Shown here: piece by piece, positions 1-64,000 of the stretch | Layout: the number at the start of each line of letters is the position of its first letter | How positions within the stretch are numbered: position 1 is the stretch's first letter | Origin: Rhizobium sp. Q54 | GTDB taxonomy: Bacteria > Pseudomonadota > Alphaproteobacteria > Rhizobiales > Xanthobacteraceae | DNA: 64,000 bases | Direction of reading: 5' to 3' | Assembly: GCA_945861265.1 (NCBI GenBank) | Contig: CAMAUC010000001.1 | Location: 62,001-126,000, forward strand | Translations under genes and position numbers: made by a program | The notes under the pieces: model-generated | Seen by the model: only the letters and a program-made list of their open reading frames with translations | Told to the model about the DNA's origin: nothing | Databases searched by the model: none

Positions 1-113
1 GAGGCGCCGCAATCGACCAGCAAAGTCGCCTTCGCGGTCTCCAGCATGAAGCAGGTGTTGTAACGGCCGCCGGAGCCGAAGGCGTCGCCGCAGCCGACGA
101 TGGTGAGGTGCAT
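1..113 (-). CDS. MBL-fold metal-dependent hydrolase, N-terminal fragment
   Basis: This is the start of a minus-strand gene that runs off the left edge. The 37 visible residues begin MHLTIVGCGDAFGSGGRYNT and continue to LLVDCGA. That is the opening of the metallo-beta-lactamase fold seen in ribonuclease Z-like and related hydrolases, with a glycine-rich first loop and a strand ending in DCGA. A GAGGA sequence about ten bases upstream supports the start. The HxHxDH metal-binding motif lies outside the window, so the substrate class cannot be named. It is not in the ORF track because it is incomplete. Confidence 0.6.
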   Translation of the reverse strand, partial: MHLTIVGCGDAFGSGGRYNTCFMLETAKATLLVDCGA

Positions 114-151
114 TCTATGAAATTCCTCGGCTGTTGCGTCAACCTACGCTC

Positions 152-213
152 ATGCCCGCGAAGGCGGGCATCCAGTTTTTTAAGAAGAGACTGGACCCCC
201 GCCTGCGCGGGGG
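152..213. repeat. Palindromic intergenic repeat with two hairpins
   Basis: Two GC-rich hairpins, ATGCCCGC/GCGGGCAT and CCCCCGC/GCGGGGG, are linked by an inverted TCCAG...CTGGA pair. This 'cgaaggcgggcatccag ... ctggac-cccgcctgcgcggg' unit is familiar from many Bradyrhizobium and Rhodopseudomonas intergenic regions. It lies between the MBL gene start and the 3' end of the glutathione S-transferase gene and could act as a transcription barrier. Confidence 0.75.
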
Positions 214-246
214 TGAGCGGAATTTTGAATTCGGATCGACAACGCT

Positions 247-858
247 TCAAGCCTTGCTGCTCGGCCGCGCCGACACCGCGGCATGCCAGCGTTTCACATT
301 GGCAAGGTTGTCCGGCATGACCAGGCGCGCCGGCTTCATGAAGTCGACGGCGCACAAGGTCGTGATGTCGGCGACCGAATATTTGTCGCCGGCGATGAAT
401 TCGCGCGTGGCCAATTCCTTGTCGATGAGTTCGAGAAACCAGATCGCCTTCGGCCGCATCGCCTCGGCATAGGCCGGCACCTGCGGAATTTCGTACTCCT
501 TCATCGCCGGATGCAGATGGCGAAACACCGCCGCCACATTGGCGAAGAAATTGATCTCGCAGCGCCTGTTCCACATCTCGACCAGCGCGATTTCCTTGGC
601 GCCCTCGCCGAACAAAGCCGGCTGCGGTTGCAGCACCTCGAAATAGCGGCAGATCGCCATCGACTCGGTAATGACCGTGCCGTCGTCGAGGACCAGCGCC
701 GGCATGCGCTGGAACGGGTTGAGCGCGGTGTATTCCGGCGTGCGGTGCTGGAAGGTCGTCATGTCGACCTGCTCGGTCGGCACGGTGATGCCCTTCTCGG
801 CGAGGAAAATGCGGGTGCGGCGCGGATTGGGCGCGGTTCTGGTGTCGTACAGCTTCAT
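247..858 (-). CDS. Glutathione S-transferase family protein
   Basis: The 203-residue product has the usual length for a cytosolic bacterial glutathione S-transferase. The N-terminal thioredoxin-like half begins MKLYDTRTAPNPRRTRIFL. It carries the cis-proline segment FQRMPALVLDDGT and the glutathione-binding TESMAICRYFE near residues 60-75. The helical C-terminal half has the conserved REFIAGDKYSVADITTLCA segment with its N-capping aspartate. A GGAGG ribosome site lies eight bases upstream. It stands alone between repeats. Members conjugate or isomerise electrophiles in the cytoplasm; the substrate here cannot be told. Confidence 0.9.
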   Translation of the reverse strand: MKLYDTRTAPNPRRTRIFLAEKGITVPTEQVDMTTFQHRTPEYTALNPFQRMPALVLDDGTVITESMAICRYFEVLQPQPALFGEGAKEIALVEMWNRRCEINFFANVAAVFRHLHPAMKEYEIPQVPAYAEAMRPKAIWFLELIDKELATREFIAGDKYSVADITTLCAVDFMKPARLVMPDNLANVKRWHAAVSARPSSKA

Positions 859-939
859 AATTTCGCCTCCCCGGCCGTTTTAGATGCCAGCAACCGAACA
901 CAGTCCAAATTCCCTGTCAAAGAAGCCTTTTTTCCTGCC

Positions 940-984
940 GCATGATCTTTTCCGAAAACCGGTCCCCACTTTTCGGGATCATGC
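940..984. repeat. Rhizobiales palindromic repeat (GCATGATC...GATCATGC)
   Basis: The unit GCATGATCTTTTCCGAAAACC...TTTTCGGGATCATGC is an imperfect inverted repeat with arms GCATGATC and GATCATGC and an inner CCGAAAA/TTTTCGG pair. I recognise it as a very common intergenic repeat of Bradyrhizobium-like genomes. It lies between the divergent glutathione S-transferase and histidine kinase genes. Confidence 0.75.
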
Positions 985-1108
985 GGATGGTTAATAGGTG
1001 TTAACCGCGATGGAATACCGCCCTTCAGGGCCGGTCAACTTAAGCAAGGCCTTAAGGAATTTGCGCGACTTTGCCGGCTGGTTCCATGCGTAACGGCGTA
1101 TCCCTTTC

Positions 1109-2692
1109 ATGATCCCAGGCGAGCAACCCGACCTCTCCGCCCTGCCGCCGGAAACCTCGCCGGTGAAGCGGCGCCTGGCCGCGCAACATGTGCGCGACGC
1201 GCGCGACCGGCTGACCTCAAGCTCAGGCACCCGCCCGCATTTCGATTACGAACTGCTGCGGCAATACGCGCAGAACCGGCTGTCCGCGTCGCTGGTGATC
1301 CTGCTGCTGGTCGCCACCATCGGCTTCCTGTCGAGCCTGTGGACCGATGCGGTCGCGGCCGGCGCCTGGACCGCCTCGGTGCTGGTCATTCATGCCGTCA
1401 TCATCACCAAGTGCCGGCAGTTTCTCGCCCAGCCGATGTCGGCGATATCGGCCAAGGCGTGGCGTCTGCGCTTCATCCTGCTCGACCTGTTCTACGGCCT
1501 GGCCTGGATGTTCATCCTGATTCATCCGGTCGGCACCGACGAGAGCTCCAACACCTTCATGCTGTTCGTGATGCTGCTGGTCGTGGCGGTGTCGAGCATG
1601 TTGGCCTCGAGCCTGCCGATCGCCGCTTTCGCCGCGACCTTCCCGGTGACCGCGGCCATCGCGCTCGACTTCGCGCTGCAGGGCAACTTGCGCGCCTACA
1701 TCCTCGCCATCATGGCGGTGTCGGCGCAGGGCTATTTCGCCGTGCTCGCCTACCGGCTCTATTCGACGACTTTGGCGACGTTGGAAGCGCGCGCGGAAAA
1801 GGACGCGCTGATCGGCGAACTCGAACAGGCCAAGATGATTTCGGACGAGGCGCGCCAGCGCGCCGAGGCCGCCAATATTTCCAAGTCGCGCTTTCTGGCG
1901 CAGATGAGCCACGAACTGCGCACGCCGCTCAACGCCATTCTCGGTTTCTCCGAAGTGATGAAGACCGAAGTGTTCGGCGAACACCAGATCGCGGCCTACA
2001 AGGAATATTCCGGCGACATTCATACGTCCGGCGTGCATCTGCTCGGCCTGATCAACGAAATTCTCGACCTGTCGCGCATCGAGGCCGGCCGCTACGAACT
2101 CAACGAAGAGTCGGTGTCGCTGACCGGCATCGCCGAGGATTGCCATCACCTCTTGATGCTGCGCGCCACCAGCCGCGGCATCACCATGCACGAGGTCTAT
2201 GAGCAGGATCTGCCGCGGTTATGGGCGGACGAACGCGCCATCCGCCAGATCGCGCTCAATCTTTTGTCGAACTCGATCAAGTTCACGCCGCAGGGCGGCG
2301 AGATCTGGCTCAAAGTCGGCTGGACCGCGTCCGGCGGGCAATACATGAGCGTCAAGGACACCGGCGCCGGCATTCCGGAAGAGGAAATTCCGGTAGTGCT
2401 GGCCTCGTTCGGCCAGGGCTCGAACTCGATCAAGTCGGCCGAGCAAGGCGCGGGCTTAGGGTTGCCGATCGCCAAGAGCCTGGTCGATCTGCACGGCGGC
2501 ACCTTCACGTTGAAGTCGAAGCTGCGCATCGGCACCGAGGTCATCGTCACCTTCCCGCCGGAGCGCGTCGTCGCGGCGATGGCGCCGATGACCGAGCACG
2601 CGCCGCCGATCACGCCGCCGGGCGAACCGATCCTTTCCAGCGAGGAACGCCGCCGCCTCAGCCGCCGGCCGCTGTTCCGCGCTGGCACCTGA
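1109..2692 (+). CDS. Membrane-bound sensor histidine kinase
   Basis: The 527-residue product is a two-component sensor kinase. Residues ~57-215 form about six hydrophobic segments with short loops, so the sensor is membrane-embedded rather than periplasmic. A short coiled coil (~225-260) leads to the HisKA domain with SHELRTPLNAILGF, where His268 is the predicted phosphorylation site. The HATPase domain follows with its N box (NLLSNSIKFT), G1 box (VKDTGAGIP) and G2 box (GAGLGLPIAKSL). No receiver domain or neighbouring response regulator is seen, so it is an orphan kinase. It resembles the PleC/DivJ type of alphaproteobacterial kinases. No clear ribosome site supports the chosen ATG. Confidence 0.9.
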   Translation: MIPGEQPDLSALPPETSPVKRRLAAQHVRDARDRLTSSSGTRPHFDYELLRQYAQNRLSASLVILLLVATIGFLSSLWTDAVAAGAWTASVLVIHAVIITKCRQFLAQPMSAISAKAWRLRFILLDLFYGLAWMFILIHPVGTDESSNTFMLFVMLLVVAVSSMLASSLPIAAFAATFPVTAAIALDFALQGNLRAYILAIMAVSAQGYFAVLAYRLYSTTLATLEARAEKDALIGELEQAKMISDEARQRAEAANISKSRFLAQMSHELRTPLNAILGFSEVMKTEVFGEHQIAAYKEYSGDIHTSGVHLLGLINEILDLSRIEAGRYELNEESVSLTGIAEDCHHLLMLRATSRGITMHEVYEQDLPRLWADERAIRQIALNLLSNSIKFTPQGGEIWLKVGWTASGGQYMSVKDTGAGIPEEEIPVVLASFGQGSNSIKSAEQGAGLGLPIAKSLVDLHGGTFTLKSKLRIGTEVIVTFPPERVVAAMAPMTEHAPPITPPGEPILSSEERRRLSRRPLFRAGT

Positions 2693-2761
2693 AACTCCAC
2701 GATTGCGTTCGCCGCCGCGCGACCTATGTTCGGGCCTTGAATCGGCGTCGTTGAAACCGTC

Positions 2762-2956
2762 ATGATCCAGTCACCTTGCATCAATATCTGCTCGATCGAC
2801 GCCCGCACCAGTCTGTGCCTGGGCTGCGGCCGCACGATCGACGAGGTCGCCGGCTGGAGCACGTTGACGCCCGCGCGGCGCGCCGCGGTCATGGCCGAAC
2901 TGCCGGCGCGCATGAGCGCCGCCGGCCTCTCCCATCCTGCCAAAGCCGCGGAATGA
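2762..2956 (+). CDS. DUF1289 domain-containing small protein
   Basis: This 64-residue protein has the DUF1289 signature [29 protein letters not shown]. Four cysteines (C-x3-C and C-x2-C) suggest a bound metal ion, followed by the conserved E-x-x-x-W. The family is common in Proteobacteria and its role is unknown. The gene is followed four bases later by the aspartic protease gene, so the two are probably co-transcribed. Confidence 0.85.
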
Positions 2957-2960
2957 CGCA

Positions 2961-3662
2961 ATGACCCGCCGCCTGACCTGGGTCTTCGTCCTCGGCGTCG
3001 CGCTGTCGCTGGCGGCGCTGATCGCCACCAACGACCAGGACGCCATCGCCACGCTTTTGCGCCACGACATCGGCTCGATCGCGATCAAGACCGTGCTGGC
3101 GGTGTGCGCCGGCGCTCTGGTGCTGGTCGTGTTCCGCGACAGATTGTCGAAAGCTTTCGAGGCGATGCTGTTCTGGGTGGTGATCGGCCTGTTGCTGGTT
3201 GTCGGCTACTCCTACCGTTTCGAGCTGCGCGACGCCGCCGACCGCGTCATCGCCGAACTCATTCCCGGGCATGTCGCCAGCCGCGGCCAGAACGCCGAAG
3301 TCGTGCGCGGCCACGGCGGCGACTTCGCGCTGATCGCGCATATCAATGGCGCGCGGGTGCCAATGGTGCTCGACACCGGCGCCAGCGCCGTGGTGCTGAC
3401 GCAAGCCGCCGCCAAGGCCGCCGGCCTGCCGATCGAGGTCCTGACCTATACGGTCAATGTCGACACCGCCAACGGACGCACCCATGCGGCGCCGGTGACA
3501 CTCGACCGCCTTGTCATCGGCGGCGTCATCGAACGCGCGGTGCCGGCCTTGGTGGCGCAGAGCGGGCAGCTCAAGACCAACCTCCTCGGCATGAGCTTCC
3601 TCAACCGGCTCGACAGCTGGGAAGTGCGCGGCGACAAATTGCGCATGCGGGGCAGCCCGTAA
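2961..3662 (+). CDS. Membrane-anchored retropepsin-like aspartic protease (TIGR02281 type)
   Basis: The 233-residue protein has three N-terminal membrane segments (about residues 5-22, 36-54 and 60-80). A C-terminal single-domain aspartic protease of clan AA follows. The catalytic motif is VPMVLDTGASAVVLT, near residue 137, and the flap-like region follows. The closing LLGMSFLNRL segment is typical of TIGR02281 proteins. Like retroviral proteases, such proteins must dimerise to form an active site. The protease domain should face the periplasm. Substrates are not known. It begins four bases after the DUF1289 stop. Confidence 0.85.
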   Translation: MTRRLTWVFVLGVALSLAALIATNDQDAIATLLRHDIGSIAIKTVLAVCAGALVLVVFRDRLSKAFEAMLFWVVIGLLLVVGYSYRFELRDAADRVIAELIPGHVASRGQNAEVVRGHGGDFALIAHINGARVPMVLDTGASAVVLTQAAAKAAGLPIEVLTYTVNVDTANGRTHAAPVTLDRLVIGGVIERAVPALVAQSGQLKTNLLGMSFLNRLDSWEVRGDKLRMRGSP

Positions 3663-3790
3663 CAATCGCGGCGCGCGATCGAAGGCTCTATCATCGACAT
3701 TGGCAAAATGGATTAACATCGGAACTTTGGCTTTATTAACCAAAGCAGCCGAAGGTTACCGCTCCATGGTTGCGGCCCAGGGCAAGACCA

Positions 3791-5929
3791 ATGCGATTGT
3801 CTTTTCTCAAGAACTCGGCATTTCCGTCCGTCTTGTCCCGGTTTAAGACACTGAAATTCTCGCTGCTGTTCGCCACCGGTTGCGTGGCGGCGATCCTAGT
3901 CGCCGAATTCACGCACGACGGCATCAGGACCTGGGAGCAGTTTCAGTATGCCAGGTCCTTGCGGTCGGCCGACCTCGCCGGCAATCACCTGGTCAGCGCC
4001 ATCTATTTCCTGCAGCGCGAGCAACCGCTAATCAACGGCGCATTCAAATCGCCTACATTTGTCGCCACCGATTCATTCCAGCGCGCCGATGACTTTCGCA
4101 AAACGGCTGACGATGAACTGGCCAACGGCCTGAATATCCTTTCCACCTTCAACTTTCCGAACAAAGATGCCGCTTTCGGCGAACTGCAAATCGCGCACCG
4201 GACCGCGAACGCAGTCCGCACCAAGGCACGTGCGATGATCGCCGCGCCATCGGCGCAACGCGAACCGGTCGTGCTCGCAGAGTTCAACACGGTCATGACC
4301 GCGCTGATCAAAGCCACGCAGAAATTATGGACGGCCGTGTCTTTTATCGAAGTTCAGAGCGACCCTATCCTGACCCGCTACTCCCTCATCAAGAACATCA
4401 GCTGGAGAATGCGCGAATTCGCCGGGGCCGAACGGGCGCTCATTACCGCGGCAATTATAACCAACGAAAATCTCTCGCCCGAAGACAATCAGGCGATCGA
4501 ACGCGGCCGCGCCAAGATTGAGATGGGTTTGCAACAGGTTTCGCAACTTGCTGCATTGGAAAAGGACGACTCGAAAATCAAAACGGCCATAGCGGAATCC
4601 GACCAAAACTATCATCATACTTTCCAGCCGCTCGTGGACCGCATGCGCAGGCTTGCCGACGACAAAAATGGCCTTCCGTTACCGTATACGCAATGGATCT
4701 CGCAAACCAACGGCTATATCGACTCTTTCCTCGGCATACTCGACGCGACGGCTAAAGCCGGCGAGTTGCACGCCGGACAGATGGAGTCAAAAGCGTTTCT
4801 CGATCTCATTCTCAGAGTCGCCGGCATCGCAATCGCGCTCGCCGTGACAGGGGCCTGTTTTCTCCTGATCGTCAAGCGGGTGACCGCGCCGCTGGCGCGG
4901 ATCAACGACGCTGTGCGTCAACTGGCGGCAGGCCGGCTCGATATCCCCGTTGCCGAGACAGAGCGTGGCGACGAAATCGGCGACGTCGCGCGGGCCATCG
5001 ATTCATTCAAATCCAACCTGATCCAGACCAAGGAGTTGACCGCCATTCGCGACGCCGAACGTGCCGCCAAGGAAAGCCGCGCGGCGGCGCTCGAAGCCCT
5101 CGCCAGCGCCTTCGAGCACAAGGTCGCCGGCGTCGCCGAATCTTTTGAGTCCTCGTCCACCGAACTGGAAGCGACCTCACGCTCGCTGTCTGTCAGCGCC
5201 GAACTGACCAATCAACAGTCGTACAGGGTCACCACAGCGGCCTGGCAGGCGTCGGAGAGCGCCCAGATCGTCGCGGCCGCGACCGGAGAACTGGCGCGTT
5301 CGGCGCTGAATATCGGCGAACAGGTGGCGATGTCCTCCCGCATCACCCGCAACGCGGTCGATTATTCGCGCCACACCGACACCACCATCACGGCGCTGAT
5401 TGCCGCCGCCGATCAGATCGGCGAGGTCGTCAAGCTGATCAGCAACGTCGCGCAGCAGACCAACCTTCTGGCGCTCAATGCCACCATCGAGGCGGCGCGC
5501 GCGGGCGAAGCCGGCCGCGGCTTCTCGGTGGTCGCCGCCGAGGTCAAGTTGCTCGCCGGGCAAACCGCGAAGGCAACGGATCAGATCAATTCGCAAATCG
5601 CGCAGATCCAGGGCGCCACCCGCGAAACCGTGGCCGCGATCCGCAACATGGATGCCGCCATTCTCGAAGTTGACACGATTTCCAAGGCTGTCGCGCAAGC
5701 CATCAGCCGGCAACAAGCCGCGACCCAGGAGATCGCCGACAAGATCGGCGAAGCCGCGGCCGGCACCGACGACGTGACGCAAAATATCGCGGAAGTGCAG
5801 CAGGCGGCGATGCAGACCGGCCACGTCGCCAACGAATTGCTTGCCTCGGCAACGGAGGTTGCGCGCAGTTCGTCACAGTTGCGGATCGAGGTCGAAGCCT
5901 TCCTGTCCGGCGTGCGCAACGCCGCCTAG
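3791..5929 (+). CDS. Methyl-accepting chemotaxis protein
   Basis: The chemoreceptor has a first membrane segment at residues ~15-38 (LLFATGCVAAILVAEF). A periplasmic helical sensor domain of roughly 300 residues follows, then a second membrane segment (AGIAIALAVTGACFLLIV) and a HAMP domain (PLARINDAVRQLAAGRLDI). The C-terminal signalling domain carries the conserved hairpin tip QQTNLLALNATIEAARAGEA. The ORF track starts at a TTG at 3770. I prefer the ATG at 3791, which has AGGG at a usable distance and gives a more normal N-terminus. The sensor domain is not recognised, so the ligand is unknown. There are no che genes nearby. The stop codon lies inside the next palindromic repeat. Confidence 0.92.
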   Translation: MRLSFLKNSAFPSVLSRFKTLKFSLLFATGCVAAILVAEFTHDGIRTWEQFQYARSLRSADLAGNHLVSAIYFLQREQPLINGAFKSPTFVATDSFQRADDFRKTADDELANGLNILSTFNFPNKDAAFGELQIAHRTANAVRTKARAMIAAPSAQREPVVLAEFNTVMTALIKATQKLWTAVSFIEVQSDPILTRYSLIKNISWRMREFAGAERALITAAIITNENLSPEDNQAIERGRAKIEMGLQQVSQLAALEKDDSKIKTAIAESDQNYHHTFQPLVDRMRRLADDKNGLPLPYTQWISQTNGYIDSFLGILDATAKAGELHAGQMESKAFLDLILRVAGIAIALAVTGACFLLIVKRVTAPLARINDAVRQLAAGRLDIPVAETERGDEIGDVARAIDSFKSNLIQTKELTAIRDAERAAKESRAAALEALASAFEHKVAGVAESFESSSTELEATSRSLSVSAELTNQQSYRVTTAAWQASESAQIVAAATGELARSALNIGEQVAMSSRITRNAVDYSRHTDTTITALIAAADQIGEVVKLISNVAQQTNLLALNATIEAARAGEAGRGFSVVAAEVKLLAGQTAKATDQINSQIAQIQGATRETVAAIRNMDAAILEVDTISKAVAQAISRQQAATQEIADKIGEAAAGTDDVTQNIAEVQQAAMQTGHVANELLASATEVARSSSQLRIEVEAFLSGVRNAA

Positions 5930-5969
5930 AGCCTTTCCGGCTTTGATGGAATCAAAGCCGAGGCTCTAG
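5926..5969. repeat. Long hairpin CTAGAGCC...GGCTCTAG after the chemoreceptor gene
   Basis: Outer arms CTAGAGCC and GGCTCTAG enclose inner arms GGCTTTGAT and ATCAAAGCC, giving a stem of about 17 pairs around a short loop. The first arm contains the stop codon of the chemoreceptor gene. This is another familiar Rhizobiales intergenic element. It may serve as a bidirectional terminator between the convergent genes, although no T-tract follows. Confidence 0.75.
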
Positions 5970-5983
5970 TCTTTTGCTCTGTC

Positions 5984-6027
5984 GCGTTTTCTTCACGCGA
6001 ACCGGTGCCCACTTCGCTCGAAAACGC
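5984..6027. repeat. Rhizobiales repeat GCGTTTTC...GAAAACGC
   Basis: Arms GCGTTTTC and GAAAACGC bracket TTCACGCGAACCGGTGCCCACTTCGCTC. The unit lies directly after the hairpin above and is often found beside it in Bradyrhizobium-type genomes. It ends 15 bases before the stop of the TauE/SafE gene. Confidence 0.7.
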
Positions 6028-6042
6028 TCTAGCGCGTCAACT

Positions 6043-6873
6043 TCAGATCAAGCTGAAGATAAAGCGCAGCGACACCAGCATCAGGAAAATGCCGAAGGCG
6101 ATTTCCAGCTGGCGCTTCGGCAGCCAATGGGCGAGGCGCACGCCATAGGTGGTCGCATAGCTCGACACCGGCGCCATCAGGACAAAGCCGATCACCGAGA
6201 TGAAGCCTAAGGAAAATGGCGGCAACTGCGCCATATGCGGCCAGCCGGCGATGACATAGCCGAGCGCGCCGACAATGGTGATCGGCACGCCGATGCCGGC
6301 GGAAGTCGCCACCGCGCGCTGCATCGGCTGGCCGTACATGGTCAGCATCAGGTTCGACACCGAGCCGCCGCTGACGCCGATCAGCGATGACACCAGGCCG
6401 AGGACGAAACCGTAGAACGACAGCAGGGCGCGGCCGGGCAATTTGTCGCTGAGATTCCAGCGGTCGCCAGCAAACAGCATCTTGGCGCTGATGAATGTGG
6501 TGAAAAAGACGAAGGCGATCTTGAACACGGCGCCCGGCGCGAAAGCGGCGGCGACGGCGCCGACGACGACGCCGGCGGTTGCCGGCACCAGCCAGGCGCG
6601 GATCACGCCGGGCACCGGCGCGCCCTTCTTCTTGTGATTGAGATACGAACTGACCGAGGTCGGCACGATGATGGCGAGCGAGGTGCCGATGCACAGCTGC
6701 ATGCGCACATCGTCGCTGACATGCAGGACGCCGAAAACCTCGTACAGCACCGGCACGATGATGCCGCCGCCGCCAATGCCGAACAGGCCGGCGAGAACGC
6801 CGGTGACCGCGCCGCCGGCCAGGATCAGCAGCACGAGCCAGACGATTTCGGAGATCGGATATCCCATAATCAT
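6043..6873 (-). CDS. TauE/SafE-family membrane transporter (putative sulfite/anion exporter)
   Basis: The product is a membrane protein of about 276 residues with some eight hydrophobic segments and the duplicated TauE/SafE architecture. The first repeat holds GVLAGLFGIGGGGIIVPVL and the second holds LVSSLIGVSGGSVSNLMLTM, the paired glycine-rich signature of the family. Members export sulfite, sulfoacetate or other small anions. The ORF track begins 18 codons upstream with an arginine-rich stretch. I place the start at the ATG of MIMGYPISEIV, immediately before the first membrane helix. No sulfur-metabolism gene is adjacent, so the substrate is open. Confidence 0.85.
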   Translation of the reverse strand: MIMGYPISEIVWLVLLILAGGAVTGVLAGLFGIGGGGIIVPVLYEVFGVLHVSDDVRMQLCIGTSLAIIVPTSVSSYLNHKKKGAPVPGVIRAWLVPATAGVVVGAVAAAFAPGAVFKIAFVFFTTFISAKMLFAGDRWNLSDKLPGRALLSFYGFVLGLVSSLIGVSGGSVSNLMLTMYGQPMQRAVATSAGIGVPITIVGALGYVIAGWPHMAQLPPFSLGFISVIGFVLMAPVSSYATTYGVRLAHWLPKRQLEIAFGIFLMLVSLRFIFSLI

Positions 6874-6945
6874 GCCCGCGGATGTGGAACAAATCGGGCG
6901 GGCTGTCCAGCATCGGCGCCGGCGCATCAGCCATGACCGGAGAGA

Positions 6946-7938
6946 CTAGTTGCCGGCCCTGATGACCTGCGAATAGTCCGCGGCCGCCGGCGCGTCCTGC
7001 GCCCGCCGGCTGATGGCGGCCTGTTGCAAGACCTGATCGAGAGGAATGTCGGTGCGAATGATGCCCAGCTCGTACAGATAACCCGGCAGATAGCCGGACA
7101 ACAGAATACGCCAGTCCAGCGGCACGCGACGATCGATGTGGCGCGCCAGTTCGAAGATCACCGTCGTGCAGTTGGAGGTCACGGTCTGATAGAACTGCGC
7201 GGTTCTGGCCAGATCGTTGGCGCGGCCGGCAAAGCCGAGAAACAGCGCCCGCGCCTGCGCGCCGGTCAATTTCAGCGGCAGCAAAGTCACGTCCTCGCGC
7301 CGTATATTGGTGCGCAGACGGACGATGTCCTTCTCCTCTGCGGCGATCATCACCAGTTCAAACTGCTTGAAGAAGCCGCCAACCTCGGAGAATTCCTCGC
7401 CGCGCTCGCGCCGGACTTCGGCCGAGAACACGACGTGACCGCCATCGGCGAAGCCGAAGCTGATAAGGGTGTGGGCGATGGCCGGACTGCCCCAGACCGA
7501 ACTCACCAGGTCGACCGATGTGAGCCGGTCGAGCGAATAGCGGCGCGTCTCCCAACGCGGCGTGAAATCCGTATCGCTTCGCCAGTCGAAATTCCGCACG
7601 TTGTGCAGGACGACATCCGCCCCGGCAATGTCGGCGGTCACGCCATGGGCGACGTCCGGGGCCCAGTCCCGATCGTTCGACGGTGCGATCGACATCCACC
7701 AAGCCACGCCGACGAGGCACGCGATCGCCAGCCCGCCCCAGCCGGCAATCCTCCGGCGCCGGCCGACGCCAATAAGGCCAATGGCCACAATCGCGATCGC
7801 GGCCATCCAGAACCAGCCATAAGGCGGCTTGACCTGGTACCAGACCGCCGCGAGCGCAAGCGCCGTCGCTGGCACCACCACCAGTATAAATGCAGCTCCG
7901 GTGGCGCCACCCGGCGGCCTTTTACCTCTCTCACTCAT
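6946..7938 (-). CDS. DUF4105 domain membrane protein
   Basis: The protein has about 330 residues from the preferred start MSERGKRPPGG. Three hydrophobic segments fill the first ~100 residues. A DUF4105 (Lnb-like N-terminal) domain follows, with VVLHNVRNFDWRSDTDF and the VTSNCTTVIFEL segment. That conserved NCTT cysteine is the predicted nucleophile of a papain-like fold. The domain is expected on the periplasmic side. The substrate is unknown. It is divergent from the DUF900 hydrolase, 209 bases apart, which suggests a shared regulatory region. The upstream 30 codons in the ORF track are arginine-rich and probably untranslated. Confidence 0.8.
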   Translation of the reverse strand: MSERGKRPPGGATGAAFILVVVPATALALAAVWYQVKPPYGWFWMAAIAIVAIGLIGVGRRRRIAGWGGLAIACLVGVAWWMSIAPSNDRDWAPDVAHGVTADIAGADVVLHNVRNFDWRSDTDFTPRWETRRYSLDRLTSVDLVSSVWGSPAIAHTLISFGFADGGHVVFSAEVRRERGEEFSEVGGFFKQFELVMIAAEEKDIVRLRTNIRREDVTLLPLKLTGAQARALFLGFAGRANDLARTAQFYQTVTSNCTTVIFELARHIDRRVPLDWRILLSGYLPGYLYELGIIRTDIPLDQVLQQAAISRRAQDAPAAADYSQVIRAGN

Positions 7939-8147
7939 ACTCTGCCATTCCTTGCGCCCGTATATCGATCGCCACTCTCGATTGCTGGGGCCACACCTGC
8001 CGGTCGGCGGTCGGCGAATATTATCCAAGCTTTCGGCGGCAGAAGTGGTAAGGCTTGTTCAGGCGGCCTCCGTCGATTCACATCGTCTCAATTTCGAGAG
8101 TCCGCACCTCCCCGTATGCACGACAATACCGGAACTTCATATCGATA

Positions 8148-9335
8148 ATGGTCAACGCCAACCGATCCATCGCCCCTAAAACCGCCGGCGAAATCGGTTT
8201 GACGCGGACCTGGAATTCGCGCTGGCCCTGGCTTCTGATCCTCGCCGTCTCGTCTGGCCTGGCCGGTTGCGCCCGTCCGGGGCCGAGCGTCCTCATTCCG
8301 ACCGAGGTGATAACGCCCGGCGCCAAACTCGTCACTGTCTATGTGGCGACGACCCGCGTACGTCAGCCGGACAGCGCCATTGTCTACACCACCGGCCGCG
8401 CCCCTACGCTGAACTATGCCGAGTTCACCATCGCCATTCCGCCGCGCCACAAGCCCGGTGTTATAGAATGGCCGGCCGGCACGCCCGATCCCGCGAGCGA
8501 TTTCGTCACCGTGCAACAGCGCATTCTGTCGCGCGCCGAATTCGCCCTTAAGGTATCGGCGCGCGCACCCGGTCGCGACGGACGCAAGGCCGGCGTCTTT
8601 ATCCATGGGTATAATGTCAATTTCCAGGAATCCGTTTTCCGCCTGGCGCAGATGGCATCGGACGCCGACATCGACGGCATTCCGATCCTGTTCGCCTGGC
8701 CCGCGGACGACAAGCTGGTGGGCTATGTCGGCGACAAGGAAGCCGCTACCTATTCGCGCGATGCGCTGGCGCAACTGCTGACGCAGTTGACGCGCGACCG
8801 CAAGCCCGGCGACGTGACACTCCTGGGGCACAGCATGGGCGCCTGGCTGACCGTCGAGGCCTTGCGCCAGTTGCGCATGACCGGCAGGAGCGCGACGATC
8901 GCCGGTCTCAAGGTGATCCTGGCTGCGCCGGATATCGATCTTGACGTATTCAGCGCCCAGACGCGCGTGATCGGCCCGCTCACACCGCCGATGACCGTTC
9001 TTGTATCGCGCGACGACAAGGCCCTCGCCCTTGCCGGCAGCGTTGCCGGCGATCGTATACGGCTGGGGGCGCTCGACGTCGACAATCCCGGCGTGCAGGA
9101 TGCCGCGCGCGCGGCGCACATCAGGATCATCGACATATCGAACCTGACATCGCCGGATCAGCTCAATCACGACGGCTATGTCACCTACGCCACGCTCTAT
9201 TCGCGGCTCGGCGGAATGGAGCGACGACACGCGGGCGGCGACTTCGGCCAGGCCGGCACCTTCATCTTTTCGTCGTTCGGCAGTGCGATTGCCAGTCCGT
9301 TCACGCTCATCGGCGGCGCGCTGGGCAATCAATAA
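8148..9335 (+). CDS. Alpha/beta hydrolase lipoprotein, DUF900 family
   Basis: The 395-residue product starts at the ATG of MVNANRSIAPK. It has a signal peptide ending in the lipobox SSGLAGC, so it is probably a lipoprotein. The hydrolase core carries VFIHGYNVNFQESVFRLAQM, the usual DUF900 signature, and the nucleophile elbow LLGHSMGAWLTVEAL. A later APDIDLDVF segment likely supplies the acid residue. DUF900 proteins are esterase-like and poorly characterised. Translation from the ORF-track start at 8055 would add 31 residues with no signal-peptide character. The gene converges on dusA. Confidence 0.85.
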   Translation: MVNANRSIAPKTAGEIGLTRTWNSRWPWLLILAVSSGLAGCARPGPSVLIPTEVITPGAKLVTVYVATTRVRQPDSAIVYTTGRAPTLNYAEFTIAIPPRHKPGVIEWPAGTPDPASDFVTVQQRILSRAEFALKVSARAPGRDGRKAGVFIHGYNVNFQESVFRLAQMASDADIDGIPILFAWPADDKLVGYVGDKEAATYSRDALAQLLTQLTRDRKPGDVTLLGHSMGAWLTVEALRQLRMTGRSATIAGLKVILAAPDIDLDVFSAQTRVIGPLTPPMTVLVSRDDKALALAGSVAGDRIRLGALDVDNPGVQDAARAAHIRIIDISNLTSPDQLNHDGYVTYATLYSRLGGMERRHAGGDFGQAGTFIFSSFGSAIASPFTLIGGALGNQ

Positions 9336-9336
9336 A

Positions 9337-9387
9337 GCTCTTGCAATTTGGCTGTTGCAATGAGGCTGTTGCAATAAGGCTCTTGCG
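9337..9387. repeat. 14-bp tandem repeat, about 3.6 copies
   Basis: Consecutive units are GCTCTTGCAATTTG, GCTGTTGCAATGAG, GCTGTTGCAATAAG and partial GCTCTTGCG. They begin two bases after the stop codon of the DUF900 hydrolase gene and fill most of the gap to the convergent dusA gene. Function is unknown. Copy number may vary between strains. Confidence 0.8.
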
Positions 9388-9409
9388 CGCCAAAGACTCT
9401 TTCGCCGAC

Positions 9410-10438
9410 TCAGGCGGCGATGTGCGCCATATCGGCGGGCGTATCCAGCACCAGCGCCAGCGCATCGGCCAGCACAGATGCCGCAGCTCCCGGTCTGACC
9501 GTCTCGACCGAGAGGTGACGCCGATAGGCGCGCGCGCCGGGAATGGCGCGGAACAGGCCGAGGACATGGCGGGTGATCGAATTCAGCCGTACGCCTTTGG
9601 CCGTTTCACGTTCGATATAGGGAATGAGCGCGAGCGCGGCTTGCTTGGCCGTAGCGACGGGCGGCGCCTCGCCATAGAAGGCGGCATCGACGGACAGGAG
9701 TCGCCACGGTTCCTGATAGGCGGCGCGGCCCATCATCACGCCGTCGAGATTGCCGATCTCGCTTTGCGCCTGTTCGATGCTGGCAATGCCACCATTGAGG
9801 ACGATGGGAAGATTTGGATGCGCGGCTTTGAGCCGGTGCACGAGCGCATAATCGAGCGGCGGCACGTCGCGGTTTTCGCGCGGCGACAGGCCCTTGAGCC
9901 AGGCCTTGCGCGCATGCACGATCAAGGCATCGGCGCCGGCGGATTTCACGGTGTCGGTGAACGCGAACAGCGCCTGCTCGGGCTCCTGCTCATCAACGCC
10001 GATGCGGCATTTGACGGTGACCGGAATTTGGACCGCCGCTTTCATGGCGGCGACGCAATCGCCGACCAAAGCCGGCTCCAGCATCAGGCAGGCGCCGAAG
10101 CGGCCTTCCTGCACGCGGTCGGACGGACAGCCGACATTGAGATTGATCTCGTCGTAGCCGAAGCCTTCGCCGATGCGGGCACATTCGGCCAGCGCCGCCG
10201 CATCGCTGCCGCCCAGCTGCAGCGCCACCGGATGTTCGGATGGATCGAAACCGAGCAGCCTGTCGCGGTCGCCATGCAGGATCGCGCCTGTGGTCAGCAT
10301 CTCGGTATAGAGCAGCGCCCGGCGCGTCAGCAGGCGATGGAAGAACCGGCAGTGCCGGTCGGTCCAGTCCATCATGGGTGCAATATTGAAGCGGCGTTGC
10401 TGCATTATTGAGGTCTTCTCACGAATAGCCTGCGCCAT
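9410..10438 (-). CDS. dusA: tRNA-dihydrouridine(20/20a) synthase DusA
   Basis: This FMN enzyme reduces uridine 20/20a in the D-loop of tRNA, using NADPH. The 342-residue product shows the DusA opening NIAPMMDWTDRHCRFFHRLL and the FMN-site segments QLGGSDAAALAECA and YDEINLNVGCPSDRVQ. The catalytic cysteine is within GRFGACLMLEP, and VKCRIGVDEQEPEQ and VLNGGI follow. Length and motifs match DusA rather than DusB or DusC. The annotated start could instead be the internal methionine MQQRRFNIAP, 11 codons later; neither has a clear ribosome site. dusA is a known integration target of some prophages, but no integrase is seen here. Confidence 0.95.
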   Translation of the reverse strand: MAQAIREKTSIMQQRRFNIAPMMDWTDRHCRFFHRLLTRRALLYTEMLTTGAILHGDRDRLLGFDPSEHPVALQLGGSDAAALAECARIGEGFGYDEINLNVGCPSDRVQEGRFGACLMLEPALVGDCVAAMKAAVQIPVTVKCRIGVDEQEPEQALFAFTDTVKSAGADALIVHARKAWLKGLSPRENRDVPPLDYALVHRLKAAHPNLPIVLNGGIASIEQAQSEIGNLDGVMMGRAAYQEPWRLLSVDAAFYGEAPPVATAKQAALALIPYIERETAKGVRLNSITRHVLGLFRAIPGARAYRRHLSVETVRPGAAASVLADALALVLDTPADMAHIAA

Positions 10439-10798
10439 GACACGATCATGCCCGGTCCGCTCTATGCTCTTTAAAACTTATTGCCGCTGATTTCCAGCCA
10501 GCAATTACCGCATTCAGCAGGGCCGGCAGTAGAAGTTGTTTCGCATCGCTATGCACTCCCCGCGCCTGATTTTGCCAATCGACATCATTGTCAATAAACC
10601 TGCCCGTTCGGCCGCCTTAATATTGAGACAAGTCAATGAATTGGGCACCGCGACGGGTATTGTAATTCTATAAATTCTTTCGCCTTGCGACGCGCCGATG
10701 GCGATACAAACAATCGACTTTTTCGGACGCCAATCGCAGTAGCTGGTTCGAGCCGAATAGGTTCTTACGCAATACTTCCCAACTGAAAGGAACGCCGG
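10439..10798. other. Non-coding gap upstream of the GH4 gene
   Basis: This 360-base stretch has lower GC than its surroundings and no convincing ORF. It probably holds the promoters of dusA (leftward) and of the glycosidase gene (rightward). Small inverted sequences such as GACATCATTGTC and TTCGAGCCGAA are present, but none is strong enough to name. The last 15 bases contain GAAAGGA, the ribosome site of the next gene. Confidence 0.5.
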
Positions 10799-12079
10799 GT
10801 GAGCAACAAGACCAAAATCGTCTTCATCGGCGCAACCAGCATGTCGTTCGGCCTCAGCATGCTGCGCGATGTCTTCAGCAGCAACGAGTTGCGCGGCAGT
10901 ACACTCACCCTGGTCGGGCGCAACCCCGATACCCTCGACAAGATGACTGCGCTCGCCACACTCCTCAATGACCGGAAAGGCGCAGGTCTTTTCATCGAGC
11001 AGACGACCGATCGCCGCGCCGCGTTCGACGGCGCCGGCTTCGTCGTCAATGCCGCGGCGATTGACCGCAACCGGCTATGGAAGCTGGATTTCGACGTGCC
11101 GCGCAAATACGGCATTCGTCACACACTCGGCGAGAACGGTGGCCCAGGCGGGCTGTTCTTCACACTGCGCACCCTCCCGTTGATCTTCGATTTCATTCGA
11201 GACATGGAGGAACTCTGCCCGAACGCGCTGTTCCTCAATTTCTCGAATCCCGAGAGCCGGATCGTCATGGCGCTCGGCCGCTACAGCAAGATTCGCAGCA
11301 TCGGTCTGTGCCACGGCATTTATGGCAGCCGCGACCATGTGGCGAATATCATGGGCATGCCGGCTGAGCAGGTGGATGTCTGGGGCGCCGGGCTCAATCA
11401 CTTTCAGTGCGTGCTGCATATTCGTCACAGCCAAACCGGAGAAGACCTCTATCCAAGACTGCGCGCGGCGGAGAGGGATTATGACCCCACTTTCTCCCCG
11501 TTCACGCGACAGTTATTCCGTGCCTTCGGCTATTGGCTGACCTGTGGCGACGGACATCTCGGTGAGTATCTCTCCTATGGATGGGAAGCCGGTGAAGACG
11601 GTTACGACTTTTGCGGCGATGAGCGCTGGCGTGCCGAATTCGCAAAGATAGTGGACGGCGCGCTCTCCGGAACCGCGTCCATTCCGAACTATTGGCTCGA
11701 GCCGTCGGGCGAGCGTGGCGCTGCCGTCATCGCCGGGATCACCCATAACCAGAAACGGTTTCTTGAATCCGGCATCGTATATAATCAGGGCACCATTCCC
11801 AACATGCCGGCTGAGCTGGCCGTGGAAGTTCCGGTGATGGTCGATGCCGCCGGCGTTCACCCGATTTCGCTCGGGGCCCTGCCCGATCCGATCGCGAAGT
11901 TGATGACTATGCAAGCCAATGTCCAGCAACTGGCCGTAGCGGCCGCCGTGCATGGCTCCAAGGAACTGGCCTTGCAGGCACTGCTCATCGATCCAGTGGT
12001 GAACTCCGCATCGGCGGCGGTCAAACTTCTCGACGAATTGTGGGAAGTAAACCGCCCCTATATACGCGCCTGCGTCTAA
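10799..12079 (+). CDS. Family 4 glycoside hydrolase (NAD+/Mn2+ dependent)
   Basis: The 426-residue product belongs to GH4, whose members cleave alpha- or beta-glycosides by an oxidation-elimination mechanism. They use tightly bound NAD and a divalent metal. The nucleotide-binding N-terminus is [17 protein letters not shown]. Cys171 ([10 protein letters not shown]) and His201 (GLNHFQC) match the two expected metal ligands. [13 protein letters not shown] is also typical. Substrate may be an alpha-glucoside, galactoside or galacturonide and cannot be told. It starts with GTG seven bases after GAAAGGA. No sugar transporter accompanies it. Its TAA stop overlaps the TAG stop of the convergent PEP synthase gene. 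Confidence 0.88.
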
Positions 12080-14469
12080 AGCCTGCTTTCGGCATCACTG
12101 ACTACCTGCATCGTCCGCAAGATGCTCGATGGATTGACGCTGATGGAATCGATGCCGAGTTGGGCAAGGTAGCTGGCAATTTCCGGATAGTTGGCTGGCG
12201 CCTCGCCGCAAATGCCGACATGGCGCCCGTTGCGCTTGGCGCCGACGATCGCCAGCCTGAACATCTCCAGCATGCCGGGGTCGCGCTCGTCGAAATCAAA
12301 GGCGACGATCTCGGAATCCCGATCGACGCCGAGCGTGAGCTGCGTTAGGTCGTTGGAGCCGATCGAGAACCCGTCGAACAGTTTGGCAAACGCGTCGATT
12401 TGAATGACATTGTTGGGAATCTCGCACATCACATACACCTCAAGCCCATTGTCGCCGCGTTTGAGACCATGGCCAGCCATCGCATCGAGGACCCGTTGTG
12501 CTTCCTCCACGCGCCGGCAGAACGGCACCATCACGCAGACATTGGTCAGGCCTATGTCCTCGCGCACGCGCCGCAGCGCGGCACATTCCAGCGCGAAGCC
12601 GGCGGCATAGGCCGGATGGGCGTAGCGGGCGGCGCCGCGAAACCCGAGCATCGGGTTTTCTTCTTTGGGCTCAAAGCCCTCACCGCCCAGAAGCCGTGCA
12701 TATTCATTGGTCTTGAAGTCGGAAAGTCTGACAATCACTGGCTTTGGATAAAATGCCGCACCGATCATGCCGACGCCTTCGGCAAGCTTCTCTACGAAGT
12801 AGTCGGCCGGGCTCGCGTAATTGCGGACAAGTCGTTCGATTGCGAGACGCGCCTCCGCCGAGACGATTTTCTCAGGACTGACCAACGCCATCGGATGCAC
12901 TTTGATGTGTTCACTGATGATGAACTCCATCCGCGCCAAGCCCACCCCGTCGTTGGGAAGCATTGCGCTCTTGAAGGCCAGTTCCGGATTGCCCAGGTTC
13001 AACATGATCTTGGTGCGCGGACGCTTAACCTCACTGAGCTCGACATGCGTCGTCTTGATCGGTAGCGCGCCCTCATAGACGCGGCCGATCTCGCCTTCGG
13101 CGCAGCAGACGGTGACCGACGCACCGGTGTTGAGCGCGTTCATTGCCCCCTGCGCACCGACCACGGCGGGGATACCGAGTTCTCGCGCGACGATCGCCGC
13201 ATGGCAAGTTCGCCCGCCGCGTTCGGTCACGATGCCGGCGGCAATCTTCATCACCGGCTCCCAATCCGGCGTGGTCGATTCGGCGACCAGAACCTCGCCT
13301 GGCTTGAAGCCCGCTAGATGATGGGCGCCGGCAACGACGCGGACCGGCCCGGCGGCGATCTTCTCGCCAACGGCGCGGCCCGTCACGAGCACCGTGCTCG
13401 ATGCGCCGAGGGTATAGGTCTCAAACCCTGTCGGCATGCGTTGCGAAACCACCGTCTCCGGCCGGGCCTGGATGATGTAGAGCATCCCATCGTCGGCGTC
13501 CTTGGCCCATTCAATATCCATCGGCATTGGATGGCCGGCATTCTTCGAGTAATGCTCTTCGATCTTGATGGCTTCGTCGGCCAGCTCAAGCACTTCGGCG
13601 TCGGTGACGCAGTAACGTTCGCGCTCCACCTCGGAAACCGGCACGTTGCGAATGCCGCCGCCGTCAGCATAAATCATGCGCATCTGCTTGCGCCCGAGCG
13701 ACCGGCTCAGCACCGTCCGATGTCCTGTTCGGAAGGTCGGCTTGTGCACGTAGAACTCGTCCGGATCGACGGTTCCTTGCACGATATTTTCACCGAGCCC
13801 ATAGACGCCGGTCACGAACACGACATCGAGAAAGCCGGATTCGGTGTCGAGCGTGAACATTACGCCGCTGGCCGCGCGGTCCGACCGCACCATTTTCATC
13901 ACGCCGACCGACAGCGCGACCTTAAAATGATCGAAGCCATTGTCACGACGATAGGAGATCGCCCGATCCGTGAAGATCGATGCAAAGCAGCGGCGGCAGG
14001 CTTCAAACAAGCCATCGGAGCCACTGACGTTGAGAAAGCTTTCGTGCTGACCGGCAAAGCTGGCCGTTGGCAGGTCTTCCGCGGTGGCCGAGCTTCTGAC
14101 CGCGACGGCGACATTCGCGCCATATTCCGCTTCGAGTTTCTGATAGGCGCGGTCGATTTGCTCCCGGAGCGGGCCGGTCGCGGTCGCCTGGTAAACAATT
14201 TCGCGCGCTTCGGCGGCTACATTCGCCAATGCCTCAACGTCGTGCCTATCCAGGGTATCGAGAAGCTGGTGCAACCGCTCCCACGCGCCGGCGGATGTTA
14301 GCGCGTCTCTGTAGGCATCCGCGGTCAGAGCAAAGCCGTTGGGAACACGCACACCCTGCTGGGAAAGGGTCGAATACAACTCGCCCAACGACGCGTTCTT
14401 GCCGCCGACCCGCGGCACATCGCCGGCGCGAATGTCGGAAAACCAGAGAACATAATTCTTGGTCGCCAT
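12076..14469 (-). CDS. ppsA: Phosphoenolpyruvate synthase
   Basis: The enzyme makes phosphoenolpyruvate from pyruvate and ATP for gluconeogenic growth. The 797-residue length from the preferred start [12 protein letters not shown] fits the roughly 790-residue bacterial PpsA. The order is the ATP-grasp pyruvate/ATP domain ([32 protein letters not shown]), the swivelling domain with the phosphorylated histidine ([20 protein letters not shown]), and the C-terminal barrel ending with the catalytic cysteine segment [12 protein letters not shown]. The ORF track extends 44 codons further upstream; that part is rejected as untranslated leader. Catabolic islands nearby feeding C2-C4 acids would make such an enzyme useful, but this is only inference. 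Confidence 0.95.
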
Positions 14470-14968
14470 CCGGGCTCTCTCTCGGGAACAAATATAAAAC
14501 GCAACGCGCCCCTGCCGGCATTGATCTCGCTCAAGCTGAAGATTCTTTGGGTCCAAGTATAGTAGCCTGGACCTTGTAAAGTACGCCGAGCGGTACAACA
14601 CGGCGTTCGGCCACCACGGCTAAGTACCTCAATTAGAATAACAAATCCGCTTAAAAGCCCCTCTCCATCATGGGTGCAATAGCGAATTGTCTATTTATTT
14701 CAGACATTTACGAGATTGTTCGGATTCCATGTCGTGCCATGGAGCACCAGGCACCACGCGATCGCACAGACCACATTAAGGCCTATACGGCTCCACACCG
14801 CATCAGACAAGGCGCAGATTGCCGCCTCGACGTTCGACGCGGCGCTTGTAGCCGCACTTGCTCGAAACGTTGGCAGTACGACCATCGAAGACGTGGCCGG
14901 CAAGACATTTCGCAACATTGCGAGATATTAGAAGGATGTGCGAGCTAACCCGCTTCGAAGCCGGCTAA
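14470..14968. other. Long non-coding gap upstream of ppsA
   Basis: About 500 bases lie between the ppsA start and the stop of the FAD monooxygenase gene. The ppsA promoter must be near the right side of 14470-14577. The middle holds one copy of a dispersed 135-base repeat (separate entry). The remainder contains only short overlapping ORFs, such as the 71-codon one at 14716-14931, with no recognisable domain. They look like chance or decayed sequence. Confidence 0.5.
14578..14712. repeat. Dispersed imperfect repeat, copy A
   Basis: This copy begins AAAGTACGCCGAGCGGTACA and ends with CATTTACG. It aligns with 43813-43948 over the full length, with perhaps a single-base length difference. The best-conserved blocks are the first 24 bases, TAAGTACCT, CCTCTCCATCAT and GAATTGTCTATT. 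Both copies lie in intergenic gaps beside catabolic gene sets. No reading frame is clearly preserved. Confidence 0.75.
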
Positions 14969-16096
14969 TCACGCGGGGCCGGTCAATGCCGCTGCGCTAG
15001 CGACATAGCCATAAACCCAATCGGCATTGCCGCCTTGCTTGAGCCATTCGTTGCCGCGTGAGCCAATCTGCACACGCGCCGTCCGATCCTTGCGGGCATT
15101 TTCATAATTCAGGAAAGCTGAAGCTACGCCGGCGACATCAACTCCTTTGAGCGCGCGACCTAGCACGACGGCATCCTCGATGGCCATGCAGGCGCCCTGC
15201 GCCATGAATGGCACCATCGGGTGGCAGGCATCGCCAAGCAGCGTTACCCGGCCGACCGACCAGCGCGGCAGCGGATCGCGCACATAGAGCGCCGACTTCG
15301 TCACCGTCTCGCAGGCGTCGAGCAGCGCGCGCGCCTCTGCATGGAAACCGGCATAGGCCTTGCGCAATTCGTTGACGTCGCCCGGCATCGTCCAGGACTC
15401 GTGACGCCAGTCGTCCTGCGCCGTGGTGGCAAAGACGAAGATCTCGCGGCCGCGATTGAGCGGGAACGTGACGATCTGCAGGTCCGGCGTCGGGCCCCAC
15501 CATTTGGTGAAGGCGTCCAGATTCGGGATGTTCAGCTTGGAACGATCGACCACCGAACGGTACGACACCAGCCCGGTGAACTGCGGGCTTTCCGGACCGA
15601 ACAAGGCGGTGCGCGTCGGCGAATGAATGCCGTCGGCGCCGACCAACGCATCGACCCCGCGCGACGTGCCGTCGGCAAAACGAACGACCGGATTGGCGCC
15701 GGTCGTGTCGATCGACTCGATGCGATGACCAAGCAGAACAATGTTCTCCGGTAGCTTCATGCGCAAAGCGTTCAGGAGATCCGCACGGTGAATGGTCAGC
15801 TGCGGCGCGCCGTATTTCTTCTCGGCCTCTTCGCCCATGGGAAGGCGCGAGGTTTCCTCGCCGGTGTCCCACATCCGGCTGATGCGGTGGGTCGGCTGCG
15901 CCGCCGTCTCCTTCAGCGCATCCAGCACACCGAGACTCGCGAGAGCACGCGCCGCGTTGGGCGTGAGATTGATATCGGCGCCGACCCGGCCATAGGACGT
16001 TGCCTGTTCATAGACCTCGACATCGTGCCCGGCCTGACGCAGCGCGATCGCCGCCGCCATGCCGCCAATGCCGCCGCCGTTAATGCCAATCTTCAT
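14969..16096 (-). CDS. FAD-dependent aromatic-ring monooxygenase (salicylate/6-hydroxynicotinate hydroxylase type)
   Basis: This 375-residue flavoprotein belongs to the class A aromatic hydroxylases. It has the dinucleotide fold GGGIGGMAAAIALRQAG, the DG motif LVGADGIHSPTR and the GD motif VTLLGDACHPMVPFMAQGA. The last of these closely resembles NicC (6-hydroxynicotinate 3-monooxygenase) and salicylate hydroxylases. Such enzymes use NAD(P)H and O2 to hydroxylate, often with decarboxylation, an activated aromatic acid. It is the last gene of the minus-strand operon headed by IclR, 18 bases after the SDR gene. With the VOC dioxygenase it could make and then open a dihydroxy-aromatic ring. A GAGGG ribosome site is visible. 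Confidence 0.88.
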   Translation of the reverse strand: MKIGINGGGIGGMAAAIALRQAGHDVEVYEQATSYGRVGADINLTPNAARALASLGVLDALKETAAQPTHRISRMWDTGEETSRLPMGEEAEKKYGAPQLTIHRADLLNALRMKLPENIVLLGHRIESIDTTGANPVVRFADGTSRGVDALVGADGIHSPTRTALFGPESPQFTGLVSYRSVVDRSKLNIPNLDAFTKWWGPTPDLQIVTFPLNRGREIFVFATTAQDDWRHESWTMPGDVNELRKAYAGFHAEARALLDACETVTKSALYVRDPLPRWSVGRVTLLGDACHPMVPFMAQGACMAIEDAVVLGRALKGVDVAGVASAFLNYENARKDRTARVQIGSRGNEWLKQGGNADWVYGYVASAAALTGPA

Positions 16097-16114
16097 GTAC
16101 TTCGCCCTCGAATA

Positions 16115-16882
16115 TCAGTGAAGCGAGAAGCCGCCGTCAACGGCCAAGGTTTGCCCGGTGATGAACTTTGCGTCGTCCGACAGAAGGAACGCCACCGCGC
16201 CGTCGAGGTCGTCGGCCTGCTGCGTGCGTTTGAGGATCGTCCGCGCGGCGTAGTCGTCCCAGCGCGTCTGCGGTATATCCTTGGTCGCCTCGACCGCGGT
16301 CAATCCCGGCAGCAGACAGTTGACCCGGATCATGCGCTCGCCGAGCTCGCGCGCCAGCGAACGCGTCATGCCGACCAGCGCCGACTTGCTGGTGACGTAA
16401 TGCAGCAGTTTCGGCGGGCCCCAATAGATCGCATCCGACGACACGGTGACGATGGCGCCGCCGTCGCGCATCAACGGCCCGATGGCGCGGACGGTGAGCC
16501 AGGTGCCGCGCACGTTGATCGCCATCATGCGATCCCAGACATCGGGCGTAATCTCGTCGTAGGCCTTGCCGCCGACATTGTTGGCCCAGCCTGCATTGGC
16601 GACCAGACCGAAAACTCCGTCGCAGCCTTTCGCCGCTTCCTTCGCCATGGCGGCGACGGAGGCTTCCGACGCGATGTCGGTTTGCACGAAGCGGGCGTCG
16701 ATGCCTTCGGCCTTCAATTTCATCTCGGCGTCGGCGCCGAGCGTCGCGTCTATCTCGGCGATGACGACACTGGCGCCTTCCCGGCCAAGCCGTTGCGCGA
16801 ATGCAAAGCCCAGGCCGCGCCCTGCCCCGGTGATGACGATGCGCTTGCCGGCAAAGCGCTTGGCGATGACTGCGTCAGACAT
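16115..16882 (-). CDS. Short-chain dehydrogenase/reductase
   Basis: The 255-residue product from MSDAVIAKRF is a classical SDR. The cofactor motif TGAGRGLG lies near residue 17, NAG in the middle, catalytic serine in TVSSDAIYW, and the Tyr/Lys pair in YVTSKSALVG. The end, ITGQTLAVDGGFSLH, is typical. An acidic residue after the second strand (VVIAEID) suggests NAD(H). Its start overlaps the stop of the preceding unknown gene, so the two are translationally coupled. It may oxidise an alcohol or dihydrodiol intermediate of the cluster. Extra upstream residues in the ORF track are unlikely to be used. Confidence 0.9.
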   Translation of the reverse strand: MSDAVIAKRFAGKRIVITGAGRGLGFAFAQRLGREGASVVIAEIDATLGADAEMKLKAEGIDARFVQTDIASEASVAAMAKEAAKGCDGVFGLVANAGWANNVGGKAYDEITPDVWDRMMAINVRGTWLTVRAIGPLMRDGGAIVTVSSDAIYWGPPKLLHYVTSKSALVGMTRSLARELGERMIRVNCLLPGLTAVEATKDIPQTRWDDYAARTILKRTQQADDLDGAVAFLLSDDAKFITGQTLAVDGGFSLH

Positions 16883-17252
16883 GGTCGGTCTCGGAGGCGA
16901 TGGCATATTGGTAATAGTCGTTGCGATGACGGTCATAGAGCGTCACCGAGGCGCCGCCGCCGGCGCGGCCGAAAAACGGCTCCCGACCGGCATGTTCGAA
17001 GCCATCGAAGCCGACATCGCCGACCAGCGCGAGATCAATCGGTCCGCGTCCGTCGGCCAGAACGATCTGCGTGCCGTTGATACGAACGGTCGCACCGGAG
17101 GCGACGTCATAAAATCCGTCCGCCGCCGGTTTGATGTCGAAAGTCTCGCCGGTGCCGAGCGAATGCACCCGCAACGGACAGCGGCCGGAGCGGCGCCGGT
17201 GCGCTTCGACGATCACGATGCGGCGCAGGTCAGGCGACATTGGCTGGCCCAT
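16875..17252 (-). CDS. Unrecognised conserved-looking small protein
   Basis: I do not recognise this protein. It has about 125 residues from MGQPMSPDLRR, or 121 from the next methionine; neither start has a clear ribosome site. The sequence is rich in predicted beta strands (RIVIVEAHRRR, FYDVASGATVRINGTQIVLAD, GASVTLYDRH). It has no cysteine cluster, signal peptide or membrane segment. It lies 26 bases after the extradiol dioxygenase stop and overlaps the SDR start by eight bases, so it belongs to the operon. A role as an accessory subunit or small isomerase is possible, but nothing shows it. Confidence 0.65.
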   Translation of the reverse strand: MGQPMSPDLRRIVIVEAHRRRSGRCPLRVHSLGTGETFDIKPAADGFYDVASGATVRINGTQIVLADGRGPIDLALVGDVGFDGFEHAGREPFFGRAGGGASVTLYDRHRNDYYQYAIASETDHV

Positions 17253-17278
17253 GGCCGGTTCGAAAACCGCGCGCGGCG

Positions 17279-18229
17279 TCACGCATGGCCGCGCCCGCTC
17301 TTGTCGATGCCCTGCGCCTGGCGGCGCGTGTTTCCGTCGATGCCGCCGGCAATCGCCCATTCGGCGAACAGTTCGGGCTTGCGCTCGAACGTGCTCGGCT
17401 TCCAGTCTTCGGTGCAGTAATCCTCGTCGGCGTAATATTCGAGCGGCGCGGCAAGCGGATTTTCGAAGTACCAGAAATAGGCCGATGAGATCGGATGCCG
17501 GCCGGGGCCGATTTCCGTCTTCCAGCCCTTGCGGCTCATGGCCAGGCCGCCGCCGATCACTTCGTGAATGTCGGTGACGGTGAAGGCAACGTGATTGATG
17601 CCGGGCTTGCCCGGGCGGTTGAGCACGAATGTGTTGTGGTGATCACCCACGCGCTGGCAGCGCATGAACACGCCGTGGCCGGGATATTCGTCGCTGATCG
17701 AGAAGCCGAGCTTCTCGGTGTAGAAGGCGCGCATCGCGGCGAAGTCATTGGCGAACAGAACGACGTGGCCGATGTTGATCGGGTGCGCCTGGGTATGGAT
17801 AGGCGAGCGCGTGTTGACACGGTTATGCGCGCCCGGCGCATTCACCTGCGTCGGCTTGACGACGACCGGCGTGCGCTTGGTGACACGAAAGGCAAGGCTC
17901 ATCCCGTTGGGATCAGTGACCCGCGGCAGGCCGTCGGTGCCAGTTTGAAAGCCGGGAACGGACTTGAGGTTCTCCAGAGTTTTATCGAGCTCGGCCTGGC
18001 TGGCGGCGCCCCAGATCACCTCGCGGACCGTGTTGCCGATTTCGATCGCCTTGGGAAGATCGGCGGCGTCCTTGGGACGCACGATCACTTCCGCGCCGTC
18101 AAGCGTGCGATAGACCAGTTTGTCCGCGGTCGCGGAGACCTGCGACACGCCCCAGTCGTCCAGAAAACGCTTTGACTCGGCCATATCGGCGACGCCGAAA
18201 ACGACTGCATCGATGCCAGTCAGTGCCAT
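17279..18229 (-). CDS. VOC-family extradiol ring-cleavage dioxygenase
   Basis: The 316-residue protein has two vicinal-oxygen-chelate modules, as in type I extradiol dioxygenases. The N-terminal module (residues ~1-120) is degenerate. The C-terminal one carries the metal ligands: His in NIGHVVLFANDF, His in GINHVAFTV and Glu in PLEYYADED. DHHNTFVLNRP supplies the expected second-shell histidine. These enzymes use Fe(II) to open catechol-like rings next to the hydroxyls. The cluster position beside an FAD hydroxylase fits this role. The substrate could be a bicyclic or substituted catechol. Confidence 0.88.
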   Translation of the reverse strand: MALTGIDAVVFGVADMAESKRFLDDWGVSQVSATADKLVYRTLDGAEVIVRPKDAADLPKAIEIGNTVREVIWGAASQAELDKTLENLKSVPGFQTGTDGLPRVTDPNGMSLAFRVTKRTPVVVKPTQVNAPGAHNRVNTRSPIHTQAHPINIGHVVLFANDFAAMRAFYTEKLGFSISDEYPGHGVFMRCQRVGDHHNTFVLNRPGKPGINHVAFTVTDIHEVIGGGLAMSRKGWKTEIGPGRHPISSAYFWYFENPLAAPLEYYADEDYCTEDWKPSTFERKPELFAEWAIAGGIDGNTRRQAQGIDKSGRGHA

Positions 18230-18335
18230 GACAGAACCTCTCCCTCACTCGGCTGGCGCGCTGCTACCGGCCGCCGCCCGTTGATCCGATGATAGCGGAC
18301 GCCCCGGCGCGATGCCGGGACATCCCTTGAACCGA

Positions 18336-18863
18336 TCAGCGCTTGACCTTGGCCAGCGGATGATCTGGCGGATAAGTCGGTGTGATCGGCTTCGGCGAGC
18401 CGATCATCACCATCATGATCGCATCTTCCTCGCCGATATTTATCTCGCCGCGATAGACGCCGGGCGGCACCGAGACGCAATCGCGCTCGTTGAGAATGGT
18501 TTCGAAATATTCGCCGTCCTTCTCCACCATCACCTTGATCTTGCCGCGCAGCACGAAGAACACCTCCTCGGCATCGGTGTGAAGGTGCATCGGCCCCTCG
18601 CCGCCGGCCGGGATGATCATGTTCGACAGCGTGAAGTGCTCGGCCGGGATCACATTGGTGTCCTTGGCGACGCCGGTACCGCCGGTGCCGATGAAACGCT
18701 TTTGCGCGCGGCGATATTTCGGATCGAAGTCTGCCTGGAACTTGAGCGCGTTCCAGTCATAAGGACGTTCGGAAACGCGCGCGACGCGGCTCTTCATCCA
18801 GTCTTCGAAGCTGGCGCCTTCCGGGCGGTCCCAGGAATGTTTCTGGCGGGTAAGGTCGTCCAT
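18336..18863 (-). CDS. Cupin-domain protein with altered metal site
   Basis: The 175-residue single-cupin protein starts at MDDLTRQKHSW with an ideal AAGGAG site seven bases upstream. The ORF-track start 41 codons earlier lies inside the IclR gene and is rejected. Cupin motif 1 is intact: His93, His95 and Glu99 in PMHLHTDAEEVFFVLRG. In motif 2, SVPPGVYRGEIN, the position that normally supplies the last histidine is Arg138. Metal binding may therefore be by three ligands, or the protein may bind a ligand without doing oxygen chemistry. It is the first enzyme-type gene after IclR. Confidence 0.85.
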   Translation of the reverse strand: MDDLTRQKHSWDRPEGASFEDWMKSRVARVSERPYDWNALKFQADFDPKYRRAQKRFIGTGGTGVAKDTNVIPAEHFTLSNMIIPAGGEGPMHLHTDAEEVFFVLRGKIKVMVEKDGEYFETILNERDCVSVPPGVYRGEINIGEEDAIMMVMIGSPKPITPTYPPDHPLAKVKR

Positions 18864-18894
18864 GTCTGTGCTCCTTATGTCGTGGTTGTATTTG

Positions 18895-19782
18895 TTATTG
18901 AGTCGATCGTCTTGCGGGCGGCGTTTCGCTTCCGTCCGTATCGGACCTGGCCTGATGACCCAGATCGCGGGAAATGGCGTCTGCAACGGCGAACACCTCG
19001 GCCTTCAGCGGGCCGTTCAGCTCGGTGTCATTTGTCAGCAACGCGACCGCAGAAATATTGACGGCGGCGACGACGTGACCGGTTATGTCGCGGATCGGCG
19101 CAGCAATGCTAGCCACGCCCGGCTCATAACCGGAATTCTGCACCACCACGCCGGCCGCGGCGTCGGCGGCAAGCTGGTCAATGAATGCGGCGAAGACGGC
19201 TGGCGACTTTTCGCCGCCGCCGATGCCCGGCTCGTCACGGTACAGGTCGTGCACTTGCGCCGCCGAAAGGCCCGACAGCAGCACCCGCCCCATCGTGGTC
19301 GAGCGGGCAGGCAACCGCGTGCCGACATGCACCGTAGAGGCGATAGAGCGGCGCGTCGCCACGCGTGCGAGATAGACGACGTCGCGGCCGTGCAACTCGC
19401 CGAGATGCGCCGACCAGCCGGTGCGGTCACGCAGACGCACGAGATGCGGCATCGCCACTTCGACGAGATCGCGCGACGCGAGATAGCCATAGCCCAGTTG
19501 CAAAACCTGGGGCCCCAGCGAATAGGTCTTGGTCTCGCTTTCGAAAACGACAAAGCCAAGATGACTGAGGGTGAAGAGAAGCCGGTAAGCCGATGAGCGC
19601 GTCACGCCAAGCGTGGCCGCCACTTCCGACAAGGTCTGCTTGCGCCGGTCGCCCGACAAATCCTGCAGGATATTCAGTCCGCGCGTCAGCGCCGGGACGA
19701 CATATCGCTCCGACAAGTCCCCTTCCTTGGAAGCGGACATCGAAGGTGCGCCGTCAGATAACTCGCTGCTCCGCTTGGCCAT
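18895..19782 (-). CDS. IclR-family transcriptional regulator (minus arm)
   Basis: The 295-residue regulator has the winged helix-turn-helix of IclR proteins at residues ~28-90 (LTRGLNILQDLSG; SEVAATLGVTRSSAYRLLFTL). The effector-binding domain follows (GWSAHLGELHGRDVVYLARV; GTRLPARSTTMGRVLLSGL). Such regulators often control aromatic catabolism in response to a pathway compound. The gene heads the minus-strand operon, 31 bases before the cupin gene. It is divergent from the ABC importer operon across a gap full of GTTC/GAAC sites. It probably controls both arms. Confidence 0.92.
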   Translation of the reverse strand: MAKRSSELSDGAPSMSASKEGDLSERYVVPALTRGLNILQDLSGDRRKQTLSEVAATLGVTRSSAYRLLFTLSHLGFVVFESETKTYSLGPQVLQLGYGYLASRDLVEVAMPHLVRLRDRTGWSAHLGELHGRDVVYLARVATRRSIASTVHVGTRLPARSTTMGRVLLSGLSAAQVHDLYRDEPGIGGGEKSPAVFAAFIDQLAADAAAGVVVQNSGYEPGVASIAAPIRDITGHVVAAVNISAVALLTNDTELNGPLKAEVFAVADAISRDLGHQARSDTDGSETPPARRSTQ

Positions 19783-19964
19783 TTTCGCCTACACCAAGAA
19801 CAATGTTTTATCTACAAAACTTCATATAGCATACGAAACATTTGGCCGAAAGCAGAAAAAGTGGCCCGCTGAAATTTCCTGTGGTTTAGAGAGTGCGGCG
19901 CACAATAATAGTCAATAAAATAGGCGCGTTTGGCGCAAATTGTGGCAAAGGCTGCGAAAAAATA

Positions 19965-20042
19965 GTTCATCGAACCCGTTGACTCTCACCCTTGTTCAGG
20001 TGTGAACTGTCGATTAAGCGAACATTATGTTCTTATATGAAC
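19965..20042. promoter_or_regulatory. Cluster of GTTC/GAAC inverted sites, candidate IclR operators
   Basis: Four paired half-sites occur in 78 bases: GTTC-ATC-GAAC (19965-19975), GTTCA-GGTG-TGAAC (19994-20007), GAACAT-T-ATGTTC (20020-20032) and GTTC-TTATAT-GAAC (20029-20042). They sit in an AT-rich gap between the divergent IclR and ABC genes, just upstream of the preferred GTG start at 20054. IclR-family regulators such as PcaU and PobR bind GTTCGAT-type palindromes, so these are plausible operators. Confidence 0.55.
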
Positions 20043-20053
20043 AGGACCCGCCG

Positions 20054-20851
20054 GTGCCCTCAGCCAAAAGCAACGTACTGCGCTTTCTGGACGTCGCCCG
20101 CCGCTTTCCCGGGCGCACAGCGGGAGCGCCGCCCTTCACCGCCGTCCGCGACCTGTCGTTTGAAGTCAACGAATCCGAATTCGTCTCGATCGTCGGCCCG
20201 TCCGGCTGCGGCAAGAGCACACTCTTGAACATGATCGCCGGGCTCGATCGCCCGAGCGAAGGCACCGTCTCACTGCACGGCGTCGAGGTCGTGGGGCCGA
20301 ATTCGAGCGTCGGCTTCATGTTGCAGAAGGACCTGCTGCTACCGTGGCGCACCGTGCTGCATAATGTCGAGTTCGGCCTTGAGGCGCGCAACATGGAAGC
20401 CGGTGCGCGCCGCGAGCGCGCCCTGCAGGAGCTCAAGCGCTGCCGCATCACGGAATTCGCCGATCGTTATCCCTATCAGATTTCAGGCGGCCAGCGTCAG
20501 CGCGCGGCCCTCGCCCGTACGCTCGCGATCGATCCGGACGTTGTGCTGCTCGATGAGCCGTTCTCGGCACTCGATGCCCAGACTAAACTCATCCTGCAGA
20601 AGAGCTTCGCTGGCACAATTGCCGTCGCCGGGCTAACCACGCTTCTGATTACCCACGATCTGTCGGAAGCGGTGGCGATGTCCGACCGCATTCTGGTGAT
20701 GAGCGACGGCCCCGGCCGCATCGTCGACGAGATCGAAGTCGGCCTGCCCGACCGCGACAACCCGATCGCCCGGCTGGCCATGCCGCGCGCCACCGAAATC
20801 GTCAAGCACTTGTTCCACGCACTGCATATCGACAACCGGCTGGATGCATGA
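20054..20851 (+). CDS. ABC transporter ATPase, nitrate/sulfonate/taurine type
   Basis: This is the cytoplasmic ATPase of an SsuB/TauB-like importer. It shows Walker A GPSGCGKSTLLNMIAGL, the signature ISGGQRQRAALARTL and Walker B VVLLDEPFSALDAQ, plus the H-loop LITHDLSEA. The ORF track starts at an ATG (20027) inside the palindromic operator region. I prefer the GTG at 20054, preceded by AGGA at a good distance, giving MPSAKSNVLRFLDV and 265 residues. It heads a plus-strand operon that continues with the binding protein and permease. In a catabolic setting these importers often carry aromatic or sulfonated acids. Confidence 0.9.
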   Translation: MPSAKSNVLRFLDVARRFPGRTAGAPPFTAVRDLSFEVNESEFVSIVGPSGCGKSTLLNMIAGLDRPSEGTVSLHGVEVVGPNSSVGFMLQKDLLLPWRTVLHNVEFGLEARNMEAGARRERALQELKRCRITEFADRYPYQISGGQRQRAALARTLAIDPDVVLLDEPFSALDAQTKLILQKSFAGTIAVAGLTTLLITHDLSEAVAMSDRILVMSDGPGRIVDEIEVGLPDRDNPIARLAMPRATEIVKHLFHALHIDNRLDA

Positions 20852-20890
20852 CCGCAGTCCTGGCCTTGCTGCAAAAAAGGGGAGACTGAC

Positions 20891-21868
20891 ATGAAGATAA
20901 CTCGACGCACCGCCCTCGGCGGACTGATTGCGACCGCGGCCATCCGCCCGAGCTTCGCGGCGGTGGAGAAAGTCACCTATCTGTTTCCGGCACCCAGCTT
21001 CCTGCCGGCCTTCCTGCCGTTCCAGCTTGCGCTCAAGCGCGGCTATTACGCGAAGAACAACGTCGAAGTGACGTTCCAGACCGGCAAGGGCGGCGCCGAT
21101 GTCGCGCAGCAGGTCGGCGCCGGCAATGTCGATATCGGCGGTGGTCTCGGCGAAACCTCAATGATCGTGCGTCCGAACGGTCTGCCTGTGCGCGCCGTCG
21201 CCCAGCTCGGTTCGCATCCTCTGTTCACCCTCGTCACCCGCAAGGATCTCGGCGTTAAGGACTTCGCCGGTCTTAAAGGCCGCAAGCTCGGCGTCATCGG
21301 CTATCAGGACACCGGCTACTACGCCCTGCTCGCGGTCCTCGCCGCCGGCGGCCTCAAGCGTGACGATCTCGAGATCCAGGCCGTCGGTCCGGCCGGCGTG
21401 ACGCAGCTCATGATCGCGAAGTCGCTCGACGGCATCATGGCGGTTCCTGAATGGGCCGTTGCGATCGAAGAAGGCGGCGTCGCGCTCGATTATTTCCCGA
21501 TCGAGAAGACCTTTCCGGCGATGGCGCAGGCCATCCTTGCCTCCGACGACGTCATCAAGAAGCGCCCGGCAGCTGTCGGCGGCTTCGTCAAGGCGGTGAT
21601 GCAGGCCGTGCGCGACAGCATGCAGGACCCGGCCGCGGCGGTGAAGGATTATGTGGCCGCCGTGCCGCAGCACACCGGCAAGGAAAAGACGATCGAGACC
21701 ATTCTCAATCGTTATGTGAAGGACGTGTACGCCACGACGCCGGCCTCCGCGCTCGGCACCTTCGATCCCAAGCGGATCAAGACGGTTCAGGACTTCTACG
21801 TCTCGAACAAGATCATCCAGTCGGCTGTTCCGGTGGACGATCTCTACACCAACCAGTTCGTGAGCTAA
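20891..21868 (+). CDS. ABC transporter substrate-binding protein, NMT1/SsuA type
   Basis: The 325-residue protein is the periplasmic binding component. The N-terminus MKITRRTALGGLIATAAI looks like a twin-arginine or Sec signal ending near SFA. The mature part has the NMT1/THI5-like fold: FQLALKRGYYAKNNVEV, GGADVAQQVGAGNVDIGGG and LKGRKLGVIGYQDTGYYALL. A GGGGAG ribosome site precedes it. It lies between the ATPase and permease genes and should feed the same importer. The ligand is unknown; pathway context suggests an aromatic or N-containing acid. Confidence 0.9.
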   Translation: MKITRRTALGGLIATAAIRPSFAAVEKVTYLFPAPSFLPAFLPFQLALKRGYYAKNNVEVTFQTGKGGADVAQQVGAGNVDIGGGLGETSMIVRPNGLPVRAVAQLGSHPLFTLVTRKDLGVKDFAGLKGRKLGVIGYQDTGYYALLAVLAAGGLKRDDLEIQAVGPAGVTQLMIAKSLDGIMAVPEWAVAIEEGGVALDYFPIEKTFPAMAQAILASDDVIKKRPAAVGGFVKAVMQAVRDSMQDPAAAVKDYVAAVPQHTGKEKTIETILNRYVKDVYATTPASALGTFDPKRIKTVQDFYVSNKIIQSAVPVDDLYTNQFVS

Positions 21869-21898
21869 GCGCTGGCAACAACGGGCACGAAAGCCGCG

Positions 21899-22750
21899 AT
21901 GTCAAACGAGGCAGACACCACGACAAGAACCCGCCTGCCGCTCCGCGTCTTCTCGGCGCGGGCGGTGTGGCAGAGCGGCACCTCGGCGCCGGCCGCGAGC
22001 CTTGCGCTCGCGGTGCTGGTTCTCCTCGCCTGGCAATATCTGCCGCCGATGTTCGGCGTACCGAAATACATCATCCCGCGTGTTTCGGACCTGTGGAATG
22101 AAATGATCCGCATGTGGTTCCAGGAGAACCTGTTGCGGCATTTCATTTCCACGGCGTCGATGTCGATTCTCGGCTTCGTGCTGGGCGGCCTGCTCGGCGC
22201 GGTGGCGGGCTATGCACTCGGCCTGCTGCCGACCTGGGAGAAGGTTCTTTCACCTTACATCCTGGCCTTGCAGATCGCACCCAAGGTGGCCTTCGCGCCG
22301 CTGTTCATTTTGTGGTTCGGCTACAACGCCTGGCCCAAGCTGATCGTCACCGTTCTGGTCGTCTTCTTCCCGATCCTGGTCAACGTGCTGCAGGCCATGC
22401 GCATCATGGACCGCGACCTGATCAATCTGGCGCGCGCCTACAACATGAGCAAGACCAAGATCTTCCTCAAGGTCATGCTGCCCTATTCGATGCCCAATTT
22501 GCTCGCCGGCCTTCGCATCGGCGCGACGCTGGCGGTCATCGGCATCACCGTCGGCGAACTGGTCGGCGGCGAGATCGGCCTCGGCTACCTCATCAGTTTC
22601 GGCCAGGGCCAAGCCAATACGTCAATGGTGTTCGACGCCATCGGTCTGCTCACCGTCATCGGCGTCATCATGTATTGGGCCGTGACCAGCGTCGAGAACC
22701 GCATCCTGCATTATCTGCCGCGCGCGGTCGGCGCGCAGAGGTCGCCATGA
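21899..22750 (+). CDS. ABC transporter permease, SsuC/TauC type
   Basis: The 283-residue inner-membrane permease has six or so hydrophobic helices beginning at residue ~30. The ABC permease EAA-like loop is near residues 170-190 (RIMDRDLINLARAYNMSKTK). FLKVMLPYSMPNLLAGLRIG is typical of the BPD_transp_1 family in nitrate/sulfonate importers. Its TGA stop overlaps the ATG of the following hydrolase gene (ATGA), so translation is coupled. It completes the importer with the two preceding genes. Confidence 0.9.
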   Translation: MSNEADTTTRTRLPLRVFSARAVWQSGTSAPAASLALAVLVLLAWQYLPPMFGVPKYIIPRVSDLWNEMIRMWFQENLLRHFISTASMSILGFVLGGLLGAVAGYALGLLPTWEKVLSPYILALQIAPKVAFAPLFILWFGYNAWPKLIVTVLVVFFPILVNVLQAMRIMDRDLINLARAYNMSKTKIFLKVMLPYSMPNLLAGLRIGATLAVIGITVGELVGGEIGLGYLISFGQGQANTSMVFDAIGLLTVIGVIMYWAVTSVENRILHYLPRAVGAQRSP

Positions 22751-23580
22751 CCGTCGCGGCCGACATTGTGCGCCCCACGCAAGGCACCGCCGCCGGCATC
22801 AGCTTTTTGCGCCGGGGGGGCAACGGCCAGTCGTTGCCTTTAGTGCTGCTGCATGGCATCGGCAGCAATGCGGGCAGTTTCGAACCGCTGATGGCGGCGC
22901 TGCCGCCGTCGTCAACAATCGTGGCGTGGAACGCGCCGGGCTACGCCGCATCGGCGCCACTGACGATGGACTCTCCCACGCCGCGCGACTACGCGATGGC
23001 ACTGAAGCGGTTTCTCGACGCACTTGGCTTGACGGAGGTTGTCCTCGTCGGTCATTCGCTGGGCGCGCTGTTTGCCGCGAGCTTCGCGGCGCAGGAACCG
23101 GGCCGTGTGACGAAGCTGGCGCTGCTTTCACCGGCGCTCGGCTATCGCGTCGCGCCGGGCATGCCCTTGCCGCCGGCGGTTCAGGCGCGCATCGACGAAA
23201 TCGAAAGCCTTGGGCCGCAGGCCTTATCCGAAAAGCGCGCCGCGCGTCTGCTCCACGATGCCGAGAACAAGCCGGAGGTGCTCGCGCAGGTGCGCGCGGC
23301 GATGGCCGCGGTGAACAAGGCCGGCTATGCACAGGCTGTGCGCGCCCTTGGCGCCGGCGATTTGGCCGCCGATCTCCGCCACATCCTCGCCCCCACACTG
23401 ATCGCGGTCGGCGCCGAAGACGTCGTGACGCCGCCAGCCAATGCCCATCTTGCATTTACTGTGCTCGCCAATCCCGCCAACTATTTCGAAGTGCCCGGCG
23501 CCGGACACGCCCTGCCGCAGGAAGATCCGGCGGGGGTGGCGCGGCTTCTCGCGCAATTGATCGAGGCCAGCCATGGCTGA
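22747..23580 (+). CDS. Alpha/beta hydrolase, possible C-C bond or ester hydrolase
   Basis: The 277-residue protein starts at the ATG overlapping the permease stop. The long ORF-track start at 22114 runs through the permease gene out of frame and is rejected. The oxyanion-loop segment VLLHGIGSNAGSF, the nucleophile elbow VVLVGHSLGALFAAS, an acid in VGAEDVVTPP and the histidine in PGAGHALPQEDP form a complete triad. Size and motifs fit meta-cleavage-product hydrolases and lactonases. In a cluster with an extradiol dioxygenase, hydrolysis of the ring-opened product is a reasonable but unproven role. A run of seven G residues lies near codon 24. Confidence 0.85.
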   Translation: MTVAADIVRPTQGTAAGISFLRRGGNGQSLPLVLLHGIGSNAGSFEPLMAALPPSSTIVAWNAPGYAASAPLTMDSPTPRDYAMALKRFLDALGLTEVVLVGHSLGALFAASFAAQEPGRVTKLALLSPALGYRVAPGMPLPPAVQARIDEIESLGPQALSEKRAARLLHDAENKPEVLAQVRAAMAAVNKAGYAQAVRALGAGDLAADLRHILAPTLIAVGAEDVVTPPANAHLAFTVLANPANYFEVPGAGHALPQEDPAGVARLLAQLIEASHG

Positions 23581-24457
23581 TCAACGACCATCAGGACCCG
23601 ACGCGGAACCGGCAGACGATCTCTACCTTTCGCCGCCGGTCCAGCGCGCGACGCGCCTGCTGCGGCACATTGCCGAAGGTGACAGCGTCACCAACATTTC
23701 GCGCACGGCGCGCGAACTCGGCATCAATCGCACAACGCTGCTGCGCCTGCTGCGCACGCTGGAAGCCGAACGCTTCATCGAGCCGCGCGGCGAAAATCAG
23801 GGCTGGCGCATCGGCGTCGGCCTTATCGGTCTGACCGCGCAGGCATTCTTTTCGGAAGACCTGGTGCAGACGTCGGTGCCGGTGCTGACGCGGCTCGCCG
23901 AAACCTTGAGCCTGTCAGCCCATCTCGGCGTGCTTGATGGGCTCGAGGTGGTTTACTTGGTTCGCCGCGTGCCGAACCATACCTTCGCCAGCAATATTCG
24001 CATCGGCAGCCGCCTGCCCGCGCATGCCGCCAATATGGGCCGCATCATTCTCGCCAATATGCCGCCGGATCGCGTCGACCGGCTTTATGCCGGCGCTGTT
24101 CTCAAGGCGGTGACACCGCATACGGCGGTCACGCCGGCGCAAATGCACGCCCAGCTCGACGCCGATCGCGCCTGCGGTCTGGCATGGAGCGACGGCAATT
24201 ACGAAGCGGGCATCAGTTCGGTCGCCGCGGCCATCTTCGATGCCACCGGCACGCCGATCGCCGCGCTCAATGTCAGCGGGCATGCCGCCGATTTCGCCGG
24301 CGCCGAGCGCCGGAGTCGGATCGCACAAAGCGTACAGGCCGCGGCCATAGAAATTTCGCAACGTCTCGGCTGGCTGGGCCCTACAAAATCCGGTGCGGGC
24401 TCGGACCAATCGGCCGCCGAACCCAAACGCAATGCCACGTCACGCGTCATCGGCTGA
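23573..24457 (+). CDS. IclR-family transcriptional regulator (inside plus arm)
   Basis: This 294-residue protein is a second IclR regulator. The winged helix-turn-helix is at residues ~24-85 (VQRATRLLRHIAEGD; ISRTARELGINRTTLLRLLRTL). The effector domain contains LSLSAHLGVLDGLEVVYLVRR and GSRLPAHAANMGRIILAN. Its start overlaps the hydrolase gene by eight bases and has GAGG upstream, so it is translated within the operon. An IclR gene inside the operon, in addition to the divergent one, suggests two inducers or a hierarchy within the pathway. Confidence 0.92.
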   Translation: MADQRPSGPDAEPADDLYLSPPVQRATRLLRHIAEGDSVTNISRTARELGINRTTLLRLLRTLEAERFIEPRGENQGWRIGVGLIGLTAQAFFSEDLVQTSVPVLTRLAETLSLSAHLGVLDGLEVVYLVRRVPNHTFASNIRIGSRLPAHAANMGRIILANMPPDRVDRLYAGAVLKAVTPHTAVTPAQMHAQLDADRACGLAWSDGNYEAGISSVAAAIFDATGTPIAALNVSGHAADFAGAERRSRIAQSVQAAAIEISQRLGWLGPTKSGAGSDQSAAEPKRNATSRVIG

Positions 24458-24467
24458 GGAAACGGCA

Positions 24468-25256
24468 GTGGATCTTGGACTTGCCAATAAAGTCGCGGTC
24501 GTCACGGGAGGCAGTTCCGGCATCGGGCTTGCCACCGCCCGGCTGCTGCTCGCCGAAGGCGCGCGCGTCGCCATCTGCGGCCGCAACCCCGAACGGTTGA
24601 GCGCCGCAGCGAAATCTCTGGCCGCGAAACCGGATGCCTTGCTTGCCGAGACGTGCGACGTGCTGGACGCGGACGCAGTAAACGCCTTCGCGCGCAAGGT
24701 CACCGGCTGGAGCGGCGGCCGCGTCGATCTTCTGGTGAACAATGCCGGTCAGGGCCGCGTCTCGACCTTTGCCAATACCACCGACGCGCAATGGCGCGAG
24801 GAACTGGAGTTGAAGTTCTTCAGCCAGGTGTTGCCGATCCGCACGTTCCGGCCGCTGCTCGACGGCGCCCCGAAGCCGGCAATCGTCGCGGTCAATTCGC
24901 TGCTGTCGTTGCAGCCCGAGCCGCACATGGTCGCAACCTCGGCGGCGCGGGCCGGCGTCCAAAACCTGCTGAAGTCGCTCGCGGCGGAATTCGCGCCGCA
25001 TATCCGCGTCAACTCGATCCTGCTTGGCCTCGTTGATTCCGGCCAATGGCAGCGCCGCTTCGAGGCGCGTACCGACAAGGCGCAGACGCGCGAGCAGTGG
25101 TTCGACGCGCTGGCGCGCGACAAGCACATTCCGCTGCAACGCCTCGGCGTCCCGGACGAACCGGCGCGCGCCATCGTCTTTCTCGGCTCACCCGCAGCGA
25201 GCTACATCACCGGCGCCAGCCTCGAAGTTTCCGGCGGCGTATCGCGTTTCATCTAG
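24468..25256 (+). CDS. Atypical short-chain dehydrogenase-like protein
   Basis: The 262-residue protein has an SDR fold: cofactor motif TGGSSGIGLATARLLLAEGA, NNAG in the middle and the closing SYITGASLEVSGG. The usual catalytic Tyr-x-x-x-Lys is absent. At its place is HMVATSAARAGVQN, with Thr and Arg where Tyr and Lys are expected, although the serine of VAVNSLLSL is kept. It may be non-catalytic or use another mechanism. The start is a GTG with GAGGA seven bases upstream, ten bases after the IclR stop. The ORF-track start inside the IclR gene is rejected. Confidence 0.85.
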   Translation: MDLGLANKVAVVTGGSSGIGLATARLLLAEGARVAICGRNPERLSAAAKSLAAKPDALLAETCDVLDADAVNAFARKVTGWSGGRVDLLVNNAGQGRVSTFANTTDAQWREELELKFFSQVLPIRTFRPLLDGAPKPAIVAVNSLLSLQPEPHMVATSAARAGVQNLLKSLAAEFAPHIRVNSILLGLVDSGQWQRRFEARTDKAQTREQWFDALARDKHIPLQRLGVPDEPARAIVFLGSPAASYITGASLEVSGGVSRFI

Positions 25257-25274
25257 AACTTGGACGATCAGACA

Positions 25275-26978
25275 ATGTCCCTCTCCGTCGTTAGTGCCGA
25301 ACGTCCCCTCACCCAGACACAGGCCGCGCAGACCGAGCCGGTCGGCGACGCCATCGCGCGCGCGCTCGCCGATATCGGCGTCACCACGGTGTTCGGCGTG
25401 ATCTCGATCCACAACATGCCGATCCTCGACGCCATCGCCCGTCACGGCCGTATCAAGTTTATTCCGGCGCGCGGCGAAGCCGGCGCGATGAACATGGCGG
25501 ACGCTTATGCGCGTGTGTCGCGTTCGCTCGGCGTCGTCATCACCTCGACCGGCACCGCCGCCGGCAATGCCGCCGGTTCGCAAGTCGAAGCGCTCACCGC
25601 CGGATCGCCGGTGTTGCACATCACCACACAAGTCGATCGCGAATTCGTCGACCGCGACCGCGGCGCGATTCACGACGTTCCGCGCCAGCCCGATATGCTA
25701 AAGGCGATCAGCAAATCCTATCTGCGCGTGTGGGAACCCGCCGCCGCGGTCGATACGCTGATTGCCGCCGCGCAAGATGCGCTCGCCGCGCCGGCTGGCC
25801 CCGTCACGCTTGAAATCCCGGTCGATATCCAGCGCATCAATGTTCGGATACGGACTCTCGCCGGCCTGCCGCCGGTTGCGCGCAAGGTTCCCGACGCCAC
25901 TGAGCTGGACGCGCTCGCCGCCCTGGTGCGGCGCGCCAAGCGGCCGATGCTGTGGCTCGGCGGCGGCGCGCGCGGTGCGGCAGAGGCCGCCACCGCTCTG
26001 GTCAATCGCGGTGTCGGCGTCGTCACCAGCACCAATGGCCGCGCCATCGTGCCGGAAGGTCATCCGCGCAGCCTCGGCGCCTTCAACATGACGCGCGAGG
26101 CAATGGAGATCTATGCGCGCACCGACCTCTTGATCGTCGTCGGTTCGCGCCTGCGCGGAAACGAGACGCAGAACAACCGCATGCCGCTGCCGCCGATCGT
26201 TCAGATCGACGCCTGTGTGGCGCAAGCGGCGCGCAATTATCCGGTGACGCAATTCATTGCCGGCGACGCGCACCTCGCGCTCGAAGGGCTGCTCGAACGT
26301 CTGCCGGCCAAACTCGACACCGATGCATCGTATCTCAACGACATCGGCCCGGCGCGCGAACGCGCCGAAGCGGCGCTGCTGGCGGGTCTCGGGCCCTATC
26401 GCGCGCTGGCGCAGACCTTGAGCGAGCGCGTACAGAACGGCGGCCACCCCTGGGTGCGCGACGTGACCATCTCCAACAGCACCTTCGGCAACCGCTTCGT
26501 CCGGCTCGCGGCGCCGCATCTCGGCGTGCATGCGCTCGGCGGCGGCATCGGCCAAGGCATCGCGATGGGCATAGGCGCAGCGCTGGCCGGCATCAAGGCC
26601 AAGACCGTCACTCTGCTTGGCGACGGCGGCTCGCAACTGATGATCGGCGAACTGGCGACCGCGGTCGAAGCGCAGGCCGATATGGTTTTCGTGCTTATGA
26701 ACGACAAGGGCTACGGTGTCATCCGCAACATCCAGGACGCGCAATATGGCGGCCGCCATGTCTATTCCAGCATTCTGACGCCGGATTTCTCACTGATCTG
26801 CGCCGCGGTCGGCCTGCCGCACGAGCGCGTCTCTGCCATTGCCGATTTCGGCGCGGCGTTCGAGCGCGCGCTGGCCGCGCCCGGTCCGCGCCTGATTGAA
26901 ATCGACATGGTCGCCATCGGCCCGTTCAGCCAGAGCTTTGCCGGCCCGCCGGCGGGCGCCGCGGGGAAGCCGACATGA
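25275..26978 (+). CDS. Thiamine diphosphate-dependent enzyme, acetolactate synthase-like
   Basis: The 567-residue protein has the three domains of the ThDP decarboxylase/synthase superfamily. The N-terminal PYR domain has the activating glutamate in PARGEAGAMNMADAYAR. The central domain is at ~190-330. The C-terminal PP domain has the ThDP motif LLGDGGSQLMIGELATA...LMNDKGYG. Such enzymes decarboxylate 2-oxo acids or join them to aldehydes. Next to an aldehyde dehydrogenase it could release an aldehyde that is then oxidised. The track start at TTG 25260 is possible, but I choose the ATG of MSLSVVSAERP. The stop overlaps the next start (ATGA). Confidence 0.88.
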   Translation: MSLSVVSAERPLTQTQAAQTEPVGDAIARALADIGVTTVFGVISIHNMPILDAIARHGRIKFIPARGEAGAMNMADAYARVSRSLGVVITSTGTAAGNAAGSQVEALTAGSPVLHITTQVDREFVDRDRGAIHDVPRQPDMLKAISKSYLRVWEPAAAVDTLIAAAQDALAAPAGPVTLEIPVDIQRINVRIRTLAGLPPVARKVPDATELDALAALVRRAKRPMLWLGGGARGAAEAATALVNRGVGVVTSTNGRAIVPEGHPRSLGAFNMTREAMEIYARTDLLIVVGSRLRGNETQNNRMPLPPIVQIDACVAQAARNYPVTQFIAGDAHLALEGLLERLPAKLDTDASYLNDIGPARERAEAALLAGLGPYRALAQTLSERVQNGGHPWVRDVTISNSTFGNRFVRLAAPHLGVHALGGGIGQGIAMGIGAALAGIKAKTVTLLGDGGSQLMIGELATAVEAQADMVFVLMNDKGYGVIRNIQDAQYGGRHVYSSILTPDFSLICAAVGLPHERVSAIADFGAAFERALAAPGPRLIEIDMVAIGPFSQSFAGPPAGAAGKPT

Positions 26979-27808
26979 GCCTGCGCCGCCTTGGCATCAT
27001 CGGTTGCGGCGGCATCGCCGAGCTCGTGCTCTCGACGCTCGCCGACAATCTGTCCGCGCCGCTGGCACAGGTGTCGGTGCTAGCGTCGGAACGTTCGATG
27101 GACAAGGCCCAGTCACTACTCGATCGTCTCGGCGGCAGGCTTGCCGATACGAGCAGCGTTCACGGCGACATCGCCGGCCTGCTCGCCGACAGACTCGATA
27201 CCGTCGCGGAATGCGCTTCGCACAGCGCGGTGCGCGACTACGGCGCGGCGATCCTTGAAGCCGGCTGCGACTTCGTCGTCATCTCGATCGGCGCGCTGGC
27301 CGATGACAATCTGCGCATGCAGTTGACCAACGCCGCCAGGCGCGGCGGCTCAAAGCTGGTCCTGCCGCCGGGCGCCGTCGGCGGCGTCGATGCGCTGGCC
27401 GCTGCAAGACTTTCCGGGCTTGAATCGGTCGTCTATTCCGGCCGCAAGCCGCCCAAGGCCTGGAAGGGCTCGCCCGCGGAAAAGCTTCTGGCGCTCGATA
27501 CGCTTGCCGCGCCGGCGATCTTCTTCGAGGGCAGCGCGCGCCAGGCGGCGAGCGAATATCCGTTCAACGCCAATGTCGCGGCCACCTTGGCGCTGGCCGG
27601 TCTCGGTCTCGACGCCACCCAGGTGCGCCTAATCGCCGATCCGGGCATCAGCCGCAATGTGCATGAAGTCGCCGTACGCTCGGGCTGCGGCGACTTTACC
27701 GTGCGGCTGGAAGGCCGCCCCTCGCCCTCGAATCCGAAGACCTCGCTGATGGCTGGCTACAGCGTCGCGCGCGATCTCATCAATCGCGCCGGGCCGATGG
27801 TCATCTAG
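26975..27808 (+). CDS. L-aspartate dehydrogenase-like protein (DUF108)
   Basis: The 277-residue protein matches the L-aspartate dehydrogenase family, which interconverts aspartate with iminoaspartate/oxaloacetate and ammonia using NAD(P). Evidence is the Rossmann start LGIIGCGGIAELVLSTL, LVLPPGAVGGVDALAAA, SGRKPPKAWKGSP, EYPFNANVAATLALAGLGL and the histidine in SRNVHEVAVRSGCG. In NAD synthesis such an enzyme (NadX) sits with nadA or nadC; here it is among catabolic genes. It may act on an amino- or imino-acid pathway intermediate. GGGGAAG lies six bases upstream and the start overlaps the ThDP gene stop. Confidence 0.87.
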   Translation: MSLRRLGIIGCGGIAELVLSTLADNLSAPLAQVSVLASERSMDKAQSLLDRLGGRLADTSSVHGDIAGLLADRLDTVAECASHSAVRDYGAAILEAGCDFVVISIGALADDNLRMQLTNAARRGGSKLVLPPGAVGGVDALAAARLSGLESVVYSGRKPPKAWKGSPAEKLLALDTLAAPAIFFEGSARQAASEYPFNANVAATLALAGLGLDATQVRLIADPGISRNVHEVAVRSGCGDFTVRLEGRPSPSNPKTSLMAGYSVARDLINRAGPMVI

Positions 27809-27817
27809 GAGCAGCTC

Positions 27818-29308
27818 ATGGATCAAACCGTCACCACGCAGGACAAGATTTACATCGGCGGCGAATGGCGTCGCGGCCGCGGCGCCGAGATTGCCTCGCA
27901 CTTTCCGGCCGATGGCTCGCTCAATGCCGTGCTGCCGGGTGCGTCGCAGGAGGACGTCGATCTCGCCATCGAACGCGGCCAGGATGCCGCCAACGATCCG
28001 AAATGGCGCAAGCTTCTGCCGCACGAGCGCGCGACTTTCCTCTATCGCATCTCCGAAGGCATCGCGCGCCATGCCGATCGCATCTCGCATGTGCAGACGC
28101 GGGACACCGGCAAGACCTTGACCGAAACACGCGCGCTGGCGATGAGCGCGTCGGGCACCTTCCGCTATATGGCGGCAGTGCTCGAAACCTTGGAAGACAC
28201 GCTGACGCCGTCGCGCGGCAATTATCTGACCATGTCGGTGTACGAGCCGCTGGGCGTCACCGCCGGCATCACGCCGTGGAATTCGCCGATCGCGTCCGAC
28301 GCGCAGAAAGTTGCGCCGGCGCTGGCCGCCGGCAATGCCGTGCTGCTGAAGCCGTCGTCATGGAGCCCGCTCGTGTGCCTTGAACTGGCGCGAGTGATCG
28401 AGGAAGCGGGCCTGCCCGCCGGGCTGTTCTCGACTTTGCCCGGCACCGGTTCGATCGTTGGCGACCGGCTGGTGACCCATCCGGCCATCCGCAAGGTGTC
28501 GTTCACCGGCGGCACCGAAACCGGCCGCGACATCGCCCGCAAGGCGGCCGACAAGCTGATGCCGGTGTCGCTCGAACTCGGCGGCAAATCGCCGACCATC
28601 GTCTTCGCCGACGCCGACCTCGACATTGCCGTGGCCGGCGTGATGTTCGGCGTGTTCTCCTCGACCGGCCAGTCCTGCATCGCCGGTTCGCGACTGTTCG
28701 TCGAACGCAGCATTTACGACACCTTCGTCGCCAAGCTGGTCGCGGCGACCGAAAGGCTGCGCGTCGGCCATCCGTTCGAAGCGACGACGCAGGTCGCGCC
28801 GCTGATCCGGCCGAAGCACCGCGACGAGGTCGAAGGCCATGTCGCGCGCGCCCGCGCCGACGGAGGAAGAATCCTGACCGGCGGCGAGCGCCCGGCCGGC
28901 GCCGCCTATGCCGACGGCACCTATTATCGTCCAACCATTGTCGCCGATCTCGACAATACCAGCCGGCTTTGCCGCGACGAAGTGTTCGGCCCGGTGCTCG
29001 CCGTGCTGCCGTTCGACAACGAAGACGACTTGATTCGCCAGAGCAACGACAACAGCTATGGCCTAGCGAGCGGCATCTATACCAGCGACTTTCCGAAGGC
29101 CTGGCGAGTGGCCCGCGCGCTCGATACCGGCACAGTGTGGATCAACACTTATAAACAGTTTTCGATTGCCACGCCGTTCGGCGGCACCAAGGACAGCGGC
29201 CTGGGCCGCGAAAAGGGACGCGACGGCATCCGCGCCTGGATGGCGCAGAAGTCGCTTTACTGCGACCTGAGCCAGGCGCCCCACCCTTGGGCAAAGAGCG
29301 CATTGTGA
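27818..29308 (+). CDS. NAD(P)+-dependent aldehyde dehydrogenase
   Basis: The 496-residue length and motifs are those of the aldehyde dehydrogenase superfamily. They are the active-site Asn region TPWNSPIASDAQKVAPALA, KVSFTGGTETGR, general-base glutamate in SLELGGKSPTIVF and nucleophilic cysteine in STGQSCIAGSRLFVE. The end, PFGGTKDSGLGREKG, also fits. It oxidises an aldehyde to an acid. An AGGAG site lies six bases upstream and the gene is nine bases after the aspartate dehydrogenase-like gene. The likely substrate is an aldehyde made by the ThDP enzyme or by ring cleavage. Confidence 0.93.
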   Translation: MDQTVTTQDKIYIGGEWRRGRGAEIASHFPADGSLNAVLPGASQEDVDLAIERGQDAANDPKWRKLLPHERATFLYRISEGIARHADRISHVQTRDTGKTLTETRALAMSASGTFRYMAAVLETLEDTLTPSRGNYLTMSVYEPLGVTAGITPWNSPIASDAQKVAPALAAGNAVLLKPSSWSPLVCLELARVIEEAGLPAGLFSTLPGTGSIVGDRLVTHPAIRKVSFTGGTETGRDIARKAADKLMPVSLELGGKSPTIVFADADLDIAVAGVMFGVFSSTGQSCIAGSRLFVERSIYDTFVAKLVAATERLRVGHPFEATTQVAPLIRPKHRDEVEGHVARARADGGRILTGGERPAGAAYADGTYYRPTIVADLDNTSRLCRDEVFGPVLAVLPFDNEDDLIRQSNDNSYGLASGIYTSDFPKAWRVARALDTGTVWINTYKQFSIATPFGGTKDSGLGREKGRDGIRAWMAQKSLYCDLSQAPHPWAKSAL

Positions 29309-29318
29309 GTATGACCCG

Positions 29319-30305
29319 ATGGCCGACGTAGTAGAATTGACCAAGCCATCCTCGCCGGCTGCGCGCGAGCAGACTTTCGAAGTGCGTCTGCGCGCGCTGG
29401 TCTGGGAAGCGCCCAGCGTGCTGTCGCTGGAGCTGGCCGCGCCGGACGGCAGCGCCCTGCCGCCGTTCGCGCCGGGCGCGCATATCGATCTCAAACTGCC
29501 CGACGGCACGCTGCGGCAATATTCGCTGTGCGGCGACCCCGACGACACGTCGCACTACCGGCTCGGCATTCGCGCCGTCTCCGGCGGGCTGTCGTCGAGC
29601 TTCATCCATCGCAAGCTGCGGCCCGGCGAACTCCTGACCGTCAGTGCGCCACGTAATAATTTCCCCCTCGTCGATGCCGGGCGCTACATTTTCATCGCCG
29701 GCGGCATCGGCATCACGCCGTTGATCCCGATGATGCGCGAGGCGAGCGCCAAGGGCCGGCTCTGGACGCTGCTCTATTGCAACCGGCGCAACGAAGACGC
29801 GCCGTTCCTGGCGGAAATCAAGAATCTCGGCGGCGAGATATCGCTGCACTCGTCAGAGGCCGGCACGCGTCTCGATGCCGCGCAGCGCCTCAGCACCGTG
29901 CAGCCGGACACTGTTGTCTATTGCTGCGGGCCCGAGAGCCTGATGACCGCCGTGGAAGAAGCCACGGCCGCGTGGCCGCAAGACAGCATTCATTTCGAAT
30001 GGTTCACGCCGCGCAGCCGCCCGGCCGATGAGACCAGCGGCAGATTTGAAGTGGTCTGCCAGCGCTCCGGACTGACGCTGACGGTGCCGCCGGAGAAATC
30101 CATTATGACCGTGCTGAGCGAAGCTGGCATCGAGGTGCCGCGCTCGTGCGAGCAAGGGATTTGCGGCACCTGCGAAACGCGCGTGATCTCGGGCGAAGTC
30201 GATCATCGCGACAGTATTTTATCGACCTCCGAACGCGCCGCCAATCAGACCATGATGACCTGCGTGTCACGCGCGCGCGGACCGCGTCTGGTTTTGGACA
30301 TTTGA
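29319..30305 (+). CDS. PDR/VanB-family oxidoreductase (Rieske oxygenase reductase)
   Basis: This 328-residue flavoprotein has the phthalate dioxygenase reductase order. An FMN-binding barrel (PGAHIDLKLPDGTLRQYSLCG) comes first, then an NAD domain (FIAGGIGITPLIPMM) and a C-terminal plant-type 2Fe-2S domain with CEQGICGTCETRV and the fourth cysteine in MMTCVSRA. It passes electrons from NAD(P)H to the Rieske oxygenase encoded two genes downstream. Together they form a two-component system like VanAB or phthalate dioxygenase. It lies ten bases after the aldehyde dehydrogenase gene. Confidence 0.93.
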   Translation: MADVVELTKPSSPAAREQTFEVRLRALVWEAPSVLSLELAAPDGSALPPFAPGAHIDLKLPDGTLRQYSLCGDPDDTSHYRLGIRAVSGGLSSSFIHRKLRPGELLTVSAPRNNFPLVDAGRYIFIAGGIGITPLIPMMREASAKGRLWTLLYCNRRNEDAPFLAEIKNLGGEISLHSSEAGTRLDAAQRLSTVQPDTVVYCCGPESLMTAVEEATAAWPQDSIHFEWFTPRSRPADETSGRFEVVCQRSGLTLTVPPEKSIMTVLSEAGIEVPRSCEQGICGTCETRVISGEVDHRDSILSTSERAANQTMMTCVSRARGPRLVLDI

Positions 30306-30374
30306 GGAAGGCCGATGACGCATGAGACGCGCCGCGGCCCGCTGAATAGAGTGAAGGAAACGGAGAGGACCCCC

Positions 30375-30602
30375 ATGAGCCAATATGCCTATCCTTATCT
30401 CAATCCGGTCCAGACCAGGACGCAGGAAGTGACGGCCTGGGAGCAGGAGCTCGCCAATGCGATCGAGAGCGTGTTCGCAAAAGGCGCGATTGAGCTTGAT
30501 GAAGTCGTCGTCGGTCTCAACAAGACGCGGGTGCGCACGCGCGACGGATCCGACTGGACGAAAGAAAACTTCGCCGCGTTGATGCACGAACTGGGAGCTT
30601 GA
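30375..30602 (+). CDS. Small conserved protein between reductase and Rieske oxygenase (recombinase-like HTH type)
   Basis: The 75-residue protein starts at MSQYAYPYLNPVQTRTQEV. The ORF-track version adds 20 residues and is less likely. It resembles small proteins annotated as having a recombinase-like helix-turn-helix domain that recur beside aromatic ring-hydroxylating oxygenases. Conserved-looking parts are NPVQTRTQEVTAWEQELANA, VVVGLNKTRV and DWTKENFAALMHELG. It is mostly helical with no metal motif. Its stop lies two bases before the oxygenase start. It may be a regulator or an oxygenase accessory factor; the function is not known. Confidence 0.75.
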   Translation: MSQYAYPYLNPVQTRTQEVTAWEQELANAIESVFAKGAIELDEVVVGLNKTRVRTRDGSDWTKENFAALMHELGA

Positions 30603-30604
30603 TC

Positions 30605-31681
30605 ATGTCCACAGCAGCCGTCGAACAGCTTCGCGTCGCAGCCCCGACCGATGCCCCGACCGATCAACAGGTCCAGACATATTTGCGTACCGGCCTACGA
30701 AACCGCTGGTGGCCGATCCTGCCGTCGCGTTTCGTCGAGGCCGGTGGCAAGCCGCTCGGCATCACCCGGCTCGGCGAACCGCTGGTGCTGTGGCGCGATT
30801 CAAAAGGCGTCATTCATGTTCAGGTCGACCGCTGCCCGCATCGCGCGGTGCCGCTTTCGCGCGGCATCAACGAGGGCGACCGCCTGCGCTGCAATTATCA
30901 CGGCGTCGAGGTCGGTCCGGACGGCAAGGTGCTGAGCGTGCCGGGCCAGCCCGGCTGCCCGCTCGAAGGCAAGAAGGCGGTAAAGACCTATCCGTCGCAG
31001 GAAATCTCCGGCGCGATCTTTGTCTGGTTCGGTGACGTACTGCATGAGGAAGCGCCGTCATTCGTCCCGCCGCCGGAAATCAGCTCGCCCGAATATTCGA
31101 GTTTCCTTTGCTACGCCGACTGGGAAATGCCGTGGCGCTATGCCTTCGACAATCTCATGGATCCCATGCACGGCACCTTTCTGCACGCCAACTCCCACAC
31201 CATGTATCAGGGCGACACGCAGGCGCATTTCGCCACGCGCGACACCCCGCACGGCTTCTTCTTCGAGAAAATCGGCCAGCGCGACGTCAATTTCGACTGG
31301 AGCGAACTTGTCGATGACCGCGCGCTCTATGTCCGGCTCGAAATCCCCTACCCGCCTTCCGGCGGCCCGGGCGGCAACTTTGGGATCACCGGATTCGGTA
31401 CGCCGATCGACGAGGACCGAATGTGCGTCTTCTTTTGGCGCACGCGCAAAGTATCCGGCTGGATCCGCGATACCTGGCGCTTCCTCTACAAGACCAATCT
31501 CGAAAAGCGCCACTGGCACGTGCTCGAGCAGGACCGCGAGATGCTCAACGGCCTGAAGCCCGGCCTGGAAAAATATGAAATGCTGTACCAGCACGACGCC
31601 GGCGTCATCCGTCTGCGCCGCTATCTGGCGCAACAGGCCCGCATCCAATTGTCCGATCTGAAAGCCGCTGGAAAACTGTGA
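30605..31681 (+). CDS. Rieske non-heme iron oxygenase, alpha subunit (VanA-like)
   Basis: The 358-residue oxygenase has an N-terminal Rieske centre, Cys77-x-His79...Cys96-x2-His99, within RCPHRAVPL and LRCNYHGVEV. The catalytic mononuclear iron site is in DNLMDPMHGTFLHANSH. Single-subunit size and a PDR-type reductase partner point to the VanA/phthalate-dioxygenase group, which demethylate or hydroxylate aromatic acids. GGGAG lies seven bases before the ATG; the TTG start in the ORF track is rejected. It is probably the first chemical step, with the ring then prepared for cleavage by the minus-arm enzymes. Confidence 0.93.
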   Translation: MSTAAVEQLRVAAPTDAPTDQQVQTYLRTGLRNRWWPILPSRFVEAGGKPLGITRLGEPLVLWRDSKGVIHVQVDRCPHRAVPLSRGINEGDRLRCNYHGVEVGPDGKVLSVPGQPGCPLEGKKAVKTYPSQEISGAIFVWFGDVLHEEAPSFVPPPEISSPEYSSFLCYADWEMPWRYAFDNLMDPMHGTFLHANSHTMYQGDTQAHFATRDTPHGFFFEKIGQRDVNFDWSELVDDRALYVRLEIPYPPSGGPGGNFGITGFGTPIDEDRMCVFFWRTRKVSGWIRDTWRFLYKTNLEKRHWHVLEQDREMLNGLKPGLEKYEMLYQHDAGVIRLRRYLAQQARIQLSDLKAAGKL

Positions 31682-31697
31682 GTGTAAGAAAAGCCGC

Positions 31698-32696
31698 ATG
31701 GACTCTGCAATGAAGAATTTGACCCGCCGTTCGACTTTGACCTTGCTCGCCTCGGCCGCGGCCTTTCCGGCCATGGCCGCCGGCGGCCCGGCCCTGCCCG
31801 CCGCGTTTCCCCAGAAGCCGCTGACGTTGATCGTTCCCTTCAGCGCCGGCGGCCCGGTTGACGTTCTCGGCCGCCTGCTCGCGCAGGAATATTCGGCACG
31901 CTCCGGCCAGACGGCAATTGTCGAGAACAAGACTGGCGGCGCCGGCAATATCGGCATCGAGATCGTCCGCAAGGCCGCACCCGACGGCACGACTTTATTG
32001 CTCATCCCTGCCGGCAATCTCACGATCAACCCGACATTAATGCCGAATTTAACGTTCGACGTCGAACGCGATTTCGCACCCATCACGCTGCTGGCAAGCG
32101 CGCCGAATGTCATGGTCGTTTCGCCGAAGCTCGGCGTCACCTCGATCAAGCAACTCATCGAAAAAGCCAGGACTGCCAAGCTGAGCTATGGTTCTCCCGG
32201 CGTCGGCAGCCAGCTTCATTTGGCCATGGAGCTTTTCAAGGAGAAAGCGGGCGTCGAAATTCTGCACGTGCCCTACCGCGGTTCGTCGCAGGCGCTTGGC
32301 GACGTACTGGGCGACCATATCGATGTCCTGGCAACAAACCTCCCGGCCGCTCTGGCGGCCATCAAAGGCAACCTCGTCGTGCCGCTGGCGATGACGACCG
32401 CGCAGCGCAGCCCGCTGGTGCCGCAGGTGCCCACGCTGGAAGAAAGCGGCGTCGCCGGCATCGACGTCACGTCGTGGTACGGGATGCTGGCGCCGCGCGC
32501 GATCCCGAATGACGTGCGCGACGCGATTTTCTCGGTAACCCGCGACATCCTGGAAGAGCTTGGCTTGCGCAAAAAATTGCTTGCGCAGGGACTGAGCGTG
32601 GCGATCGAGCCGCCGCAGCAGTTTAGCGAGCGCATTCGCAAGGAAACCGCACTGTGGGCCGCCGTCATTAAAAGTCGGCACATCACGATTCAATGA
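31698..32696 (+). CDS. Tripartite tricarboxylate-type (Bug/TctC) substrate-binding protein
   Basis: The 332-residue periplasmic protein has a signal peptide (TRRSTLTLLASAAAFPAMA). Its Bug-family mature part includes FPQKPLTLIVPFSAGGPVDVLGR, GSPGVGSQLHLAMELFK and VPYRGSSQALGDVLGDHIDV. These proteins bind carboxylated compounds. No TctA/TctB membrane subunits are nearby, so it is an orphan, as is common for this family. It may supply another transporter or act as a sensor. It ends the plus-arm operon and is followed by a transposase relic. Confidence 0.9.
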   Translation: MDSAMKNLTRRSTLTLLASAAAFPAMAAGGPALPAAFPQKPLTLIVPFSAGGPVDVLGRLLAQEYSARSGQTAIVENKTGGAGNIGIEIVRKAAPDGTTLLLIPAGNLTINPTLMPNLTFDVERDFAPITLLASAPNVMVVSPKLGVTSIKQLIEKARTAKLSYGSPGVGSQLHLAMELFKEKAGVEILHVPYRGSSQALGDVLGDHIDVLATNLPAALAAIKGNLVVPLAMTTAQRSPLVPQVPTLEESGVAGIDVTSWYGMLAPRAIPNDVRDAIFSVTRDILEELGLRKKLLAQGLSVAIEPPQQFSERIRKETALWAAVIKSRHITIQ

Positions 32697-32720
32697 GGGC
32701 TTCGGGCGTGAACTTATGGT

Positions 32721-33011
32721 TTAAACTCGCTGAGCCGGCCGAGAGACCGGCGCATCTTTTTCCAATGACCAATGCGTCTTGATCTTATTGTAATAGATAG
32801 CATAGGCCCGCAGGATGCGGCGTAGATGCACCTCGCCCAAGACGATAAAATGGTCTAGATACTCGCGTCGGATCTGGCCGATCAGCCGCGGGGCGAAGCC
32901 ATTCTGTCAAGGCGAGGCTAGCGCGATAGGACTATCGTGGATACCCATGGCGCAAATCCGTCGAGTAACGACGGCGCCATAGATTTGATCCCGATCTCGG
33001 ATGAGGTAGCG
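32721..33011 (-). pseudogene. Truncated, inactivated IS transposase (integrase core C-terminus)
   Basis: Reading the minus strand from 33011 gives RYLIRDRDQIYGAVVTRRIC, then an in-frame TGA, then QNGFAPRLIGQIRREYLDHF and a segment ending THWSLEKDAPVSRPAQRV and TAA. This is the C-terminal half of a DDE integrase-core transposase of a kind common in Bradyrhizobium. The expected SPWQNG is SP-stop-QNG. The expected catalytic glutamate of FAERLIG is proline. The 5' part is missing: the fragment begins immediately after the amidase stop codon. It is absent from the ORF track. Confidence 0.85.
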
Positions 33012-34421
33012 TCACCCCTCCGGCGGCCAGCCGATCGGATTCATCTGCTGGACGATCTTAGCGAGCGAGAGAATGCGCGGCTCTTCGAAGCGCGGCGCTA
33101 CGATCTGCAATCCGACCGGGAGACCATCGCTGGTCATTCCGGCGGGGACGCTGCCGGCCGGCAGGCTTACCAACGTCACCAGGAACGCCGGCGCAATCCA
33201 GTCGACATAATTCTCGAACTTGCGGCCGTTGATCTCTGTCGGGAAATTTTGTTCAACCAGAAAGGGCCGGATTGGTGCGGCCGGCGTCAGCAACAGATCG
33301 TAGCGCTCGAACAGCGTTCGAAACCGATGAAATACGATTTGTCTGGTCTGTTCGGCTTTCGCCAGATCAAGCGTCGTGACAGTAAGGCCGCGCTTGACGT
33401 TGCCCATCAAGTTCTCGCCGAACTCGTTAAGCCGCGCTACGTTTTCAAACTGCTGCGCTACCATCCAGGCGCCGCGCCAAGCCTGATACGGGTCGCGGCC
33501 GTCCGAAACATCAAATTGAATCTCGTCAACGGTTGCTCCGGCATCGCGCAAGCGCATCGCCGTCGCGCGGCAAATGTTGTCGATCTCAGCGTCGACGCCA
33601 ATGCCGGCGATGTCCGGCGCATAGGCGACGCGCAAGCCCATCGCATCGTGGGTGCGCGCGACCTCAACCTGCGCGCTGGCCCAAGGCGGCGCCACCGAGA
33701 TCGGCGATAGCCGACTAAAACCGATCATTGCGTCCAGCATCAGCGCGGCGTCCTCCGCGCTACGCGCCAGCGGCCCATGCACTTGGCCCGGATCCCAGGC
33801 GAGCGGCATCGGGTAATTCGGCGTTAGACCCGGCGTTGGCCGAATGCCAACAATGCCGCAGAACGCCGCCGGGATCCGAATTGAGCAGCCGAAATCGGTG
33901 CCCTGCGCCAGCGGCACCATCCCGGTCGCCACCGCCACCGCCGAGCCGCCTGACGAACCGGCCGGGCTCAGCGCCGAATTCCACGGATTTCGGGTCGCGC
34001 CGAACACCAGGTTGACCGTGTTCGCACCGCAGGCGAATTCCGGTGTGTTGGTCTTGGCCAGAACGATCGCGCCGGCCGCCTTTAGCCGGCGCACCGCTTC
34101 GGCGTCTTCATTCGGCACGAAGTCCTTGAACAGTGGTGAGCCGAAGGTGGTGCGGATGCCGCCGGTGCGGGTCACGTCCTTCACCCCAATCGGCAGGCCA
34201 TGTAGCGCTCCCACAGCGTCCCCGCGCATCACCGCAGCCTCGGCTTCCCGCGCGGCGTCCCGCGCTTGGTCGGTAGCAAGCGTCACGATGGCGTTCAATT
34301 TCGGGTTCACTCGTGCGATCGTCGCCAGGCTGGCGTCGAGCAGTTCGACCGGGCTTAGCGCGCGGGATTTGATCAGCGCTGCCAATTCGGAGGCAGACTT
34401 GCGTATTAGATCATTGGACAT
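33012..34421 (-). CDS. Amidase-signature family hydrolase
   Basis: The 469-residue enzyme has the Ser-cisSer-Lys triad: Lys81 in GLPIGVKDVTRTGG, cis-Ser156 in SPAGSSGGSAVAVATG and nucleophile Ser180 in GTDFGCSIRIPAA. GGAAGG precedes the start. Relatives include AtzE/AtzF, indoleacetamide hydrolase and GatA. It is the last gene of the minus-strand ring-amide cluster. It is well placed to hydrolyse a linear amide or ureido acid released by the upstream ring-opening enzymes, as ureidomalonase or AtzE-type enzymes do in known pathways. No small AtzG-like partner is seen. The 3' end abuts the transposase relic but seems intact. Confidence 0.9.
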   Translation of the reverse strand: MSNDLIRKSASELAALIKSRALSPVELLDASLATIARVNPKLNAIVTLATDQARDAAREAEAAVMRGDAVGALHGLPIGVKDVTRTGGIRTTFGSPLFKDFVPNEDAEAVRRLKAAGAIVLAKTNTPEFACGANTVNLVFGATRNPWNSALSPAGSSGGSAVAVATGMVPLAQGTDFGCSIRIPAAFCGIVGIRPTPGLTPNYPMPLAWDPGQVHGPLARSAEDAALMLDAMIGFSRLSPISVAPPWASAQVEVARTHDAMGLRVAYAPDIAGIGVDAEIDNICRATAMRLRDAGATVDEIQFDVSDGRDPYQAWRGAWMVAQQFENVARLNEFGENLMGNVKRGLTVTTLDLAKAEQTRQIVFHRFRTLFERYDLLLTPAAPIRPFLVEQNFPTEINGRKFENYVDWIAPAFLVTLVSLPAGSVPAGMTSDGLPVGLQIVAPRFEEPRILSLAKIVQQMNPIGWPPEG

Positions 34422-34442
34422 AATGGGCGCCTTCCATGGCGA

Positions 34443-35198
34443 TTACTTCCCCGACCAATGCACAAACCGCCGCTCGACCAGCAGGAACAGCAGATTGAGC
34501 CCATAGCCGAGGGCGCCGGCGGCGAAGATCGCCGCGTACATGTCCGGCATCTCGAACAATTGTTGCGCCTCGAAGACGCGATGGCCGAGGCCGTCGGTCG
34601 AGCCGATGAACATTTCGGCGACGACGATGATCACCAGCGCCAGCGACACGCCGTTGCGCAGGCCGATGAAGGTCTGCGGCAGCGATTCGAGCAGCATCAC
34701 GTCGGTCAACACCCGCAATCGCGAGGCTCCCATCACTTTCGCCGCCAGCAGCCGGGTCTTGCGTGCGTTCATGACGCCGTAGGCAACGTTGAATAGGATC
34801 ACCAGCATCGCTCCGAACGCCGCGACCGAAATCTTAGTCTTGTCGCCGACCCCGAACAGCACCAAGAACAGCGGAAACATCGCCGAGGCAGGAGTCGAGC
34901 GAAAGAAGTCGATGACGAACTCGACCGAGCGGTACAGCCGTTCCGACGAACCGAGAAAGATGCCGAGCGGGAGGGCGATGGCGGCCGCAATCAATGTCGA
35001 TATGATGGTGCGCCGCACGGTCATGAAGAAATCGAACCCGAGCACGCCGCCGGTCATGCCCTTCCACAGGGCCCAGAAGGTCTGGGTCGGGGACGGCAGC
35101 AGCACCGGGTCGACGACCTCGCACCATACCGCTACATACCAGACAACGATCAGGCCGATGACGCCTACGATCGGCAGGAGTTGGTCAAGGCGCTTCAT
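34443..35198 (-). CDS. ABC transporter permease, SsuC/TauC type
   Basis: The 251-residue permease has a first helix at residues 8-27 (LPIVGVIGLIVVWYVAVWC) and further helices through the protein. The cytoplasmic loop VMNARKTRLLAAKVMGASRLRVLTDVML corresponds to the coupling region. It overlaps the ATPase gene stop by four bases (ATGA). With the ATPase and binding protein upstream it makes an importer of the nitrate/sulfonate/taurine class. The family also includes importers for pyrimidines and hydantoins, which fits this cluster. Confidence 0.9.
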   Translation of the reverse strand: MKRLDQLLPIVGVIGLIVVWYVAVWCEVVDPVLLPSPTQTFWALWKGMTGGVLGFDFFMTVRRTIISTLIAAAIALPLGIFLGSSERLYRSVEFVIDFFRSTPASAMFPLFLVLFGVGDKTKISVAAFGAMLVILFNVAYGVMNARKTRLLAAKVMGASRLRVLTDVMLLESLPQTFIGLRNGVSLALVIIVVAEMFIGSTDGLGHRVFEAQQLFEMPDMYAAIFAAGALGYGLNLLFLLVERRFVHWSGK

Positions 35199-36019
35199 CC
35201 CTTGCGCACCTCGCGCTGGAACACTTCGAGGCAGTGCGCCTTGACACGGATGAATTCGGCCCCCGAGAGGGTCTCATCGGTGCGCGGCCGCGCGTCGTCG
35301 AAGTGCACGAAATCGGCGACCAAAGCCGGATGACGCGACAGCAGAAGGATCCGATCGGCGAGATAGACCGCCTCTTCGAGGTCGTGCGACACCAGCACCG
35401 TCGTGGTGCCGGTTTCCTGGAACACGCGCTGGAGCTGCTCGCGCATGAACAAGGTCATCTCATAGTCTAGCGCGGAGAACGGCTCGTCGAGAAACAGGAT
35501 TTCCGGCTCAACGATCAGCGCGCGCATGATCGAGACGAGCTGCTGCTGGCCGCCGGACATTTCGTAGGGGTAGCGCTTGAGGTCGATCTTGACGCCGAGA
35601 TGGGCAATCAGCTTTTCGGAACGCGCTTGGCGCTCCGCGCTTGGAACTTTCATGACCTTGAGCGGGTACTCGATATTGTCGATCGCCCGCAGCCACGGGA
35701 ACAGCGCCTCGCGATAGTTTTGGAACACGTAGCCGAACTTGATCTCGTTGAGCCGCTTGCCGTCGAACAGGATTTCTCCTTCGTTGATCGGGATCAGCCC
35801 GGCGATCATGTTGATCAGCGTGCTCTTGCCGCAGCCGTTCGGACCGAACACCGAAATGAGCTTGCCGCGGGGAATGTCGAAATCGAACTTGTCGTAGATG
35901 ACGGCATTGCCGAAGCGCTTGCTCAGCCCGCGAATAGTGACGTGGGCGCGCTCGGCCGCCGGTGCTCCGTCCATCGGACCGGCGGGCATCTTTCGCAATG
36001 TAGTTGCCCGCCCGTCCAT
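35195..36019 (-). CDS. ABC transporter ATPase for the ring-amide importer
   Basis: The 274-residue ATPase shows Walker A SVFGPNGCGKSTLINMIAGL, Q-loop FQNYREALFPWL, signature MSGGQQQLVSIMRAL, Walker B EILFLDEPFSALDYE and H-loop LVSHDLEEAVYLAD. It belongs to the SsuB/TauB-like group. The first ~25 residues before VTIRGLSKRFG are not conserved in the family. Translation may begin at a later methionine (MPAGPMDGA or MDGAPAAE); no start has a clear ribosome site. It sits between the binding-protein and permease genes. Confidence 0.9.
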   Translation of the reverse strand: MDGRATTLRKMPAGPMDGAPAAERAHVTIRGLSKRFGNAVIYDKFDFDIPRGKLISVFGPNGCGKSTLINMIAGLIPINEGEILFDGKRLNEIKFGYVFQNYREALFPWLRAIDNIEYPLKVMKVPSAERQARSEKLIAHLGVKIDLKRYPYEMSGGQQQLVSIMRALIVEPEILFLDEPFSALDYEMTLFMREQLQRVFQETGTTTVLVSHDLEEAVYLADRILLLSRHPALVADFVHFDDARPRTDETLSGAEFIRVKAHCLEVFQREVRKG

Positions 36020-36037
36020 TGGATCGCCGATCTTTGC

Positions 36038-37015
36038 TCAGAACGCCTGCAGATACTTGGTGACGTCGACCTTTTCCGGCAAAGTGCCGGTGGTCACCGA
36101 AAAGTCGATAAACTTCTGGTAAAGATCCTTGTCCTTAGCGGTCAGGTCCTTAGCCATCACGTACTTGATCATCGGGACGGTATCGACCACATCGGGCGGC
36201 GTGAACGTATTTTTCAAGAGATACTGACGCGCTTGCTGCGGGTTCTTTGTGATGAAGTCGACCGCCTTGGCCCAGGCTGCGGTGAAGCGCTTGGCCACGT
36301 CAGGCCTGGTCTTGATGAATTCGGAAGTGAGCGCACAGCCGCCGACATAAGCGTCGGCCTCGGGATTGCCGAGCACGTAATGGGCGATCACGCCGGCCTC
36401 CAGCGTGGTGGCGACACCCATCTTGCGCATGGTCGAGGCATTCGGCTCCAGCGTATAGCCGGCGTCGAAAGTGCCAGCGGTCATGGCGTTAACGTGCTGG
36501 CCCATGTCGAGCTGGTCGATGGTGTAGTCGCCTTCCTTAAGGCCCGCGGCCGCCAGCGCGGCTTTCGCCATTGTCACGTTCGCCGGCCCCGGCGCCGACA
36601 TGATCTTGGCGCCCTTCAAATCCTTTAGCGACTTGGCTTCAAAGCCCTTGCGGACCACGAACTGCTCCATCTGGTATGTCTTGTTCTGACTGTTGAGCGA
36701 AATATACATCGCCACGCCAGGCTTCTTGAGATTGGCGTTCATGCCTTCGATCGTCACCAAAACGGCTGCGGCGTCGATCTGGTTGGTGATCATCGCCGCG
36801 ACATTCGGCGGCCCGCCGATCAGGCGCGTGGTCTCGACTTCGATGTTCGCTTCCTTGAAGAAGCCGCGCTCGATCGCCACGAAATAGGGCAGCGTCGATG
36901 CCACCGGGAAAACGCCGACCTTCACTTTGTCCTGCGCCGCCGCCGGCAATGCCAAGGCCGAAGCCAAGGTCAAGCCAGCAACCATGTGCCATACCGTCGA
37001 TCCGAACTTTTTCAT
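36038..37015 (-). CDS. ABC transporter substrate-binding protein, NMT1 type
   Basis: The 325-residue protein starts at MKKFGSTVWHMVAG, with GGAGA about seven bases upstream; the longer ORF-track start is rejected. The signal peptide ends near LPAAAQ. The mature protein has the NMT1/THI5 features VGVFPVASTLPYFVAIERGF, GGPPNVAAMITNQIDAAAVL and LKGAKIMSAPGPANVTMAKAAL. It should capture the substrate for the adjoining permease and ATPase. Gene order places it directly after the ring-opening amidohydrolase, so a cyclic imide or amide ligand is likely by inference. Confidence 0.88.
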   Translation of the reverse strand: MKKFGSTVWHMVAGLTLASALALPAAAQDKVKVGVFPVASTLPYFVAIERGFFKEANIEVETTRLIGGPPNVAAMITNQIDAAAVLVTIEGMNANLKKPGVAMYISLNSQNKTYQMEQFVVRKGFEAKSLKDLKGAKIMSAPGPANVTMAKAALAAAGLKEGDYTIDQLDMGQHVNAMTAGTFDAGYTLEPNASTMRKMGVATTLEAGVIAHYVLGNPEADAYVGGCALTSEFIKTRPDVAKRFTAAWAKAVDFITKNPQQARQYLLKNTFTPPDVVDTVPMIKYVMAKDLTAKDKDLYQKFIDFSVTTGTLPEKVDVTKYLQAF

Positions 37016-37079
37016 TGCTGCGTCTCCGTTGTTGCTGCCTGTTATAAGCAAACGTCGTGCCGCGTCACTGCCTCTGAAT

Positions 37080-38174
37080 TCATTCACCCGCATCAATGAT
37101 GGCGATGCAGGGCCCGCCGCCCTGCGGCCCCTGATGCATGGCGTCGACCGACACGAATACCGCCGCATCGCCGATCGCCGTCGCCGCGACACCGCCGACA
37201 GCGGCTTTGATGTGGCGGTGCCAGGACACATCGGAATCGTCGAGCATGATCTGGCGGCGGCCGCGCAACTTGCCGGTGCGGTCGGCCTCGCACTTCATGA
37301 AGCAATTGACGAGCTTGCCGCCGAGATCCTCGGCGCGCGGCCGGTCGGGAAGTTCGAGCCCGGCGCTGCGGATGGAATCGTATATTCCGTCGGTATCGAG
37401 CGCGTCGCGCATAATGGCATGGCCGATGCGGTAGCGACCGCCGGCGCCGGCCTTGTTGCCGAGCAGCACGATCTGCGCCTGGGTCAACTCGACACCCGAT
37501 GAGCAGGAGGCGACCGAGGAGTAGAGGTCGAGATTTTTGCAGATCTCTTCGGCCCGCGGCATCCTGATCTCGCCGAGCGCGACCGCGATGCCGAGGGCCG
37601 TGGTGCCGTTCGACACGCCCATCGACTCGTGCACCTCGCAGGCGACGTGCTGGCCGCGGCTTTCGGCATCGAGCACCGCGTCGATGGTCAAAAGCGGTGT
37701 CTTGGTCTGCACGTAGTGAACGTCCTTCGGATCGTCGATGCCGGCATCCTTCATCGCCGCCTTCACCGCCGCTGCCACCTTCTCGACCATGGCCGGACGG
37801 CCGATGTCTTCCGGCAGCAACTCGGCGCTCATGGCGGTGCCGATGGCGAGCCGCGACTTCGAGGCCGGGCCGGTCTTGCCGTTGCGCGCAAATAAAGTGG
37901 CGTGCGGCGTGATCACGCCGTCGCAGCCACCGGACCAGACCATCGGAATCTTGCCGATTTCGTCCTCGCTACGCTTGCCGTACTTGAGCAGCACCTTGCG
38001 GAAGGCCTGATCGGCGAGGATGCGGGTGAAGTCGTTGACGCCGCCGTTGCCTTCTGTCTTGCCGACAACGGCGATGATCTCATCGGCGGCGAACTGGCCG
38101 GCCTTGATGCGCTCCTCGACGCCGCTGGCATCCTGTACCGTCTTCAACTCGACCTTCGCGACCTCGATAGCCAT
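37080..38174 (-). CDS. Ring-opening amidohydrolase, cyanuric acid amidohydrolase/barbiturase family
   Basis: The 364-residue length and three-fold architecture match the AtzD/TrzD/barbiturase family, which hydrolytically opens cyanuric acid or barbiturate. Each pseudo-repeat keeps its Lys and Ser: Lys39 (VVGKTEGN) with Ser81 (VWSGGCDG), Lys158 (VQTKTPLL) with Ser226 (SCSSGVEL), and Lys294 (FMKCEADR) with Ser342 ([10 protein letters not shown]). [12 protein letters not shown] is also typical. Which ring is opened cannot be read safely from motifs. It stands 18 bases after hyuB, with CAGGAG upstream. The family is rare, so it is a strong pathway marker. Confidence 0.88.
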
Positions 38175-38192
38175 CCGTTTGTGCTCCTGACG

Positions 38193-40085
38193 CTATTTCA
38201 TCCGCGGCTTGCATTCGCCGCGCAGCATCTTCTCGAAACCTTCGCCGCGGTCGATCATCGGCAGCGGTCCGGTGCGCTTGGCCCGCAGCGCAGCGCGCAG
38301 CTTTTCCGTCGCAACGTCATCGACCGCATAGCCGTCGGCATCTTCGGTCAGCACGATGCCGTAGTCGTCGCGCGCGCTGGCAAGCGAGACGCGGCCTTCG
38401 GTCACATCTTTGCGCACCAGTTCGACCTCACGCTCGAGCGGATCGCCCCAGCCGCCGCCGCCAGTGGTAACCACACGCACGATCTGGCCCTTGAGCACGG
38501 GCTCGCCATCGACCAGGCCGCCGAGATCGCGCGCCTCGCCTTCCAGATCGACGGTGACGCAGAACGGCGCGCCGGCCTTGCCGCCGTTGAGGCCGTAGCA
38601 GCCGAGGCGCACGCGGTCGGCGGTGACGATGGTGCGGCAATCGACCAGGGCGCGGTAATGCTTCTCGTAACCGAGACCGCCGCGCCGTTTGCCGGCGCCG
38701 GCGGAATCGGTGCGCAAAGCCAGCTTCTCGACCAGCAGCGGAAAGCGCGTCTCGGTGAATTCGGCCGGCTGGTTGCGCGAATCCGGCACGATGTGGATGG
38801 CGTCGTTGCCGTCGGCGTAATAGCGCCCGCCGGAGCCGCCGCCCAACACTTCGCGTGACAGGAATTGCTTGCCGTTCTCGTCGGTGCCGTAGAAGCCGGT
38901 GTAGCGGATGGTTTCCTGATCGGCCGGCATACGGCCGTCGACCGCCTGCGCCACCACGCCGGCCAAGAGGCCGAGGCAGCGCAGCAGCACGAAGGAGCGC
39001 GCGTTGGTCGCCGCCGGCCATTCCGGCGTGATCAGCGTGCCCTTGGGCGGGAAGACGATGTCGAAAATCTCGCACACGCCCTCGTTGACGTGGATTTCGG
39101 CGGCGCGCTCCGGCGTGTCGGCGAGATTGCGCAGAATCGGCGCGATCCATTTCACCAGGAAGGCGCCGTCGGCGTAGTCGGCCGGCCAGTTGATCGGTCC
39201 GGTCGATTGCGGATCGGTGCCGTTGAAGTCGAGCGTGATGCGCCCGCCCTTCTTGATCATCTTCAACGCGAGTTTGTGCAGCTTCGGGTCGGTGACGCCG
39301 TCATGCTCGACATAATCTTCCCAGACGTATTCACCGTCGGCGATCTTGGCGAGCAACTCGTTGCGGTAGATGTCGCGGCACTTGTCGAGAATGGCCTGGA
39401 AGCAGGCCTCAACCTGCTCGCGGCCGAAACGTTCGAACAGCGACGCCATGCGGCGCGCGCCCATGACGCAGGCCTGCACCTCGCTGTCGATGTCGGCGGA
39501 GAGCATCTCCGGCACGCGCGTATTGCGGCGCAGGATGGTCATCACGGCGTCGTTGCGCACGCCTTCGCTGTAGAGCTTGACCGGCGGGATGGCGAGGCCT
39601 TCCTCGAACACGGTGACCGCGGTGCCCGGCATCGAGCCCGGCACGCGGCCGCCGACGTCATCGTGATGGCCGAAGGCCTGGATGTAGGCGACCACTTCAC
39701 CGCTATGGAAAACCGGCACCGTCGAGCACAGATCGGGCAGATGGCCGATGGAGCCCTCGGTGAGATACGTGTCGTTCATCAGGAACACGTCGCCGGGCTT
39801 CATGGTGTGCGGCGGGAAATCGCGCACCACCGCGTTCGGCATGGCCGAGTAGGAGCGCCCGGTCAGTTTGCGGCAATATTTGTCGAACAAGCCGACGCGG
39901 TAATCATGCGCCTCGCGGATCATCGGCGAGCGCGCGGTGCGCTCGATGGCGAATTCGATCTCGGCCTCGATGGAATTAAGCGTGCCTTCCACGATCTGGA
40001 GCACGATCGGATCGACATGCGTCGTGCCGCGTTTCGGCGCCGTCGGCCAGGGCTTGGTCGCAGCCGGTGACGGACGGACGTTCAT
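38193..40085 (-). CDS. Hydantoinase B/oxoprolinase subunit
   Basis: The 630-residue protein belongs to the HyuB/oxoprolinase beta family, which works with HyuA in ATP-dependent opening of five-membered cyclic imides and lactams. Features are the opening DPIVLQIVEGTLNSIEAEIEF, PHTMKPGDVFLMNDTYL, HLPDLCSTVPVF, FGHHDDVGGRVPGSMPG and the C-terminal GGGGWGDPLEREVELV. Its start overlaps the hyuA stop by four bases, and GGGAG lies upstream. Related pairs also form acetone and acetophenone carboxylases, so hydantoinase is the family name rather than a proven activity. Confidence 0.92.
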   Translation of the reverse strand: MNVRPSPAATKPWPTAPKRGTTHVDPIVLQIVEGTLNSIEAEIEFAIERTARSPMIREAHDYRVGLFDKYCRKLTGRSYSAMPNAVVRDFPPHTMKPGDVFLMNDTYLTEGSIGHLPDLCSTVPVFHSGEVVAYIQAFGHHDDVGGRVPGSMPGTAVTVFEEGLAIPPVKLYSEGVRNDAVMTILRRNTRVPEMLSADIDSEVQACVMGARRMASLFERFGREQVEACFQAILDKCRDIYRNELLAKIADGEYVWEDYVEHDGVTDPKLHKLALKMIKKGGRITLDFNGTDPQSTGPINWPADYADGAFLVKWIAPILRNLADTPERAAEIHVNEGVCEIFDIVFPPKGTLITPEWPAATNARSFVLLRCLGLLAGVVAQAVDGRMPADQETIRYTGFYGTDENGKQFLSREVLGGGSGGRYYADGNDAIHIVPDSRNQPAEFTETRFPLLVEKLALRTDSAGAGKRRGGLGYEKHYRALVDCRTIVTADRVRLGCYGLNGGKAGAPFCVTVDLEGEARDLGGLVDGEPVLKGQIVRVVTTGGGGWGDPLEREVELVRKDVTEGRVSLASARDDYGIVLTEDADGYAVDDVATEKLRAALRAKRTGPLPMIDRGEGFEKMLRGECKPRMK

Positions 40086-42166
40086 GCTGCCGCTCCCGAC
40101 GAGCTACGGACAATGAGAATGCCGTGCGGATCGACCTCGAGCTGCTGGCCGGGAAACACGACCGTGGTCGAGCCGAATTCCTCCACCACCGCCGGGCCTT
40201 CCAGGCGGAAACCGGCGGGCATGGTGGCGCGGTCGAAGATCGGCGTGTCCTGAAAAGCCGTGCCGAAATAGACCGGCCGCCTGCCCTTGGGCGCGGGTTT
40301 TGCCGTGACCTGCGCCAACTTGGGCATGCTGGGGCGTTCGATGACGCCGAAGCCGGAGACGCAGAAATTCACCAATTCGATCTTCTGCTGGCCGGCGTAG
40401 TTGTAGCCGAAGGTCCGCAGATGCGCGGCGTTGAAGGCCTCGATCAATTGCGCCAGGAAGGTGGCATCCACGGCGCCGCCCGGCGCCGGCACCCGCACTT
40501 CCATCGATTGGCCGGCGTAGCGGATATCGGCTTCACGCACGACACGGATCCGCGACGGCTCGATGCCGTCGCGTGTGAGCTGATCGGTCGCCTCGCGCTC
40601 GAGCGTCGCATAATTGGCTGCGATGGCGGCGAGATCGACGCTGTCCTCATGCATCACCTTGGTGACGATGTGATCGGTGCGCCAATCGACCGCCAGCAAG
40701 CCGAACGCCGACAGGTTGCCGGGATTGGGCGGCACGATGCAGGCCTTCATGCCGAGCAATTCCATCACCGCCGGCGATTGCGCGGGCCCCGCGCCACCAA
40801 ACGACAGCAGTGCGAAACCGCGTGGGTCGATGCCGCGCTGGATGGTCATCTGGCGGATGGCGTTGGCCTGCGCCCAGTTGGCGATCTCGATGATGCCGTG
40901 GGCAAGCGCTTCCGCGGAGAGATTGCCAGGCAAACGCTTCGCCAGCGCCGCAATGCCGGCACGCGACCGTTCGACATTGAGCGCGATGCCGCCGCCGATC
41001 AACGCCGGCGGAATGCGGCCGAGCACGAGGTTGGCGTCGGTGATGGCCGGCTCGTCGCCGCCGTTCGGATAGCACATCGGTCCCGGCACGGCGCCGGCGC
41101 TGCGCGGGCCGACCTTGAGATGGCCTTCGCGGCTGATCCAGGCGATCGAGCCGCCGCCGATGCCGATGGTGGCGATGTCGATCATCGGGATGCGGACGGG
41201 AAACTGCCCGACCGAACCGCCATTGGTAAGGTGCGGGCGGGCAGCCTCGATCAGGCAGAAATCGGTCGAGGTGCCGCCGGCATCGAGCGTCACCAGATCG
41301 GGGAAACCGGCGACTTCCGCGATCACCGCGCTGCCTAGCGCGCCGGCCGCCGGCCCGGAGAGCGCGGTCGTGATCGGCTTGCGCAAAATCTGCTCCGCGC
41401 TCGCGACACCGCCGCTCGACTGCATGACCAGGAACGGCCTTTCGCGCAACGGCCCGAGCTCGTCGTGCACGCGCTTGAGATAGCGATCGAGATACGGCTT
41501 GACGAAAGCATCGACCAGCGTCGTCACCGCGCGCTCGTATTCGCGGTATTCGGGCAGAACGGCGCAGGACAAAGACAGCACGGCCCCGGGATATTCCTCG
41601 GCCACGATTTCAGCGACCCGGCGCTCATGTGCATCATTGGCGTAGGAATGCAGCAAACAGATGCCGATCGCCTCGATACCGTGACGGCGAAAATGCTGCG
41701 CCGCCGCGCGCACGCTCGCTTCGTCGAGCGGCCGCAATTCCTCGCCCTTGAAATTCAATCGGCCGCCGGCCTCGCGCACAAATTGCAGCGGCACCAGCCG
41801 GTCCGGCTTCACCCAGAAATAGGAATTGCCATAGCCTTCGGGCACCGACTGGCGGGCGATCTCCAGGATATGGCGAAAGCCCTCGGTGACGATCAGGCCG
41901 AGCGAACGGATCTCGCCTTGCAGCAGCGCGTTGGTGGCGACCGTTGTGCCGTGGGCCAGCCCGAGCACGTCGGCCGGGCCGGCGCCGGCGGCGGCGAGGA
42001 TGGCGTTAACGCCGCGCACCAGACCGATGGCTGGATTGGACGGCGTCGAAGAAACCTTGGTGACGCGCATGGCGCCGGTCTCGGAATCGACCGAAACGAT
42101 ATCGGTGAAGGTACCGCCGGTGTCGATACCGATCCGAAAGCGTCCAGTGCCTAATGCTACCATCAT
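40082..42166 (-). CDS. Hydantoinase A/oxoprolinase subunit
   Basis: The 694-residue protein is the ATP-binding partner of HyuB. The N-terminal nucleotide site is RIGIDTGGTFTDIVSVD; LAHGTTVATNALLQGE, RPFLVMQSSGGVASAEQILR and the second phosphate motif VTLDAGGTSTDFCLIE follow. The ORF track begins 60 codons upstream with arginine-rich sequence; I choose the paired ATGs just before MVALGTGRFRIG. It is the first structural gene of the cluster. A T-N11-A dyad lies about 60 bases upstream and LysR is encoded just beyond, so LysR control is likely. Confidence 0.92.
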   Translation of the reverse strand: MMVALGTGRFRIGIDTGGTFTDIVSVDSETGAMRVTKVSSTPSNPAIGLVRGVNAILAAAGAGPADVLGLAHGTTVATNALLQGEIRSLGLIVTEGFRHILEIARQSVPEGYGNSYFWVKPDRLVPLQFVREAGGRLNFKGEELRPLDEASVRAAAQHFRRHGIEAIGICLLHSYANDAHERRVAEIVAEEYPGAVLSLSCAVLPEYREYERAVTTLVDAFVKPYLDRYLKRVHDELGPLRERPFLVMQSSGGVASAEQILRKPITTALSGPAAGALGSAVIAEVAGFPDLVTLDAGGTSTDFCLIEAARPHLTNGGSVGQFPVRIPMIDIATIGIGGGSIAWISREGHLKVGPRSAGAVPGPMCYPNGGDEPAITDANLVLGRIPPALIGGGIALNVERSRAGIAALAKRLPGNLSAEALAHGIIEIANWAQANAIRQMTIQRGIDPRGFALLSFGGAGPAQSPAVMELLGMKACIVPPNPGNLSAFGLLAVDWRTDHIVTKVMHEDSVDLAAIAANYATLEREATDQLTRDGIEPSRIRVVREADIRYAGQSMEVRVPAPGGAVDATFLAQLIEAFNAAHLRTFGYNYAGQQKIELVNFCVSGFGVIERPSMPKLAQVTAKPAPKGRRPVYFGTAFQDTPIFDRATMPAGFRLEGPAVVEEFGSTTVVFPGQQLEVDPHGILIVRSSSGAAA

Positions 42167-42219
42167 AATCAAAGTATGGTGACGGCGCGACCAGCAAGTC
42201 AAAAACCGATTAGAGATAC

Positions 42220-42242
42220 ATCCATCGGATTTTCCGATAGAT
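42220..42242. promoter_or_regulatory. LysR-type operator candidate upstream of hyuA
   Basis: ATCCATCGGATTTTCCGATAGAT is an inverted repeat with ten-base arms, one mismatch and a three-base centre. Its core ATCGGATTTTCCGAT (42224-42238) is a perfect dyad and has the exact T-N11-A spacing of LysR boxes. It lies between the LysR gene and hyuA, 54-76 bases before the hyuA start. Confidence 0.7.
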
Positions 42243-42388
42243 CCCTCGCCGCGCCCTGCCCGCAATAATCGCAGGTTTATCCCGACGATGCCGGATCGGC
42301 GACGTCGGCAATCATCGAGCAACGACAAAGACATGAAGGGCCGCACGCGCCCCGGTAACGATGCGCGCGATTGCCGTGACGACGCGCT

Positions 42389-43282
42389 TTAGTCCTTCAG
42401 TGCATCCCGCAATGCAGCAAGAAAGCTCTCCTTGCGGCGCGACAAAGGTTGCCGGCGGCGAAACAGACTGAGCGCGACGCTACGCGCCGGTGCGATCGAC
42501 AAGGCCTTGAGGGCGCCGAGTTCGATCTCATTCCCGGCGCTGGCGCGCGGTACGATGGCGATGCCTTTGCCAGACTGCACGATCACCTTCATGGTCTCGA
42601 TATTGTCGGCGATCGCCAGAATGTTTGGCCGGATCCCGAGATCGGTGAACAGCGACATCACCACTTGGCCGTAGCCGATGGTCAGTTCGCTCATGATGAT
42701 CGGCTCCGCCAACAAGCGCCCGACGTCGACAGGCTGACGCGCCCGCGCCAACGGATGTTTCGGATGCACGATCAGCGCCATCTCTGCCGCTGTCAGCCGT
42801 TCGACGATCAGGCCAGTCGGCACCCAGTCGGGATCGGACTCAATGGCAAGGCCGGCGTCGATGCGTTCCTCGTGCAATTCGTTGAAGATATTCTTGGTCG
42901 GCGCAGTCAGGACTTCCAACCGCACCCCGGGCAAAGTCTCGTTCAGGTTGCGGAACAACCGCGGCATGAAAATCTGCGCCATGCCGGAGCCCATGCCGAT
43001 GGTCAACGTGTCGGACAGTGTCCCCTTCAGTCGTCGCGCGGTATCGGAGAGGCTCAGTAGATCGCCGACCACGCGTTCGGCTTCGTAGAGAAAGGTGCGG
43101 CCGCGTTCGGTCACCTCGATGCCGCGCGACGCCCGCCGGAACAACGGAAAGCCGATCTCTTCCTCAAGCAAACGCACCTGCTCGCTGACCGCCGATTGCG
43201 AGATATTCAGCCGTTTCGCCGCTTTGGTGAAACTGCGCTCTTTAGCAACCGATAACGCATATCGGATCTGGCGAAATTCCAA
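42389..43282 (-). CDS. LysR-family transcriptional regulator
   Basis: The 297-residue regulator has the N-terminal helix-turn-helix of the LysR family: MEFRQIRYALSVAKERSFTK, AAKRLNISQSAVSEQVRLLE and EEIGFPLFRRASRG. A two-lobe effector-binding domain follows from about residue 90. Translation starts at a TTG. It is transcribed in the same direction as the hyuA-to-amidase set and lies 222 bases upstream of hyuA, not divergent as is more usual. A short ATCC-ATTC-GGAT palindrome at 43309-43320, just before its own start, may be an autoregulatory site. Confidence 0.92.
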   Translation of the reverse strand: MEFRQIRYALSVAKERSFTKAAKRLNISQSAVSEQVRLLEEEIGFPLFRRASRGIEVTERGRTFLYEAERVVGDLLSLSDTARRLKGTLSDTLTIGMGSGMAQIFMPRLFRNLNETLPGVRLEVLTAPTKNIFNELHEERIDAGLAIESDPDWVPTGLIVERLTAAEMALIVHPKHPLARARQPVDVGRLLAEPIIMSELTIGYGQVVMSLFTDLGIRPNILAIADNIETMKVIVQSGKGIAIVPRASAGNEIELGALKALSIAPARSVALSLFRRRQPLSRRKESFLAALRDALKD

Positions 43283-43436
43283 GCGGCCACCTCGGTCCTA
43301 GGAGTCTGATCCATTCGGATGGTTCTCAAATCGTCCGAAGCTTTTCAGGTTCTCATTATGAAAGCAGGATGTAAAATAGCACCAGAGTGGGATCCCTATC
43401 GGCAACGGCCTTAAGATTCCGATTATCAGGTCAGCA

Positions 43437-43769
43437 ATGGGCGTGCCGCAGTGCATTGCCATTGTCGATGAGGGCTGCAATTTAGTCGCCTTCACGCGTA
43501 TGGATGGCGCGCGGATACTCAGCATCCGCTCGTCGCAGCGCAAGGCAATGACGCCGGCGACGACCGGCAAGCCTGCCGGCGGGCTCAATCCCTCGGTCGA
43601 ACCGAAGCTGGCAGTGGTCACCGACTGCGACATGGTCAATCTCAAGGGTGGCCTGCCGATCATGACCGAGGGTCAGGTTATCGGCGGCATTGGTGTAGGC
43701 TCGGGCACCAGCGATCAACACTTGGAAGTTGCGAAAGTGGCGTTGCACAAGTTCCCTCGCGCCCAGTAA
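43437..43769 (+). CDS. GlcG/HbpS-family protein, probably lacking its N-terminus
   Basis: The 110-residue product matches the GlcG/HbpS (DUF336) fold: GVPQCIAIVDEGCNLVAFTR, MDGARILSI, GGLPIMTEGQVIGGIGVGSG and a final helix. Typical members are about 130-150 residues and begin with an extra helix. Here the frame stays open upstream only to a stop at 43377, with no ATG or GTG codon in that part and no clear ribosome site. It may be a 5'-truncated remnant or use an unusual start. Family members bind heme or small ligands or are of unknown function. It is divergent from LysR. Confidence 0.6.
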   Translation: MGVPQCIAIVDEGCNLVAFTRMDGARILSIRSSQRKAMTPATTGKPAGGLNPSVEPKLAVVTDCDMVNLKGGLPIMTEGQVIGGIGVGSGTSDQHLEVAKVALHKFPRAQ

Positions 43770-43812
43770 TTCTGATCGAGACGCCAAGGCCGAAGACTCT
43801 TCGACGAGTGTG

Positions 43813-43948
43813 AAAGTACGCCGAGCGGTACAACATGGGATTCCTGCACCCTCGATAAGTACCTAGAAAATAATAGCTATTCCCGCTCTGCCCGACCTCT
43901 CCATCATCGGGGCGATAGAGAATTGTCTATTGATATCAGGCATTTACG
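43813..43948. repeat. Dispersed imperfect repeat, copy B
   Basis: This is the second copy of the 135-base element at 14578-14712. It shares AAAGTACGCCGAGCGGTACA, TAAGTACCT, CCTCTCCATCAT and GAATTGTCTATT in the same order and spacing. It lies in the gap between the GlcG/HbpS gene and the 3' end of the peptide-type ABC genes. The rest of this 222-base gap shows nothing else. Confidence 0.75.
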
Positions 43949-43991
43949 TTAGCTGCCGAGCGCGTGACATTGCATCCATTTGCCCAAGACG

Positions 43992-45000
43992 CTACCCGAT
44001 ATCAGGCTCACCAGCCAGCCCAGTACGAACTTGGCACGCCACCAGATGACCCGGCGCTACCTCCGTCAAAACCTGATGATTGACGGCGCATGACGGCATA
44101 CGTAACGGACAGCGCGTATGAAAACGGCAGCCCGACGGCGGATTGATCGGACTGGGCACATCGCCTTGAATCACGCTCCGATCACGCTTCTTCGTTGGAT
44201 CTGCGATCGGCACGGCCGACAGCAAGGCTTCCGAGTAAGGGTGACGTGGGTTGGTGTAGAGATCCTTGGCTGTCGCGACCTCGACGATCTTGCCGAGATA
44301 CATGACCGCGACACGTGTCGAGATGTGCTCAACTACGGACAGGTCGTGGGCGATGAACAAATAGGTCAGACCGTATTGCGCCTGCAGATCCTGCAGCAGG
44401 TTCACGACCTGCGCCTGTACCGACACATCGAGCGCGGAGACTGGCTCGTCGCAAATGATCAGCTTCGGATTAACCGCCAGGGCGCGGGCGATGCCGATGC
44501 GCTGACGCTGGCCGCCAGAAAACTCATGCGGAAAGCGGCGCAGATGATCGCCTGACAGGCCGACGGTGTGCAGCAGATCGGCGACTCTTTCGTCGCGTTC
44601 CTTGCGCGTGCGGCCCACGTTGTGAACGGTGAGGACTTCCCGGATAGTCGCGCCAACCGTCATGCGCGGATCGAGCGATGAATACGGGTCCTGGAAGATG
44701 ATCTGCATCTCTTTGCGGATATTCCGTAGCGACGTCTTGTCGAGTGCCAGGATGTCCCTGCCCTGGAACTGCACCTCGCCTGAACTCGGCTCGATCAGGC
44801 GCAGCACGGCGCGGCCGGTGGTCGACTTGCCACATCCGGACTCGCCGACCAGGCCGAGGGTCTCGCCGGGCTGAATTTCGAAACTGACGTCGTCGACCGC
44901 GCGCACTTTCGCCTTCTCGCGCGAAAACATGCTCAGCTTCGCGCTGAAATGCTTCTTGAGGTTGCGGACCCGCAGCAGCGGCCCCGTGCTGACAGCGGCG

Positions 45001-45008
<8 letters not shown>
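43992..45008 (-). CDS. Peptide-type ABC transporter ATPase (DppF/OppF-like)
   Basis: The 338-residue ATPase has Walker [18 protein letters not shown], signature [15 protein letters not shown], Walker [16 protein letters not shown] and H-loop [11 protein letters not shown]. The C-terminal oligopeptide-transport extension includes [15 protein letters not shown], whose cysteines can hold an iron-sulfur cluster in some relatives. Its start overlaps the partner ATPase stop by eight bases. It probably serves the permeases encoded on the opposite strand at 48.6-50.5 kb. Confidence 0.92.
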
Positions 45009-46059
<1,051 letters not shown>

Positions 46060-46100
46060 GCGATTACCAGATCACCAAGTTGCCAATTTCACAAGCGTCA

Positions 46101-46148
46101 TTGACAGCGTCGGCACCGATCATGTAAAAATTTGAACAGACAGTCAAA
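46101..46148 (+). promoter_or_regulatory. Candidate promoter and operator before the TetR gene
   Basis: A consensus -35 box TTGACA (46101-46106) is followed by an AT-rich GTAAAAATT at about the right distance for a -10 region. Directly downstream TTTGA-ACAGACAG-TCAAA (46131-46148) is an inverted repeat that could be the TetR operator. It lies in the gap shared with the divergent ATPase genes. Confidence 0.4.
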
Positions 46149-46176
46149 GATTTTTAACAGCGGTTTAAATTCAGTG

Positions 46177-46890
46177 ATGGCGCGAAACCTGGCAAACGCT
46201 GCGACAAAAAGAGGCGCGTCCGCGCCGAAGCGCAACATTCGCTGGAACGGCGTGTCGGGATTGAAAGGTCAGCGCCGGGAAGTGATCCTGCGCAGCGTCG
46301 CGAACGTGCTGCGCAATTCGCGCCTGTCGTCATTGACGATTCAGGACGTGGCCGACGAACTCGGCATGACCAAGGGCAACCTTTATTATTACTTCAAAGA
46401 CAAGCAGGACATTCTCTACCAGTGTCATATGCGCAGCATGGAGATCAGTCTGCGCGCACTGGAGGAAGCAACGGCAAAAGGCCGCACCCCTTCCGAGAGC
46501 CTGCGCATCCTGCTGACCGGCCATATCCGTGGCATTCTCGACGACGGCTTTGGCGGCATCCTGCAGACCGATCTGGATAATTTCCGCCCCGACCAGCGCA
46601 AGACCTACGTCAAGAAGCGCGACGAACTGGAGCGCGGCGCCCGCGGCATGATCGAGGACGGCATTCGCGCCGGCGAATTCGACCCCGTCAACGTCAAGCT
46701 GACCGGTTTCGCGATCCTCGGGGCGATTAACTGGATACCCAAATGGTATCGCCCAACCGGCGCGTTCTCGCCGGACACGATCGTCGAAGAGATGGTCAAC
46801 TATTTTCTGCGCGGGCTGCAGCGTCAGCCGGGCGCATCGCAGAAGCCGCTGTCCAAAAAGAAACGTCAACGAGAACAGCACGAGCAGTAA
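46177..46890 (+). CDS. TetR-family transcriptional regulator
   Basis: The 237-residue protein, from MARNLANAATKRG, has the TetR DNA-binding domain at residues ~35-85 (LTIQDVADELGMTKGNLYYYFKDKQDILYQC). A helical ligand-binding domain and a basic tail (KKKRQREQHEQ) follow. The motif and length resemble regulators of acyl-CoA metabolism such as FadR/KstR2-type TetR proteins. The effector may therefore be a CoA thioester of the pathway; this is inference. The ORF track starts at a TTG that lies in the putative operator, so the ATG at 46177 is preferred. It heads the plus-strand catabolic operon. Confidence 0.9.
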   Translation: MARNLANAATKRGASAPKRNIRWNGVSGLKGQRREVILRSVANVLRNSRLSSLTIQDVADELGMTKGNLYYYFKDKQDILYQCHMRSMEISLRALEEATAKGRTPSESLRILLTGHIRGILDDGFGGILQTDLDNFRPDQRKTYVKKRDELERGARGMIEDGIRAGEFDPVNVKLTGFAILGAINWIPKWYRPTGAFSPDTIVEEMVNYFLRGLQRQPGASQKPLSKKKRQREQHEQ

Positions 46891-46920
46891 CGAGGCCTTT
46901 TCAACGCTGGAGGACTGACA

Positions 46921-48564
46921 ATGTACCCGCGTGACGCCTTCAAGACCCGCGCCGTGACCCGGCGAACAATGCTCGCGACCGGAGCAAGCGCGCTTGCTCT
47001 ATCTCTCTCCGCGCCGTCGATGGCCCTGGCGCAGACGCCGAAACGCGGCGGCACGCTGCGGATCAGCAACGGCGGCGATCCACCGGATTTCGATCTTCAT
47101 CAATCGGCGACCTACCTGACGCAATTTGTCGGCGCGCCCTGCTACTCGACGCTGCTGCGCATCGACCCGAGCGACTACAACAAGCTGGTCCCCGACCTTG
47201 CCGAGAAATACGACGTCTCAGCCGACGGCAAGACAGTCACCTTCAAGCTGCGCAGCGGCGTTCTTTTCCACAACGGCATGACGCTGACGGCCGAGGACGT
47301 CGTCTACAGCCTGGACCGTATCCGCAAGCCGCCGGCCGGGCTGGTCAGCCCGCGCAAAGGCCTGCTTGGCAACATCACCAATGTGAAAGCCGTCGGCGAC
47401 CTCACCGTCGTCATCACCCTAGCGCAAGCGCAGCTCGACTTCCCCTTCCTGGTCAGCAATCCCTACAACGTGATCCTCTGCAAGAAAGTCGCGGAGCCGC
47501 TCGATGCCCAGGGTCAGGGCATGAAGCGCCAGATCGTCGGCACCGGGCCGTTCAAGCTGACCCAAGCGGTCGACGGCCAGATCTACGAAATGGAGCGGTT
47601 CGACAAGTATTTCGGCAAGGCCGCCTATCTCGACAAGCTGCAGTTCTTCCCGATCAAGGGCGAGATCGAGCGCAGCGCCGCATTGCAGGGCAAGCGCATC
47701 GACGCCTGCTTCTTCTTCCCAAACGAGTCGGTGCTGTCGACCTTGCGCAAGGTGCCGGACATCACTGAATTGCGCCGTCCGACGCCGACCTTCATCAACC
47801 TCATTCCGAACGTGAAGATGAAGCCGTTCGACGATCCGCGCGTCCGCGAAGCCATTTCGCTGGCGATCGACCGCGATGCCTTCATCAAGACCGTCGGTCC
47901 GCTGGCCGGCGCGGCCTTCCACAGCAAGGGCCTGATGCTGCCGGGCAGCCCGTACAGTCTGTCCGACACCGAGGTCAAACAGTTCGGCGGCTACGACACC
48001 CTGCCCGGCATGGGCGGCAATGTCGCTGCCAACCGACAGAAGGCGATGACGCTGCTGGAGCAGGCCGGCGTGCCCAAGGGCTTCAAGGTGGTGATGATCG
48101 CACGCGGCGATGTCCCCGCCTTCCGCGACTCGTCGATCAACATCGCGGCACAGCTCAAGACCATCGGCCTCGACGCCAGCGTCGACATTCGCGACGCCGG
48201 CGCGTTCTACGCGGCGGAGAACAAGGGCGATTTCCAGTTGATCGCACATTCCGTCGCGCTCAGCGGCTCGCTTCCCGATCAGATCCTCGGCGAAGGCTAC
48301 ACCAGCTTCGGCGGCCGCAATTACGGACAATGGAAGGACGACTCGATCGACGATCGCTTCCGGGCGCAGTCGGCCGAGCCGGATCCGGATAAGCGCAAGA
48401 AGCTAATCCACGACTTCCAAATCGCGTTTCTCAAGACCTACTTCCAGATCAACCTGGCCTGGGTCGGCTACGGCGCGGCACATTCAAAGTCGGTGAAGGG
48501 CTGGAATGCCATGCCCGATCTCTACGCCAACATGCAGATGGACACCGTGTGGCTCGACAGCTGA
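46921..48564 (+). CDS. Peptide-type ABC substrate-binding protein (first copy)
   Basis: The 547-residue periplasmic protein belongs to the SBP_bac_5 family. A twin-arginine-like leader (VTRRTMLATGASALALSLS) ends near MALAQ. Family features include KRGGTLRISNGGDPPDFDLH, LTAEDVVYSLDRIR and VREAISLAIDRDAFI. A GGAGGA site precedes it. Such proteins bind peptides, opines, nickel complexes, sugars or amphipathic acids. A close paralogue is encoded at 62728, and the pair flanks the CoA-pathway genes. Confidence 0.93.
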   Translation: MYPRDAFKTRAVTRRTMLATGASALALSLSAPSMALAQTPKRGGTLRISNGGDPPDFDLHQSATYLTQFVGAPCYSTLLRIDPSDYNKLVPDLAEKYDVSADGKTVTFKLRSGVLFHNGMTLTAEDVVYSLDRIRKPPAGLVSPRKGLLGNITNVKAVGDLTVVITLAQAQLDFPFLVSNPYNVILCKKVAEPLDAQGQGMKRQIVGTGPFKLTQAVDGQIYEMERFDKYFGKAAYLDKLQFFPIKGEIERSAALQGKRIDACFFFPNESVLSTLRKVPDITELRRPTPTFINLIPNVKMKPFDDPRVREAISLAIDRDAFIKTVGPLAGAAFHSKGLMLPGSPYSLSDTEVKQFGGYDTLPGMGGNVAANRQKAMTLLEQAGVPKGFKVVMIARGDVPAFRDSSINIAAQLKTIGLDASVDIRDAGAFYAAENKGDFQLIAHSVALSGSLPDQILGEGYTSFGGRNYGQWKDDSIDDRFRAQSAEPDPDKRKKLIHDFQIAFLKTYFQINLAWVGYGAAHSKSVKGWNAMPDLYANMQMDTVWLDS

Positions 48565-48588
48565 TCTGCCGGGAGTTCGGTATATAGT

Positions 48589-49548
48589 ATGCTTGCCTAT
48601 ATCGCCCAGCGCCTGATGACCGGCTTCGTCACCCTCTTCGCGGTGGCAGCGATCGTCTTCCTGGTGATGCGGGTGATCCCGGGCGACGCGGCAGTCATGA
48701 TGACCGGCGCCGGTGCCGGCGTGGTGTCCGATGAGGAACTCGCTCAGGTGCGCAAGAAACTCGGACTGGACCGGGCGATCCCGATCCAGTTCGCGGACTG
48801 GGCGGGCGACGTCGCCAGGCTCGACTTAGGCACCTCGCTACGCACCGGCAATCCGGTGATCAACGACGTTGCCCGCCGCTTTCCCTACACTCTGCAAATC
48901 GTCATCATGGCCATGGTTCTCGCCGTCGGCATCGGCGTGCCGATTGGCGTGATCGCCGCGCGCTTCATGGGCACCGGGCTCGACCGCGCGATCCAGGCCT
49001 TCAGTATCGCCGGCCTGGCCGCGCCGTCGTTCTGGGTCGGTCTGCTGCTGATCCTGGGGCTGGTGAAATACTTCAACTGGAGCGCTCCGTTGTTCTGGGA
49101 GCCGTTCTGGATCAGCCCGCTCAAGAGTATGTCGCAATTAATCTGGCCGGCGGTCGCCGTCGGCCTTCGCCAGTTGGCGCTAATCGCCCGCATGACGCGC
49201 TCGATCATGCTGGAAGTGCTCGGCGAAGATTACATCCGCACCGCCCGGGCCAAGGGCCTGTCGGAATGGACGGTCGTGTTCCACCACGGTCTGCGCAACG
49301 GGCTGCTGCCGGTCGTCACCCTTGTCGGCTTTGAATTCGCCGCGCTCTTCGGCGGCCTGATCATCACCGAGACCGTTTTCAGCGTTCCCGGCCTCGGACA
49401 ATATGTCGTCACCTCGATCCTCGCCCGCGACTATCCCGCCGCCCAAGGCATTGTCCTGATCCTCGCCAGCATCGTCGTGTTGGGCAATCTGGCGATCGAT
49501 CTCCTGTATGGCTGGCTCGATCCGCGCACGCGGCTGCAGGGAGCGTGA
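48589..49548 (+). CDS. Peptide-type ABC permease, DppB-like
   Basis: The 319-residue membrane protein starts MLAYIAQRLMTGFVTLFAV, the classical N-terminus of DppB/OppB permeases. It has VMRVIPGDAA, a large periplasmic loop, and the coupling segment LEVLGEDYIRTARAKGLSEW. Six transmembrane helices are expected. It pairs with the DppC-like protein that follows at once. The GGGAG upstream is rather far (about 14 bases) from the ATG. Confidence 0.93.
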   Translation: MLAYIAQRLMTGFVTLFAVAAIVFLVMRVIPGDAAVMMTGAGAGVVSDEELAQVRKKLGLDRAIPIQFADWAGDVARLDLGTSLRTGNPVINDVARRFPYTLQIVIMAMVLAVGIGVPIGVIAARFMGTGLDRAIQAFSIAGLAAPSFWVGLLLILGLVKYFNWSAPLFWEPFWISPLKSMSQLIWPAVAVGLRQLALIARMTRSIMLEVLGEDYIRTARAKGLSEWTVVFHHGLRNGLLPVVTLVGFEFAALFGGLIITETVFSVPGLGQYVVTSILARDYPAAQGIVLILASIVVLGNLAIDLLYGWLDPRTRLQGA

Positions 49549-49550
49549 AC

Positions 49551-50471
49551 ATGATCGCCCTCGCCGATCCGCAAATGCCCGCCGTGACCTTGCCGCCCGC
49601 CGCGTCGCCGAAACGCAAGACGCTCGGCCGCCGGCTGGTGCGCAATATGCGGCGCCATCCGCTTGGCACGTTCGGCTTCGTTGTCCTGGCGATCATGACC
49701 ATTGCCGCGGTCGCCGCGCCGCTGATCGCGCCGTTCGATCCGACGGTGGGCGATTCCGGGGCCTTGTTCCAGCCGCCGGGGGCGACCTACTGGCTCGGCA
49801 CAGATGCCTTCGGCCGCGACATTCTCTCGCGCCTCATCTATGGCGCCCGGATCTCGCTGGCGGTCGGAGTCGGTGCCAGCCTGCTCGGCGTGACCGTCGG
49901 CGCCACCGTCGGCATCGTTGCCGGCTATATCGGCGGCTGGACCGACTCCGTCGCGCAGCGGCTGATGGACGCCATGCTGGCGTTTCCGATGCTGTTGCTG
50001 GCGCTGGCTATGGCCACCGTGCTTGGCTCATCGCTGCAGAACGTCATCATCGCACTGGCGATGCCGATCGTGCCGCGCGGCGCCCGCATCGCCCGCGCCA
50101 GCACCCTTTTGCTGAAGAACACCGCCTTCGTCGAAGCCGCGCGCGCCGTCGGCTGCACCGACCTGCGCATCATTCTCCGGCACATCGTACCCAATACCTT
50201 CGCGCCGCTGCTGGTGATTGCAACCGCCTATCTCGGTCTCGCCGTCGTCCAGGAAGCTGCCCTCGATTATCTCGGCGCCGGCATCCAGGAGCCGGACTCC
50301 TCGTGGGGCCTGATGATGTCGGGTTCGGCGACGTCGCTGGCTCTCGTCGCGCCATGGATCGTGATTTTTCCAGGCCTTGCGATCTGCCTCGCCGTGTTGG
50401 CCTCCAACCTGCTCGGCGACGCCATCCGCGACATCCTCGATCCGAAGCTACAGCGCGACTATCCAGGCTAA
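49551..50471 (+). CDS. Peptide-type ABC permease, DppC-like
   Basis: The 306-residue permease has the DppC features: an N-terminal cytoplasmic stretch rich in basic residues and a first helix (LGTFGFVVLAIMTIAAVAAPL). GTDAFGRDILSRLIYGARISL and the coupling loop EAARAVGCTDLRIILRHIVPN follow. I start it at the ATG 49551, two codons after the GTG used in the ORF track. It begins two bases after the DppB stop. With DppB and the minus-strand ATPases it makes a complete importer. Confidence 0.92.
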   Translation: MIALADPQMPAVTLPPAASPKRKTLGRRLVRNMRRHPLGTFGFVVLAIMTIAAVAAPLIAPFDPTVGDSGALFQPPGATYWLGTDAFGRDILSRLIYGARISLAVGVGASLLGVTVGATVGIVAGYIGGWTDSVAQRLMDAMLAFPMLLLALAMATVLGSSLQNVIIALAMPIVPRGARIARASTLLLKNTAFVEAARAVGCTDLRIILRHIVPNTFAPLLVIATAYLGLAVVQEAALDYLGAGIQEPDSSWGLMMSGSATSLALVAPWIVIFPGLAICLAVLASNLLGDAIRDILDPKLQRDYPG

Positions 50472-50503
50472 CAAAAGAAAACTGCATCAAAGGGCGATCC
50501 GTC

Positions 50504-51619
50504 ATGGCAAAAAGCGTTCTGCACACCAGTCTCTGCGACGAGCTGAACATTGAGTATCCGATTTTCCTCGCCGGCATGGGCGTGAAGGGCCGCGCGACGC
50601 CGCCGGAACTGGTCGCGGCGGTGAGCGACGCTGGCGGCATGGGCATCCTCGGCTGCTCATGGCTTGACCACAACGAGGTGCGGCGCCGTATCCGCGCGGT
50701 GCGCAATCTCACCGACAAGCCGTTCGGCGTCGATCTGCTGCTGCCGGCCAGCATGGCGGAAGGCGTGCCGGACCGCGCCGAAATGCGCGCGCGGATCGAA
50801 CGCGACTTTCCGCAGCATGTCGCCTTCGTCAAGGAGCTGCACAAGAAATTCGGTCTACAGCCGCTGTCCGACAACAAGGCGGCCATGTCGGGTGAATTCA
50901 TCCGCCGGCAGGTCGACGTCTGCATCGAGGAAAAAATCGCGGTGTTCGCCGCCGGCCTGGGCGACCCGAGTTGGGTCGTGCCGATGGCGCATCAAGTCGG
51001 CATGAAAGTCATGGGCCTGGTCGGCAATGTGCGCAACGCCGAACGCCAGAAGAAGGCCGGTGTGGATTACGTGATCGCGCAAGGTTACGAAGCCGGCGGC
51101 CACACCGGCACGATCGCCAACTTCGCCTTGATCCCGACGGTCGCCGACGCGATCAACCCGCTGCCGGTGATCGCCGCCGGCGCCATCGCTGACGGCCGCA
51201 CCCTGGTTGCCGGCCTCGCGCTCGGCGCCGTCGGCGTCTGGATCGGCACCGCCTTCCTGCTCGCCGAGGAATCGAACCTGTTTCCGGTGCATCAGGAAGA
51301 AATCATCCGCGGCTCGTCGGAAGATTTCATCATCACCCGCGCCTATACCGGCAAGACGGCGCGCGACTACAAGAACGAAGTCATCAAGGCCTGGGATGAA
51401 TCGGGGCTGAAGGCCCTGCCGATGCCGCTGCAGGGCGTGCTGATGGACGACTTCATTGCCGCCGCCGATGCCGCGAACCGCGCCGAACTGATCAACAACC
51501 CGGCCGGCCAGATTTCCGGCATGCTCAAGGGCAAGCGCCCGGCCAAGGACATCTTGATGTCGATGGTCGTCGAGGCCGAACAGGTTATCGAGCGGCTTGG
51601 CTCGATGCGGAGCCGGTAG
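50504..51619 (+). CDS. Nitronate monooxygenase/2-nitropropane dioxygenase-family flavoprotein
   Basis: The 371-residue FMN enzyme starts at MAKSVLHTSLCDELNIEYPI; the 703-residue ORF-track version reads through the DppC gene and is rejected. Family marks are FLAGMGVKGRATPPELVAAV, SDAGGMGILG, VIAQGYEAGGHTG and PVIAAGAIADGRTL. Relatives oxidise nitronates or act as enoyl reductases (FabK type). In a CoA-ester pathway a reductase or oxidase on an acyl chain is as likely as nitronate oxidation. It is transcribed with the transporter genes and lies two bases before the CoA-transferase pair. Confidence 0.87.
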   Translation: MAKSVLHTSLCDELNIEYPIFLAGMGVKGRATPPELVAAVSDAGGMGILGCSWLDHNEVRRRIRAVRNLTDKPFGVDLLLPASMAEGVPDRAEMRARIERDFPQHVAFVKELHKKFGLQPLSDNKAAMSGEFIRRQVDVCIEEKIAVFAAGLGDPSWVVPMAHQVGMKVMGLVGNVRNAERQKKAGVDYVIAQGYEAGGHTGTIANFALIPTVADAINPLPVIAAGAIADGRTLVAGLALGAVGVWIGTAFLLAEESNLFPVHQEEIIRGSSEDFIITRAYTGKTARDYKNEVIKAWDESGLKALPMPLQGVLMDDFIAAADAANRAELINNPAGQISGMLKGKRPAKDILMSMVVEAEQVIERLGSMRSR

Positions 51620-51621
51620 CC

Positions 51622-52833
51622 ATGACACGCGCGGCCGCAACGACCCCAGCCGGACCGTTGGCGGGTCTATCCGTCGTCGAGCTTGGCGACGGCACATCGG
51701 GACCTTATGCCGCCAAGATGCTCGGCGACTTCGGCGCGGAGGTCGTCAAAGTCGAGACCGCGGCCGGCGATTCCACGCGCCGGCGCGGTCCCTTTCCGGA
51801 TGGCCGGCCCGACCCGGAGGCCAGCGGACTCTTTCTCTATCTCAACCTGAACAAATACGGCGTCACGCTGGACCTCAAGACGACCGCCGGCCGCATTGCG
51901 CTCGACCACCTGCTGTCGAACGCCGACATCTTCATTTCCAATCTATCCTCGGAAACGTTGCGGGCCGCCGACATTGGTCCCTTATCACTGCGCGAACGCT
52001 ATCCGAATCTGATCATCACGACGATCTCGCCGTTTGGCTCGACCGGGCCCTGGGCGAACCGCAAAGGCGACGAACTGATCACTTATGCAATGAGCGGCAT
52101 GGCCTACAGCACGCCTGGCATGCCTGACGCTTCCGACGATCTCGAACGCGAGCCGCCGCTACATCCCGCCGCCAACGTCAACGAAACAATCGCCGGTCTC
52201 GTGGCCGCCACGGCGACCCTAACCGCGGTCTTCGGCCGCAGCCGGACCGGTGAAGGCTGCCACGTCGAGGTGAGCCAGCAGGCCGCGCTTGCCGCCATGC
52301 AGATCCGGGACATCACTACGGCTTCGTTCACCGGCGAACGCTACAACCGCCTGCTCAATCCAATGACCATCGGTCGAATGCCGAATTTCTATGTGCCGTG
52401 CAAGGACGGCTACGTCACCGTCGCCGCGCCGATGGACATTCATTGGGAGCGGCTGGTCGAGGCCATGGGCAAGCCGGACTGGGCGCTGTCCAAGGATTAC
52501 GCGACGGGCGCGGCGCGCACGGTCAACTGGGTCGCGCTGCGGCTGAAGATCATCGAATGGACCATGAAGCTGACCGGCGACGAGTTGCACGCCATTGCGG
52601 AAGAGATGCAGTTGCCGATGTTTCCGTTCTATTCAATTCGCAAGGTCGCCGATTGTGAACAGGTCCGCGAGCGGCGAAGCCTGGTCGATGTCGACATTGG
52701 CGGCAAACGCGCGCGGATGCCGGGCGCGCCCTTCGCGCTGCGCAAATCGCCCTGGCAACTCCGCCGTCCGGCGCCGCGGCTCGGCGAACACAACGAGATG
52801 CTGCTGGGCCAGCTTGCCGGAGCCACATCGTAA
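51622..52833 (+). CDS. CaiB/BaiF CoA-transferase family subunit 1 (catalytic Asp replaced)
   Basis: The 403-residue protein is a family III CoA-transferase homologue: PLAGLSVVELGDGTSGPYAAKMLGDFGAEVVKVE, LDLKTTAGRIAL and ISPFGSTGPWANRKGDEL. In active members an aspartate in a segment like GEGQxIDxS forms the acyl anhydride. Here the segment reads RTGEGCHVEVSQQAAL, with glutamate at that place. It lies directly upstream of a second family member that keeps the aspartate, overlapping it by one base. Together they look like a heteromeric CoA-transferase that activates the imported acid. Confidence 0.87.
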   Translation: MTRAAATTPAGPLAGLSVVELGDGTSGPYAAKMLGDFGAEVVKVETAAGDSTRRRGPFPDGRPDPEASGLFLYLNLNKYGVTLDLKTTAGRIALDHLLSNADIFISNLSSETLRAADIGPLSLRERYPNLIITTISPFGSTGPWANRKGDELITYAMSGMAYSTPGMPDASDDLEREPPLHPAANVNETIAGLVAATATLTAVFGRSRTGEGCHVEVSQQAALAAMQIRDITTASFTGERYNRLLNPMTIGRMPNFYVPCKDGYVTVAAPMDIHWERLVEAMGKPDWALSKDYATGAARTVNWVALRLKIIEWTMKLTGDELHAIAEEMQLPMFPFYSIRKVADCEQVRERRSLVDVDIGGKRARMPGAPFALRKSPWQLRRPAPRLGEHNEMLLGQLAGATS

Positions 52834-54053
52834 TGAAAACGGCAAAGCCGCTCCCGCTCGAAGGCATCCGGGTCATGGACCTCGGACAATTTATCGCCAT
52901 GCCTTTCTGCACGCTCTGGCTGGCCTGGCTCGGCGCCGAAGTCATCGTGGTCGAATCCCGGAAGCGTTCGACGGCGCGCACGGCGCCGCCTTTCGCCGAG
53001 GGACACGACCGCGATTTCAACGCCAGCGGTTATTTCAACTTCCTCAACGCCGGCAAGAAGAGTTGCGCGGTCGACATGACCACGGCGGCGGGGCGGGACA
53101 TCGTGCGCCAGCTGGCCGGCAAAGTTGATGTCGTGGTCGATAATTTCTCCACCGGAGTCCTGGAAAAGCTCGGTCTCGGATACGAGTCGATCGTCAAGCT
53201 GCATCCCACCGTGATCATGGCGTCGAACGGCGCATTCGGCCGTACCGGGCCGATGCGCAATTCCCGTGGACTGCACAGCGCGGTCAACCTGTTCAGCGGC
53301 GTCGCCGACGTCACCGGCTACGATGGCGGCCACCCCCGTATCCTCGGCGGCGTGATACCCGATCCGTTGAGCGGCACCTACTCGAACTTCGCCATTCTCG
53401 CCGCCCTCCATCATCGCAACCGTACCGGCGAAGGCCAGTTCATCGACCTGGCGATGTATGAGGCGATGATGACGCTCATTCCCGAGGCGGTGATCGACTA
53501 CACGCTCAACGGCGTCGAGCCGGAACGCGTCGGCAGCCGCGACAGCATGAAGGCGCCGCACGGTATCTATCGTTGCAAGGACGATGACACCTGGCTGGCC
53601 CTGAGCGTCGCCAGCGACGAAGAATGGATGGCGCTGTGCGGCGTGGCGCAGCGGCCGGAATGGGCCGCCGACGCCCGCTTCAAGACCGCCGATGCGCGGC
53701 AGAAGAATGTCGCCGCGCTCGATCTGGCGGTCGAAGGCTGGACGCGCGGCCAGCAGGTTCACGCCGCGACCGATGCGCTGCAAGCGGCCAGCGTGGCGGC
53801 GGGGCCGGTGCTGCGCATCGACGAATTGCTCGACGACGCACAGCTCAATGAACGCGGCCTCGTCATCACCACCGATCACCCCGTGGTCGGCAAGAGGTGC
53901 CAACTGGGCATTCCCTGGCGAATGGACAGCCTTGGCATCAATTATCAGCACGCGCCGCTTGTCGGCGAGCACACCCACCAGACGTTGACGGAGCTGATCG
54001 GCATTGACGCGGCAACCTATGCCCGCCTCGAAGCCGACGGCGTCCTGGCGTGA
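52833..54053 (+). CDS. CaiB/BaiF CoA-transferase family subunit 2 (catalytic Asp present)
   Basis: The 406-residue protein has the family III CoA-transferase opening PLEGIRVMDLGQFIAMPFC, VDMTTAAGRDIVRQL and NGAFGRTGPMRNSRGLHSAV. The expected catalytic aspartate is in RTGEGQFIDLAMYEAMM. Such enzymes move CoA from a donor such as succinyl-CoA to a carboxylic acid without ATP. It starts on the last base of the preceding paralogue's stop (TAATG) and is probably translated with it. Benzylsuccinate CoA-transferase BbsEF is a known case of two such subunits. Confidence 0.9.
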   Translation: MKTAKPLPLEGIRVMDLGQFIAMPFCTLWLAWLGAEVIVVESRKRSTARTAPPFAEGHDRDFNASGYFNFLNAGKKSCAVDMTTAAGRDIVRQLAGKVDVVVDNFSTGVLEKLGLGYESIVKLHPTVIMASNGAFGRTGPMRNSRGLHSAVNLFSGVADVTGYDGGHPRILGGVIPDPLSGTYSNFAILAALHHRNRTGEGQFIDLAMYEAMMTLIPEAVIDYTLNGVEPERVGSRDSMKAPHGIYRCKDDDTWLALSVASDEEWMALCGVAQRPEWAADARFKTADARQKNVAALDLAVEGWTRGQQVHAATDALQAASVAAGPVLRIDELLDDAQLNERGLVITTDHPVVGKRCQLGIPWRMDSLGINYQHAPLVGEHTHQTLTELIGIDAATYARLEADGVLA

Positions 54054-54068
54054 CCACAGCGAGCAGGC

Positions 54069-55244
54069 ATGGACTTTAAACTGACGGCCGAAGAACAGGC
54101 GTTCCGCCTTGAGGTGCAGGACTTCCTGCGCCGCGAGCTGACTCCAAACATCTGGCTGGCGCATCGCGACCCGACCGAGCAAGGCATGTGGACCGCCGAT
54201 TTCACCAAGGCGTTCCGCCGCAAGCTTGGCGCCGCCGGCTATATCGGCATGGGCTGGCCGAAGGAATATGGCGGTGGCGGCCGCAACCGGATCTATCAGA
54301 CGATCCTCTGGGACGAGATGGAGTATCACCGCGCGCCAGGCATCGACCGCTCTGTAACCTACATCCCGAATGCCGTCATTGCCTTCGGCTCGGATGCGCA
54401 GAAGGCCGAGTTCCTGCCGAAGATGGTGCGCGGTGAACTGTCTTGGTTCGTCGGCTATTCCGAACCGGAAGCCGGCTCCGATCTCGCCAATCTGAAGACA
54501 AAGGCGGTGGAAGACGGCGACTATTTCGTCATTACCGGCCAGAAGGCGTTCTCTAGCGACGCACATATGGCCGACTATGGCTGGGTCGCCACGCGCACCG
54601 ACGCGACATCGACGAAGCATCATGGCCTGACCATGTTTATCGTCGACATGACCCTGCCCGGCGTCACCGTCAGCGAGTACCCGACATTGGCGGGCTGGAC
54701 CCACCACGCCGTGCACTTCGACAATGTCCGCGTTCACAAGTCGATGATGGTCGGCGCCCGCGACCAGGGCTGGAAAGTCGTCATGGGGGCGATCGACTAT
54801 GAGCGCGGTGCCCTCGCCAGCGCCGGGCTCGTCAATTATCAGCTTGATCGCCTGCTGGCCTGGTGCGCGCAGCCGCGCGAAGGAGCCGCGCCTCTGCTCG
54901 ACGATCCTGTCGTGCGCGACGAACTGGTTCGGCTGGCAATCGAAGCTGAAACCGCGAAGCTCGCGAGCTATTGGCTGGCCTCGCTCAGCGCCAAAGGTCT
55001 GCGACCGCAACACGAAAGCTCGGTCGCCCTGCTGGTAAAGCGCGAGACCTCGCGCAAATTCGACGCCGCCGGCCTGGAACTGCTCGGCCAGTTCGCGCCG
55101 CTGCGCGCTGGGTCGCCGGCCGTCGCACTGGCCGGCGAGGTCGAGGTCGAATACCGCGATCATTTGTACTTCCAGTTTGCCGCTGGCGGCTTCGACATCA
55201 CCCGCAACGTGGTCGCAACGCGCGGCCTCGGCCTGCCTCGATAA
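54069..55244 (+). CDS. Acyl-CoA dehydrogenase, putative catalytic subunit of a heteromer
   Basis: The 391-residue flavoprotein has the acyl-CoA dehydrogenase fold: FKLTAEEQAFRLEVQDFLRRE, WFVGYSEPEAGSDLANLKT and GLTMFIVDMTLPGV. The C-terminal site that holds the catalytic glutamate in medium-chain enzymes (IYEGT) reads QFAAGGFDITRN, so that base is missing. Glu245 in AIDYERGALASAG occupies the alternative position used by isovaleryl-CoA dehydrogenase and the steroid-type FadE26/ChsE4 subunit. It is followed 12 bases later by a second, more degenerate homologue, which suggests an alpha2beta2 enzyme. Confidence 0.9.
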   Translation: MDFKLTAEEQAFRLEVQDFLRRELTPNIWLAHRDPTEQGMWTADFTKAFRRKLGAAGYIGMGWPKEYGGGGRNRIYQTILWDEMEYHRAPGIDRSVTYIPNAVIAFGSDAQKAEFLPKMVRGELSWFVGYSEPEAGSDLANLKTKAVEDGDYFVITGQKAFSSDAHMADYGWVATRTDATSTKHHGLTMFIVDMTLPGVTVSEYPTLAGWTHHAVHFDNVRVHKSMMVGARDQGWKVVMGAIDYERGALASAGLVNYQLDRLLAWCAQPREGAAPLLDDPVVRDELVRLAIEAETAKLASYWLASLSAKGLRPQHESSVALLVKRETSRKFDAAGLELLGQFAPLRAGSPAVALAGEVEVEYRDHLYFQFAAGGFDITRNVVATRGLGLPR

Positions 55245-55256
55245 GCGGAATACAAC

Positions 55257-56435
55257 ATGGATATCTCACTCGATAGCGACCAGCAGATGCTGCATGAGAC
55301 GGCCGTCACCTTCGCGGCCAATGTCATGACGCCGGCGCGCATCCGCGAGCTGGAAGAGACCGACGCCGGCTTCGATGCTTCGGTTTGGAAGCAGATCGCC
55401 GAGATGGGCTGGGCCGGTGCGCTGTTCCCCGAGCAATATGGTGGCTCTGAAGCAAGCGCCGTTGAACTGGCCCTGGTGGTGGAAGCGCTCGGCCAGGGTG
55501 CGATCCCGAACCCGCTGTTCTCGACGGTGATCGAGGCCGGCCTGCTGTTGCTCGACGCCGGATCGCCGATCCAGCGCGAGACCTACCTGCCCCGTATTGC
55601 TTCCGGTGACGCCATCCTGACGACCGCGATCCTCGAAGCATCCGGCGGCCTGCGTCCGCAGGAGATCCGAACGACGATCACGAAGGCCGGCAACGGCTTC
55701 ACTATCAACGGCACCAAGCTGTTCGTGCGCGACGCCTCGACCGCCGAGGTAATCATCGTCGCCGGACGCACCGGTGACGAAGCCGAGGACGTGACGCTCC
55801 TCATCGTGCCGCAGAATGCGCCAGGCCTGACATTGCGCCGCATGCCCGCTTCCGGCGGCGAGTCTCTGTGGCAAGCAACATTCGACAACGTAATGGTCGA
55901 TTCCGACGCGCTGGTTGGCGACGACGGCAACGCCTGGGCCGCCATTGCGCGGCTGCAGTTGCGCGGCGCGGCCTTCAAATCGGCCGAACTGGTCGGCATC
56001 GGCCAGGCATCGCTCGACCTCACCGTCACCTATGCCAAGACACGCGAGCAATTCGGCGGGCCGATCGGCCGGTTTCAAGGCGTGCACCATCACTGCGCGG
56101 AAATCTATCGCGATCTGCAGGTCAGCCGCCTGCTGGTCTGGCAGGCGGCGGCGTCGCTCGGAGAAGGTTTAGCCGGCAGCCGCGAAGTGTCGATGGCCAA
56201 GGCGAAGTGCAGCGACGCGATGCCGGCGGCGACGCGCATCGCACACCAGATCCACGGCGCCATCGCCTATTACCGCGACTATCCGCTGGAGCTCTACTAT
56301 CACCGCGCGATCGCGGCCCAGGCCGCCTATGGCGACGCCGGCCATCATCGCCGCGTCCTGTCCGAACTCATGCGTACCGATCTTGATGGATTCCGGGGAG
56401 ACAATCGACATGACCTACCAGTTCATTACTTCTGA
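55257..56435 (+). CDS. Acyl-CoA dehydrogenase homologue, putative non-catalytic partner
   Basis: The 392-residue protein is an acyl-CoA dehydrogenase family member with SLDSDQQMLHETAVTFAANV, EMGWAGALFPEQYGGSEASA, YAKTREQFGGPIGRFQGVHH and QIHGAIAYYRDYPLELYYHR. Neither of the two known positions for the catalytic glutamate carries one: the C-terminal site reads AQAAYGDAGHHRR and the internal site RLQLRGAAFKSA. It is likely to be the structural or FAD-sharing partner of the preceding protein. Its 3' end overlaps the crotonase gene by 26 bases. Confidence 0.88.
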   Translation: MDISLDSDQQMLHETAVTFAANVMTPARIRELEETDAGFDASVWKQIAEMGWAGALFPEQYGGSEASAVELALVVEALGQGAIPNPLFSTVIEAGLLLLDAGSPIQRETYLPRIASGDAILTTAILEASGGLRPQEIRTTITKAGNGFTINGTKLFVRDASTAEVIIVAGRTGDEAEDVTLLIVPQNAPGLTLRRMPASGGESLWQATFDNVMVDSDALVGDDGNAWAAIARLQLRGAAFKSAELVGIGQASLDLTVTYAKTREQFGGPIGRFQGVHHHCAEIYRDLQVSRLLVWQAAASLGEGLAGSREVSMAKAKCSDAMPAATRIAHQIHGAIAYYRDYPLELYYHRAIAAQAAYGDAGHHRRVLSELMRTDLDGFRGDNRHDLPVHYF

Positions 56436-57225
56436 CCAGGGCGACGACGGCATCGTCCTCGTCACCATCAACGATCCTCGCGCGAAAAACGCGGTCAACT
56501 GGGAAATGAATCAGGAGATGATCCGCGAGTTCGACCGGATCGAAAAAGATCCGAAAGCGCGGGTGATGATCATCACCGGCTCGGGGCGGATTTTCTGCTC
56601 CGGCGGCAACATCAAGCGCATGACCGCCGAGGGCAAATCGCTGGAGCCACCGGACCCGACCTTGCGCGAAGAGCTTTATCCGCAGGAAGCTGACATCCGC
56701 CGCGTCGTCACCGGACTGCGCCGCATGTCCAAGCCGGCCATCGCCGCGGTGAACGGCCCGGCGATCGGCTCCGGCATCGGCATCGCCGCAGGCTGCGACG
56801 TGCGAATCGCCTCGTCCGCATCGCGCTTCGGCTGGGTGTTTGTGCGCCGCGGCATCGTGCCCGACGACGCCAGCCTGGCCTTGATGCCGCAGATCATCGG
56901 CTACGCCAAAGCCTACGAGTGGGGCGTCACCGGCCGCACCATCGACGCGCAGGGCGCGCTCAAAATCGGCTTTGTCAGCGAAGTCGTCGAGCCGGACCAG
57001 TTGATCTCGCATTGCCGGACGCTGGCGCTCGAGATCATCGAAAACTGCCCGCCGCTCACGGTACAGGCCTTCAAGCTGTCGCTGGCGGAATCGATGTACC
57101 AGGATCTCGACACGGCGGTGCGCTTCACAGAACGCGCGCAACGCGTCGTCCGCGCCTCCGCCGATCACGCCGAAGCCCTGAAGGCCTATGCGGAAAAGCG
57201 CAAGCCCACCTGGAAGGGCATATAG
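56410..57225 (+). CDS. Enoyl-CoA hydratase/isomerase (crotonase) family protein
   Basis: The 271-residue protein starts at MTYQFITSDQGDDG with GGGGAGA nine bases upstream, inside the end of the preceding gene. Crotonase features are FCSGGNIKRM for the first oxyanion-hole loop, AIAAVNGPAIGSGIGIAAGCD for the second, and MPQIIGYAKAYEWGVTGRTI. The two glutamates of classical hydratases are absent (GSGIGIA and FVRRGIVPDDAS at those places). Hydration is therefore unlikely. Isomerisation, hydrolysis or C-C cleavage, perhaps using the aspartates of PDDAS, are alternatives. Confidence 0.88.
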   Translation: MTYQFITSDQGDDGIVLVTINDPRAKNAVNWEMNQEMIREFDRIEKDPKARVMIITGSGRIFCSGGNIKRMTAEGKSLEPPDPTLREELYPQEADIRRVVTGLRRMSKPAIAAVNGPAIGSGIGIAAGCDVRIASSASRFGWVFVRRGIVPDDASLALMPQIIGYAKAYEWGVTGRTIDAQGALKIGFVSEVVEPDQLISHCRTLALEIIENCPPLTVQAFKLSLAESMYQDLDTAVRFTERAQRVVRASADHAEALKAYAEKRKPTWKGI

Positions 57226-57228
57226 CCA

Positions 57229-57951
57229 ATGACGCGCCGGGCCCTGGAGCCGACGGATTACCCGTTCTTCGACTACCGACGCTTCACGTTTTCGCTCGGC
57301 ATTGCCGCCGCGGGCCAGGTCTGGCTGTCCGGCAGCACCGCCGCGCGCTTCGACCCGCCACGCAAGACGATGGTTGTGACCGGCGATCTCGTCGCCCAGG
57401 CCGGCCTGATCTACGACAAAATGGCAAAGACGCTGGCGGCCGATAGCCTCGGCCTCGAGAACGTCACCCGCATGACGCAATATATAACTCCGGCGGCGAT
57501 TGCCGATCTGCCCAAGCTCGATGCGCTACGCCGCTCAGCCTTCGGCGACGCGGCGCCGGTCGTCAGCACCGTCGTGATCAAGAGCCTGCTGCGCAGCGAA
57601 GCCCTGATCGAGATCGAAGGCATCGCATCCACCGCAAACCGCCCGCCGCCGGTCGTCATCGCCGCGGCGTTCGGCGATCCGGCGGCCGGCGGCATTGTCG
57701 AGCAATGCCGCGACGCCTATGTGCAAATTGCCGCAGCGCTTAAGAATGCCGGCAGCAATCTCGATGCCGTGGTCAAGACCACGGAGTTCATCACGCCCGA
57801 AGCACTCGCCGATTACCGGCACACCGCCGAGGTCCGGAAAGCGGTGTTCGCGACGCCCTACCCGGCCGCAACCGGCGTAATCAGCGACAGACTGTCCCGA
57901 CCAGGTGCGCTGATCTCGGTCGAAGCCATAGCGTTAGCGAGGAGCGAATGA
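57229..57951 (+). CDS. Tandem RidA (YjgF/YER057c) domain protein
   Basis: The 240-residue protein holds two RidA-like domains, about residues 15-120 and 135-238. The ends ALIEIEGIAS and ALISVEAIAL mark the matching last strands. RidA enzymes are normally ~130-residue trimers that hydrolyse reactive enamines or imines with an arginine before the last strand. In both repeats that position seems not to be arginine (PVVSTVVIKSLL and YPAATGVISDRL). It is translationally coupled to the next gene (ATGA). It may bind an enol or enamine intermediate, or be catalytically different. Confidence 0.85.
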   Translation: MTRRALEPTDYPFFDYRRFTFSLGIAAAGQVWLSGSTAARFDPPRKTMVVTGDLVAQAGLIYDKMAKTLAADSLGLENVTRMTQYITPAAIADLPKLDALRRSAFGDAAPVVSTVVIKSLLRSEALIEIEGIASTANRPPPVVIAAAFGDPAAGGIVEQCRDAYVQIAAALKNAGSNLDAVVKTTEFITPEALADYRHTAEVRKAVFATPYPAATGVISDRLSRPGALISVEAIALARSE

Positions 57952-58436
57952 GCGGACGCATCACCGCCGAGGTGAAAGCCTGTATCGGCCGCCAGGTCAG
58001 CTACACCGCCCCGGAGGAGCTCGGGCGCAGCGCCATCCGATATTTCGCGCTCGCGCTCGGCGACGACAGCCCGCTCTATCGCGACCCGGAAGCCGCTGCG
58101 AAGACCGTGCACGGCGGTATCGTCGCACCGCCAACCTTGGTGTGCGAGACCAATCAGATCATCCAGCAGCCGCTCGACGAGAACGGCTATATCGGACACC
58201 ACTGGACGCTGCCGTTGCCCAACACGCGCTTTATCCGCGGCGGCAATGAATATGAATTTCATCAACCGACACGGCCCGACGACCGCATCACGGTGACCTG
58301 GAAGATTCTCGATATATACGAACGCGAGACCCGCAAATTCGGCGCACTTGTATTCGTCGTGTCGGAAGCGCGTTACGTCAATCAGCGCAATGAACTGCTC
58401 GCGATCAATCGCGAAACCAACATTTACTCACCATGA
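57948..58436 (+). CDS. MaoC-like hot-dog protein, putative non-catalytic hydratase subunit
   Basis: The 162-residue protein belongs to the MaoC N-terminal/FAS1-like hydratase group: GRQVSYTAPEELGRSAIRYF, VHGGIVAPPTLVCETNQI and EYEFHQPTRPDDRITVTWKI. The active D-x4-H of R-specific hydratases is altered. LGDDSPLYRDPEAA has tyrosine where histidine is expected. It overlaps the next gene, which keeps the motif, by four bases. The pair resembles HadAB or ChsH1/ChsH2, in which one subunit lacks the catalytic residues. Confidence 0.88.
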   Translation: MSGRITAEVKACIGRQVSYTAPEELGRSAIRYFALALGDDSPLYRDPEAAAKTVHGGIVAPPTLVCETNQIIQQPLDENGYIGHHWTLPLPNTRFIRGGNEYEFHQPTRPDDRITVTWKILDIYERETRKFGALVFVVSEARYVNQRNELLAINRETNIYSP

Positions 58437-58876
58437 CCGCGTCCCGCACAAAATATTTCGAGGAAGTGACGATCGGTGAGACATTGCCGCCGATCGATTT
58501 CGCGGTCACGCTGACGTCGCTGGTGATGTATGCCGGCGCCACCTGGGATTTCCACCGCTACCACTACGACGCCGCTTTCGTGGCCGGCCTCGGCATGCCA
58601 GGGCCGTTCATGGATGGGCAGATGCTCGGCGCGCTGCTGGCGCGGCAGGTTATGCAATGGAGCGGCCCGGACGGATTCGTCCGGAAGCTGAGCTATCGCC
58701 AGCGCGCGATGGTCTATGCCAACGACACCATCACGCTGCGCGGCAAGGTCACCGGTACCTCGATCCAGGACGGGCGCGGCCTGGCGCATTGCATGCTGTC
58801 TGTCACAGGTCCCGACGAACGCGTTGTCGCACGCGACGCCACCGCCACCGTTGAACTGCAACGGCGGCCGGGGTGA
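58433..58876 (+). CDS. MaoC-like (R)-hydratase, putative catalytic subunit
   Basis: The 147-residue hot-dog protein keeps the hydratase dyad in GATWDFHRYHYDAAFV (Asp and His four residues apart), followed by GPFMDGQMLGALLARQV. It probably adds water across the trans-2-enoyl-CoA produced by the acyl-CoA dehydrogenase pair, acting as a heterodimer with the preceding protein. It is the last gene of this long plus-strand operon and converges on the alcohol dehydrogenase gene with three bases between the stops. Confidence 0.88.
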   Translation: MTASRTKYFEEVTIGETLPPIDFAVTLTSLVMYAGATWDFHRYHYDAAFVAGLGMPGPFMDGQMLGALLARQVMQWSGPDGFVRKLSYRQRAMVYANDTITLRGKVTGTSIQDGRGLAHCMLSVTGPDERVVARDATATVELQRRPG

Positions 58877-58879
58877 TCG

Positions 58880-59908
58880 CTATGGCAGCAGCACGATCCG
58901 CCCGACCACCGCATTGTCTTCCACTAGGCGATGGGCTTCAGCGGCCTGCTCCAGCGGCATCGTGCGATCGACCATCGGCTTCACAGAGCCGGCGGCCACC
59001 ATCCGCAACACCATTTCGAGCTGGCGGCGCGACGTACTCACCGCGCTGCGGATCTGCAGGCCACGCCGGTAGATCGTTGCGATGTCGATATCGACCGGCT
59101 TCCCGGTCACTTCTCCCACCAGCACGATACGGCCGCCTGGCACCATTGAGCGCCGGATCTCATGAAACACCGCGCCGCCGACCGTATCAATCGCGACGTC
59201 GACACCGCGCCCACCCGACGCATCGCGCACGCCTCCGGCAAAGCGCCCGTCCGGCGCAACCACCACTTTGTGCGCGCCGGCTTCGGTCAGCGCCGGTTCC
59301 TTGCCGGGCGACCGCGTCGACGCAATCACAAAGGCGCCAGCCGCCCGCGCGATTTGAACCGCATGCATGCCAAGCCCGCCGGCGCCCGTTACCAGCACGC
59401 GCTCGGCCTGCTTCACCTGACCGGTGTCGCACACCGCATTGTACGACGTCCCCACCGCACAGGCGACGATCGCTCCCGTTGGGAAATCGATTACGTCCGA
59501 CAGCTTCGCAAGATTGTCATCGCCGATCACGACATATTCGGCATATCCGCCCATTGCGTCCTGGCCCAGAAATCGCAAATCGGCGCACAACGTTTCACGA
59601 TCGGTCCGGCACATCGAACAGCAACCGCAAACATATTCACGCTGCGTGGAACAGACGCGATCGCCGATCGCGAAGCCGCGCGCGTCCGGTCCGAGCGCGG
59701 CAACTTCACCAGCGATTTCATGACCGAGCACAAGCGGTGATGCGAAGCTGCGTTGCGCCGGGCTGCGTCGGATTAGGATATCGCGACGGCACACGCCGCA
59801 TGCGCGAACACGCACGAGCACCTGACGGCCGCGCGGCTCCGGCCGTTCGATATCCTGCAGCGAAAGCCCTTCAGGTCCACCATGCGCGCTCACGACAACT
59901 GCTTTCAC
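58880..59908 (-). CDS. Zinc-dependent medium-chain alcohol dehydrogenase
   Basis: The 342-residue protein starts at a GTG (MKAVVVSAHGGPEG) with GAGG six bases upstream. The ORF track begins 18 codons earlier. Catalytic zinc ligands are in RACGVCRRDIL and VLGHEIAGEVAAL. The structural zinc cysteines are in YVCGCCSMCRTDRETLC. The NAD(P) motif is VTGAGGLGMHAVQIARAAGA. It could oxidise the hydroxyacyl product of hydration or another pathway alcohol. It is transcribed against both flanking operons and is divergent from the HMGS-like gene. Confidence 0.9.
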   Translation of the reverse strand: MKAVVVSAHGGPEGLSLQDIERPEPRGRQVLVRVRACGVCRRDILIRRSPAQRSFASPLVLGHEIAGEVAALGPDARGFAIGDRVCSTQREYVCGCCSMCRTDRETLCADLRFLGQDAMGGYAEYVVIGDDNLAKLSDVIDFPTGAIVACAVGTSYNAVCDTGQVKQAERVLVTGAGGLGMHAVQIARAAGAFVIASTRSPGKEPALTEAGAHKVVVAPDGRFAGGVRDASGGRGVDVAIDTVGGAVFHEIRRSMVPGGRIVLVGEVTGKPVDIDIATIYRRGLQIRSAVSTSRRQLEMVLRMVAAGSVKPMVDRTMPLEQAAEAHRLVEDNAVVGRIVLLP

Positions 59909-60041
59909 GTCCGACCTCGCTTGTAGAAACACTGAACGATCGCACCGACGGCGCTTGCGCAAAACAAAGCATGTCGACGCGCACGTTTCAAATTATCTTT
60001 TCAAACATGCACATCACTTGCTGGCGAGCGGAGTCGGTTGA

Positions 60042-61490
60042 ATGACATTCGGCATTCTCGCATGCGGCGCTTACATTCCGCGGCTTCGCCTGGCGCGGCG
60101 CGTCATCGCGGAAGCGAACAGCTGGATCAATCCCTCGTTGAAAGGCCAGGCCAAGGGCGAACGCGCGATCTGCAATTGGGATGAGGACTCCGTCACGATG
60201 GCGGTCGCCGCCGGCCGCGACGCGCTTGCTGCGCACGATCGCACCGCCGTCACTGCTCTGTATATCGCTTCCACCACGTTGCCGTTTCTCGACCGCCTGA
60301 ATGCCGGCATTGTCGGCGAGGCCTTGACGCTTCCGCCTGGCGCGCAGGCGCTCGACATCGGTGGCAGCCAACGCGCCGGCACCTCCGCATTGAGCAACGC
60401 GCTGAACAACGCCGGCCAGACCCTTGTCGTGGCGACCGAGAACCGCAGCGCCAGGGCGGCCAGCCCGGCCGAGATGATTTCCGGCGATGCCGCCGCCGCC
60501 ATATTGGTTGGTGAAGGCAATCCGCTTGCGCGGCTGGTCGCCAGCGCGACCCAAACGGCGGATTTCGTCGATCACTACCGCACGATCGAGTCGGAGTACG
60601 ATTATTCGTGGGAAGAGCGCTGGGTGCGCGACACCGGCTATATGGCGATCATCCCGCCCTTGATAACGCGCTGCCTCGCAAGCGCAGGGTTGACGCCTGC
60701 CGACGTTTCCCATTTCTGTTTGCCGACCGCCTTGCCGCGGGTCGCCAATGCTGTCGCCAAGGCGGCGGGCATCGCGGACGCGGCCGTTGCCGACAACCTA
60801 CACGCCGGCTGCGGCGACACTGGCGCGGCGCATGCACTGTTGATGCTGGTCTCGGCGCTGGAGCGCGCCAAGCCCGGCGAGCGCATTCTTGCCGTCGGCT
60901 TCGGCCAGGGCGCCGATGTTCTGCTTTTCGAGGTTATGGCGGCCATGCCCGCCATCGCCGGACGCCTCGGCGTCAGCGGCCATTTGACGCGCCGCCGCGA
61001 AGAAACGAACTACACCAAATTCCTCGCCTTCAACGATAACATCGAAATCGAGCGTGGCATGCGCGCCGAGACCGACAAACTGACGCCGCTGTCGGCGCTG
61101 TGGCGCAACCATGAGACCGTCACCGCCTTCATCGGCGGCAAATGCGAAACCTGCGGCACGCTTCAATTCCCCAAAAGCCGCATCTGCGTCAATCCGAACT
61201 GCAATGCCGTCGACACGCAGCAGCCGCATCCCTTCGCCGACACGATCGGCCGCATCAATTCGTACACCGCCGACCGCCTGACCTACTCGCCGGATCCACC
61301 GGCCTGCTACGGCATGATCCAGTTCGACGGCGGCGGCCGCTGGATGATGGACTTCACCGATGTCGAGCCGGACGCCCTCACCGTCGGCACGGCGATGCAG
61401 ATGACGTTCCGCATCAAGGACATCGACGCCCAGCGCGGCTTCCGCCGCTATTTCTGGAAAGCTGCTCCGTCAAACGCAGAGAGTAAATGA
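60042..61490 (+). CDS. HMG-CoA synthase-like protein fused to a DUF35 (Zn-ribbon/OB-fold) domain
   Basis: The 482-residue protein has an HMG-CoA synthase-type thiolase fold (residues ~1-330; FGILACGAYIPRLRLAR, GDTGAAHALLMLVSALE, VGFGQGADVLLFE). The C-terminal DUF35 domain has the zinc ribbon CETCGTLQFPKSRICVNPNC and an OB fold. Aligned by eye with archaeal enzymes, the catalytic Glu is Thr78 (YIASTTLP), the Cys is Gln110 (GGSQRAGT) and the His region reads FCLPTALP. All three catalytic residues seem lost. It is followed by a thiolase gene two bases downstream. DUF35 proteins bridge thiolase partners, so it may be a structural or altered-activity component of such a complex. Confidence 0.85.
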   Translation: MTFGILACGAYIPRLRLARRVIAEANSWINPSLKGQAKGERAICNWDEDSVTMAVAAGRDALAAHDRTAVTALYIASTTLPFLDRLNAGIVGEALTLPPGAQALDIGGSQRAGTSALSNALNNAGQTLVVATENRSARAASPAEMISGDAAAAILVGEGNPLARLVASATQTADFVDHYRTIESEYDYSWEERWVRDTGYMAIIPPLITRCLASAGLTPADVSHFCLPTALPRVANAVAKAAGIADAAVADNLHAGCGDTGAAHALLMLVSALERAKPGERILAVGFGQGADVLLFEVMAAMPAIAGRLGVSGHLTRRREETNYTKFLAFNDNIEIERGMRAETDKLTPLSALWRNHETVTAFIGGKCETCGTLQFPKSRICVNPNCNAVDTQQPHPFADTIGRINSYTADRLTYSPDPPACYGMIQFDGGGRWMMDFTDVEPDALTVGTAMQMTFRIKDIDAQRGFRRYFWKAAPSNAESK

Positions 61491-61491
61491 G

Positions 61492-62697
61492 ATGCCACAA
61501 GGAATCCGCGACAAGGTCGCCATCGTCGGAATGGGCTGCTCGAAGTTCGGCGAGCGCTGGGACATGGAAGCCAGCGATCTGATGGTCGAGGCCTATAGCG
61601 AGGCCATCGCCGATGCCGGCATCGAAACCAGGCAGATCGACGCCGCCTGGCTGGCGACCGCCATTGAAGAGCAGCATGTCGGAAAATCGGCGGTGCCATT
61701 GGCGACCGCGTTGCGGCTCCCCTACATTCCGGTCACGCGTGTCGAGAATTTCTGCGCCAGCGGCACCGAGGCGTTTCGCGGCGCGGTCTATGCCGTCGCC
61801 TCGGGCGCGGCGGACATCGCGCTCGCACTCGGCGTCGAAAAGCTGAAGGACACCGGCTATGGCGGCCTGCCGCAGCGCGGCCGCGGCACGCTGAACAACA
61901 TGACGTGGCCGAACCTGTCGGCGCCGGGCAGCTTCGCTCAACTGGCCGCCGCTTACCGCGCCAAGCATGACATCACCGCGGCCGACCTTAAGCAGTCGAT
62001 GGCGCATATTTCGGTCAAGAGCCACGACAACGGCGCCCGCAATCCAAAGGCGCACCTGCGTAATCGCATCACCATCGATACCGTGCTGAAGGCACCGATG
62101 ATCGCAGAGCCGCTCGGCCTTTACGACTGCTGCGGCGTCAGCGACGGCGCCGCCTGCGCCATCGTCACCACGCCGGACATCGCCCGCGGCCTCGGCAAAC
62201 ACGATCTGATTTCCGTCAAGGCCATTCAACTGGCCGTATCGAACGGCCAGGAAGCGCAGCACAATTCATGGGACGGCAGCTATTTCGCCACCACGCGCAT
62301 CGCGGCGACCCGCGCCTACCACGAAGCCGGCATTCAGAAGCCGCGCGATGAAATTGGCCTGATCGAAGTGCATGATTGCTTCTCCGTCACCGAACTTGTG
62401 ACCATGGAAGACCTTCACATATCGCCGGAGGGCGGCGCCATCCGCGACGTCCTCGATGGCTTCTACGACGCCGCCGGCACCATTCCCTGCCAGATCGACG
62501 GCGGCCTGAAATGCTTCGGTCACCCGATCGGCGCATCGGGCCTGCGCATGATCTACGAAATGTACTTGCAGATGCTCGGACGCGCCGGCGAGCGGCAGCG
62601 CAGCGACCTTCCCCGTATCGGACTGACTCACAACCTTGGCGGATTCCCGCACCAGAACGTCTGTTCGATTTCGATCGTCGGACATCTCGGCACATAG
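61492..62697 (+). CDS. SCP2-type thiolase/acetyl-CoA acetyltransferase family protein
   Basis: The 401-residue thiolase-fold protein keeps the nucleophilic cysteine in RVENFCASGTEAF, the HDCF segment (IEVHDCFSVTELV) and GLKCFGHPIGASGL. The second thiolase cysteine is replaced by THNLGGFPHQN, as in SCP2-type thiolases and the Ltp2-like aldolases. It may cleave a 3-oxoacyl-CoA or act as a retro-aldolase on a 3-hydroxyacyl-CoA. The adjacent DUF35 fusion is the expected partner for either type. It begins two bases after that gene's stop. Confidence 0.9.
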   Translation: MPQGIRDKVAIVGMGCSKFGERWDMEASDLMVEAYSEAIADAGIETRQIDAAWLATAIEEQHVGKSAVPLATALRLPYIPVTRVENFCASGTEAFRGAVYAVASGAADIALALGVEKLKDTGYGGLPQRGRGTLNNMTWPNLSAPGSFAQLAAAYRAKHDITAADLKQSMAHISVKSHDNGARNPKAHLRNRITIDTVLKAPMIAEPLGLYDCCGVSDGAACAIVTTPDIARGLGKHDLISVKAIQLAVSNGQEAQHNSWDGSYFATTRIAATRAYHEAGIQKPRDEIGLIEVHDCFSVTELVTMEDLHISPEGGAIRDVLDGFYDAAGTIPCQIDGGLKCFGHPIGASGLRMIYEMYLQMLGRAGERQRSDLPRIGLTHNLGGFPHQNVCSISIVGHLGT

Positions 62698-62727
62698 AAT
62701 TTTTCGGCCCAATAAAGGACCATGAAT

Positions 62728-64000
62728 ATGAAAACGGTTTCTCCCTCCTCCGCCGCCCGCATGACCCGGCGCAAGGCCCTGCTGACCGGCGGCACTGCGC
62801 TCGCCGCCGCCATCGCCCTGCCGCATATGAGTCTGGCGCAGACGCCAAAGCGCGGCGGCACGCTGCGCGTCAGCAATGGCGGCGATCCGCCGGATTTCGA
62901 TCTGCATCAGGCGGTGACCTATCTCACCCAGTTCATCGGCGCGCCCTGCTACTCGACGCTGCTGCGCATCGATCCGAAGGACTACAACAAGCTGCTGCCC
63001 GATCTCGCCGAAAGCTACGAGGTCTCCGCCGACTCCAAGGTGGTGACGTTCAAGATGCGCGCCGGCGTCACTTTCCACAACGGCATGACGCTGACAGCCG
63101 AGGACGTCGTCTACAGCCTGGAGCGCATCCGCAAGCCGCCCGCGGGCATCGTCAGCGTGCGCAAGGGCATGCTCGGCAATGTCGCCAGCATCACCGCCGC
63201 CGATGACCGCACCGTTGTCATCCGGCTCACCGAACCGCAGGCGGATTTTCCATCGCTCGTCAGTAATCCCTTCAACGTGATCTATCCGAAGAAGGTGGTC
63301 GAGCCGCTCGACACACAAGGCCAGGGCATGAAGCGGCAGATCGTCGGCACCGGCCCGTTCCGTCTCATCCAGGCCGTGGATGGGCAGATCTACGAGCTTG
63401 AGCGCTTTGACAAATATTTCGGCGCCCCCGCCTATCTCGACAAGATCCAGTTCTTCCCGATAAAGGGCGAGATCGAGCGCGGCGTGGCGTTGCAGGGCGG
63501 GCGCATCGATGCCTGCTTTTTCTTCCCCAATGAATCGGTCCTCGCCAATCTGCGCAAGCAGCCGAACCTTACGGAGTTGCGCCGGCCGACGCCGACATCG
63601 ATCAACCTGATTCCCAATATCAAGGTGAAGCCATTCGACGACATCAGGGTCCGCCAGGCGCTATCGCTGGCGATCGACCGCGACGCCTTCATCAAGACCG
63701 TCGGTCCGCTGGCCGGCGCCTCCTACCACAGCGTCGGACTGATGCCTCCGGGAAGCCCCTATGCGCTCACCACGGAAGAGATCACGCAGTTCGGCGGCTA
63801 CGACACCTTGCCGGGTGTCGGCGGCAATGTCGCGGCCAACCGCGCTAAGGCTATGGCGCTGCTGGAAGAGGCCGGCGTGCCGAAGGGCTTCAAGATCGTC
63901 ATGCCCGCCCGCGGCGACGTCCCGGCCTTCCGTGATGCCTCGATCAACGTCGCAGCACAGCTCAAGACCATCGGCCTCGACGTGACCGTCGATATCCGCG
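62728..64000 (+). CDS. Peptide-type ABC substrate-binding protein (second copy), cut by window end
   Basis: This gene runs off the right edge; 424 codons are visible, and it is missing from the ORF track because no stop is reached. The start MKTVSPSSAARMTRRKALLT has AAAGGA eight bases upstream; an ATG two codons earlier is less well spaced. A twin-arginine-like leader ends near MSLAQ. From TPKRGGTLR onward it is very similar to the product of 46921-48564, with most residues identical by eye (not computed). It probably binds a related ligand and may use the same permeases. Confidence 0.93.
   Translation, partial: MKTVSPSSAARMTRRKALLTGGTALAAAIALPHMSLAQTPKRGGTLRVSNGGDPPDFDLHQAVTYLTQFIGAPCYSTLLRIDPKDYNKLLPDLAESYEVSADSKVVTFKMRAGVTFHNGMTLTAEDVVYSLERIRKPPAGIVSVRKGMLGNVASITAADDRTVVIRLTEPQADFPSLVSNPFNVIYPKKVVEPLDTQGQGMKRQIVGTGPFRLIQAVDGQIYELERFDKYFGAPAYLDKIQFFPIKGEIERGVALQGGRIDACFFFPNESVLANLRKQPNLTELRRPTPTSINLIPNIKVKPFDDIRVRQALSLAIDRDAFIKTVGPLAGASYHSVGLMPPGSPYALTTEEITQFGGYDTLPGVGGNVAANRAKAMALLEEAGVPKGFKIVMPARGDVPAFRDASINVAAQLKTIGLDVTVDIR

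Follow-up and report, generated by a model that had tools for sequence, protein, structure and literature searches.

Background

In the PhlABC complex, the HMG-CoA synthase (HMGS)-like subunit PhlA lacks the active Cys and Glu, catalytic residues occur only in the thiolase-like subunit PhlC, and activity requires all three proteins (PMC6392133). PhlB bridges the PhlA and PhlC dimers, a single cavity runs through all three proteins, and the architecture is kept even though the CoA-binding residues are absent (PMC6392133). The archaeal HMGS, in contrast, is an active enzyme that retains Glu82 and Cys114 (PMC6392133), and the archaeal enzyme linked to DUF35 has a shared CoA site at the subunit interface (cited in PMC6392133, PMC12329534). 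DUF35 also serves catabolism, where it docks on enzymes of the SCP2-thiolase fold in ChsH2/Ltp2, Shy/Sal and BbsA/BbsB (PMC12329534).

In this work, we analysed a 64,000-nucleotide stretch of Rhizobium sp. Q54 (GenBank assembly GCA_945861265.1, contig CAMAUC010000001.1, positions 62,001 to 126,000 of the forward strand), hereafter the window, whose numbering is used for all coordinates. It carries a gene that fuses an HMGS-like domain to DUF35 and that directly precedes a thiolase gene. We assessed the catalytic residues, the partner thiolase, the operon and the relatives of this fusion, and we propose a role for it.

Architecture of the fusion protein

The fusion gene occupies positions 60042-61490 of the plus strand as a 482-codon open reading frame (482 aa), with the coordinates, strand and length given in the initial annotation. 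Its TGA stop codon (61488-61490) is separated by one base from the ATG of the thiolase gene at 61492. Residues 1 to about 340 (60042-61061, plus strand, the C-terminal limit being approximate) match HMGS/KAS III profiles and form an HMGS/KAS III-like domain in the profiles, the AF2 model and the Foldseek results. Residues 345-482 (61074-61487, plus strand) constitute the DUF35 domain, i.e. a zinc ribbon and an OB fold, with Pfam zf-ChsH2 and OB_ChsH2_C scoring above cut-off over residues 363-457; this part matches 6esq_E and PhlB. Both dedicated HMGS models score below their family thresholds (PRK04262, 154.7 bits for a cut-off of 244; TIGR00748, 91.3 bits for a cut-off of 353), and among the models matched in this analysis no NCBIfam or Pfam model covers the whole fusion. 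Database names for the family are 'HMG-CoA synthase', 'OB-fold protein' and 'KAS III C-terminal domain protein'.

The four-cysteine zinc ribbon, which the initial annotation had described as intact, is indeed present (C368, C371, C382 and C387, i.e. C-x2-C-x10-C-x4-C), its last spacing being x4 versus the usual x2. These cysteines are kept in about 89-98 % of relatives; they are mostly gone in 11 of 108 fusions (L016, L021, L085, L093, L098, L115, L118, L120-L123), all of which are still fused.

The AF2 model of the fusion, built with 46 relatives in the alignment, reached a mean pLDDT of 90.8. The top PDB folds retrieved by Foldseek were those of PhlA (9skh_C, 5mg5_A; TM 0.84 by target length), together with the archaeal HMGS 6esq (6esq_J; TMt 0.87, 2.5 A), while the MucABC subunits ranked after both; model and search thus agree on an HMGS fold.

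Loss of the catalytic triad

The Glu-Cys-His triad had been read by eye as replaced by Thr78, Gln110 and a residue of the motif FCLP. Alignment to solved structures, including archaeal HMGS of known structure, which had been proposed as a check, places exactly Thr78 (60273-60275) and Gln110 (60369-60371) in the columns of the catalytic Glu and Cys, and Pro228 (60723-60725; all three codons on the plus strand), the last residue of F225-C226-L227-P228, in that of the catalytic His. The KAS III-like Asn position is D259. The alignment is sound because the positive controls are intact at the same columns: the HMGS of M. thermolithotrophicus, the MvaS of Melissococcus and a Methylobacterium HMGS carry Glu, Cys and His there, and the FabH of the same genome carries Cys, His and Asn. 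Misalignment of the triad is thereby ruled out.

The replacement extends across the relatives. Among 108 aligned fusions, a set obtained partly from a peptide-pattern scan, neither the Cys nor the Glu is found in any sequence, and the His is found in three (L021, L114 and L115). Thr occupies the Glu position in 101 of them, Pro the His position in 85 and Gln the Cys position in 79; the latter is otherwise Leu, Thr, Arg, Ala, Pro, Met, Gly or Ser (28 fusions) or a gap (one), and the Asn is likewise not kept. The same picture was obtained in 54 relatives from a whole-genome search, a less biased sample used as cross-check. Loss of the triad is a family trait and not a matter of chance.

A Cys/His pair relocated to other positions of the domain appears to be contradicted by the family alignment, in which the synthase-like domain has no invariant Cys or His (H178 is conserved at 82 %, H264 at 75 %, H224 at 71 % and C44 at 68 %). 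With the triad residues lost and no such invariant residue, it is very unlikely, judging from the aligned sequences, that the domain works by HMGS chemistry. An active HMGS with an unusual active site, serving a mevalonate or leucine-related route, might be suggested by the records that annotate a hydroxymethylglutaryl-CoA synthase and by the 155-bit match to PRK04262; this score being under the 244-bit cut-off, Cys and Glu being missing in all 108 fusions and the operon context being catabolic, we regard such an enzyme as scarcely conceivable. Nor did the search of the genome for a second intact HMGS yield one: all other HMGS-profile matches fall below cut-off, and the strongest of them (C32), the one inspected, is an ordinary FabH of 325 aa.

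The initial annotation had also left room for a decarboxylase, since KSQ domains carry Gln in place of the active Cys. Under this explanation Gln110 would stabilise an enolate, and a malonyl-type thioester would be decarboxylated and passed to the thiolase. Gln is in fact found more often than any other residue at the Cys position, but it is replaced by one of eight other residues in more than a quarter of the fusions, in which the thiolase is still intact. KSQ decarboxylation furthermore requires its His residues, whereas here the catalytic His is almost always absent, the Asn is not kept, and no carrier protein or carboxylase is annotated beside the gene in the neighbourhoods examined. This half of the earlier proposal did not hold: because the Gln is variable and the His gone, KSQ decarboxylation is disfavoured, and we consider it highly improbable.

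The synthase-like domain does contain strongly conserved polar motifs, i.e. W46-D47-E48-D49, R111, D174...R180 and E191-x-R193-W194-x-R196. They could form a new active site with a reaction of its own (hydrolysis, aldol or retro-Claisen cleavage) beside the thiolase, with R111, D174, R180, R193 and D47-E48-D49 as candidate groups, along with C44 and H178, which are near-invariant only among the closest 46 relatives. However, family-wide conservation of these last two drops to the percentages given above, D47-E48-D49 and R180 are found in intact HMGS and in PhlA too and therefore need not be new catalytic groups, and PhlA offers a precedent for a non-catalytic role. We therefore judge an altered catalyst unlikely.

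Partner thiolase

The product of the downstream gene (61492-62697, plus strand) matches NCBIfam PRK06157 with 688 bits for a cut-off of 403, which bears out its initial assignment as an SCP2-type thiolase. Its motifs are intact, namely the nucleophilic Cys88, HDCF at 294-297 (H294-D-C296-F) and GHP at 343-345 (G-H344-P), and Cys88, His294, Cys296 and His344 are conserved in 107-108 of 108 partners. Wherever both genes could be read (106 loci; at several loci without a detected thiolase the sequence ends near the fusion gene), thiolase and fusion lie on the same strand, at a distance of 150 bp or less in 94 cases. The thiolase is better conserved than the fusion at 104 of these loci, with mean identities of 74 % versus 55 %. 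Gene order is reversed in the haloarchaeal plasmid loci examined, where the thiolase lies upstream of the fusion. The core of our argument is this contrast: the thiolase site is fully preserved and the synthase site fully lost, with the two genes kept side by side.

Genomic context

The same operon comprises, on the plus strand, genes for a family III CoA-transferase of the CaiB type (52833-54053), two acyl-CoA dehydrogenases (54069-55244 and 55257-56435), an enoyl-CoA hydratase/isomerase (56413-57225) and, according to profiles, two MaoC/FAS1-type hydratases (57948-58436 and 58433-58876). These genes are those expected of a beta-oxidation-like route terminating in a thiolase. Oligopeptide-type ABC transport genes lie nearby. 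Between the hydratase genes, the plus strand encodes a protein of 240 aa (57229-57951) that contains two Rid/YjgF (Ribonuc_L-PSP) stretches, an unusual component inside a CoA-ester operon. A zinc alcohol dehydrogenase/reductase gene (58880-59962) lies on the opposite, minus strand amid the plus-strand genes; its homologue is on the plus strand in L040 and on the minus strand in L027.

Neighbours of the relatives include an SDR dehydrogenase, a MaoC hydratase, an acyl-CoA dehydrogenase (ACAD), and a CoA-transferase or CoA ligase, and the substrate probably differs between relatives. Novosphingobium sp. ES2-1 has a homologue on its plasmid p3 (L111; 31 % identity) that has also lost the triad. 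The genes around it are arranged as P450, OB-fold protein, lipid-transfer protein, enoyl-CoA hydratases, thiolase, fusion, SDR and ACAD, and the same arrangement is seen in the edc estrogen operon of Novosphingobium (Caenibius) tardaugens. In the latter cluster, EGO55_13555, annotated 'HMG-CoA synthase', adjoins an acetyl-CoA acyltransferase, a 3-hydroxyacyl-CoA dehydrogenase and an acyl-CoA dehydrogenase; it is a distant member, for which triad loss was read in the ES2-1 gene of the same order. This protein was published with no step in estrogen degradation assigned to it (Ibero et al., PMC7793797), and a subunit of the adjacent thiolase would be a direct, testable answer.

Other neighbourhoods were also observed. 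On Rhodococcus and Mycobacterium avium plasmids (L109, L110 and L159), a divergent fusion and its thiolase belong to a conserved plasmid cluster that further encodes an AMP-binding CoA ligase, a ring-hydroxylating dioxygenase and three enoyl-CoA hydratases. On Haladaptatus plasmids (L113 and L114), the thiolase and an HMGS-DUF35 fusion lie beside two UbiD decarboxylases, L113 also having a benzoate-CoA ligase gene, so that these loci possibly act in aromatic acid degradation. Genes for HpcH/HpaI-type CoA ester lyases are found repeatedly in the vicinity of the fusion and its thiolase, in sphingomonads and in one Porticoccaceae MAG (L098, L115, L160 and L060).

Selection and phylogeny

Compared with its closest relative (L024, 96 % identical), the fusion has a dN/dS of 0.128 for the synthase-like part and 0.065 for DUF35, the thiolase having 0.051: selection on the fusion is purifying. 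A pseudogene is ruled out by this dN/dS of 0.13 and by long open frames across the class. The family is present in Alpha-, Beta- and Gammaproteobacteria, Actinomycetota and haloarchaea. A long match of the fusion type was obtained in 64 of the 385 genomes sampled from the window's class, including genomes of 1.3-1.4 Mb; four further matches in this sample are either weak or both short and non-fused.

In the test tree, all 27 fusions group in a single clade (100/98), with PhlA outside it. Without FabH, all triad-less forms cluster together (97/88); when the long-branched FabH is included, PhlA clusters with intact HMGS (99/90). Whether the triad was lost once, together with PhlA, or separately thus depends on the outgroup.

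Proposed role

We propose, with a probability of roughly 0.7, that the dead HMGS-like domain and DUF35 form a non-catalytic subunit similar to PhlA plus PhlB, which complexes with the downstream thiolase and walls its active site. A single chain would do the job of PhlA and PhlB, or that of HMGS and DUF35 in the archaeal complex, and would associate stably with the thiolase encoded directly downstream. DUF35 would act as a clamp on the thiolase. The dead synthase domain, located at the mouth of the thiolase active site, would complete and shape the acyl-CoA pocket and stabilise the oligomer. All covalent chemistry would be left to the thiolase (Cys88, His294/Cys296 and His344), whose step would be thiolytic C-C cleavage of a 3-ketoacyl-CoA, the last one in the beta-oxidation-like operon, the starting compound being presumably a bulky or branched carboxylic acid. 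We infer the physical complex, the role in the pocket and the direction of the thiolase reaction from precedent and comparative evidence, by which the platform reading appears well supported. The initial annotation had already suggested that the synthase may have become a platform, and this part of its proposal gains from the PhlA precedent, the family-wide loss and the intact thiolase; the PhlABC parallel and the loss across a large family go beyond what it contained.

Three points weigh on the other side. The HMGS-DUF35 chain is fused, whereas PhlABC consists of three free subunits; most zinc-ribbon cysteines are missing in the 11 relatives mentioned above; and the conserved polar motifs could mean more than scaffolding, e.g. 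CoA or substrate binding. One could imagine the dead domain as a regulatory or CoA-buffering subunit that binds acyl-CoA and gates the thiolase allosterically, with no shaping of the pocket. The shared interface CoA site of the archaeal DUF35-linked enzyme (cited in PMC6392133, PMC12329534) agrees with this; but PhlABC keeps its architecture without CoA-binding residues (PMC6392133) and gating has no direct support, so we find it quite improbable. A bolder version of the thiolase-subunit proposal, tentative and on balance doubtful, makes the fused pseudo-synthase an obligate active-site partner that alters its thiolase: the complex would carry out a non-standard C-C cleavage, with R111, D174-R180 and R193-W194 of the dead domain binding the substrate and so standing in for the active site it has lost. 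An example would be a cyclic or branched beta-dicarbonyl acyl-CoA undergoing retro-Claisen cleavage, cf. the unusual acyl transfer of PhlC.

Comparison with known complexes

The best match in both sequence and fold is PhlA plus PhlB of PhlABC (PpATase, a Friedel-Crafts acylase; PDB 5M3K, 5MG5, 9SKH). As in PhlABC, an HMGS-like part without the active Cys and Glu is associated with a four-Cys DUF35, and a thiolase-like partner with an active Cys is encoded alongside. The replacement residues differ, i.e. Cys/Gly/Gln in PhlA, whose aligned sequence has Gln in the His column, versus Thr/Gln/Pro in the fusion. PhlABC is made of separate subunits, whereas the HMGS-like and DUF35 parts are here one chain; it serves the biosynthesis of an antibiotic, next to a type III PKS, whereas the fusion lies in a beta-oxidation operon; and it performs CoA-independent Friedel-Crafts acyl transfer, whereas the operon context of the fusion argues for catabolic thiolysis as the predicted reaction.

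The archaeal acetoacetyl-CoA thiolase/HMGS/DUF35 complex (PDB 6ESQ, 6ET9) has the same three modules and fold but, unlike the fusion, consists of separate subunits with an active HMGS in the mevalonate pathway. MucABC of Streptococcus macacae (PDB 9VBO, 9VBT), an acyltransferase per its entry title, combines a thiolase-like subunit with an HMGS-like subunit in which Cys is changed to Glu and Glu to Cys; its subunits are separate and share 20-21 % identity with the fusion. On a Priestia megaterium plasmid (L153, 3992-6770), we also observed a stand-alone, triad-less, PhlA-like HMGS homologue, a thiolase and a zinc-ribbon protein beside an NRPS; these three proteins probably constitute a Phl/Muc-like acyltransferase within a natural product cluster of a Gram-positive bacterium. 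In ChsH2/Ltp2, Shy/Sal and BbsA/BbsB, DUF35 is free or fused to a MaoC hydratase, and here it is fused to an HMGS-like domain.

Compared with these thiolase, DUF35 and HMGS-like complexes, the present system is new in being fused, catabolic and widespread, no such description having been found in the open-access literature searched. Reading the family as pseudo-synthase subunits would avert false mevalonate or condensation assignments, and would add a fused catabolic case to the few complexes that keep an inactive synthase as a structural partner.
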